From Cytophagaceae bacterium (lineage in GTDB: Bacteria > Bacteroidota > Bacteroidia > Cytophagales > Spirosomataceae): a stretch of 35,014 nt of DNA. The translations under genes and the position numbers were made by a program. Under the pieces are notes generated by a model, which did not search any database, was not told the DNA's origin, and was given only the letters and a program-made list of their open reading frames with translations. The stretch is from contig CANFWR010000012.1 of NCBI GenBank assembly GCA_947450865.1, positions 1-35,014 of the forward strand. The letters are read 5' to 3'. Below are positions 1-35,014 of this stretch, in pieces. Numbering within the stretch: the first letter of the stretch is position 1; each line of letters opens with the position of its first letter.

Positions 1-11
1 CAATAGCACAA

Positions 12-1313
12 TTACAAGAACTGATTCAAAATCATCACACCGGCTAAACCAGTAATCGACACAATAGTCTCCATTAAAGACCAAGACCTCAGGGTCTCTT
101 TGACTGTTAAATTGAAGTATTCTTTAAATAGCCAAAAGCCAGTATCGTTAACGTGCGAGAACATCAGGCTACCTGCACCGATGCTTAAAACCATTAAGTT
201 TGCATTTACACCACCTGCGGCCACTAAAGGATAAATCATACCAGCTGCGGTTAAGCCTGCAATCGTGGCAGAACCCAGGCAAACTCGAATAATTGCCGCC
301 ATCATCCAGCCTAAAACAAGCGGATGAATAGGTAGGCCACCTAAGTAGGACGCAATTTCTTTGCTGACTCCGGAAACCAATAGTATCTCTTTCAAGGTTC
401 CAGCACCCGCAATAATCAACAGAATCATCGCCACGTCTTTTACCGCCTCACCATATACGTTCATCACCTCTTCTATTTTCTTGCCGCGGCGAATCCCTAA
501 CATATACGTTGCCACTAAAATAGCGACTAACATAACCATTGCTGGATCTGCAATGAATTTCACAACCGGAGAATTGGGTAGTTGAACTTCGGCAATCGTA
601 GTGCCCACTAATAGGAATACTGGAAAAAGAGCCGCTATAAAGCTGGCGGTTTTACTTGGCAGATTTGTTTCGTCTATTTCAGCTGCTGCGAATGATTTTA
701 AAGGTTTGATGGGGAGATGAGCTAAGGTTTTGGCAAAAATAGGACCCGCCAAAACAATCGCAGGAATAGCGACCATTATTCCCAACATCAACGTTTCCCC
801 CATATTCGCGTGAAACTGCGCCACTAAAGCCGCAGGAGACGGATGCGGCGGCAAAAAGCCATGCGCCACAGACAAGGAGGCCATCATAGGCACGCCCGCC
901 ATCAGCGGTGGAATCTTGTATTGCTGTACTAAAGAGAAAATCAAAGGGATCATCAAGACAAATCCCACATTATAGAACAAAGGAATCCCAATCACAAAAC
1001 CCGTCAGCATGAGCCCCCAAGTAATGTTTGAAAGCCCAAAAAGATCGATTAAAGTACCTGAAATCTGTTTCGCGGCCCCAGATGCAGCCACTAATTTTCC
1101 CAGCATCGCTCCTAAAACGAGAATCACGACCAAAGATCCGAGCGTATCCCCTAGCCCTTTTTGGATGGATTTGGCAATATCAGGAAGCGGCAAACCGAAA
1201 CAAACGCCCGCGAAAATACTCACGAGCAAAAAGGATATAAACGAATTGACCTTCCAGTACGTGATTAAGAGTACTAAAAGGCCAAGACTAGCAATTACAA
1301 TTAATAAAGTCAT
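12..1313 (-). CDS. GntP-family gluconate/sugar-acid:H+ symporter
   Basis: A 433-residue, almost wholly hydrophobic inner-membrane protein with roughly a dozen transmembrane stretches. Its length and N-terminal pattern (two hydrophobic helices, then a GLGDTLGSLVVILVLGAMLG stretch) fit the GntP/IdnT family of proton symporters for gluconate and related hydroxy acids. The ATG at 1311-1313 opens directly into the first helix. The gene lies 39 nt behind the nucleotidyltransferase gene and is the last gene of a tight minus-strand operon, which suggests it imports the substrate handled by the kinase/nucleotidyltransferase pair or a related sugar acid. The family is clear from hydrophobicity and local sequence; the substrate is not. 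Some GntP members carry other small acids, so gluconate is only the default guess. Confidence 0.88.
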   Translation of the reverse strand: MTLLIVIASLGLLVLLITYWKVNSFISFLLVSIFAGVCFGLPLPDIAKSIQKGLGDTLGSLVVILVLGAMLGKLVAASGAAKQISGTLIDLFGLSNITWGLMLTGFVIGIPLFYNVGFVLMIPLIFSLVQQYKIPPLMAGVPMMASLSVAHGFLPPHPSPAALVAQFHANMGETLMLGIMVAIPAIVLAGPIFAKTLAHLPIKPLKSFAAAEIDETNLPSKTASFIAALFPVFLLVGTTIAEVQLPNSPVVKFIADPAMVMLVAILVATYMLGIRRGKKIEEVMNVYGEAVKDVAMILLIIAGAGTLKEILLVSGVSKEIASYLGGLPIHPLVLGWMMAAIIRVCLGSATIAGLTAAGMIYPLVAAGGVNANLMVLSIGAGSLMFSHVNDTGFWLFKEYFNLTVKETLRSWSLMETIVSITGLAGVMILNQFL

Positions 1314-1352
1314 AGAGTGAATAGGTTTTCACTCACAATTTAGCATTAAGCT

Positions 1353-2222
1353 TTAGAAATCGCCATACGTTTCCTCTAAATATTTCTGCATCACTAAGAT
1401 ATCCTCTTTTGAAGTTAAATCTGGCACATTCTCTGCTAATGGAATCGCGAAGAATCCTTTGCCCTCCCCTTCACCGAACATCACCACGGAGGTAGGCAAT
1501 TCTTTTTCATTGCGGACAGGGTGGAATGGTGTTTTGGCCAAATAAGGCAAGAACGTACTCGCCTCAAACACAAACACGTTCATACTCACGCCTAAACGAC
1601 CCTGTTTCGCCATCAATTCTTCCGCCTGCTCTTTCGTAGGCTTCTCGATAATCTCTAACAAATAGCCTTCCGCATCCGTACGAATCAAGGCAAAAGCCGA
1701 AATTCGCTCCTCTGGATACAATAAACTATCGCGGTGGTACGAAATTAACGCTTGAGGAACCTCAGAAGCCCAAAGCGTCTTCAACGCATTCACCGAATAC
1801 AAGTTATCCGAGTTACAAACAATCACGCGACCCGTTTGCCAGTCTGCGTGCTGTGATAATGCCTGATATACCGCGTCTGCTGTTCCAGCTGGCTTTTCGC
1901 GATCCGCCGCAATTTGTTGGCGAGCAAAGACGATTTTCATTCCCCAAGTCGCATCATTAGCCATTAATGACTCACAATATTCTTGAGAAACGTTGTCTGT
2001 TGGATGTAATAATAACATTACCTCTTCGATACCCGCTAAGTGCGCGTTGTATAATTGGTAATCAATTAACGTTTTGCCATTCTTCCCTACTTGGATCATC
2101 CCTTTGGTCACCGCATTCGCCTGTGCCACTAATTTCGGGTCTAAATCACTGTTCTCTTCCGCTAAAGCTTTCTTCATGCGAGAGGCCATACCACCCGCTA
2201 AAATCAATAATCTCTTCTTCAT
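1353..2222 (-). CDS. NTP-transferase family sugar-phosphate nucleotidyltransferase
   Basis: A 289-residue cytosolic protein with the nucleotidyltransferase fold. The N-terminal LAGGMASRMKK (residues 8-18) is a variant of the usual GxGTRL nucleotide loop. CNSDNLYS near residue 136 supplies the metal-binding Asp region, and EIIEKP near residue 190 is the typical sugar-binding EKP motif. Family members transfer an NMP to a sugar 1-phosphate to give an NDP-sugar. The start overlaps the stop of the upstream GHMP kinase gene as ATGA, so the two are translationally coupled. A kinase followed by a pyrophosphorylase is the usual order of a salvage route from a free sugar to an activated sugar. The sugar and the base are not identifiable from sequence alone. 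Confidence 0.82.
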   Translation of the reverse strand: MKKRLLILAGGMASRMKKALAEENSDLDPKLVAQANAVTKGMIQVGKNGKTLIDYQLYNAHLAGIEEVMLLLHPTDNVSQEYCESLMANDATWGMKIVFARQQIAADREKPAGTADAVYQALSQHADWQTGRVIVCNSDNLYSVNALKTLWASEVPQALISYHRDSLLYPEERISAFALIRTDAEGYLLEIIEKPTKEQAEELMAKQGRLGVSMNVFVFEASTFLPYLAKTPFHPVRNEKELPTSVVMFGEGEGKGFFAIPLAENVPDLTSKEDILVMQKYLEETYGDF

Positions 2223-3274
2223 CTTATTTTAGTTGTTCCTTTATCTACTGTAATTATATAGGCCTTCCCTCCCGCTTTCTCGATCGCCTCGACCACTTTT
2301 TCTGGATTCTTAGGAGCATATGCGAACATACATCCACCGCCACCTGAGCCGTTTATTTTTCCTCCCAAAGCTCCTGCATCCAAAGCCGCTTCGATCATTT
2401 TGTTGATTTTGGGAGTAGAAATTCGTTTATGTTCCCGCAAATTTACTTGATGTTCGTTTAATAACGAACCTAATTTTTCGTCAGACCAAGCGATTTTTCC
2501 TTCAAACATCGCCTTTGCTTCCAGTAACAAATCACGATCACTGATATTCGATTGCAAAAGCACCCATTCATCATCTGTCAACAAGTCACGGTATTTCGCG
2601 GGATCATTCTCTGACGCTAAATCAAAATCCGGGTATTTCGCTTGGATTTTCTGCATTCCGCCTAACATCCCAAACTTCACGTGACTAAGAATCCCCAAGG
2701 TATCTTTTGGCTCTTCCGAATCCCCTAGAACAAAAGTTCCTAATTCCCTAGCATAGGTTTCGATCTGAATTTCTGGCACAGAGGCTAAATAAATCACATT
2801 CCCTACGGCAGTAGAATATTGGTCCATCATCCCACCAGGCTCAGAAAACTCAAGTACTTCTGCTTCGTAGGTGATTTCACCTACCTGCTTTTGGGTATAT
2901 CCTAAATTGTATATTTCGTTTAAAAAATTTACCCATGAAACGAGCAAAGCGGATGAGCTAGACGTCCCTGAATTGATGGGAATGTTACCTCTCACCGTTA
3001 ATTCCAAACCTTTGTCTAAGCGATGCCCTTTGCGGTGTAATACGTTTAACACACTTTTGAAATAGTCGCGTTCTTTTGTGTAGGCTAAGGGATAATTTAA
3101 CTCGAATGTTTCTTCCGCTCCCACATCTGGCAACGAAAAATGCACGATGTTATCCTCTCTAAAATCACCCTGGATTTGAATGCGTTTCGATATCGCGGCT
3201 GCAATCACAGGCAATCCTAAATAATCTTGGTGTTCGCCAAAAAGACAAATACGGCCCGGGGTTGATACGATCAT
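2219..3274 (-). CDS. GHMP-family sugar kinase (galactokinase-like)
   Basis: A 351-residue protein with the three GHMP kinase motifs. The galactokinase-type signature GRICLFGEHQDYLG is at residues 7-20, the phosphate-binding loop PINSGTSSSSAL near 99-110, and the C-terminal GSGGGGC loop at 309-315. The first motif resembles GalK (GEHxDY), but no galactose-pathway genes (galE, galT, galM) are nearby. The adjacent gene is a nucleotidyltransferase, so the kinase probably makes a sugar 1-phosphate for activation. It starts 1 nt after the truncated-haemoglobin stop codon and ends in an ATGA overlap with the next gene. Candidates include a galactokinase, an arabinokinase/glucuronokinase-like enzyme, or half of a split fucokinase/GDP-fucose pyrophosphorylase system. 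The family is certain and the substrate unknown. Confidence 0.85.
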   Translation of the reverse strand: MIVSTPGRICLFGEHQDYLGLPVIAAAISKRIQIQGDFREDNIVHFSLPDVGAEETFELNYPLAYTKERDYFKSVLNVLHRKGHRLDKGLELTVRGNIPINSGTSSSSALLVSWVNFLNEIYNLGYTQKQVGEITYEAEVLEFSEPGGMMDQYSTAVGNVIYLASVPEIQIETYARELGTFVLGDSEEPKDTLGILSHVKFGMLGGMQKIQAKYPDFDLASENDPAKYRDLLTDDEWVLLQSNISDRDLLLEAKAMFEGKIAWSDEKLGSLLNEHQVNLREHKRISTPKINKMIEAALDAGALGGKINGSGGGGCMFAYAPKNPEKVVEAIEKAGGKAYIITVDKGTTKIR

Positions 3275-3275
3275 C

Positions 3276-3665
3276 TTAAGCAGGGTGTTTCGTTAAATAA
3301 TCCAATTTATAGGCCCACGTGGCCGCGATGTTTTCAGCCTTAATAATCGCCTCTTCCGTCTTAGGTCCTTCAAACAAATCGCGTAGCGTTTCTCGGAACA
3401 TCCCTAACCAACGTTCAAAGTGAGCGGGCGTAATCGGATGAATCTGATTAATCTGCAAATGGGGGCGCATCGGAGCCCCTTGATAGGACGTCCCCTGAAA
3501 CAATAACATCTCCCAGAAATCATACATTTTAGGAAGATGCTTAGCGAAATCTACATGCATCACTTCCATGAAAACCTTTCCCACTAAATCATCTGAGGGC
3601 ATTTTAGCATAAAATGCATCTACAAGTGTTTTAATATCGGCTTTCGAAGTGATGTCGCTTTTCAT
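3276..3665 (-). CDS. Group III truncated haemoglobin
   Basis: A 129-residue small haem protein with the group III (trHbP) pattern: an N-terminal helix with LVDAFYAKMPSDD, the YDFWEMLLF segment (residues ~47-55), then a histidine in the F-helix region (HLQINQIHPI) and a WLGMF segment. These globins bind O2 or NO in the cytosol, and their physiological roles are mostly unsettled. The start codon overlaps the stop of the upstream haloperoxidase-like gene (TAATG), and the next gene begins 1 nt after its stop, so it is clearly a member of the operon. Its position between a redox-type lipoprotein and two sugar-activating enzymes is unexpected; the context gives no direct hint of function. Confidence 0.9.
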   Translation of the reverse strand: MKSDITSKADIKTLVDAFYAKMPSDDLVGKVFMEVMHVDFAKHLPKMYDFWEMLLFQGTSYQGAPMRPHLQINQIHPITPAHFERWLGMFRETLRDLFEGPKTEEAIIKAENIAATWAYKLDYLTKHPA

Positions 3666-4978
3666 TAATGTGTCTTCACTTTAGCTAGTAACCAATTCGA
3701 CACTTTTTCTCCATTAATCACGCCTTGATCTAAGGCAGGACGGAAGTGAATTCCACCATACAAACGAGAAATAGATGCTTCGCTGGCGGCTTGTTTAAAC
3801 GACGTAAATTTACGTGGCGGTAGGCCATACGGAATTTCCGTGGAGTCATTGAAGGCGACATTATCACCAAAAATTTGAGTCAATACCGTAGCAGCCGCAC
3901 TTGAAATAGTACTATGTCCAGACGTATATTCTGGAAATGGAGGCGTCTGTAAAATCGGTATCCATTTTTTGTCAATACTGTTGTTAATTACTGTCTCTGG
4001 ACGAATTCTAACGGAGCGGTATTTCTCATCCCAACACGAAATAAATCCATCAAAAATAGACATCGAAGTCATCACAAATGCTTCAGCTACCTGAACGTGT
4101 GATTTCTTTAATTGACGAGAAACTTGACCCACAATTCCCATCCAGTGTCCACCTGGGGACATCTTCTTCGTAGCAAACATCGCGTGACCAGTGATGTTCA
4201 TTTTAAATGGATTACAATCCCAGAAATTAGCAATATTACGTTGCTCTTCCGTCAGATTTTTGACCGTATTATACGATTCCATCACCTCTTTGTAATAAGG
4301 AGTTCCAGGTGTTAAATCAAACTTAGAGGGCACTGGAGCCTGAAACTGAGCCGATGAATCAAGTCCTACGGGACGAATTTTAGTCCAGAATGGTTCCACT
4401 GCATCCATGTAGGCAGGAGGAGTAGGAGTCCAAGTTCCTGGCTCATTGGTTACCGTGAAACGGAATCCGCGCGTTTGTTTGTAATTATCTTTTGCCGCAT
4501 ACTTAAACACAGATTCCGCAATCGAATCCCCTAAGGCAATCGAACGCTCATACACATCATCCGGAATACCCGTTGCTCTGTAATCTTCTTCTAATTTCTT
4601 GTCAAATTCTTCGTATAATTCTTGCGCAAATGTCAACTTCTTCCCCATCGTTAAAAAAGCACGAGTAGACGCTAATGGATAGCAATATTCCTTGCCTTTT
4701 TCTGGTTGTGCGACCTTCTCGAAACCATTGATTTGGCCTACTAAGGATTTATACCCTTTTTCTCCATGAATAGCTGCCTCATATCCGGCGATACTAGCGT
4801 ACATGTAGATACGAGATGAAACGGGAGGAGCAAAAATATCGTGAATGATACTTTCGGTTAACATTACTTCCGCACGAATTAAAAATTCAGGGTTGGAAGC
4901 CGCTTTTTGGTAGTCTTTGTTCGAGCTAGAACAAGCTGCTACGAACAATACAGCGAAAAGGAAGATAATTTTTCTCAT
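3665..4978 (-). CDS. Vanadium-dependent haloperoxidase / PAP2-family lipoprotein
   Basis: A 437-residue exported protein. It starts with a lipoprotein signal peptide (hydrophobic core, lipobox VAAC with Cys16). The active-site motifs of the PAP2/vanadium-haloperoxidase superfamily follow in order: KYRSVRIRP (K-x6-RP), then YTSGHS, then SRLYGGIH (SR-x5-H) and a C-terminal ALDQG. Members either oxidise halides with vanadate and peroxide or act as acid phosphatases, and sequence alone does not separate these roles here. The start is set at the ATG 4976-4978, because a further in-frame 14 codons to 5020 would run through a good -7 box at 4999-5006 and would bury the signal peptide. It is the first gene of the operon and overlaps the haemoglobin gene by 1 nt. 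Confidence 0.85.
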   Translation of the reverse strand: MRKIIFLFAVLFVAACSSSNKDYQKAASNPEFLIRAEVMLTESIIHDIFAPPVSSRIYMYASIAGYEAAIHGEKGYKSLVGQINGFEKVAQPEKGKEYCYPLASTRAFLTMGKKLTFAQELYEEFDKKLEEDYRATGIPDDVYERSIALGDSIAESVFKYAAKDNYKQTRGFRFTVTNEPGTWTPTPPAYMDAVEPFWTKIRPVGLDSSAQFQAPVPSKFDLTPGTPYYKEVMESYNTVKNLTEEQRNIANFWDCNPFKMNITGHAMFATKKMSPGGHWMGIVGQVSRQLKKSHVQVAEAFVMTSMSIFDGFISCWDEKYRSVRIRPETVINNSIDKKWIPILQTPPFPEYTSGHSTISSAAATVLTQIFGDNVAFNDSTEIPYGLPPRKFTSFKQAASEASISRLYGGIHFRPALDQGVINGEKVSNWLLAKVKTH

Positions 4979-4998
4979 GTAGGGTTTGATTAACCTCA

Positions 4999-5006
4999 CA
5001 AAGGTA
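4999..5006 (-). promoter_or_regulatory. -7 box of the haloperoxidase operon promoter
   Basis: On the minus strand the bases read TACCTTTG, an exact match to the Bacteroidota -7 consensus TAnnTTTG, 20 nt before the ATG at 4978. No TTG is found at the -33 position. It supports the short start of the lipoprotein gene and a transcription unit separate from the flavoprotein upstream. Confidence 0.5.
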
Positions 5007-5037
5007 CGAAAATCACGCATAATTTGACTGACGAAAA

Positions 5038-6201
5038 TCAGGATCTGGCCAAAATTTCTTCCGCTGCTTTACTCCCTGAATGAAGTGCTCCTTGTAAGGA
5101 TGGAAATTCCAAATAATCTCCCGCTAAAACAATGCCATTTGCTGCATTTTTAACAGTCTCATAGGCCTCCACTTTTTGTAAGGAATGTGGAATATCAAAG
5201 CTGTGAATAAAGGTAAGTTTTTGCCCCGGCAATTGCTTTTCTAATGCCACTTTAACCTCTTCTTCCGAACTACCTTGCAGGCTTGTCGCAGAATACAATG
5301 CTTTTCCCTTAGGCGCTAATTCGGGATTTACATCAGTCAAACAGGTAAAATGAAGTAAGTGTTGCTCTCCTACTAAGCGTAATAAAGCTGGTTCTTTTTC
5401 AGCCTTTTTCGCAGAAAAATAAAACGTTCTAGAAGCTAAGGTTTGAGGCGTTTGTAAACCCAAAATCTTCGCAGCCACCGGTAAATCCACCGCTAAAATA
5501 ACCGCGTCCCCTTCTATGATTTCACCCGATTTTAGGGTAACACTGGTGGGCGAAATAGCGACAATTTCTTGATTTAATTTTAGTTTATCTGTAGGCAACG
5601 ATGAGGCCATTTGATCTGGAATAGCCTGCATTCCACCCGTAGGAATCGCCGCATTTCCATATAAAAACTGCTGCATATAATAGAAAAATAAAGACGCTGG
5701 TTGAGTCAGCGTTTCTTGCAAAAAAACGCCTTGGAAAAACGGGATTAAAAATTCGTTCTTGAACCGATTGGAGAACGTATAGGATTCGATTAATTCCTGC
5801 GTTGTTTGCTTATTACCATCTAAAGCAGGCACTTCACCTTGTAATCTGAACCAGATTTTTGCTAATGAAAACACATCTTTGAAGGTAAGAATATCGAATG
5901 TAAACAAATCAAAAGGGCGGCGGAGCGGGTTAAAAAACAATTGGTCTTTCACCTTTGCCCCCGATTCAAAAAAATGCAACTGCAGTTTAGAAAGATCTAA
6001 GGACCGTTGCACTTCTGGATAAGAGGTTTGCAGTACCTGAAAACCTCGGTCTAAAATAAATCCATCTTTCTTGGTAGATGAAACACGCCCACCTACACTT
6101 GCTTGCTTTTCAAACAAAATGAAGTCTGTGTTGTTTTGATGTAAAATATTCGCTGCCTGCAGACCCGCAATTCCACCACCAACAATCAAGATAGGTTTCA
6201 T
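5038..6201 (-). CDS. FAD-dependent amine oxidase/desaturase-like oxidoreductase
   Basis: A 387-residue flavoprotein. An N-terminal Rossmann dinucleotide motif VGGGIAGLQAA (residues 7-17) is followed by the GGRVSS motif of the flavin amine oxidase/phytoene-desaturase family. The C-terminus GIVLAGDYLEFPSLQGALHS is the conserved second FAD-contact region that follows the substrate domain. It has no signal peptide and should be cytosolic or membrane-associated. Relatives oxidise amines, protoporphyrinogen or carotenoid precursors, and the substrate here cannot be told. It stops 59 nt before the haloperoxidase start and is divergent from the alpha/beta hydrolase gene at 6292 across 90 nt. A carotenoid-like role is possible because a ketolase lies elsewhere in the window, but it is not adjacent. 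Confidence 0.85.
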   Translation of the reverse strand: MKPILIVGGGIAGLQAANILHQNNTDFILFEKQASVGGRVSSTKKDGFILDRGFQVLQTSYPEVQRSLDLSKLQLHFFESGAKVKDQLFFNPLRRPFDLFTFDILTFKDVFSLAKIWFRLQGEVPALDGNKQTTQELIESYTFSNRFKNEFLIPFFQGVFLQETLTQPASLFFYYMQQFLYGNAAIPTGGMQAIPDQMASSLPTDKLKLNQEIVAISPTSVTLKSGEIIEGDAVILAVDLPVAAKILGLQTPQTLASRTFYFSAKKAEKEPALLRLVGEQHLLHFTCLTDVNPELAPKGKALYSATSLQGSSEEEVKVALEKQLPGQKLTFIHSFDIPHSLQKVEAYETVKNAANGIVLAGDYLEFPSLQGALHSGSKAAEEILARS

Positions 6202-6291
6202 AGATAAATTATATTTTTTAAAACACTGTAAAATTAAAATTGTTTAACATTCTTTTTATTAAATTGCAGTTTATAAATACAAAATTCCTGA

Positions 6292-7053
6292 ATGGAGTAC
6301 CTAATTAAGGCAGAAGGAGAGTATCGTTACATCGATGAAGGACAAGGCGAAACCCTTTTATTACTTCACGGATTGTTTGGCGCATTAAGCAATTGGGCTG
6401 GAGTCATTAATCACTTCAAGTCAAATTACAGAGTCATTATCCCGCTGATGCCCATTCACGACATGCCTATTAAAGAGGCTGGCTGCGAAGGATTAACAGA
6501 ATTCATTGAAGGTTATGTGGACTTTAAAGGTTTGAAAACCTTTAGTGTGATAGGTAATTCATTAGGTGGCCATGTCGCTTTGATTTACACCCTGCGTCAC
6601 CCTGAAAAAATCCAACGTTTGATTTTGACCGGCTCATCTGGACTATTTGAAAACTCGATGGGCGGTTCTTATCCCAAGCGCGGGAATTACGAGTTTATTA
6701 AGGAGCGTGTAGAATACACTTTTTACGACCCTAAAACGGCGAGCAAAGAATTAGTGGATGAGGTATTCGAGATTACGAATAGCATTCCTAAAGTGATGCG
6801 GATTATCGCCATTGCAAAGTCAGCGCAGCGTAATAATATGGCCAAAGATATAGTTCACATCAAGGCTCCTACCCTACTTATTTGGGGTTTAAATGATACA
6901 ATTACACCACCAGAAGTGGGGCATGAATTCAATCAACTAATTCAAGGTTCAACCCTTCGATTCATTGACAAATGCTGTCACGCACCCATGATGGAACGCC
7001 CAGACGAATTTAATACGATATTAACAGAGTGGTTAAATCAAAACCCAGTCTAA
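6292..7053 (+). CDS. Alpha/beta hydrolase
   Basis: A 253-residue alpha/beta hydrolase with a full catalytic set: oxyanion-hole LLLHGLFG (residues 23-30), nucleophile elbow GNSLGGH with Ser90, acid Asp202 in WGLNDT, and His230 in KCCHAP. It has no lid large enough to suggest a lipase and no signal peptide, so it is probably a cytosolic esterase or C-C bond hydrolase; the substrate is unknown. It is the first of three plus-strand genes: the CBS gene starts 1 nt after its stop and the NAD kinase follows, so the three are very likely co-transcribed. The upstream 90 nt hold a weak TTG (6240-6242) and a TAAATTG-like box, not a consensus promoter. Confidence 0.88.
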   Translation: MEYLIKAEGEYRYIDEGQGETLLLLHGLFGALSNWAGVINHFKSNYRVIIPLMPIHDMPIKEAGCEGLTEFIEGYVDFKGLKTFSVIGNSLGGHVALIYTLRHPEKIQRLILTGSSGLFENSMGGSYPKRGNYEFIKERVEYTFYDPKTASKELVDEVFEITNSIPKVMRIIAIAKSAQRNNMAKDIVHIKAPTLLIWGLNDTITPPEVGHEFNQLIQGSTLRFIDKCCHAPMMERPDEFNTILTEWLNQNPV

Positions 7054-7054
7054 C

Positions 7055-7699
7055 ATGTTGATGCTATCACACCTAAATTATGATTTACCGGTGTTGCGTT
7101 TGACAGATTCAGTCGCAAAAGCGCTGAAGACACTCCGCACCCAAGGGGTAAATGCGTTAGCGGTGGTAGAAAATAAGGATTTCATTGGACTTGTTTCCTC
7201 TGAAATCTTAAGTCAGGCTTTATCGCCAGAACAATCCCTTACAGATCTGAGAACCCATTTTTCCACTTTCCGCATGGAAGAAGAGGAGGATGTATTAGCC
7301 AGCTTGCCTTGGTTTGATGAACCTAACTTAGATGTGATTGCGATCACTAATGCAGAAGGATTGTTTAGAGGTTATTTGACCAAAAATGAAGTAGGAAACC
7401 TCCTCTTAAATTCAGGGGTAGAAAATAAAAACGGTGGCATTATCCGTATTCCTTTTCAGGCTTCAAGAGATAGTTTGAGTACGATTATACGTATCATCGA
7501 GGAAGAAAATGGATTTATTGTACGCAGTTTTTTCCAGGAACCGAATGTGGTTCTGCAGGTTCAAACGGAGACCTTTGGCAAGATTATTTCCAACCTAGAA
7601 AGACACGGCATTTTTATAGAAAAAGCCTTTGTTTTCGGCGAGCAATTAGAAGTAGATCAAGATCGTTTTGATCATTTAATGCGTTTTATTGACCTATAA
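7055..7699 (+). CDS. CBS-domain protein, probable regulatory
   Basis: A 214-residue soluble protein. Residues ~10-60 (SVAKALKTLRTQGVNALAVV, then FIGLVSS) and ~70-120 (DVIAITNAEGLFRGYLT) form a tandem CBS pair, the usual adenine-nucleotide-sensing module. The C-terminal ~80 residues (from RIPFQASRDSLSTIIRIIEE) look like an ACT-like regulatory fold. No catalytic domain is visible. It starts 1 nt after the hydrolase stop, and its own stop overlaps the NAD kinase start as TAATG, which implies coupled translation with nadK. A role in sensing ATP, AMP or NAD to modulate a partner is a reasonable inference from the neighbour. A second ATG lies at 7061-7063, so the true start may be two codons later. 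Confidence 0.8.
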   Translation: MLMLSHLNYDLPVLRLTDSVAKALKTLRTQGVNALAVVENKDFIGLVSSEILSQALSPEQSLTDLRTHFSTFRMEEEEDVLASLPWFDEPNLDVIAITNAEGLFRGYLTKNEVGNLLLNSGVENKNGGIIRIPFQASRDSLSTIIRIIEEENGFIVRSFFQEPNVVLQVQTETFGKIISNLERHGIFIEKAFVFGEQLEVDQDRFDHLMRFIDL

Positions 7700-8580
7700 T
7701 GAGTGTACAATTAGCCATTCACGGAAAAACCTTTTCGGCTGAAACGAAGCCTTTAATGGAGAAAATGTGGGCGGATATATGTGCCAAAAACTGCCAACCT
7801 ATCCTCTCCGATTTCTTCAAAAATCACCTCCTGGAACACGGTTTCTCGGTGGCGGAGGTGCCCAGCTATTCCACAGAAAAAGGATTAGAGTCTGCGGATA
7901 TGGCCTGGAGTATTGGTGGCGATGGAACACTCTTAGAAACATTGACTCAAATAGGTGCAAAAGAAATCCCCATCCTAGGTATTAATACTGGCCGATTGGG
8001 CTTTTTAGCCACCTTATCACCCCCAGAAATAAGCACAGCTTTAGACACCGTTTTACAAGGAAATTACCGCATCGAAAATAGAAGCTTGGTTTCCGTTGAG
8101 TCCGAGGTTGACTTTTTTGATGGCAAAGGTTTTGGCCTAAATGAAGTGGGTATTATGAAGACTGACACATCTTCGATGATTACCATCAAAGCTTTTGTAG
8201 ACGGCAATTATTTGAACTCCTATTGGGCTGACGGGCTTATCGTTTCCACTGCTACCGGATCCACAGGTTATTCCTTAGCGGTCGGAGGTCCTTTAGTTAT
8301 CCCAAGTTCCGACATATTCATCATCGCACCCATGAGCCCGCACAATTTAAATGTGCGTCCGCTCCTCGTTTCTAGTTCAGCAGTTTTAACTTTTGAGGTG
8401 AGTTCAAGAAGCAAAAACTTCCTTATTTCGCTAGATTCGCGCTCTAAAGTCATCGATAGTCATTTCAAAATCGAAGTAAAAAAAGCACCATTTTCAGCGA
8501 AATTGATCAAAATTCCAGGGGATGATTTCTTGCAAACGTTGCGGAGTAAGTTGAATTGGGGGTTAGATGTCAGAAATTAA
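7699..8580 (+). CDS. nadK: NAD kinase
   Basis: A 293-residue NAD+ kinase, which makes NADP+ from NAD+ with ATP or polyphosphate. It has the invariant SIGGDGTLLET motif (GGDGT at 73-77), GINTGRLGFLA (~94-104), the NEVGI segment, and the glycine-rich TGSTGYSLAVGGP loop (~192-204), followed by the conserved PMSPHNLNVRPL stretch. Length is normal for the family. The ATG shares one base with the stop codon of the CBS gene. The gene ends in TAA at 8578-8580, and the very next base begins a long hairpin (8581-8630), so the mRNA 3' end is structured. It converges with mutS across 133 nt. Confidence 0.97.
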   Translation: MSVQLAIHGKTFSAETKPLMEKMWADICAKNCQPILSDFFKNHLLEHGFSVAEVPSYSTEKGLESADMAWSIGGDGTLLETLTQIGAKEIPILGINTGRLGFLATLSPPEISTALDTVLQGNYRIENRSLVSVESEVDFFDGKGFGLNEVGIMKTDTSSMITIKAFVDGNYLNSYWADGLIVSTATGSTGYSLAVGGPLVIPSSDIFIIAPMSPHNLNVRPLLVSSSAVLTFEVSSRSKNFLISLDSRSKVIDSHFKIEVKKAPFSAKLIKIPGDDFLQTLRSKLNWGLDVRN

Positions 8581-8630
8581 TTTAATTCATTCAAAAACGT
8601 GCTGCGCAATGTTTTTCGAATGAATTAAAT
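8581..8630 (+). other. Hairpin H1 after nadK with a conserved 12-nt loop
   Basis: This starts on the base after the nadK stop. Outer arms TTTAATTCATTC (8581-8592) and GAATGAATTAAA (8618-8629) pair perfectly, with A8580-T8630 adding one more pair. After a single bulged C (8617) the inner arms AAAAAC (8593-8598) and GTTTTT (8611-8616) pair. The loop is GTGCTGCGCAAT (8599-8610), which contains the self-complementary hexamer TGCGCA. No T-run follows, so it is not a standard intrinsic terminator. The loop is identical, in mutS sense orientation, to that of the hairpin after mutS. Confidence 0.85.
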
Positions 8631-8665
8631 CAATTACTCTTATGGCGATTTAGAGTTGGTTTAGA

Positions 8666-8712
8666 TTTCTAATTCACAAAATTATTGCGCAGCACAATTT
8701 TAGAATTAGAAA
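8666..8712 (-). other. Hairpin H2 after mutS with the same 12-nt loop
   Basis: On the plus strand, outer arms TTTCTAATTC (8666-8675) and GAATTAGAAA (8703-8712) and inner arms AAAATT (8678-8683) and AATTTT (8696-8701) pair perfectly, with a 2/1-nt internal loop. The loop ATTGCGCAGCAC (8684-8695) is the exact reverse complement of the H1 loop. Read in the mutS direction the loop is therefore the same GTGCTGCGCAAT. The hairpin begins one base after the mutS stop codon (8714-8716). The stem sequence is unrelated to that of H1, so the loop is kept while the stems vary by matched changes. Confidence 0.85.
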
Positions 8713-8713
8713 A

Positions 8714-11311
8714 CTAAAGCAATCGCTTTAATTCATTCAACTTCAACAACGCCTCAATCGGCGAAAGTGAATTCACATCCAATTCCTTTAACTGATCCTC
8801 AATTTTTTGGAGGCCTTCCGGAATTTCAGCGCCAAATAGACTCATCTGGTAGTTTGCCTTCGGCATCTCTTTCAGCTTATCAATGTTGTCTTCTAACACG
8901 TGATCTTTCTCCAGGTTTTGGAGAATTTCGTGTGCACGTAAAACGAGTGACGTAGGCATTCCGGCTAATTGAGCTACGTGAATACCAAAACTATGGGCAC
9001 TTCCGCCTGGCAATAATTTGCGCAAGAAGATGATTTTATTTCCCACTTCTTTCACAGAAACGTGGAAGTTTTGGATGCGCGGGAAGTCTTGCGTTAATTC
9101 GTTTAATTCGTGATAGTGAGTGGCAAATAGGGTTTTGGCCTTATAAGATGGGTGATTATGCAAGTGTTCTGCGATCGCCCAAGCCATGGAAACGCCATCA
9201 TACGTCGATGTCCCACGACCAATTTCATCCAATAAAACGAGAGAGCGGGACGATAAATTATTCAAAATCGCGGCCGTTTCCGTCATCTCGACCATGAAGG
9301 TAGATTCGCCTTTGGACAAGTTATCAGATGCCCCCACCCTTGTGAACACCTTGTCCACTAAACCTAAATTTGCGGACTCGGCCGGAACATAGGATCCCAT
9401 TTGGGCGAGCAAGACGATGAGCGCTGTTTGACGCAATAGAGCAGATTTACCGGCCATATTGGGACCAGTAATCATCATGATTTGCTGCGTCTTATCATCT
9501 AGATAGATGTCGTTAGGGACATAATTTTCGCCGGCGGGTAACTGCTTTTCGATCACCGGGTGGCGACCACCCTTGATATCAATGATTTCTGTTTCGTTTA
9601 ACGCCGGACGAACGTAGTTATTTTTCTTTGCTACTGTAGCAAATGACGCTAACACATCGAGCGTCGCAATTCCGAGTGCATTCTGTTGGATCTGAGTTAA
9701 ATATCCTAATGCGGTCTCCACTAATTCTTGGAATAGACGGAATTCAATAACGGATATTTTATCCTCCGCGCTCAGAATTTTCTCTTCGTAAATCTTTAAT
9801 TCTTCGGTGATATAACGCTCCGCATTCACTAAGGTTTGCTTCCGAATCCACTCGGGTGGCACGCGGTCTTTGTGGGCATTTGTTACTTCTAAATAATAGC
9901 CAAAAACCTTATTATAGGAGACCTTTAATGAGGTGATTCCGGTGCGTTCGATTTCACGTTTTTGGATATCGGCTAAGAAGTTCTTTCCAGAACTAGAAAG
10001 CCCGTGTAATTCATCTAATTCGGCTAAATAGCCACTTTTAATCATTCCTCCTTGGTGCATTAACACGGGCGGATCATCGCGTAAAATCGTATCGATTTTT
10101 TCTACTAAATCCAAGCAAGTATCTAGGCTATTTGCAAGACCTGAAAGGCTTGTCGATGTAGAAGCTGACAACAAGGATTTAATCTCTGGAATCTGCTGTA
10201 ATGCTTTCTTCAAGGCATTTAATTCCCGCGGATTAATGCGGCCTGCGGCGACTTTAGAAATCATCCGTTCCACATCTCCAATCGGCTTTAATAATTCAGA
10301 AATCAGATCTAATAAACTCGAAGAGGCAAGCAAACCAGCCACACCTTCTTGACGTTGCTCGATAGTTTTTAATTCTTTTAAGGGCAATACAAGCCATTTG
10401 CGAAGTAAACGACCACCCATCGCCGTCAACGTTTGGTCAATGAGTGCAATTAATGGAACTCCACCCTCCTGTGTAGGATGAATTAGTTCCAGATTGCGAA
10501 TGGTAAAACGATCTAACCACACGTATTTATCTTCTTCAATGCGTTGAATTGAAGAAATATGACCGATCGCGCGATGCTCTGTTTCGGCTAAATAATGTAA
10601 AATGACCCCAGCAGAAATAATGCCGAGGGGACTATTTTCTATGCCAAAACCCTTCAGGTTTTGAGTCTTAAAATGCTGTGTTAAAAGCGGGTATGTGAAT
10701 TCGTGGGTAAAAATCCACTCCTCCATCGTAAAGCTGTGAAATTGCTCCCCGAATGCATCGATAAAGGCGTTACGGTGTTTTTTAGGATACAGAATTTCAG
10801 CTGGCAAGAAACTTTGGACTAATTTCTGAATATAGGCCAAAGGACCTTGAGAGCACATAAATTCACCTGTCGAAATATCGAGTAGGGCAATTCCGTAGGT
10901 CAAAGATTTTTCCTCTAAAGAAATCGCCGCCACGTAATTATTGCGCTTATTATCTAATACTTGATCATTAAAAGAAACTCCCGGCGTGACCAATTCCGTC
11001 ACTCCGCGCTTGACAATTCCCTTCACGGTTGCCGGATCTTCTAGTTGATCACAAATGGCTACTCGTTCACCTGCACGAACTAATTTAGGTAAATACGTAT
11101 CTAGAGAATGGTGTGGAAAACCCGCTAATTCTGCATCGGCGTTCCCATTATTGCGGCGCGTCAAAACAATCCCTAAAATTTTAGAGGCTTTCACTGCATC
11201 TTGGCCAAAGGTCTCGTAAAAGTCCCCTACCCGGAACAATAAAATAGCCCCCGGGTATTTCGCCTTGATTTGATTAAACTGCCTTGAAAGTGGAGTTTCC
11301 CCTTTTTTCAA
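8714..11311 (-). CDS. mutS: DNA mismatch repair protein MutS
   Basis: Full-length MutS, which recognises mismatches and recruits MutL. The N-terminal RVGDFYETFG carries the Phe-x-Glu mismatch-contact motif. The C-terminal ATPase has Walker A TGPNMAGKSALLRQ, Walker B LVLLDEIGRGTSTYDG and the FATHYHEL His loop. No ATG or GTG exists before the conserved domain. In-frame TTG codons lie at 11414-11416, 11366-11368 and 11309-11311. I chose 11309-11311 (865 residues, beginning MKKGETPLSRQ), because it gives the normal family N-terminus, follows a GGGGAGGAG stretch, and lies downstream of a -7 box at 11366-11373. The longer forms remain possible and would add up to 35 residues. It is divergent from the GMC gene and convergent with nadK. 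Confidence 0.95.
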   Translation of the reverse strand: MKKGETPLSRQFNQIKAKYPGAILLFRVGDFYETFGQDAVKASKILGIVLTRRNNGNADAELAGFPHHSLDTYLPKLVRAGERVAICDQLEDPATVKGIVKRGVTELVTPGVSFNDQVLDNKRNNYVAAISLEEKSLTYGIALLDISTGEFMCSQGPLAYIQKLVQSFLPAEILYPKKHRNAFIDAFGEQFHSFTMEEWIFTHEFTYPLLTQHFKTQNLKGFGIENSPLGIISAGVILHYLAETEHRAIGHISSIQRIEEDKYVWLDRFTIRNLELIHPTQEGGVPLIALIDQTLTAMGGRLLRKWLVLPLKELKTIEQRQEGVAGLLASSSLLDLISELLKPIGDVERMISKVAAGRINPRELNALKKALQQIPEIKSLLSASTSTSLSGLANSLDTCLDLVEKIDTILRDDPPVLMHQGGMIKSGYLAELDELHGLSSSGKNFLADIQKREIERTGITSLKVSYNKVFGYYLEVTNAHKDRVPPEWIRKQTLVNAERYITEELKIYEEKILSAEDKISVIEFRLFQELVETALGYLTQIQQNALGIATLDVLASFATVAKKNNYVRPALNETEIIDIKGGRHPVIEKQLPAGENYVPNDIYLDDKTQQIMMITGPNMAGKSALLRQTALIVLLAQMGSYVPAESANLGLVDKVFTRVGASDNLSKGESTFMVEMTETAAILNNLSSRSLVLLDEIGRGTSTYDGVSMAWAIAEHLHNHPSYKAKTLFATHYHELNELTQDFPRIQNFHVSVKEVGNKIIFLRKLLPGGSAHSFGIHVAQLAGMPTSLVLRAHEILQNLEKDHVLEDNIDKLKEMPKANYQMSLFGAEIPEGLQKIEDQLKELDVNSLSPIEALLKLNELKRLL
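8715..8730 (-). other. Small hairpin over the mutS stop codon
   Basis: TAAAGC (8715-8720) and GCTTTA (8725-8730) form a 6-bp stem with the loop AATC, covering the last codons and stop codon of mutS. It is immediately followed, in the mutS direction, by hairpin H2. It may simply reflect codon choice, so its significance is uncertain. Confidence 0.4.
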
Positions 11312-11365
11312 TGGCTCCTCCCCGTTGTCTGCTTTCCGTGCCAAATATTTCTGATCTAATAATGA

Positions 11366-11373
11366 CAAAAATA
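11366..11373 (-). promoter_or_regulatory. Putative mutS -7 box
   Basis: The minus strand reads TATTTTTG, matching TAnnTTTG. It overlaps the in-frame TTG at 11366-11368. If real, transcription starts near 11359, and only the TTG at 11309-11311 can initiate MutS. No TTG sits at the -33 distance. Confidence 0.4.
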
Positions 11374-11385
11374 AACCAATTTTTC

Positions 11386-11393
11386 TATTTTTG
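11386..11393 (+). promoter_or_regulatory. Putative -7 box for the GMC operon
   Basis: TATTTTTG, an exact TAnnTTTG match, 24 nt before the ATG at 11418. Together with the opposite-strand copy at 11366-11373 it forms a divergent promoter pair whose -7 boxes are separated by only 12 nt. Confidence 0.45.
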
Positions 11394-11417
11394 ATTTCTC
11401 TAAACCAGATTAACAAA

Positions 11418-13175
11418 ATGATTAACTCCTCTATTTACATTAAATCTCAACAAGAGGTTTTCGATGTAGTGATTGTAGGTTCCGGTGCGGGTGGCGGTAT
11501 GGCTGCACACACGCTGGCAAAAGCTGGAGCAAAAGTGTGCGTGCTGGAGGCTGGACAGCCTTTTGACCCTGCAGATCCTAAAGACATGACCCAAATGAAA
11601 TGGCCCTATGAATCACTTCGTAGAGGATCCAGTAGCTCACTACGAAATTTTGGGGATTTCGATGCTGCTTATGGCGGCTGGGATATCGAAGGCGAACCTT
11701 ACACCCGAAAAGAAGGAACGAAATTCGATTGGTTCCGCTCCCGGATGGTTGGGGGTCGCACGAACCACTGGGGACGTATTTCCCTGCGTTTTGGTCCAGA
11801 TGATTTTAAAAGAAAAAGTATCGATGGCTTAGGCGATGACTGGCCTATCGGATATGATGATATGAAGCCTTACTATGATAAGGTGGACAAAATGATTGGC
11901 GTTTTTGGCACAAATGAAGGCCTAAGAAATGATCCAGATGGTTATTTTTTACCTCCTCCTAAGCCTCGTCTACACGAATTAATGATCAAAAAGGCGAACA
12001 AAGCCTTAGGCATACCGACCTATCCTTCACGTATGTCGATGTTGACAAAGCCGATTAACAACGAACGTGGTTCTTGCTTTTATTGCGGCCAGTGTAACCG
12101 GGGTTGTTCAGCTTATGCAGACTTCTCAGCTTCCTCCGTTTTAATAAAACCTGCTGTCAATACCGGAAATACAACCGTATTGCCATTTGCGATGGCGCGG
12201 GAAGTTATGACAGATCCAGTTACGGGTTTAGCTACGGGCGTTTCTTATGTGCATACAGGCACGATGATGGAATATTCTGTTAAAGGAAAAATTGTCGTTT
12301 TAGCTGCCTCAGCGGGTGAAACTGCGCGTTTATTATTGAATTCAAAAAGTGCTCGCTTCCCTAATGGTATCGCTAATTCCAGCGGTGTCGTAGGAAAATA
12401 TATCAATGACTCTACTGGAGCCTCTCGTTCTGCGATTATTCCGTCTTTATTTGACCGGAAACGCTATAACGAAGATGGTGTGGGCGGTATGCACGTATAT
12501 ACTCCTTGGTGGTTAGATAACGCAAAATTAGACTTCCCACGCGGATACCACATCGAATATGGTGGAGGTATGGGTATGCCAAATTATGGTTTTGGCTGGG
12601 GAATCGAAGGGCTTAATGGCCGCGAAAATTTCACTAGAGATGGAATTAAGAAAGCTGCAGGTGGTTACGGTGCTACTTTGAAAGAAGATTACCGCCGTTT
12701 CTATGGAGCCTATGTTAGTTTTGCAGGAAGAGGGGAACCCGTTCCGCGCGAAGATAACTACTGCGAAATCGATCCGAATGTAGTGGACAAATTTGGTATT
12801 CCTGTTTTACGTTTCAACTACAAGTGGAGTGACTACGAAGTGAAGCAAGCGAAACACATGCAAGATACGTTCGAAGAGATTATTCACTCCATGGGCGGTG
12901 AAGCGATGGGTAAAAAACCGGGTGCTGAAAATAACTATGGTTTAGCTGATCCGGGGCGTATTATTCACGAAGTAGGAACAGCGCGTATGGGTAACGACAA
13001 AAAGACTTCTGTTTTGAATTCTAATTGCCAAGCACACGACGTAAAAAACTTATTCGTGGCAGATGCAGCACCGTTCGTTTCTCAAGGCGATAAAAATGCG
13101 ACTTGGACGATCCTTGCGCTATCCCTACGCACATCAGAATACATTATCGATCAACGTAAAAAAGGCAACCTGTAA
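11418..13175 (+). CDS. GMC-family oxidoreductase (gluconate-dehydrogenase large-subunit type)
   Basis: A 585-residue FAD-dependent oxidoreductase. Residues ~15-30 hold the dinucleotide-binding VIVGSGAGGGMAA, GGRTNHWGR lies near residue 115, and a Cys-rich segment CFYCGQCNRGC lies near residue 220, as in membrane-type GMC sugar/polyol dehydrogenases. The C-terminus has VGTARMG and the ADAAPFVSQGDKNATWTILA signature. The ATG at 11418 is preferred over an in-frame TTG at 11391, because the latter falls inside the -7 box. The next gene, 1 nt away, encodes the small subunit of the same complex type. The enzyme likely oxidises a sugar or sugar acid and passes electrons to a cytochrome not encoded here. 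The substrate is not determinable. Confidence 0.9.
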   Translation: MINSSIYIKSQQEVFDVVIVGSGAGGGMAAHTLAKAGAKVCVLEAGQPFDPADPKDMTQMKWPYESLRRGSSSSLRNFGDFDAAYGGWDIEGEPYTRKEGTKFDWFRSRMVGGRTNHWGRISLRFGPDDFKRKSIDGLGDDWPIGYDDMKPYYDKVDKMIGVFGTNEGLRNDPDGYFLPPPKPRLHELMIKKANKALGIPTYPSRMSMLTKPINNERGSCFYCGQCNRGCSAYADFSASSVLIKPAVNTGNTTVLPFAMAREVMTDPVTGLATGVSYVHTGTMMEYSVKGKIVVLAASAGETARLLLNSKSARFPNGIANSSGVVGKYINDSTGASRSAIIPSLFDRKRYNEDGVGGMHVYTPWWLDNAKLDFPRGYHIEYGGGMGMPNYGFGWGIEGLNGRENFTRDGIKKAAGGYGATLKEDYRRFYGAYVSFAGRGEPVPREDNYCEIDPNVVDKFGIPVLRFNYKWSDYEVKQAKHMQDTFEEIIHSMGGEAMGKKPGAENNYGLADPGRIIHEVGTARMGNDKKTSVLNSNCQAHDVKNLFVADAAPFVSQGDKNATWTILALSLRTSEYIIDQRKKGNL

Positions 13176-13176
13176 G

Positions 13177-13800
13177 ATGAAAAGAAGAGACTATTTAAAA
13201 AATATGGGCTTAAGTTCACTGGGCTTAGCCGTTTTCAATCCCGACGAAAAAGCGATTGAGAATTTAAACGTAGGAAATGTACCAGTCAAAAGACCAAACG
13301 GTCGTACGCAAGCTGAAGCAGAAATGGAAGCCAAATTACAGGCGGAAGTATTCTTAAATGCACACGAATTAGCGACGATCACGGTGTTATCCGACATCAT
13401 CATTCCAGCTGACAAGAAATCAGGTAGCGCCTCTCAATCAGGCGTAACCGCCTTCATCGAGTTTATTGTGAAGGATAAGCCGGAGTTTAAAACACCGATG
13501 CGTGGTGGTTTACGTTGGTTAGATGTAGAATCGAACAAGCGTTTCTCAAAAAACTTCACCGATTTAACACCCGCTCAGCGAATTAACATCGTGGATGATA
13601 TCGCTTATCCAGGCAAAACGCCTAAGCATTTATCGCAAGGGGAATCTTTTTTCACCTTGATGCGTAATTTAACGGCTACCGGATTCTATACTTCTAAAAT
13701 CGGCATCGCGGATTTAGATTACAAAGGGAATACGCCTAATCAATGGGCTGGAGTTCCAGACGAAGTTTTAAAACAATATGGTTTAAGTTATGACGCCTAG
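13177..13800 (+). CDS. Gluconate 2-dehydrogenase subunit 3 family protein
   Basis: A 207-residue small subunit of a GMC-type dehydrogenase. The N-terminus MKRRDYLKNMGLSSLGLA carries a twin-arginine motif followed by a short hydrophobic stretch, so the complex is probably exported folded with its FAD subunit through Tat. The central region, from NAHELATITVLSDIIIPADK to GVTAFIEFIVKDKP, is the family signature. The start is the ATG at 13177, 1 nt after the GMC stop; a longer reading frame inside the GMC gene is a shadow. The last 11 bases overlap pgeF. No cytochrome c subunit follows, unlike the three-component gluconate dehydrogenases. Confidence 0.88.
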   Translation: MKRRDYLKNMGLSSLGLAVFNPDEKAIENLNVGNVPVKRPNGRTQAEAEMEAKLQAEVFLNAHELATITVLSDIIIPADKKSGSASQSGVTAFIEFIVKDKPEFKTPMRGGLRWLDVESNKRFSKNFTDLTPAQRINIVDDIAYPGKTPKHLSQGESFFTLMRNLTATGFYTSKIGIADLDYKGNTPNQWAGVPDEVLKQYGLSYDA

Positions 13801-14533
13801 TCGTTTCTGTAAACCCACTATTTTTCAATCTATTCCAGGCCTCGTGGCGGGTGTTAGCACTCGCCACGGTGGCTTAAGTAAAGCTCCTTATACCTCTTTA
13901 AATGTAGGTATTCACACAGATGATGACCCAGCGGCCATCGAACAAAATCTTTCGCTTTTTTGTGCAGATTTAGGCGTTTCTCCTGCTGATTTAGCCCGCT
14001 CCTACCAAGTGCATGGCGATAAAATTTGGGTGACGGGAAGAGCCGGATATCAATCTGGATTCGATGCGATGATTTCCGTCCAACCCGGTGTTTATGCCGG
14101 AGTAGGAATCGCTGATTGCACGCCCATTTTACTAGCTGACCCCGTTACACGTGTTTGTGCTGCTATTCACGCGGGATGGAAAGGAACGGTTGCGCAAATT
14201 GTTCATAAAACCGCCAAACGCATGATTGAGAACCGAGGTTCTAATCCTGCGGACATCCTGGCTTACATTGGCCCCTGCATCAGTTTAGCCCATTTTGAGG
14301 TGGGAGATGAAGTGGCTTCTCAGTTTGACGAAGCCTTTAAAAAACGTACAGGAGCTAAATGGCACGTCGATTTGAAAGCGGCGAATGCGGCTCAATTACA
14401 AGCCTTAGGTATTCAACAAATAGAAATTGATCCAGCCTGCACAGTAGAAAACAATGCGGACTTCTTTTCACACAGAACAGAAAAGGGGGTGACGGGCAGA
14501 ATGCTGGCCTTAATTGGTTTTCAGGTTGCGTAG
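13790..14533 (+). CDS. pgeF: Peptidoglycan editing factor PgeF / purine nucleoside phosphorylase (YfiH family)
   Basis: A 247-residue multicopper-fold protein of the YfiH/laccase-domain family. Conserved blocks are GVSTRHGGLSKAPYTSLNVG near the N-terminus, QVHGDKIW, GVGIADCTPILLADP with the active-site Cys, AAIHAGWKGTVAQIVHKT, AYIGPCIS and FFSHR near the C-terminus; the His and Cys residues line the zinc site. Members have purine nucleoside phosphorylase/adenosine deaminase activity, and in E. coli the protein removes mis-incorporated L-Ser from peptidoglycan precursors. The start overlaps the upstream subunit gene by 11 nt. The 3' end overlaps the convergent CarboxypepD_reg gene by 24 nt. 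Confidence 0.92.
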   Translation: MTPSRFCKPTIFQSIPGLVAGVSTRHGGLSKAPYTSLNVGIHTDDDPAAIEQNLSLFCADLGVSPADLARSYQVHGDKIWVTGRAGYQSGFDAMISVQPGVYAGVGIADCTPILLADPVTRVCAAIHAGWKGTVAQIVHKTAKRMIENRGSNPADILAYIGPCISLAHFEVGDEVASQFDEAFKKRTGAKWHVDLKAANAAQLQALGIQQIEIDPACTVENNADFFSHRTEKGVTGRMLALIGFQVA

Positions 14534-15232
14534 AAACATTTGGCGATTCAAATTCTCCTTAGGCAAGAACTCGTAGGCCTTTTTGTAATCCTTACGTTTC
14601 AAATCCCCATTCTTCACGGACTTAATGAAGCTAATCCACGCAAAAGGATTCGTCAAAGCTAACATAGGGCTGTTGAAGAAACTTTTATTGGCCTGAGACG
14701 AAATCATCATATCAGAGAAATTTCTAAAATTCGAGGATGCGCCCATCCCCGCTTGTAAGGCAAATACGTTTAACTTAGATTGTTCCAGGTTATTTCTCGC
14801 ATTCTCACGCTGTTGCGCATCGCGTAATTGCATCGCTAAAAATGCCTGTTTAAACTCTTCCTCGCTAGAATGCGGGAATATTTTCACTTCTCGTAACATG
14901 GTCGTCATCTCCTCCATCGGGATGATGACTTGATGCACTAATTCCGTATCACGCGGCACGATGTAATATTTCTTCTTGTAACCAATGTAGGAGATCACTA
15001 AACTATCGCCCGGAAAAACGTACATATCTACCTGTCCGAAATTATCACTTAACGCACCACGACCGGCTTGAGGGTTGAAGATATAGGCCAAAGGAAGGAA
15101 CTCCGAATTGCTCGAAGCCACCACACGTCCCTGAAAAAGAACTGTTTTGTCCTGCCCTTGCGAGAAGGCAGCTAAGGATACTAGGCAGAAAGCCAGTAAA
15201 CCTAACACACGAACAGCTACTCGTTTTTTCAT
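14510..15232 (-). CDS. Exported CarboxypepD_reg-like domain protein
   Basis: A 240-residue protein from the ATG at 15230-15232; the in-frame codon further upstream at 15250 is TTG and would spoil the signal peptide. It has a signal peptide ending near FSQG, then a beta-sandwich CarboxypepD_reg-like domain: VLFQGRVVASSNSEFLPLAY, DNFGQVDMYVFPGD, LVISYIGYKKKYY. The C-terminal half is helical and ends in a basic FLPKENLNRQMFLRNLKTN. Such domains are common in Bacteroidota envelope proteins. There is no catalytic domain and no barrel, so the role is unknown. It lies 53 nt downstream of cdsA and may be co-transcribed with it. Confidence 0.8.
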   Translation of the reverse strand: MKKRVAVRVLGLLAFCLVSLAAFSQGQDKTVLFQGRVVASSNSEFLPLAYIFNPQAGRGALSDNFGQVDMYVFPGDSLVISYIGYKKKYYIVPRDTELVHQVIIPMEEMTTMLREVKIFPHSSEEEFKQAFLAMQLRDAQQRENARNNLEQSKLNVFALQAGMGASSNFRNFSDMMISSQANKSFFNSPMLALTNPFAWISFIKSVKNGDLKRKDYKKAYEFLPKENLNRQMFLRNLKTN

Positions 15233-15285
15233 AAAGCCGAAATTAATCAAAAAAAGAATTCGTGGCTGTTAAAGCCTGTTAATGC

Positions 15286-16128
15286 TTAGAGTTTTGGAAA
15301 TAATTTCAAGAAAGTGATAATGAAGGGAATCGACAATAGTAAGCCATCAAAACGATCCAAAAATCCCCCATGACCAGGAATCGTGTCTGCAGAGTCTTTG
15401 ATTTTAATACTACGCTTAAATAAGGATTCCACTAAATCGCCATAGGTACCCGCCACTACTATAATGATTCCGATACCAAACCACTGCCAGTCCTCGTAAT
15501 TCGTGTAATAAATCGATAAAACATAGGCGACAATCATGGCAGCGATTAGGCCACCAATACTTCCCTCCCAGGATTTTTTAGGGGAAACACGTTCAAATAG
15601 TTTCGTTTTGCCAAATTTCGTACCCGCAAAATACGCTCCAGAATCACTCGCCCACAATAGGAAAAGGCAACCTAGAATGATTTGTGGATCATACGTTTCC
15701 TTTTCTAGAAAGGCCAAAACCGTTAATAAGGCGAATGGCAAAGCGACATAAATAATACCTAAAAAGGTATAGGCAATGTTTTTAAAAGGCTTTTCATCAT
15801 TCGCATTATAAAGCTTTATGAAAAAAATTAAAGCCAATAAAGGGGAAAGGATGTAATAATTCGAATAGGCAATCTCCCCCTTTTCAATGAAAAAAGTCAA
15901 CAGATGGAGCACCACGCCACAAAAGGTACCGTAAAAGGTTAATGGTAAATTATCACTGATACTGCCCACTAATTTGTAAAATTCTAACTGCGCTGCGACA
16001 CCGATTAACAGGAACAAACCCAAAAAAGTGTAATCGCTAAACAGCACACAGAAAAGCAAAAACGGCACCGCAATGATAGCTGCGATCACACGCTGTTGCA
16101 AATTAGACATCTCTCTTAATCCCATCAT
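15286..16128 (-). CDS. cdsA: Phosphatidate cytidylyltransferase
   Basis: A 280-residue inner-membrane enzyme that makes CDP-diacylglycerol from phosphatidate and CTP, the branch point of phospholipid synthesis. About eight hydrophobic segments precede the C-terminal CDP-DAG synthase signature, seen as SLFKRSIKIKDSADTIPGHG followed by GFLDRFDG. ATGs occur at 16126-16128, 16123-16125 and 16108-16110. The last would begin MSNLQQRVIAA, which looks like a typical family N-terminus, so the true start may be six codons inside. With the first ATG it abuts the CPBP stop codon without a gap, which indicates co-transcription. Confidence 0.95.
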   Translation of the reverse strand: MMGLREMSNLQQRVIAAIIAVPFLLFCVLFSDYTFLGLFLLIGVAAQLEFYKLVGSISDNLPLTFYGTFCGVVLHLLTFFIEKGEIAYSNYYILSPLLALIFFIKLYNANDEKPFKNIAYTFLGIIYVALPFALLTVLAFLEKETYDPQIILGCLFLLWASDSGAYFAGTKFGKTKLFERVSPKKSWEGSIGGLIAAMIVAYVLSIYYTNYEDWQWFGIGIIIVVAGTYGDLVESLFKRSIKIKDSADTIPGHGGFLDRFDGLLLSIPFIITFLKLFPKL

Positions 16129-17079
16129 TTATTTTTCTAATCGGTATGTATAAAGCCGACGTATGTAAAACACTACTAAAACCAATGAAATCACCACTGA
16201 CCACCACGGTGTAATTTCTCCTAATTTCTCCGGATCCACCGCGATTTGCTTCTGTTGGTACATATATTGCATCGTCAGTGTCCAACCGTTATTGAATAAA
16301 TGGGCCACAATCGGAATCCAAATATTACGATTCCACACATACAAGTACCCAAAAAAGGCGCCTAAAAATAAGCGCGGAAAGAAGCCAAAAAATTGAAAGT
16401 GGATAAAGCTGAAAATACCCGCAGATACCCAAATTGCCACATGGTGATTACCTGTATAACGTTCAAAAAGCGATTGCAAAACACCTCTGAAGAACAATTC
16501 CTCCCCTAGAGCCGCTAATCCAGCGATGACCGCTAAGCCAATGGCAAAGTCCATTGGACTGTGGAAATCAATTAAAAATTTTGTCAGTTCGGCTAATTGC
16601 GTTTCCGAGGCCCGCATCCATTTCTCCGTATCTTCAAATCCAGCGGGCAAAACCAACGATTCATTCAATTGGATAATGTATTCTAGAAGCGGCATACCCA
16701 CTAAAATGGTGATGATTGACCATAAAAAGATTCGGTAATCTGGGGTCGGTCCCGAAGAAAGGGAGTTTAGATCACGCTTTTCAGACCAACGCAAAAAGGC
16801 CCAGGAGCTAGCTACGAAAGTAAATAAAGCCGAAAACCACTGCAAAGCCATCATTGCGCGGAAGGCTCCCTCGTAGTTTTGGGGGTGAGCCATAAAATCC
16901 AAAACCGATTTTTGGAATTGATTTACATCCTGCGTAGGAAATCCCACAATTAAAACCACGGATAAAAGACCAATAAATTGACCAATGAAGCCTCCTAAAA
17001 GGAAAAATCCGAATAAAATTAGAATCTTAGACAGCAAACCGAGGTAACGTTCGGGGCCCTGAAAATTGTTATCTACCAT
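16129..17079 (-). CDS. CPBP-family intramembrane glutamic endopeptidase
   Basis: A 316-residue polytopic membrane protein with the CPBP (Abi/CAAX protease) motifs: EELFFRGVLQ (EExxxR), FIHFQFFGF (second His), and HLFNN (third motif). The family includes prenyl-protein proteases, bacteriocin-immunity proteins and others of unknown substrate; the bacterial members usually have no known target. The ATG at 17077-17079 lies only 8 nt from a palindromic -7 box shared with dusB, so the transcript would have a very short leader. The gene runs directly into cdsA. The pairing is an operon by spacing, and no functional tie to phospholipid synthesis is shown. Confidence 0.9.
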   Translation of the reverse strand: MVDNNFQGPERYLGLLSKILILFGFFLLGGFIGQFIGLLSVVLIVGFPTQDVNQFQKSVLDFMAHPQNYEGAFRAMMALQWFSALFTFVASSWAFLRWSEKRDLNSLSSGPTPDYRIFLWSIITILVGMPLLEYIIQLNESLVLPAGFEDTEKWMRASETQLAELTKFLIDFHSPMDFAIGLAVIAGLAALGEELFFRGVLQSLFERYTGNHHVAIWVSAGIFSFIHFQFFGFFPRLFLGAFFGYLYVWNRNIWIPIVAHLFNNGWTLTMQYMYQQKQIAVDPEKLGEITPWWSVVISLVLVVFYIRRLYTYRLEK

Positions 17080-17085
17080 AATGCT

Positions 17086-17097
17086 CGTAAATTTACG
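17086..17097. promoter_or_regulatory. Palindromic -7 box between CPBP gene and dusB
   Basis: CGTAAATTTACG is a perfect 12-bp palindrome whose core TAAATTTA (17088-17095) is a near-consensus -7 box on both strands. For dusB a TTG at 17066-17068 lies exactly 19 bases upstream of the core, as in the Bacteroidota consensus. For the CPBP gene no TTG is at the same distance. It sits 17 nt from the dusB ATG and 8 nt from the CPBP ATG. Confidence 0.55.
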
Positions 17098-17112
17098 GAA
17101 TTTTTAATCAGA

Positions 17113-18108
17113 ATGGTAAAGATAGGTAACATCGAGCTAGGCTCATTCCCATTGCTTTTGGCCCCTATGGAGGACGTCTCAGATCCGCCTTTCCGTGCGG
17201 TGTGCAAGGCAAATGGTGCTGATTTGATGTATACTGAATTTATTTCCTCCGAAGGTCTGATTCGGGATGCGGCAAAAAGCGTTCAAAAGCTCGATATTTT
17301 TGAATATGAACGCCCCATTGGGATTCAACTTTTTGGTAGTTCTATCGAAACGATGGCGTCCTGTACCGAGATTGCTACGAAAGCAGGGCCAGATTTAATT
17401 GACATTAATTACGGTTGCCCGGTGAAACAAGTGGCCTGCAAAGGTGCTGGGGCTGCTTTATTACAAGATATTCCTAAAATGGTGGCGATGACCAAAGCTG
17501 TAGTCGATGCCACCCATCTTCCGGTGACTGTCAAAACCCGCTTGGGCTGGGATGATTCTACGAAAAACATCGAAGATGTAGCCGAAAGACTTCAGGACAT
17601 CGGGATTCAAGCCTTGACTATTCACGGCAGAACGCGTGTACAAATGTACAAAGGCGCGGCTGATTGGGAATTGATCTCGAAAGTGAAAAATAATCCGCGG
17701 ATCAAGATTCCTATTTTCGGAAATGGTGATATCGATTCGCCTGAGAAGGCCAAAGAATACCGCGATCGCTACGAAGTGGATGGCATCATGATTGGCCGTG
17801 CGTCCATCGGCTATCCGTGGATTTTCAATGAGATTAAACATTATTTAGCCACAGGGGAACATTTGGCCCCTCCTACCCTACAACAACGCCTACAAGTTTG
17901 CCTCGATCACCTCGACTTTTCGATTCGCTGGAAAGGAAATCACGGGGGCATCGTCGAAATGCGCCGTCATTACGCGAATTATTTCCGTGGAATGGACCAT
18001 TTCAAACCTTTTAGAACCCGTTTAGTTACTACTTATGATTTCGAAGAGATCAAAGGAATTCTAAACGAAATCGCAGCGCATTACGCTGGAGAACCCTTAC
18101 ACGCCTAA
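17113..18108 (+). CDS. dusB: tRNA-dihydrouridine synthase B
   Basis: A 331-residue FMN enzyme that reduces uridines in the tRNA D-loop. Family motifs are LLLAPMEDVSDPPFR (residues ~14-28), INYGCPVKQV with the catalytic Cys (~99-108), VKTRLGWDD, LTIHGRTRVQMYKGAADW, and GNGDIDSPEKA followed by DGIMIGRASIGYPWIF. The ATG at 17113 lies 17 nt downstream of a shared palindromic -7 box that has TTG 19 nt upstream, so the promoter is well supported. The stop shares one base with the following transporter ATG (TAATG), implying coupled translation. Confidence 0.96.
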   Translation: MVKIGNIELGSFPLLLAPMEDVSDPPFRAVCKANGADLMYTEFISSEGLIRDAAKSVQKLDIFEYERPIGIQLFGSSIETMASCTEIATKAGPDLIDINYGCPVKQVACKGAGAALLQDIPKMVAMTKAVVDATHLPVTVKTRLGWDDSTKNIEDVAERLQDIGIQALTIHGRTRVQMYKGAADWELISKVKNNPRIKIPIFGNGDIDSPEKAKEYRDRYEVDGIMIGRASIGYPWIFNEIKHYLATGEHLAPPTLQQRLQVCLDHLDFSIRWKGNHGGIVEMRRHYANYFRGMDHFKPFRTRLVTTYDFEEIKGILNEIAAHYAGEPLHA

Positions 18109-18983
18109 TGGAGAACAAACAAAAATCCCCCGTATTACTCGTTATTTTGGCCTTTACGGCCCTTTCTTTAATCTGGGGTAGCTCCTTTATTTTAGTGAAG
18201 AAAAGTTTAGTCTATTACAGTTCTCCACAAGTAGGTGCTTTGCGGATTTTTGCGGCGTTTATCTTCTTCATTCCTGTATTTTTGAAACAAAGACATGAGG
18301 TGAAAAAAGAGCACTGGAAAAGCTTTTTATTAGCCGGTTTAACCGGAAATTTAATCCCTGCTATTCTGTTTTCTATTGCCGGAAAGCACTTGACATCGGC
18401 TTTATCAGGCATGTTAAACGCCTTTACTCCCTTGTTTACCTTGATCGTGGGAATACTTTTGTTTAAACAGGGTTTTCAATGGCGGCAAATGCTCGGTATC
18501 GTTCTAGGAATCGCCGGATGTTTCGGATTGATTGTAGGTGGCGAAGGATTCAATATTGATTTTAATTACCATGCACTTTGGGTGGTGTTAGCCACTTTCT
18601 TGTACGGCTTTAACTTACATATCGTGAAGACCAAATTATCCGGATTAAACCCCTTCACGTCAACTGCGGGCATCTTTATGGCGATTGGACCGCTTTCATT
18701 GATCCTTTTAGCCTCCACTGGATTCTTTTCTCAAGCGATCGAATGGTGGCCGTTTTTAGCGGCTTGCTCTTTAGGCGTTTTCGGCTCTGCGATTGCCATG
18801 GTGTTATTCAACCAACTCATCAAATGGACGAACGCGATTGTGGCCAGTTCTGTGACCTACATCATTCCGATTGTAGCCGTAGGTTGGGGCGTATTCGATG
18901 GAGAACAAGTATACCTTTCGCAAGTGGTTGCAATGATCGTCTTGTTAATCGGCGTTTACGAAATCAACCGATCAAAGGCTTGA
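18108..18983 (+). CDS. EamA/DMT-family transporter
   Basis: A 291-residue inner-membrane protein with ten hydrophobic segments in two EamA repeats; the first opens with LSLIWGSSFILVKKSL (residues ~18-33), typical of the drug/metabolite transporter superfamily. Substrates in this family range from amino acids to nucleotide-sugars and cannot be inferred here. The start overlaps the dusB stop by one base, so it is the second gene of that operon. The last 12 bases overlap the convergent GH43 gene, and the first copy of a 15-bp tandem duplication begins just inside the stop codon. Confidence 0.9.
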   Translation: MENKQKSPVLLVILAFTALSLIWGSSFILVKKSLVYYSSPQVGALRIFAAFIFFIPVFLKQRHEVKKEHWKSFLLAGLTGNLIPAILFSIAGKHLTSALSGMLNAFTPLFTLIVGILLFKQGFQWRQMLGIVLGIAGCFGLIVGGEGFNIDFNYHALWVVLATFLYGFNLHIVKTKLSGLNPFTSTAGIFMAIGPLSLILLASTGFFSQAIEWWPFLAACSLGVFGSAIAMVLFNQLIKWTNAIVASSVTYIIPIVAVGWGVFDGEQVYLSQVVAMIVLLIGVYEINRSKA

Positions 18984-20756
18984 TTTTGATTCACTTGATT
19001 TTGATTCAATGATAGGCCCGCGTTCCCCTATGCCATTCTCATTGAAGGCTTCTATTTGGAAATAATAGGTTTTGCCGCGGTCCATTGATTTGAAATAATA
19101 TTCATTTGCCCCAAAAACCTGCACCGAGGTATACATTTTATCTGGCGAAATTCCGGAATAAATTACATAACCCGTCGCATTCGGCTTATGTCCCCACTTC
19201 AACCAGGCACTGCGCGAATCGTGTTCGCCGCTCAAAACCAATAGATCCTTAATGACACCCGGCTTTTGGCCATGACCAAAACCGAAGGCGCGAATCCCCG
19301 AAATGGCAAATTTTCCCGCCGCCATATGGTGATTCACCAGTTTTATGTAACGAACCTCCACTGGCTTTTTCAGTTCAACATAATCGTGAGGAATGTCTGT
19401 TTTGTTTTTAGACTTATCGATAATCAACTCCCATTTCTGACCATCCTTACTTCCTAAAACCTGATACTGGTGGTAAATACCATTCATCTTGCCTAGGAAA
19501 CTCGTATCGACATCCTGATCCGCATAATTCAATTGCAACGCTTTTAGCGTAGAAACCTCCCCTAAATCGGTCTCAATCCACTCCCCTTTCTTCGAAGAGG
19601 CTGCAGACCAATAGGTTTTCATCTGCTCATCAACGGCAAAATTCGCAGAATAACCCGGCAAACTCGAAGAGACTCTCACCGGTTTATTGTAATTCAACAG
19701 CATCCATCCGGTAAATAATTCAGACGGCACGTCTACTTTTTTTGTAGGCATGTAGTAGGGATAATCCCCATAGGCCGTATTTGTATACATAATACCATCT
19801 TGATCAAAATACGTAGGCCAAAGTCCCAGACGACGCTCAAAACTATTCTTCACCGCAATGGTAATCGTAGAAACATGCCACCAATTGCCATATTGCCCCT
19901 CAAAAGTGGCCCCATGTCCCGCACCACGCGTAAATCCACCCGGCTTAAACGAAAACGGATTGTGCGCTTGGTAGGTAAATGGCCCCATCGGATGATCCGA
20001 CGTGTAAACCCCATCACCATAAGCCGAGAATTCCGTTCCCGGAGCCCCATATTGTAAATAATATTTCCCCTTGTATTTATTCATCCAAGCTCCCTCCATA
20101 AAGGGCTTCAAGAAGGTATTGTCCTGGTATTCCCCAAAACGCTCCCAGCCATGTAATTCATCATTTAATTTAATCAAGTCTTTACGCTCCCCGATGGGCT
20201 GCAAAGTCTTGCGATCCAATTCCTGCCCGTACATAGGATAAAAATTACTGGAACCGTGGTATAAATACAGTCGATTATCGTCATCTAAAAAGAAAGCGGG
20301 ATCCCAGGCACCAGCTGAAAAGGCATGAACAGCCTCTTTCCAGGTATCCGTTTCCGGTTTTTGGGAATACCAAAGCGTAAAATCCTTCGCATACGTGGAA
20401 CCAATCACTAACAAACTGTCGCCTAACGTAATCGTCGCAGGAGCACACAATTCATCGTAAACCTTATGGTAGGGTTGCAAGAAACGGCGGGATACAAAAT
20501 TCCATTTCAGCATATCCTTGCTCCACCAATAGCCCCATTGGTTCGTCGAAAACAAATAATATTTGTCTTTAAAATACGAAATCACCGGGTCAGCGGTAGC
20601 CCGGTGGCGACCTTGTTCCGAGAAATTAGGAATGGGTGTAAATCCATAATCCAGGTTCATGGGATTGCAATAGGTAGCTTGCGATGAAACGGTTTGCGCG
20701 CCAGCTGAAAAAGCAAAAGACAAAATAAAAAGCAACAATGCTGGAACAATTTTCAT
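18972..20756 (-). CDS. GH43-family glycoside hydrolase with discoidin and FnIII domains
   Basis: A 594-residue secreted glycosidase with signal peptide MKIVPALLLFILSFAFSAGA. A five-bladed beta-propeller GH43-type domain spans ~45-340. ATADPVISYFKDKYYLF holds the likely general-base Asp, AWDPAFFLDDDNRLYLY the pKa-modulating Asp, and EGAWMNKYKGKYYL the candidate acid Glu. A coagulation-factor-5/8 (discoidin) carbohydrate-binding domain follows at ~365-495, then a fibronectin type III domain (~505-585) and a short Ser-rich tail ESKSSESKSS. Such enzymes cleave arabinan, xylan or galactan side chains, and the exact sugar is not readable. The gene stands alone, without a SusC/SusD pair. Its 5' end faces the CrtW-like gene across 45 nt. 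Confidence 0.88.
   Translation of the reverse strand: MKIVPALLLFILSFAFSAGAQTVSSQATYCNPMNLDYGFTPIPNFSEQGRHRATADPVISYFKDKYYLFSTNQWGYWWSKDMLKWNFVSRRFLQPYHKVYDELCAPATITLGDSLLVIGSTYAKDFTLWYSQKPETDTWKEAVHAFSAGAWDPAFFLDDDNRLYLYHGSSNFYPMYGQELDRKTLQPIGERKDLIKLNDELHGWERFGEYQDNTFLKPFMEGAWMNKYKGKYYLQYGAPGTEFSAYGDGVYTSDHPMGPFTYQAHNPFSFKPGGFTRGAGHGATFEGQYGNWWHVSTITIAVKNSFERRLGLWPTYFDQDGIMYTNTAYGDYPYYMPTKKVDVPSELFTGWMLLNYNKPVRVSSSLPGYSANFAVDEQMKTYWSAASSKKGEWIETDLGEVSTLKALQLNYADQDVDTSFLGKMNGIYHQYQVLGSKDGQKWELIIDKSKNKTDIPHDYVELKKPVEVRYIKLVNHHMAAGKFAISGIRAFGFGHGQKPGVIKDLLVLSGEHDSRSAWLKWGHKPNATGYVIYSGISPDKMYTSVQVFGANEYYFKSMDRGKTYYFQIEAFNENGIGERGPIIESKSSESKSSL
18979..19008. repeat. Perfect 15-bp tandem duplication
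   Basis: CTTGATTTTGATTCA occurs twice without gap, at 18979-18993 and 18994-19008. In GH43 (minus strand) it encodes a repeated five-residue ESKSS unit at the C-terminus. The first copy also covers the stop codon of the EamA gene. It is in-frame (15 bp), so it lengthens the GH43 tail without a shift. Confidence 0.9.
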
Positions 20757-20763
20757 AGTTTTG
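20756..20763 (+). promoter_or_regulatory. Possible -7 box for the CrtW-like gene
   Basis: TAGTTTTG matches TAnnTTTG. It overlaps the first codon of the divergent GH43 gene and lies 38 nt before the ATG at 20802, or 11 nt before the ATG at 20775. There is no TTG at the -33 position. It favours the downstream ATG as the start. Confidence 0.35.
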
Positions 20764-20801
20764 AGGTCATATAGATGCCAGACATAACCGGCTCATTTCA
20801 G

Positions 20802-21497
20802 ATGAACAAAGTAAGTAAATTTCAGGGAATTTTTTGGGCGGTGCTCTTGATAACTCTGTGGAGCGCTAATTTAGCCTATTGGATAGACGCTGATTTCAGC
20901 TGGTCAAATCCCTGGATTTATGTCGCGGTTTTGATTCAAACTCACCTATACACCGGCTTATTCATCACTTCTCACGATGCCATTCACGGAGTGGTCTATG
21001 CGGAGAATCCTCGCCTAAATCACGCCATCGGACGATTCTGCACCATCTTATTTGCCTTTAACGATTATAGTACTTTACGTGCCAAACATCATTTGCATCA
21101 CGCCCATGTCAATACGGAATCTGACCCAGATGTGCACCAGGGCCCTTTTCTACTCTGGTGGTTCAAATTCATTTGGCAATATGTGACTTGGAAACAGGTA
21201 CTGGCCATGGCGATCACCTATAATGTGCTAAAGATCTGGTTTCCCATGTGGAATTTGATCTTATTTTGGGAAGTGCCTGCTATTCTAAGTACACTGCAAT
21301 TATTTATCTTTGGGACCTTCCTTCCTCACCGGGGGGAACATGCCGTAGATAACAAACAACAATCGAGAAGCCAACGCAAAAACCATATTTGGTCTTTTAT
21401 TTCTTGCTACTTTTTTGGCTATCATTTTGAACACCACGCGCATCCGTATTTACCTTGGTATAAATTACCTAAAGCCAAGGACGAAAGCCTTGCCTAG
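20802..21497 (+). CDS. CrtW-like beta-carotene ketolase (fatty-acid-desaturase superfamily)
   Basis: A 231-residue membrane di-iron protein. Its histidine boxes are HDAIH (58-62), HHLHH (96-100) preceded by KHH-type context and followed by DPDVH (108-112), and YHFEHHAHP (207-215). LYTGLFITSHDAIHG, FGTFLPHR and GYHFEHHAHPYLPWYKLP are the patterns of CrtW ketolases rather than of acyl-lipid desaturases. CrtW adds 4-keto groups to beta-carotene, giving echinenone or canthaxanthin, or astaxanthin with a hydroxylase. The ATG at 20802 is preferred; an in-frame ATG at 20775 would add nine residues. No other carotenoid genes are adjacent. A divergent desaturase with another lipid substrate remains possible. 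Confidence 0.8.
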   Translation: MNKVSKFQGIFWAVLLITLWSANLAYWIDADFSWSNPWIYVAVLIQTHLYTGLFITSHDAIHGVVYAENPRLNHAIGRFCTILFAFNDYSTLRAKHHLHHAHVNTESDPDVHQGPFLLWWFKFIWQYVTWKQVLAMAITYNVLKIWFPMWNLILFWEVPAILSTLQLFIFGTFLPHRGEHAVDNKQQSRSQRKNHIWSFISCYFFGYHFEHHAHPYLPWYKLPKAKDESLA

Positions 21498-21511
21498 ACC
21501 TATATTTTTCC

Positions 21512-21519
21512 TAAATTTG
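21512..21519 (+). promoter_or_regulatory. pyrH promoter -7 box
   Basis: TAAATTTG is an exact TAnnTTTG match, with TTG at 21490-21492 exactly 19 bases upstream. It lies 32 nt before the pyrH ATG. This is one of the two clearest consensus promoters in the window and drives pyrH-frr. Confidence 0.7.
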
Positions 21520-21551
21520 CATCGCACAAAATCGACATAAACGAGCTCCTC

Positions 21552-22262
21552 ATGAAAGAACCTAAATACAAACGCATTTTATTAAAACTTTCAGGCGAAT
21601 CTCTTTCGACTGATGGAGAGGTAATTGACCCAAACATTCTTGGTCAATATGCCGCTGAAATTAAAAAAGTGCATGATTTAGGCGTTGAAGTAGCGATCGT
21701 TATTGGTGGCGGAAACATCTTCCGCGGTGCAAGTGCTGCAAAAGCCGGCATTGACCGTGTGCAAGGCGATTATATGGGTATGTTAGCGACCGTCATTAAC
21801 GGGATGGCAGTACAAGCTTCTTTGGAAAAACAAGGATTGTACACGCGCATGATGACAGCCATTAAAGTAGAAGCGGTTTGCGAACCATTCATTCGCCGTC
21901 GTGCGATGCGTCACTTAGAAAAAGGTCGTATTGTTATCTTCGGAGCAGGAACTGGTAACCCGTATTTCACTACAGATTCTACTGCTTCCCTTCGTGCGAT
22001 TGAAATCGAAGCAGATGTCGTTTTAAAAGGAACGCGTGTAGATGGTGTTTACACCGCTGATCCAGAAAAAGATGCCTCTGCAACTCGCTATACAAACTTG
22101 AGTTTCACGGAAGCCATCTCTAAAGGATTAAAAATTATGGATACCACGGCATTTACTTTATGCCAAGAAAATAACGTTCCCATCATCGTATTCGATATGA
22201 ATAAAGAAGGGAATTTAGCCGCCTTAGTATCGGGTGAGGATGTTGGAACATTAATTAGTTAA
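21552..22262 (+). CDS. pyrH: UMP kinase
   Basis: A 236-residue cytosolic amino-acid-kinase-fold enzyme that phosphorylates UMP to UDP in pyrimidine nucleotide synthesis. Motifs are [11 protein letters not shown] (residues ~8-18), [11 protein letters not shown] (~50-60), [14 protein letters not shown] (~134-147), and [13 protein letters not shown] (~162-174). The length and order of motifs are normal. It has a strong promoter upstream and is followed after 8 nt by frr. The pyrH-frr pairing is common across bacteria and supports both calls. Confidence 0.98.
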
Positions 22263-22270
22263 TTGATAAA

Positions 22271-22831
22271 ATGGAAGAAATCGAATTCTATATTGACGCA
22301 GCAGTCGAAACCATGGACGGTGCGATCAAGCACTTAAACATTGAATTATCTAAGATTAGAGCAGGAAAAGCACATACATCTATGTTAGATGGCTTAACCA
22401 TCGATTATTATGGCATGCAAACGCCTATCTCGGGGGCTGCTTCTGTGACCACTCCAGATGCCCGCACGATTGCGATCAAGCCTTTTGAAAAGGGAATTTT
22501 TGCTGAAATCGAAAAATCGATTCGTAATTCTAGCTTGGGTTTAAATCCCATGAACGATGGCGAAATCATTCGTTTATCTATCCCTCCATTGACGGAAGAG
22601 CGTCGCCGTGATTTAGTCAAGCGTGTGAAACAAGAAATCGAAGTGGCTAAGATTAATATCCGTAATGCACGTCAAGATGGAAACAACAGCATCAAGAAAT
22701 TAAAAGGTGATGGCGTTTCAGAAGATGCAATCAAAGACGCAGAGGATAAAATCCAAAAGATAACAGATGGCTATATTGCGAAGATCGATCAGGTCTTCAT
22801 CGAAAAGGAAAAAGACATCATGTCCGTATAA
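22271..22831 (+). CDS. frr: Ribosome recycling factor
   Basis: A 186-residue RRF, which with EF-G splits the post-termination ribosome. It shows the L-shaped three-helix fold pattern: KIRAGKAHTSMLDGLTIDYYG (first helix into domain II), domain II near TIAIKPFEKG, and LTEERRRDLVKRVKQEIE followed by KINIRNARQDGN in the helical domain. It follows pyrH by 8 nt and so shares its promoter. A clear intrinsic terminator begins 4 nt after the stop codon. Confidence 0.98.
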   Translation: MEEIEFYIDAAVETMDGAIKHLNIELSKIRAGKAHTSMLDGLTIDYYGMQTPISGAASVTTPDARTIAIKPFEKGIFAEIEKSIRNSSLGLNPMNDGEIIRLSIPPLTEERRRDLVKRVKQEIEVAKINIRNARQDGNNSIKKLKGDGVSEDAIKDAEDKIQKITDGYIAKIDQVFIEKEKDIMSV

Positions 22832-22835
22832 ATAG

Positions 22836-22862
22836 AAAGCCTCGAAATTCGAGGCTTTTTTT
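22836..22862 (+). terminator. Intrinsic terminator after frr
   Basis: AAAGCCTCGAA (22836-22846) and TTCGAGGCTTT (22848-22858) form a GC-containing 9-11 bp stem with a tiny loop, running into seven T (22856-22862). It ends the pyrH-frr transcript. The patatin stop codon lies in the T-run, so on the opposite strand the same stem follows that gene's 3' end with only a weak T-stretch. Confidence 0.9.
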
Positions 22863-23721
22863 ATTCACTCATTCCCTGTGCATATCCCGTTTCTAACATC
22901 CGTCGAATATCCATTTTCGTAAAACGCTGAATGTCGATACTCAAAGGCTGCAAAGGGCGAATAATGGTCAATTTAACTTCGGAACGAGACATTTTCAAAT
23001 CGGCGTTCAAGATTTCATTGACCGCGATATCCATTACCCTGTCGACTAAGGCCAATAAATCACCTGAGTCAAAATCACCCCCCTCGATCATTTCGGTATG
23101 ACAAGCGATAACCACTACCTCCGTCGCACCATCTTGAATGGCCTTTTGTAGGGGTGCCACGTCCCGCAAACCTCCGTCTAGGTAGGATTTTCGCTTCTCG
23201 CCTTCAATCTTCACCACAGGCATTAAAATGGGTACGGCAGACGATGCCAATAGATAATCTTGGAAATTTTCAAAACTAGGGTCCACATAATGCATAGCCC
23301 CCTCCATAATATTCACCGCACCTACTTTTAAGCCTACTGGACTAGCGTGTAAATTACGATCCTGTAATACATCAGATAAAAGATCTCGCAAAGGACTCGT
23401 ATCCACCAATCCTTTAAATTTTTTAGTCAATGCCGTCCATCCCAGCTGGAAAATGTTGAATGGCTTCGATAAGCATTCAGGATGAGTTATTCTATGCTCC
23501 CAAAGATCCCATAAATCTTGAGCCGCCTGCGGAAAGGAAATAGGCAAACCTGCATTTGCTTGCTGCCCAAACTGGTTCACTAAATAAGCCGCATTTAGAC
23601 TCCCTGCCGAAACACCATAAATAGCATCTGGCTGGTAGCCCTTCTCAAAAAGCGACTTGATAACGCCCGCTTGAAACGCGCCTTTTACCGAACCACCTGC
23701 TAAGACTAAAATCTGACTCAT
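22861..23721 (-). CDS. Patatin-like phospholipase
   Basis: A 286-residue serine acyl hydrolase. It has an oxyanion motif GGSVKGAFQAG (residues ~9-19), a nucleophile elbow GVSAGS (~41-46) and the catalytic Asp in DGGLRDVAP (~195), forming the patatin Ser-Asp dyad. No signal peptide is visible, so it is probably a cytosolic or membrane-associated lipase/phospholipase. The ATG at 23719-23721 is used; a longer frame begins with TTG at 23760, upstream of the promoter palindrome. The promoter is TTG (minus strand, 23775-23777), then 19 bases, then TAAATTTA (23748-23755). Confidence 0.9.
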   Translation of the reverse strand: MSQILVLAGGSVKGAFQAGVIKSLFEKGYQPDAIYGVSAGSLNAAYLVNQFGQQANAGLPISFPQAAQDLWDLWEHRITHPECLSKPFNIFQLGWTALTKKFKGLVDTSPLRDLLSDVLQDRNLHASPVGLKVGAVNIMEGAMHYVDPSFENFQDYLLASSAVPILMPVVKIEGEKRKSYLDGGLRDVAPLQKAIQDGATEVVVIACHTEMIEGGDFDSGDLLALVDRVMDIAVNEILNADLKMSRSEVKLTIIRPLQPLSIDIQRFTKMDIRRMLETGYAQGMSE

Positions 23722-23747
23722 AATACCTTTATATCCACAATTCTGAT

Positions 23748-23755
23748 TAAATTTA
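23748..23755. promoter_or_regulatory. Palindromic -7 box shared by patatin and polyprenyl synthase genes
   Basis: TAAATTTA is a perfect palindrome placed almost equally far from both ATGs: 26 nt from the patatin ATG and 27 nt from the prenyl synthase ATG. For patatin a TTG at 23775-23777 (minus strand) is exactly 19 bases upstream of the box. The plus direction lacks a TTG at that distance. Confidence 0.55.
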
Positions 23756-23782
23756 CGCAATTTACTGATTCAAACAATCCGC

Positions 23783-24757
23783 ATGTCCTACTCTATTTCT
23801 TCCATTCAAGCTCCCATCGATGATTCGATGAAGGCATTCGAAGGGAAGTTCAAAACTTTCATGAAGACAAAAGTGATGTTGCTCGACACCATCATGCATT
23901 ATATTGTCCAAAGAAAGGGAAAACAGATGCGTCCCATGTTCGTTTTTTTAACGGCAGGCTGCATGGGAGAAATTACGGAGAAAACATTCAGGGGTGCAGC
24001 ACTCATCGAATTATTGCACACTGCGACACTAGTTCACGATGACGTCGTGGATGACTCGAATTACAGAAGAGGATTCTTTTCCATTAACGCCATTTGGAAG
24101 AACAAAATCGCCGTTTTAGTGGGTGATTATTTACTTTCCAAAGGTTTATTACTCTCAGTTGAAAACGAAGATTTCGATCTATTAAAATCGGTTTCCACCG
24201 CTGTTCGGGAAATGTCCGAGGGGGAATTATTACAGATTGAGAAAGCGCGAAAACTAGACATAACTGAAGACGTCTATTTTGATATTATTACCAAGAAAAC
24301 AGCAACCCTAATCGCAGCATGTTGCGCAGTCGGATTTCAATCAGCTGGCGCTGATGCGGAGATGGTAGAGAAGGCGCGTTTATTCGGGGAGAAAGTGGGT
24401 ATTGCCTTCCAAATCAAGGATGACTTGTTTGATTACGGGGATGCGGAAATAGGGAAACCTTTGGGAATAGACATCAAAGAGAAAAAGATGACCTTGCCTT
24501 TAATCTATGCCCTACAAAACACCGACAACTCGACGAAAAAGCACATCATTCAGTTGATCAAAAAAGAGTCAGAGGATTCCAATAAAGTACGCGAGGTCAT
24601 CGATTTCGTTAAATCTACGGGAGGTTTGGCCTACGCTAATCTTAAGATGAATGAGGTAGCCGAAGAAGCAAGAGCCATCTTAGCTTCCTTCCCTGTTTCA
24701 GATTACCGCAACTCGCTAGGCGATCTGATTAGCTACACGATAGAGCGCAATAAATAA
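23783..24757 (+). CDS. Polyprenyl diphosphate synthase
   Basis: A 324-residue trans-isoprenyl diphosphate synthase. The first aspartate-rich motif DDVVDD is at 86-91 (LVHDDVVDDSNYRRG) and the second is QIKDDLFDYGD near 213. It condenses IPP onto allylic diphosphates to make the long side chain of menaquinone, or possibly shorter C20/C25 products; residues upstream of the first motif are not bulky enough for me to call the chain length. It is single-gene, divergent from patatin, and convergent with the outer-membrane receptor gene. An intrinsic terminator lies between the two 3' ends. Confidence 0.93.
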   Translation: MSYSISSIQAPIDDSMKAFEGKFKTFMKTKVMLLDTIMHYIVQRKGKQMRPMFVFLTAGCMGEITEKTFRGAALIELLHTATLVHDDVVDDSNYRRGFFSINAIWKNKIAVLVGDYLLSKGLLLSVENEDFDLLKSVSTAVREMSEGELLQIEKARKLDITEDVYFDIITKKTATLIAACCAVGFQSAGADAEMVEKARLFGEKVGIAFQIKDDLFDYGDAEIGKPLGIDIKEKKMTLPLIYALQNTDNSTKKHIIQLIKKESEDSNKVREVIDFVKSTGGLAYANLKMNEVAEEARAILASFPVSDYRNSLGDLISYTIERNK

Positions 24758-24784
24758 AAAAAGGGAACCATTTCTGATTCCCTT
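24756..24784 (-). terminator. Intrinsic terminator between polyprenyl synthase and OMP genes
   Basis: AAGGGAA (24761-24767) and TTCCCTT (24778-24784) form a 7-bp stem with a 10-nt loop. Read on the minus strand it ends in seven T (plus-strand A-run 24756-24762), so it mainly terminates the outer-membrane protein gene. On the plus strand the stem is followed by a weak CCTTTC tract. Confidence 0.8.
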
Positions 24785-24800
24785 CCTTTCTAAAAACCTA

Positions 24801-27422
24801 TTAACGAGGTCCACCACCGCCTCCGCCATAGCCGCCTCCGCCTCCGCCGCCACCCATACGCATACCTGGCATACCCATCGGTTGTTGCATTGGTTGTGCA
24901 GGAGCTGCATCGCCTTCGCCTTTCGTATCGTCGTTATTAACTGATTTCTTTTTCTTCGTAGGACCAAAGCTCATTTTACCAATACGGTAAGACAAGTTGA
25001 TCTTAAAATTCATATTACGCATTGTCGTCTCACTCAACTGGTAGATAGAAGCAGTCTTCGTTTCGTTACGCATGACAAATCCTTGTGGAGTTAAGAAGTT
25101 CTCTGCACCAAAACCAATGCTTCCCTTTTTGTTCTTGAAATCTTTCTTAAAACTCAAGCTATACATACCAAAACCACCTTGAGAACCTTGTAATTGAATT
25201 TGATTCACGCGATAGAAGGAAAATACTTGTGCTCCCCAACCATTTCCCATGTTGTAATTACCAAAAATGCGGAAGTTGGATTGCAAACCTTCATTCTTTG
25301 CACTTAATAGAGGGTCAGGCACATTATTCGCTAAAACCATATAAGAAAAGTCTCCACCTCCACCAATCATCAACTTGTTGGATAAGTTCATATTGATATT
25401 AATGTTCATACCATACGCATCCTCATTACCAATGTTACGAGAAGTCGTTTTCACCGTATCGCCTTTTACTTCTCGAATACGGTTGATAGAACCTGTCGTA
25501 TTACGAACAAATAATGCAGTAGAGATATAGGTCTGTTTTACGAATTTACTGTAAGATATTTCGTAGTTGTTTGTGTATTCAGGTGACAAATTAGGATTAC
25601 CCATCGATATATTTAATGGGTTCGTAGCATTCACGTTAGGGTTTAGGTTTTCAATGCCTGGACGTTGAATACGACGGTTATAAGAGAATCTCCAGGTGCC
25701 TGATTTGAAAGTCTTTGACATATTGAAACTAGGAACTAAAACACCATAAGGAGGAATCACGGTGTTTTGACCTTCTTTTTTCAAGAAACTAGCCGTGATA
25801 TCTGTGTGCTCATATCGAGCTCCCGCCTTGATACTCCATTTGTTTTTAGTCGTCAACGTGTATGATCCATACGTTCCCCAAATGTTTTGATTGTAATCAA
25901 ACACGTTAGTAGGTAAAGTAGCGGTATTAGCTGGTGCATAAATACCATTTGAACCTGCCGTATACGATTTATAATCTGAGGTTACGTTTCGTAAAATTCC
26001 TTTACCCCCAAATTCAAATAATTGATTTTTCGAGATAGGGGTTTGGTAATCCATTTGGAAGGTAGCCTCCTCATTGTATGAAGTATTATCATTCTTAATA
26101 GAACTCATCACATCACTCATTGTAGAATTAGGATTCATGATCAAATTATAAAAATCATTCGTCCGATTATTGCGGCTATACATCGATAAGATGGAGAATT
26201 CCTTTTGAGGTTTTTCAAATGTATGCGTATAATCCACGTTCAAATCTACATTAGCAGATTCATCCAATGAGTTCGTGTTGCGAAGTGAAGAAACAACGTT
26301 GTTACGAATCTGTTGTAATCCATCTTGCCAATTGTTTCCATTACGAACACCAAAACGCACGTTCGATGTAATCGAATTGTATTTATTGATATCCCAATCA
26401 AAACCTAATTGGTAGTTTCCAAACAAACCTTGGCGACGAGTTTCTGCCGTCTGAAGGTTAGTTGTCTGTAAACCATTATTAGTCGTGATCTGTGTACTTT
26501 CAAACTTACCATTTACATTGTATTCTGAACGACCAAAACCGCCCAAAGACAATCCCCAATTCTTATTTCTAAAGTTACCGTTTAACGCTAAATTCGAACC
26601 TCGCGCACCCACAGAAGAGTCAAACGAAAGCGTCAAACCTTGTAAGGTATTTTTCTTAGTCACAATATTGATGATACCCGCTGAACCTTCTGCGTCGTAT
26701 TTTGCGGATGGAGATGTAATAACTTCCACCGTTTTGATCATATCCGCAGGAATTTGCTTCAAGGCATCTGTAATACTGGAAGCCATGATCGTAGACGGCT
26801 TATTGTTAATCAATACCTTCACGTTCGTAGAACCACGAAGGGAGGGATTCCCATCTAAATCCACTGAAAGCATCGGAACTTTTTTCAAGACATCTGTTGC
26901 ATCGCCCCCTCTGTTAGACGCATCTTTTTCTGCGTTGTATACCGTGCGATCTACGCGTTCTTCAATCAAAGCACGTTGTCCTTCCACAGTCACCTCAGAA
27001 AGCATCTTAGAACTTTGTTGCATTTTGATAACACCGAGATCGTGATCATCATTCTTTTCAGTAACTGTCACCAAAACTGTTTTGCTTTCGTAACCAATAA
27101 AAGAAACAACAATTTTATACGATCCTACTGCGACTTTGTTCAAGGTAAATTTACCTACGCCGTCAGCAACAGTTCCGTCAACTGCCTTATTTGTTTTGGT
27201 ATTGATTAAGGCCAAAGTAGCGAATTCCACTGGCTTTGAATCCGTCGAATCCAACAAGAATCCGATAATTTTTGCACTTCCTTTAGGCGCTGCTTGCGCT
27301 GTACCCGGAATCACTGTTTCTTTCTTAGGCGCTGCACCGAAACCTCCAAATCCGCCTGGGACTTGAGAGATAGCCGTTAATGACAAGCTCATCAGTGCAA
27401 ATAGTGTAATTAATTTTTTCAT
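24801..27422 (-). CDS. TonB-dependent receptor-like outer-membrane beta-barrel protein
   Basis: An 873-residue outer-membrane protein from the ATG at 27420-27422, which gives a clean signal peptide (MKKLITLFALMSLSLTAIS). Upstream in-frame starts at 27440 and 27458 would precede it with polar residues. A Gly-Phe-rich linker follows, then a CarboxypepD_reg domain (~45-130, KIIGFLLDSTDSKPVEFATL), a plug domain (VDRTVYNAEKDASNRGGDAT, VPMLSVDLDGNPSLRGSTNV, SAKYDAEGSAGIINIVTKKN), and a ~570-residue OMP_b-brl-type barrel. No TonB box is obvious and no SusD partner is present; the ligand is unknown. The C-terminus is a ~25-residue Gly-rich tail ending GGGGGGPR, not an aromatic residue. Confidence 0.9.
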   Translation of the reverse strand: MKKLITLFALMSLSLTAISQVPGGFGGFGAAPKKETVIPGTAQAAPKGSAKIIGFLLDSTDSKPVEFATLALINTKTNKAVDGTVADGVGKFTLNKVAVGSYKIVVSFIGYESKTVLVTVTEKNDDHDLGVIKMQQSSKMLSEVTVEGQRALIEERVDRTVYNAEKDASNRGGDATDVLKKVPMLSVDLDGNPSLRGSTNVKVLINNKPSTIMASSITDALKQIPADMIKTVEVITSPSAKYDAEGSAGIINIVTKKNTLQGLTLSFDSSVGARGSNLALNGNFRNKNWGLSLGGFGRSEYNVNGKFESTQITTNNGLQTTNLQTAETRRQGLFGNYQLGFDWDINKYNSITSNVRFGVRNGNNWQDGLQQIRNNVVSSLRNTNSLDESANVDLNVDYTHTFEKPQKEFSILSMYSRNNRTNDFYNLIMNPNSTMSDVMSSIKNDNTSYNEEATFQMDYQTPISKNQLFEFGGKGILRNVTSDYKSYTAGSNGIYAPANTATLPTNVFDYNQNIWGTYGSYTLTTKNKWSIKAGARYEHTDITASFLKKEGQNTVIPPYGVLVPSFNMSKTFKSGTWRFSYNRRIQRPGIENLNPNVNATNPLNISMGNPNLSPEYTNNYEISYSKFVKQTYISTALFVRNTTGSINRIREVKGDTVKTTSRNIGNEDAYGMNININMNLSNKLMIGGGGDFSYMVLANNVPDPLLSAKNEGLQSNFRIFGNYNMGNGWGAQVFSFYRVNQIQLQGSQGGFGMYSLSFKKDFKNKKGSIGFGAENFLTPQGFVMRNETKTASIYQLSETTMRNMNFKINLSYRIGKMSFGPTKKKKSVNNDDTKGEGDAAPAQPMQQPMGMPGMRMGGGGGGGGYGGGGGGPR

Positions 27423-27525
27423 TGTTTGTTGTTTAAACATCTTATTTAACGAATGCAAAATTTGTACATTCTATTTAAAGGCCTTCTTTTTTGCGACCAA
27501 AATGGGTAATTTGTAGTCCAATATT

Positions 27526-28074
27526 ATGATTCAACTCCATACACCGCATCTTACTTTAATCCCATTGAAGCTTGAGCATTTGCTTGTTTGGCGTCAATCG
27601 GGGCGCAAAGATCTAGAAAAAATGCTAGAACTTCTACCTAACACTTGGAATTTAGAATTGTTTTATGAGCGAGAAACCCAGCTAGCGTTGAGCGATTATT
27701 GGATTCCTCAGACAGCTAAATTCCCCTTGGACTACTATTGGTACACAAATTGGGAAATAATCCTGACGGCCTCGTCCTGCTCTGTGGGGGGAATCGGTTT
27801 TTCAGGATTACCCGATAATGATGGCACGACAGAAATAGGTTATGCATTGGACCAGAAATTCAGAGGACAAGGAATTGCCACAGAAGCGGTGCAAGCTTTA
27901 AGCGAGTGGGGGTTTCAAGACACCGGTTTGCGGATCATACGCGCAGAAACGCCGGTGGATAATATAGGTTCGCAACGGGTTTTGGAGAAAAACCACTTCC
28001 AAAAAACGGGAGAGAAAACACTAGCACTCGAAAACCCGATGCAAGTTTTCACCTGGGAACGCCTTCGTTACTGA
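27526..28074 (+). CDS. GNAT-family N-acetyltransferase (RimJ/RimL-like)
   Basis: A 182-residue GNAT acetyltransferase of the Acetyltransf_3 type. The acetyl-CoA pyrophosphate loop is FRGQGIATEA (residues ~112-121), preceded by the TEIGYALD strand and followed by the usual RAETPVDNIGSQRVLEKNHF C-terminal helix region. The acceptor may be an amino group on a protein, an amino acid or a small molecule. It lies 48 nt before the arginine genes and on the same strand. A direct role as N-acetylglutamate synthase is conceivable but not supported by sequence, as it resembles ribosomal-protein acetyltransferases. An 18-bp palindrome separates it from argF'. Confidence 0.85.
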   Translation: MIQLHTPHLTLIPLKLEHLLVWRQSGRKDLEKMLELLPNTWNLELFYERETQLALSDYWIPQTAKFPLDYYWYTNWEIILTASSCSVGGIGFSGLPDNDGTTEIGYALDQKFRGQGIATEAVQALSEWGFQDTGLRIIRAETPVDNIGSQRVLEKNHFQKTGEKTLALENPMQVFTWERLRY

Positions 28075-28079
28075 TCTTT

Positions 28080-28097
28080 TTCAGTAATTTTACTGAA
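28080..28097. promoter_or_regulatory. 18-bp palindrome, candidate operator or terminator, before argF'
   Basis: TTCAGTAA and TTACTGAA (28080-28087 and 28090-28097) form a perfect inverted repeat with a 2-nt centre, 25 nt before the argF' ATG and 5 nt after the GNAT stop. The 18-bp size recalls ArgR operators, but the half-site does not match the E. coli ARG-box orientation. With no T-run it is a poor intrinsic terminator. Confidence 0.45.
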
Positions 28098-28122
28098 TTG
28101 CCAATGTTAGACAGCTAAAAGC

Positions 28123-29097
28123 ATGCAAAATTTCACTTCGGTTAAAGACGCTTATAATATTCAAAACTTAGTCAATGAGGCTTTGTTGATGAAGAAGACC
28201 CCCTATGCGGATAAGCATATTGGGAAAAACCGTACGCTCGGTTTATTATTCTTCAATGCTAGCCTTCGCACGCGCCTTTCCACCCAAAAAGCAGCTCAAA
28301 ACCTCGGTATGGAGGTAATGATCATGAATGTGGGAGCTGATTCATGGCAATTGGAAATGAACGAAGGCGTTATTATGAATGGCGACAAGGCAGAACACAT
28401 TTCAGAAGCAGCTGCTGTTGTAGGCTCCTATTGCGATATCGTTGGAGTTCGTAGTTTCCCTGGTTTAGTAGATAGAGAGTTAGATTATAGCGAACAGGTA
28501 TTAAACCAGTTCTTGAAATATACCGGACGTCCGTTCATCAGTTTGGAGTCTGCGACGCGCCATCCTTTGCAGTCCTTAACGGATTTAATTACGATAAACG
28601 AGTTCAAGACCGTAGAGCGCCCTAAAGTGGTATTAACTTGGGCTCCGCACGTAAAGGCTTTGCCGCAATGTGTGCCTAATTCTTTCTCGGAATGGATGAA
28701 TCACGCAGACGTAGATTTCACCATTGCTCACCCGAAAGGCTATGAATTAGCTCCTGAATTCGCGGGTAATGCGAAGATTTGTTACGATCCTAAAGAGGCG
28801 TATGAGGGTGCTGATTTTATTTATGCCAAAAACTGGTCATCCTACCAAGACTACGGAAAAATACTTTCTTCCGATCCGGCTTGGATGGTGGATGCCGCAA
28901 AAATGAGCCTAACAAACAATGCGAAATTCATGCACTGCCTTCCGGTAAGACGGAATTTAGTGGTCGCTGACGAAGTCATTGATTCCCCTAATTCGATTGT
29001 CATTCAACAAGCGGGTAACCGGGTTTGGGCGGCGCAGGCAGTATTAAAAGAGATGATTCTAACCATTATGAGAACGGAAAGCCCGTATTTATTCTAA
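28123..29097 (+). CDS. argF': N-acyl-L-ornithine carbamoyltransferase (ArgF'-type)
   Basis: A 324-residue transcarbamylase of the Bacteroidota/Xanthomonas acylornithine type, which carbamoylates N-succinyl- or N-acetyl-L-ornithine rather than ornithine. The carbamoyl-phosphate loop is NASLRTRLST (residues ~46-55, in place of the SxRTRT form). HPLQSLTD (~148-155) contacts carbamoyl phosphate, and HCLPVRRN (~276-283) is the C-terminal active-site loop, with an RVWAAQAV end. Sequence alone does not let me choose succinyl over acetyl, although characterised Bacteroides enzymes use succinylornithine. It is followed by argB (4 nt), argE and argH, so it heads a compact arginine operon; argC, argD, argG and argJ are not in this window. 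Confidence 0.9.
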   Translation: MQNFTSVKDAYNIQNLVNEALLMKKTPYADKHIGKNRTLGLLFFNASLRTRLSTQKAAQNLGMEVMIMNVGADSWQLEMNEGVIMNGDKAEHISEAAAVVGSYCDIVGVRSFPGLVDRELDYSEQVLNQFLKYTGRPFISLESATRHPLQSLTDLITINEFKTVERPKVVLTWAPHVKALPQCVPNSFSEWMNHADVDFTIAHPKGYELAPEFAGNAKICYDPKEAYEGADFIYAKNWSSYQDYGKILSSDPAWMVDAAKMSLTNNAKFMHCLPVRRNLVVADEVIDSPNSIVIQQAGNRVWAAQAVLKEMILTIMRTESPYLF

Positions 29098-29101
29098 TAC
29101 T

Positions 29102-29884
29102 ATGTCAGCCAAGCCGACCCTTCAAGTAGTTAAAATAGGCGGAAATGTCATCGACAATCCTTCTGCCCTAGCTAGCTTTTTGCAGGACTTTACGTCATTA
29201 AATGGCCCCAAATTGCTTGTTCATGGAGGTGGCAAGATTGCCACTCAAATGGCGGCATCGATGGGCATCGAGAGTCAACTGATCGAGGGCAGACGCGTGA
29301 CAGACGAGGAAACCCTTCGTATTGTAACGATGGTGTATGCGGGTTGGATCAATAAAACGATTGTGGCTGAATTACAAGGTCTTTCCTGTAATGCTTTAGG
29401 CCTTACGGGACCCGATGGAAGAATCGTACTATCTAAAAAGAGATCCTCAACGCCTATCGATTATGGTTTTGTAGGTGATATAGTTTCGGTTAATGCAGAA
29501 TCGCTTGCTGGATTAGTACAGGCTGGGTTTTCTCCCGTTTTTGCACCCATTACAGCGGATACAGCAGGTCAACTATTGAATACGAATGCGGATACGATGG
29601 CACAGGCTTTGGCCATAGCCCTCAGCTCGACATACGACGTTACGTTAACGTATTGCTTTGAAAAGAAAGGCGTATTAATGGATCCTTCTGACGATGATTC
29701 AGTCATTAGCTCCATCAATCCAGCCTCATTTATAGACTTAAAAGAAAAAGGAATCGTCTCTGCGGGGATGATCCCGAAATTAGAGAATGCGCTCAAGGCA
29801 ATTTCAGCCGGCGTTTCCGTGGTGCGATTATGCCACGCAGATAACGTGCAGAAAACCGAAATAGGAACAAAAATTAGTGCCTAA
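29102..29884 (+). CDS. argB: Acetylglutamate kinase
   Basis: A 260-residue amino-acid-kinase-fold enzyme, the second step of arginine synthesis, which makes N-acyl-glutamyl phosphate. VVKIGGNV (residues ~9-16) binds ATP, LVHGGGKIATQMA (~41-53) binds the phosphoryl groups, and the C-terminal KGIVSAGMIPKLENALKAIS holds the conserved Lys and substrate-binding segment. Length is on the short side, as in Bacteroidota relatives, and the N-terminal helix of hexameric, arginine-inhibited forms is missing, so arginine feedback is not expected. The gene starts 4 nt after argF' and its stop is 1 nt before the argE ATG. Confidence 0.93.
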   Translation: MSAKPTLQVVKIGGNVIDNPSALASFLQDFTSLNGPKLLVHGGGKIATQMAASMGIESQLIEGRRVTDEETLRIVTMVYAGWINKTIVAELQGLSCNALGLTGPDGRIVLSKKRSSTPIDYGFVGDIVSVNAESLAGLVQAGFSPVFAPITADTAGQLLNTNADTMAQALAIALSSTYDVTLTYCFEKKGVLMDPSDDDSVISSINPASFIDLKEKGIVSAGMIPKLENALKAISAGVSVVRLCHADNVQKTEIGTKISA

Positions 29885-29885
29885 C

Positions 29886-30956
29886 ATGTACCAGGAAAGT
29901 CAATTTCTAGCAGCGAAAGACCTATTAGCCCAGCTAATAGCCTGCCCTTCTATGAGTAAGGAGGAGCATGGGACGGCGCAGATTTTGGTGGACTTTTTCA
30001 CTGCGCAAGGCATTCCGGCGAATCGTTTAGGCAATAATGTGTGGGCGAGTAATAAGCATTTTGATGCGTCTAAGCCCACGATTCTACTGAATTCCCACCA
30101 CGATACGGTGAAAGCAAATGCGTCTTGGACTTTTGATCCCTTCCAAGCGACAGAGCAAGAAGGGAAACTGATCGGTTTAGGTTCGAATGATGCAGGCGCG
30201 AGTTTGGTTTGTTTGATTGCGACTTTCGTTTCTTTTTACACTGTCGAAAACCTGAGCTTCAACCTTTTATTAGCGGCTACCGCGGAGGAGGAGATTTCGG
30301 GAACGGGTGGCATAGAAGCACTTTTACATTCTGGCGATTTACCTCAAATCGATTTTGCGATCGTGGGCGAACCCACGGATTGCGCGATGGCGATTGCTGA
30401 AAAAGGCCTGATGGTAGTTGATGCGAAAGTAAAAGGAATTGCAGGGCATGCGGCGAGAAATGAGGGGGTGAATGCGATATATTTGGCTTTGGAGGATATC
30501 AAAAACATTCAAAACCATTCATTCGAGAAGGTTTCGGACTTATTAGGACCGGTAAAAACGACGGTTACCGTCATCAACGCGGGGAAACAACATAACGTGG
30601 TTCCTGATACCTGTGATTACGTGATTGATTGCCGGGTGAATGAATGTTATTCACTGGAGGAAGTTTTGGAAGCATTAAAAACCATCGTTCAGGCCGAATT
30701 AACTCCTAGATCGATGCGTTTAAACTCCAGCAGAATGGAGGAAACGCATCCGCTAGTGCAAGCGGCAAAAGGTTTAGGGATCTCTTTGTTCGGTTCTCCT
30801 ACCCTTTCCGATCAAGCTTTATTAACGATACCCTCTGTCAAAATCGGTCCCGGACACTCCGGCAGATCGCATACGGCAGACGAATTTATTTTCTTGGATG
30901 AACTGAAACAAGGCATCCAAACCTATCAAAATCTACTTACCACCCTAAGCATTTAA
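29886..30956 (+). CDS. argE: M20-family acylornithine/acylcitrulline deacylase (ArgE-like)
   Basis: A 356-residue M20 zinc aminoacylase. The metal ligands are in LNSHHDTV (first His), GLGSNDAGASL (bridging Asp), ATAEEEISGTGG (general-base Glu and metal Glu), IVGEPTD (metal Asp), and HSGRSHTADEF (last His). It removes the acyl group from acetyl- or succinyl-citrulline/ornithine in the arginine pathway; next to an acylornithine carbamoyltransferase the likely substrate is acylcitrulline. The ATG at 29886 is preferred to a GTG at 29877 that would overlap argB. It lies 4 nt upstream of argH. Confidence 0.9.
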   Translation: MYQESQFLAAKDLLAQLIACPSMSKEEHGTAQILVDFFTAQGIPANRLGNNVWASNKHFDASKPTILLNSHHDTVKANASWTFDPFQATEQEGKLIGLGSNDAGASLVCLIATFVSFYTVENLSFNLLLAATAEEEISGTGGIEALLHSGDLPQIDFAIVGEPTDCAMAIAEKGLMVVDAKVKGIAGHAARNEGVNAIYLALEDIKNIQNHSFEKVSDLLGPVKTTVTVINAGKQHNVVPDTCDYVIDCRVNECYSLEEVLEALKTIVQAELTPRSMRLNSSRMEETHPLVQAAKGLGISLFGSPTLSDQALLTIPSVKIGPGHSGRSHTADEFIFLDELKQGIQTYQNLLTTLSI

Positions 30957-30960
30957 GATT

Positions 30961-32301
30961 GTGGCAAAACTTTGGCAAAAAGAAAATCAGACGACAGACG
31001 CTAAAATCGAGAAATTCACGATTGGGAACGACCCCGTGTACGACTTGCAATTAGCGCGCTATGATGTGCTGGGTTCCCTGGCTCACATCACGATGTTAGA
31101 GAAAGTAGGTTTGCTAGGCGCGGACGAATTAGGCCCTTTGTGCGCTGAATTGAAAGCTATTTATGCCCAAATCGAAGCCGGCGATTTCACTATCGAAGAC
31201 GGAATGGAAGATGTGCATTCCCAAATCGAATACTTATTAACGCAGAAATTAGGCGATCAAGGCAAGAAAATCCATGCGGGCCGTTCTAGAAACGACCAAG
31301 TTTTAGTGGATTTAAAATTGTTTATGCGGGCTGAAATCCAGCACATCGCTGACGCGGTGGAGCGTTTATTTGACTTATTGATCGCCAAAAGCGAAGCGCA
31401 TAAAAACGATTTACTACCCGGCTACACGCACTTGCAGATTGCGATGCCTTCGTCTTTCGGACTTTGGTTTGGAGCATATGCAGAAAGCCTAGTAGAAGAT
31501 ATTGAGTTACTAGAAGCGGCTTTCCGTCTAGCCAACAAGAACCCGCTGGGTTCTGGCGCAGGATATGGGTCGTCGTTTCCTTTGGACAGAAAATACACTA
31601 CGGAATTATTAGGCTTCGAATCGCCCCACGTAAACGTCGTGAATGCGCAATTATCGCGTGGAAAGACCGAATTATTTGTCTTAACAGCCATCGCTCAGAT
31701 CGCTACGACGTTAAGCAAATTAGCGATGGATGTTTGCTTGTACAATTCCCAAAACTTCGGTTTCATCGAACTCCCTAGCTCGTTAACGACGGGAAGCTCC
31801 ATCATGCCACATAAAAAGAACCCGGACGTCGCGGAATTATTGCGTGGAAAAGCCAACAAATTGAAGGCATTACCGAATCAATTGCAACTATTAACGAGCA
31901 ATTTACCTTCAGGATACCACCGCGAATTCCAATTAACGAAGGAATTGTTGATGCCGGCGATTGAAGAAATTTTGGATGGATTAGAAATTACACATTATAT
32001 GGTGAGCCATATGAAAGTGAAGAAAGACCTCTTAGTAGACTCGAAATACGATTTATTGTTCTCGGTAGAAGAGGTGAATAAATTAGTCGTGCAAGGTGTT
32101 CCCTTCAGAGAAGCTTACCAAATCGTAGGTAAAAAGATCGAGGACGGCGCTTTCGATGGCAGTACACGCGAAATCAATCACTCCCATTTAGGCAGTATTG
32201 GTAATTTAGGTTTGGCAGAAATTCAAGACCAAAAAGAAATCGCATGGAAGCGTTTTGGCTTTGAAAAAGTCAATAAGGCTATCGCTGCATTAATTTCTTA
32301 A
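30961..32301 (+). CDS. argH: Argininosuccinate lyase
   Basis: A 446-residue fumarase/aspartase-fold homotetramer that splits argininosuccinate into arginine and fumarate. The signature GSSIMPHKKNPD (residues ~279-290) is intact, with KIHAGRSRNDQV (~101-112) and LPGYTHLQIA (~153-162) also present. The start codon is GTG at 30961-30963. It is the last gene of the arg operon, and its final 23 bases overlap the convergent riboflavin synthase gene. Argininosuccinate synthase (argG) is not in this window. Confidence 0.96.
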   Translation: MAKLWQKENQTTDAKIEKFTIGNDPVYDLQLARYDVLGSLAHITMLEKVGLLGADELGPLCAELKAIYAQIEAGDFTIEDGMEDVHSQIEYLLTQKLGDQGKKIHAGRSRNDQVLVDLKLFMRAEIQHIADAVERLFDLLIAKSEAHKNDLLPGYTHLQIAMPSSFGLWFGAYAESLVEDIELLEAAFRLANKNPLGSGAGYGSSFPLDRKYTTELLGFESPHVNVVNAQLSRGKTELFVLTAIAQIATTLSKLAMDVCLYNSQNFGFIELPSSLTTGSSIMPHKKNPDVAELLRGKANKLKALPNQLQLLTSNLPSGYHREFQLTKELLMPAIEEILDGLEITHYMVSHMKVKKDLLVDSKYDLLFSVEEVNKLVVQGVPFREAYQIVGKKIEDGAFDGSTREINHSHLGSIGNLGLAEIQDQKEIAWKRFGFEKVNKAIAALIS

Positions 32302-32863
32302 TATACTTTCCTAGAATATCGAATTCTAAGTTCACCCGATCCCCTATGCTTAGTTGATGAAAAACGGTGTGTTCGTAAGTATACGGAATGATGCAAACGG
32401 TAAAAGAATCATCCTGCGAATCTACCACCGTTAGACTAGTACCATTTACGCAAATGGAGCCTTTTTCGACCGTGACATGTCCGCTCGTTATAGGATAAGA
32501 GAAACGGTATTCCCAACTGCCTTGTTGATCTTTGATTTCCGTACAAACACCGGTTAAATCAACGTGGCCTTGTACTATGTGTCCATCGAAGCGAGCATTG
32601 ACGGCCATGCAACGTTCAAGGTTTACTTTTTGGCCTAGTTTCAAATCCCCCAAATTCGTCTTCTGCAAGGTCTCATCGATCGCGGTCACGCGGTATTGCT
32701 CCCCTTGAATCTCCACGACAGTTAGACATACCCCATTATGCGCTAGCGATTGATCCACTTTCAATTCCTGCGTGAATGGACACGTGAACCAAAATTCCAC
32801 ATTCGTCCCCTTTGCTTCTGTCCTTACTAGCGATCCCATCGCCTCCACAATACCTGTAAACAT
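32279..32863 (-). CDS. ribE: Riboflavin synthase, alpha subunit
   Basis: A 194-residue enzyme that dismutates two 6,7-dimethyl-8-ribityllumazine molecules into riboflavin and a pyrimidine. The N-terminus MFTGIVE is diagnostic. Two lumazine-binding repeats follow, seen as SLAHNGVCLTVVEI (first) and KGSICVNGTSLTVVDS (second), with the catalytic-region GHIVQGHVDLTG between them. The gene is alone; neither ribD, ribBA nor ribH is near, and no FMN riboswitch precedes it (the leader is about 20 nt). Its 3' end overlaps argH by 23 nt. A consensus promoter lies just upstream. Confidence 0.97.
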   Translation of the reverse strand: MFTGIVEAMGSLVRTEAKGTNVEFWFTCPFTQELKVDQSLAHNGVCLTVVEIQGEQYRVTAIDETLQKTNLGDLKLGQKVNLERCMAVNARFDGHIVQGHVDLTGVCTEIKDQQGSWEYRFSYPITSGHVTVEKGSICVNGTSLTVVDSQDDSFTVCIIPYTYEHTVFHQLSIGDRVNLEFDILGKYIKKLMQR

Positions 32864-32876
32864 CTGATTTATTTGC

Positions 32877-32884
32877 TAATTTTA
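32877..32884 (+). promoter_or_regulatory. Possible -7 box for the DUF1684 gene
   Basis: TAATTTTA is one base from TAnnTTTG, 25 nt before the ATG at 32910. There is no TTG at -33. It overlaps the leader of ribE on the other strand, so the two divergent promoters lie interleaved. Confidence 0.3.
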
Positions 32885-32890
32885 CGTACC

Positions 32891-32898
32891 CAAAATTA
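32891..32898 (-). promoter_or_regulatory. ribE promoter -7 box
   Basis: TAATTTTG on the minus strand is an exact TAnnTTTG match, with TTG (plus-strand CAA at 32918-32920) exactly 19 bases upstream. It lies 27 nt before the ribE ATG. The -33 element falls inside the first codons of the divergent DUF1684 gene. Confidence 0.65.
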
Positions 32899-32909
32899 CA
32901 CCCATTCCT

Positions 32910-33509
32910 ATGAAATTCAATAAATGGTTCCTCTTTCTGATTCCTATCATCGCTATCCTCGCCTATTTTAGTATTCCCACGGCGAAACCGGTGGAAGAAA
33001 CGGGAGCTGATGTGCTAAAAATTCGTCGCGATAAAGATGAAAACTTTGCTAGTTCTGAGGATTCTCCAATTAAAGATAAAGCGAACTTCAAGGGTTTAAA
33101 ATACTACTCTTTTAACAAAGATTACATCGTAGACTTCGTCTTAGAAAAAGCCGAAAAAGCGAAAACCGTGGAATTAAAAATGACGGATGGGACGACAGAA
33201 AAATTGATTTTATTCGGAACAATCAAAGGGGAGATTGGTGGATTTACCGTTTCACTTGTATTATATCAACACGAGGACGGAAATTTCTTCCTCCCGTTTA
33301 AAGACAAAACCGCCCCCACAGAAACCTATGGAGGCGGACGTTTTCTAGATTTACCCCTAACAAATGTAAAAAACAATCGGTTGCGGGTGGACTTTAATCT
33401 AGCCTATAATCCCTATTGTGCGTACAACGAAGATTTCGCTTGTCCCATTCCTCCCGCGGAAAACACCTTCCCGATTCGCATCGAGGCAGGTGAAAAACTT
33501 TTTAATTAA
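32910..33509 (+). CDS. DUF1684 domain-containing exported protein
   Basis: A 199-residue protein with an N-terminal hydrophobic segment (WFLFLIPIIAILAYFSI), a signal anchor or uncleaved signal. The C-terminal half carries the DUF1684 pattern: FFLPFKDKTAPTETYGGG, then RFLDLPL, VDFNLAYNPYCAYN, and CPIPPAENTFPIRIEAGEK. Family function is unknown; two Cys (in YCAYN and ACPIP) may pair outside the cytoplasm. It stands alone on the plus strand, divergent from ribE, and its last 8 bases overlap the convergent head-GIN gene. Confidence 0.88.
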   Translation: MKFNKWFLFLIPIIAILAYFSIPTAKPVEETGADVLKIRRDKDENFASSEDSPIKDKANFKGLKYYSFNKDYIVDFVLEKAEKAKTVELKMTDGTTEKLILFGTIKGEIGGFTVSLVLYQHEDGNFFLPFKDKTAPTETYGGGRFLDLPLTNVKNNRLRVDFNLAYNPYCAYNEDFACPIPPAENTFPIRIEAGEKLFN

Positions 33510-34206
33510 CCTGGTGTAGCGAAGCTGCACCGGAAAGGTCTTTGTTGATTATTGGACTCCCTTTGTATTTCACATGGGAAGCGCCAGAAGCATCCACTTG
33601 CAAAGATTTTTGAACATGTACTTGGGCACTACTTGCACCAGAAGCTTCCACATCCACATTACGTGATAAGAATTCCAAAGCCTTTAAATGACTCGCACCT
33701 GAGGCTTCTACCTTCAAGTAATCAGATTGCCCAGTGATTCTGCAATCAGATGCACCACTTAATTCAATCTTCAATTTATCCGTTCTAAGGCCTTCAGCTG
33801 ATCCTTTAGCGGCTCCTGAAAACAACAAACGCATTTCCTCCTCATTCGTAAATCCCAGTAAATCCACTTTGCAAGCACCAGTAAACTCTCCACTTTCAAG
33901 TCGAGGCAGGGTGATGTTAACGACTACTTTTGAACGGCTATTGTTCCAACTCCATTTCCAACTAGTCTCATATCCGATGGCTAATTTTCCACCTGAGGAA
34001 GTCACTTCTATCTCCTCAATATCTTTCTCCCGTCCAGTGACAGAAACAGCATAGACATTTCCTTTGTGAACATGGACCTCGAAAGTACTCCCTAACTCGA
34101 TGGATTTGAAATTAGCTACTTTGAATTTTTTAGTCACCACTGCAGGATCTGCGAATGAACTAAAAACAACCACTAAGGCGGCGAATAAAGACAAGATTTT
34201 TTTCAT
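33502..34206 (-). CDS. Exported head-GIN domain (DUF2807) protein
   Basis: A 234-residue protein with signal peptide MKKILSLFAALVVVFSSFA and a DUF2807/head-GIN adhesin-like domain. A beta-helix-like array of short repeats contains the recurrent SGAS core: SGASDCRITG, ASGASHLKAL, ASGASSAQVH, ASGASHVKYKG. Function is unknown; Bacteroidota often encode it beside a PspC-domain membrane protein, as here (49 nt downstream of the partial PspC-type gene). Envelope-stress or surface roles have been suggested by that context and are not shown. It overlaps DUF1684 by 8 nt tail to tail. Confidence 0.9.
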   Translation of the reverse strand: MKKILSLFAALVVVFSSFADPAVVTKKFKVANFKSIELGSTFEVHVHKGNVYAVSVTGREKDIEEIEVTSSGGKLAIGYETSWKWSWNNSRSKVVVNITLPRLESGEFTGACKVDLLGFTNEEEMRLLFSGAAKGSAEGLRTDKLKIELSGASDCRITGQSDYLKVEASGASHLKALEFLSRNVDVEASGASSAQVHVQKSLQVDASGASHVKYKGSPIINKDLSGAASLHQVN

Positions 34207-34255
34207 ATCAATTTATTTTGTTGCTAGATGCAATAGGTTCAAAATTGGTTGCACC

Positions 34256-35014
34256 TTATTTTACGATACTCCATTTATAATTCACCCCATTGCTAGATTT
34301 ATTCGAAAATTTTGAGCTTTCAAATTTCTTTCCCTGCACCATTTTGGAGACATTAAGCTCCATTTTTGCATATTTATCTAAAGACACAAAGGCTTTTTCT
34401 ACGGCGAAATCGCTAGCAATTAATTCTGCGGATTCAAATACGCCTGCATTCAATTGTTCTCCCCCTCCTTTTAAAGTGAGCGAATGAAATCCGCGTAAAA
34501 TCACATCTAACTTAGGTGAAGTAAAACCTTCGATTTCTGTGCTGGCATTGCCCCCTAATTCCACCTTTTTTAATTCAGGTACCACAATTTCTACCTGAAT
34601 CCCTGGCTGAATTTTATCAAGAACTAATACATTATTATCCACATGTGCAGAACTCTCTAAGGTTTGATTTCCACGGTAGGTAATCTTAGGAAGATCGCCT
34701 CTGGTGATTTTTATCTGAGAAGACTCTGTGTTCAATCCTGAAATAGAGCTGAAATTTTCCAGGTCCTTCGAGATCGTAAAACCTACCTTTTCATCTGAAA
34801 AGTCTTCGTTACTAGATTCCTCCTCATTGTGGGGTGTTCTGTTTAGACAAATCAAACCCTTGTCCGCAGAGAATGTCCAAAGCGATCCGATAAACAAATC
34901 CTGACCTTCTTCGTGGAAATAACCAGACTCTAGTACATTGTCCATGTAGTAGGCAAAATCACCTGTCATACTAAACGATTTGCCATACGGAATCATAATC
35001 TTCACCTTCAGGCG
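34256..35014 (-). CDS. C-terminal part of a PspC/DUF2807-type envelope protein (truncated by window edge)
   Basis: At least 252 residues; the frame stays open to 35014, so the N-terminus is outside the window. The segment KSFSMTGDFAYYM followed by LFIGSLWTFSADKGLICLN is the conserved region that follows the PspC and membrane domains in Bacteroidota PspC-type proteins. After an acidic linker (HNEEESSNEDFSDEK) comes a DUF2807-like beta-repeat region to the C-terminus. The downstream gene is a separate head-GIN protein. A PadR-type regulator commonly precedes this pair in other genomes and may lie beyond the window. The PspC call itself rests on a fragment and is moderate. Confidence 0.6.
   Translation of the reverse strand, partial: RLKVKIMIPYGKSFSMTGDFAYYMDNVLESGYFHEEGQDLFIGSLWTFSADKGLICLNRTPHNEEESSNEDFSDEKVGFTISKDLENFSSISGLNTESSQIKITRGDLPKITYRGNQTLESSAHVDNNVLVLDKIQPGIQVEIVVPELKKVELGGNASTEIEGFTSPKLDVILRGFHSLTLKGGGEQLNAGVFESAELIASDFAVEKAFVSLDKYAKMELNVSKMVQGKKFESSKFSNKSSNGVNYKWSIVK

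Follow-up and report, generated by a model that had tools for sequence, protein, structure and literature searches.

The window (the whole 35,014-nt stretch of DNA that was analysed) contains the convergent genes nadK and mutS, each of which is followed by a hairpin in its own sense:

7699..8580, plus strand: nadK, the gene 5' of H1; open reading frame with the Pfam domains NAD_kinase and NAD_kinase_C; stop codon at 8578-8580
8572..8638, plus strand: hairpin H1 (nadK sense); arms 8572-8597 and 8613-8638, complementarity 88%
8594..8615, plus strand: tip of H1, AAAACGTGCTGCGCAATGTTTT
8656..8722, minus strand: hairpin H2 (mutS sense); arms 8656-8680 and 8698-8722, complementarity 84%
8679..8700, minus strand: tip of H2, AAATTGTGCTGCGCAATAATTT
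8714..11416, minus strand: mutS, the gene 5' of H2; open reading frame with five MutS Pfam domains; stop codon at 8714-8716

The open reading frames and their Pfam domains bear out the gene identities given in an earlier note on this DNA, and the 12-mer that it had reported as common to both hairpins is present exactly at 8599-8610 (plus strand) and 8684-8695 (minus strand), without a third exact copy in the window. Folded each in the sense of its own gene and compared with dinucleotide shuffles, H1 and H2 reached z-scores of -5.8 and -7.3 (0 of 200 shuffles folded as well as H1 or H2), and a covariance model matched them at 8574-8635 (70.6 bits) and 8659-8720 (73 bits), respectively. Two structural details had to be revised: the 12-mer, previously described as an unpaired 12-nt loop, is actually folded (G.U, U-A, G-C and C-G pairs, a 3-nt loop and one bulged A), and the stems, previously taken to start past the stop codons, pair into the stop and the last codons of both genes, the arm matching 5 of 6 codon bases in H1 and 5 of 6 in H2. 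Between positions 8400 and 8900 we found neither a terminator-like site with a T-run (in agreement with the earlier description of both hairpins as lacking one) nor the combination of a G+C-rich stem and a directly following U-tract that typifies intrinsic terminators. We also observed that the end of mutS is repeated, on the same strand and over 14 nt (TTTAATTCATTCAA), in the left arm of H1 (8581-8594 vs 8727-8740); the facing gene may have served as the template of this arm, or the repeat may have arisen by chance.

Within the 2.38-Mb host genome the 12-mer occurs in 10 exact copies (as compared to 0 of the reversed word), one of which lies inside a 465-codon frame (L006) and nine outside long frames (the longest open frame overlapping these nine measures 97 codons). 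A relaxed word recovered loop variants (TGC, TTC, TAC and TTT, all in the same frame), and the host was found to harbor 13 intact hairpins. The proposal that the two hairpins represent a repeated extragenic element was thus substantiated, since the conserved tip, with unrelated and covarying stems, recurs just 3' of stop codons elsewhere in the genome; a lack of further copies and of conservation, which the note had named as speaking against its own reading, was looked for, and the outcome favours a family. The direct and inverted similarity around 8572-8740 might also be taken as the trace of a local accident (e.g. a recent inverted duplication at the nadK-mutS junction), but this explanation is refuted by the 21 model matches in the host genome and by the presence of the family in nine further genomes, and we grant it practically no probability.

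A first covariance model, built from the 13 host hairpins, produced matches in 10 of 38 Aquirufa genomes (11-21 each) and none in the other 28. A second model (R2), built from 64 copies, retrieved the same ten genomes (Aquirufa antheringensis and close relatives; 12-23 matches each, 21 in the host) and 0 matches in the remaining 28 of the 38; the match numbers slightly exceed those of hairpins, as some palindromes were matched a second time, more weakly, on the reverse strand. Of 200 genomes sampled from the taxonomic family and searched with stricter filters, 8 matched, all of them in the Aquirufa antheringensis branch, and of the 57 stretches of GTDB contigs that contain the tip core, 54 stem from Aquirufa antheringensis or MAGs that bear the label Cytophagaceae or Spirosoma fluviale. 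The hairpin family is limited to one branch of Aquirufa, a freshwater bacterium. A single scan of viral contigs for the exact pattern was negative, the comparison of 12 sources with Rfam 15 at the gathering score yielded a tRNA-Cys (in L004) as the sole pass, and a literature search recognized no earlier description of the tip-hairpin family, which does not prove that none exists. Three lone tip matches from beyond this branch (L171, L191 and L199) were discarded, as they do not lie in family-like hairpins. A wider family across the order was likewise rejected: the 12-mer is present in 44 of 148 genomes, yet all 20 non-host places fetched sit in open frames that span 189 codons or more, and the word was there treated as coding. 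A DNA uptake signal was dismissed as well, the copies in the host (10 exact words and 21 model matches) being far too few in comparison with the 1,000 or more that such signals generally reach.

Read from tip to base, the hairpins consist of a UNY triloop, a closing pair (C-G in 55 rows, U-A in 2) and two further pairs, followed on the 3' side by a bulged A and by a G.U wobble (59 of the 62 rows with letters), below which lies an A/T-rich stretch in which AAA/TTT is nearly invariant and usually one base stands opposite two unpaired ones. The dispersed tip is thus a self-complementary sequence of approximately 25 nt (roughly N-AAAWYG-UGC-UNY-GCA-A-U-RWTTT-NN), while the lower stem is unrelated in sequence between loci, and every pair position in it takes several types. 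In the 64-copy alignment (fitted to the model and inclusive of orthologs), 95.6% of cells are paired, as compared to 65.6% in shuffled and at most 49.5% in slid alignments, the covariation amounts to 0.693 (0.155 shuffled, at most 0.160 slid), and both sides have changed at 12 of 12 lower-stem pairs; further pair types do not rise above the shuffles (47 vs 51.4). Among the 13 aligned host hairpins, both-side changes were recorded at 15 of 22 pairs. Between orthologous copies (16 groups, set by eye), 504 pairs remained the same, 28 were compensated, 4 turned into wobbles, 12 were broken and 18 gained.

The alignment of orthologous junctions, which the earlier note had called for, recovered the nadK-mutS twin in 6 of 8 readable branch genomes: it is present in the host, G158, G164, G174, G170 and G172, and missing from G148 and G160 (G183, unreadable up to the junction, and G155, without a NadK match, are not among the 8). 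It is absent from a further 21 junctions of the genus. At rlmD, three of the eight branch genomes read possess the full hairpin, one (G172, L214) is reduced to the left arm with a portion of the tip, and four have none; tandem or broken copies were encountered at guaA (L005, L135) and nuoJ (L256). Within a junction, each tip diverges on its own, as only the host has identical tips among the six genomes with the nadK-mutS twin, and of five other twins read (L003, L116, L130, L138 and L142) only L116 does. These observations bear on the suggestion that the nadK and mutS RNAs control each other through a kissing complex of their loops, for which the identical, and hence on one strand complementary, host tips would provide the basis. 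The tips are identical in just 2 of the 11 twin junctions read (approximately 10 further listed twins lie outside this count), so that complementarity is lost in relatives; the 12 nt are themselves folded, and the loop variants TTC, TAC and TTT no longer contain the palindrome TGCGCA, proposed to mediate loop-loop pairing. We hence regard kissing-loop control as exceedingly improbable. A different palindrome (TGTAGAGACGCGATA...TATCGCGTCTCTACA) was seen where nadK meets mutS, and at rlmD junctions, in genomes that lack the tip family (L062, L065, L066, L072, L073, L074 and L208). Moreover, the non-carriers G161, G167, G176 and G163 (L208, L209, L213 and L216) have RlmD proteins 93-96% identical to that of the host and NadK proteins only 75-76% identical, and from this disparity it appears that rlmD may have been exchanged between branches.

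The placement of the family was surveyed in 72 copies, which comprise orthologs and twins and are therefore not independent, with genes called simply as open frames of 100 aa or more. A sense gene lies 5' of the copy in 69 of the 72, a sense gene together with a convergent neighbour occurs in 66, and the hairpin centre is located at most 50 nt from the stop codon in 58 of the 69 sense copies. The six rows outside the sense and convergent class are divided between one co-directional copy, two without a called downstream neighbour (L001 and L145) and three, at two loci, that are antisense or without a sense gene (L004/L114 and L113, the latter between two genes of the other strand). At the locus shared by L004 (975-1037) and L114 (1466-1528), the hairpin is flanked by a divergent tRNA-Cys on one side and by the end of a facing gene on the other, with no preceding sense gene. 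Twelve 20-kb background samples of G158 contained, among gene 3' ends with a gap of at least 100 nt, 6 convergent and 16 co-directional ones; the samples lie between known copies and contain none, so that wide convergent junctions are undercounted in them, and the convergent preference of the family goes well beyond this background.

Strong hairpins directly after the stops of convergent genes bring to mind uni- or bidirectional transcription terminators, and this explanation would agree with the U-tract terminator that occupies the place of the host hairpin behind nadK in G160, as well as with the 45 of 72 copies for which no canonical terminator was found downstream. On the other hand, H1 and H2 lack a T-run, 27 of the 72 copies are followed by a canonical U-tract terminator between the hairpin and the facing gene, and the U-tract terminator of rlmD is there both with (G158) and without (G160) the hairpin, which makes it improbable that the hairpins are the terminators of their genes. 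Given these downstream terminators, and the presence of the one at rlmD irrespective of the hairpin, the hairpin looks like an added 3'-UTR element; for the 45 copies without a downstream terminator, a part in termination could be envisaged. Canonical bidirectional terminators of one style (e.g. ACAAAAAAGGGAGC-TTT-GCTCCCTTTTTTGT) were noted 3' of the family hairpin in L030, L031, L134 and L139. A second family of small hairpins (ATCCCC/GGGGAT, ATCGCC/GGCGAT or ATCCGC/GCGGAT with a 3-nt loop, often followed by a TCCAACTTT-like sequence) accompanies the tip hairpin on its 3' side in L001, L002, L005, L027, L032, L122, L128 and L135, and its stems also seem to covary. Furthermore, degenerate 7-nt repeats (TAGAGTA-, GGTAATA-, AACTAAG- and GTAAATG-like) fill convergent junctions of the genus and often constitute long inverted repeats around a terminator (L245 11564-11656, L248 9237-9301, L210, L213, L217 and L068); TAACTGA heptamers of other bacteria are treated in PMC4679880.

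The arms were compared with the ends of their host genes. In locus L260 of G148, the left arm consists of the last seven codons of the gene, its stop and three further bases, and the right arm (27 nt) is their exact reverse complement, 24 of its 27 nt corresponding to codons plus stop; the empty relative L262 has a similar protein end (FTRFRVVMVLD against FTRFRVILVL) encoded by different bases. The arm of L118 matches 15 of 15 codon-plus-stop bases of its own gene and only 11 of 15 of the empty relative L242. L240 and L237 form a clean pair of a filled and an empty site, in which GTGTTAA of the gene end is found again in the right arm; the 15 nt from the stop to the tip are missing from L237, and the left arm of L240 is thus not wholly old host DNA. 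An anchored alignment of 71 of the 72 rows (L136 was left out, and the degraded L124 and L135 gave arms of 1 and 0) returned a median matched arm of 24 nt, with at least 4 codon bases matched in 45 of the 71 copies (14.9% with right arms swapped between copies), at least 10 in 26 (7.2% with swapped arms) and fewer than 4 in 26. It was substituted for an RNAfold count that broke off at internal loops and was lower (at least 4 codon pairs in 21 of 56 copies). In L260 and L118 (against their empty relatives) and in the 45 copies above, the arm thus has the character expected from template switching, i.e. a reverse-complement copy of adjoining host DNA, and the filled and empty relatives agree with a single-event origin, in a comparison of present-day sequences. 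Three empty sites based on synteny (L238/L235, L255/L246 and L263/L114) were not upheld, and L239/L236 and L108/L241, considered as filled and empty pairs, match in their flanks only (223 and 57 bases). In nuoJ of G148 (L256, approximately 13760-13930) we noticed a complex tandem, in which repeats of a unit of approximately 30 nt lead into a GCGCTTCGCGAT tip with a long right arm, as though more than one round of copying had taken place.

Arms that continue into host codons are not expected of a hairpin moved as a finished unit, and could be produced by copying of the host strand or by long selection. This weighs against a REP/REPIN or MITE-like element mobilized by a transposase, with which the dispersed palindromes, the twin inverted pairs and the presence or absence of copies between close relatives would otherwise be compatible. 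In addition, the lower stems of different loci are unrelated, and the Y1 (TnpA-REP) transposase domain (Y1_Tnp, PF01797) was detected in 0 of 10 carriers (some of them incomplete drafts) and in 12 of 28 non-carriers; we consider such an element very improbable. An element made by a reverse transcriptase was rejected separately, since PF00078 (3 of 10 carriers, 2 of 28 non-carriers) does not follow the family.

We propose instead that the tip of approximately 25 nt would land, by a route that we leave unspecified, close behind a stop codon (nearly always that of a gene with a convergent neighbour), that it would fold back on the coding-sense strand, and that its 3' side would then prime the copying of upstream DNA in an intrastrand template switch. 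The right arm would thereby become a reverse-complement copy of the 3' end of the host gene, and the mRNA would bear a strong hairpin directly after the stop, 5' of the terminator where one is seen. Matching tips with differing stems would follow, because each arm is copied from its own host gene end. This joint reading (a dispersed tip, fold-back copying of the gene end and a hairpin at the transcript end) is the one we favour, with moderate confidence; within it, the family with its structure and placement, and the agreement of many right arms with codons of their own host gene, are observed, and template switching as the copying step, the arrival of the tip at new loci and the role of the RNA are what we infer.

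The opposite emphasis would be placed on selection: a putative clade-specific RNA-binding protein or nuclease would recognize the tip and bring about 3'-end protection or processing at convergent genes, and selection alone would have made and kept the stems. Such a motif would account for the wobble and the almost invariant AAA/TTT, for the sense bias and for the compensated changes between orthologs, and long-lasting selection could likewise yield matched arms, which counts against fold-back copying, as do the 26 of 71 copies with fewer than 4 matched codon bases and the three copies that are antisense or without a sense gene. However, an exact 27-bp codon match, in a copy absent from a close relative, is hard to reach by point changes, and the hairpin is absent at orthologous junctions of close relatives; we hence deem selection alone rather unlikely, although more probable than the other rivals of fold-back copying. 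The kept G.U and the sense bias are, in turn, not explained by fold-back copying alone, and suggest that the relevant molecule is the transcript, or else the single strand of the same sense. In its putative RNA role, the hairpin would probably protect the transcript from 3'-5' decay or mark where it ends at convergent junctions.

A bolder version of fold-back copying, which we put forward tentatively and with more doubt than belief, is that the tip constitutes a minimal mobile element of approximately 25 nt, which as a self-priming sequence inserts behind stops and builds its stem from the last codons of the host gene. Were this true, the element would leave an inverted copy of its target, and not a direct target-site duplication, and would subsequently have been kept as a transcript-end signal in one branch. 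The family provides a natural set of cases in which a hairpin can be compared with relatives that lack it and each base of an arm can be followed back to coding sequence, so that the question of how long RNA stems originate (by selection or by template switching) can be put to a direct test in a bacterium. Should the tip turn out to be both the seed and a recognized RNA signal, a mutation mechanism would be tied to the emergence of a class of 3'-UTR elements; moreover, strong covariation, the usual proof of a selected RNA structure, may partly stem from copying.

Several known systems share features with this family. REP/REPIN and similar sequences are dispersed extragenic palindromes at gene ends, some of them in inverted pairs. 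The tip hairpins resemble them in all of these respects and differ in that they share only the tip, have apparently host-derived stems and reside in carriers without the Y1 transposase. Hairpins such as the iron-responsive element and those with the tetraloop of yeast Rnt1 carry their recognition features in the tip and a bulge, the stem sequence being free. The tip family shows the same division between conserved tip and bulge and a stem of free sequence; unlike in these hairpins, its stem would often have been copied from the host gene, and any binding factor is here hypothetical. Intrinsic and bidirectional terminators, as characterized in PMC1852404 and PMC5381666, are hairpins after stops, frequently where genes converge, whose stems show compensated changes; our hairpins agree with them in all three traits, and depart from them by the missing U-tract of H1 and H2, the conserved tip and the separate downstream terminator in 27 of 72 copies. 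In Neisseria and Pasteurellaceae, uptake-signal terminators have stems made of the repeat, of which there are approximately 1,000 copies (PMC1852404); a repeated word within gene-end hairpins is common to both systems, whereas in the tip family the repeat is the tip and the matches number 12-23 per carrier genome. A precedent for the copying step is template switching, which, according to Monttinen and Loytynoja 2022 (PMC8794818), creates and mends RNA stems and may be primed by a hairpin loop: when neighbouring DNA is copied as its reverse complement, a perfect stem results in one event, and later switches give rise to multi-base compensated changes. Like the hairpins described there, many members of our family have an arm that matches the reverse complement of the DNA beside it; unlike those events, which are scattered among RNA genes, one dispersed tip would here seed many stems, at gene 3' ends and within one bacterial branch.
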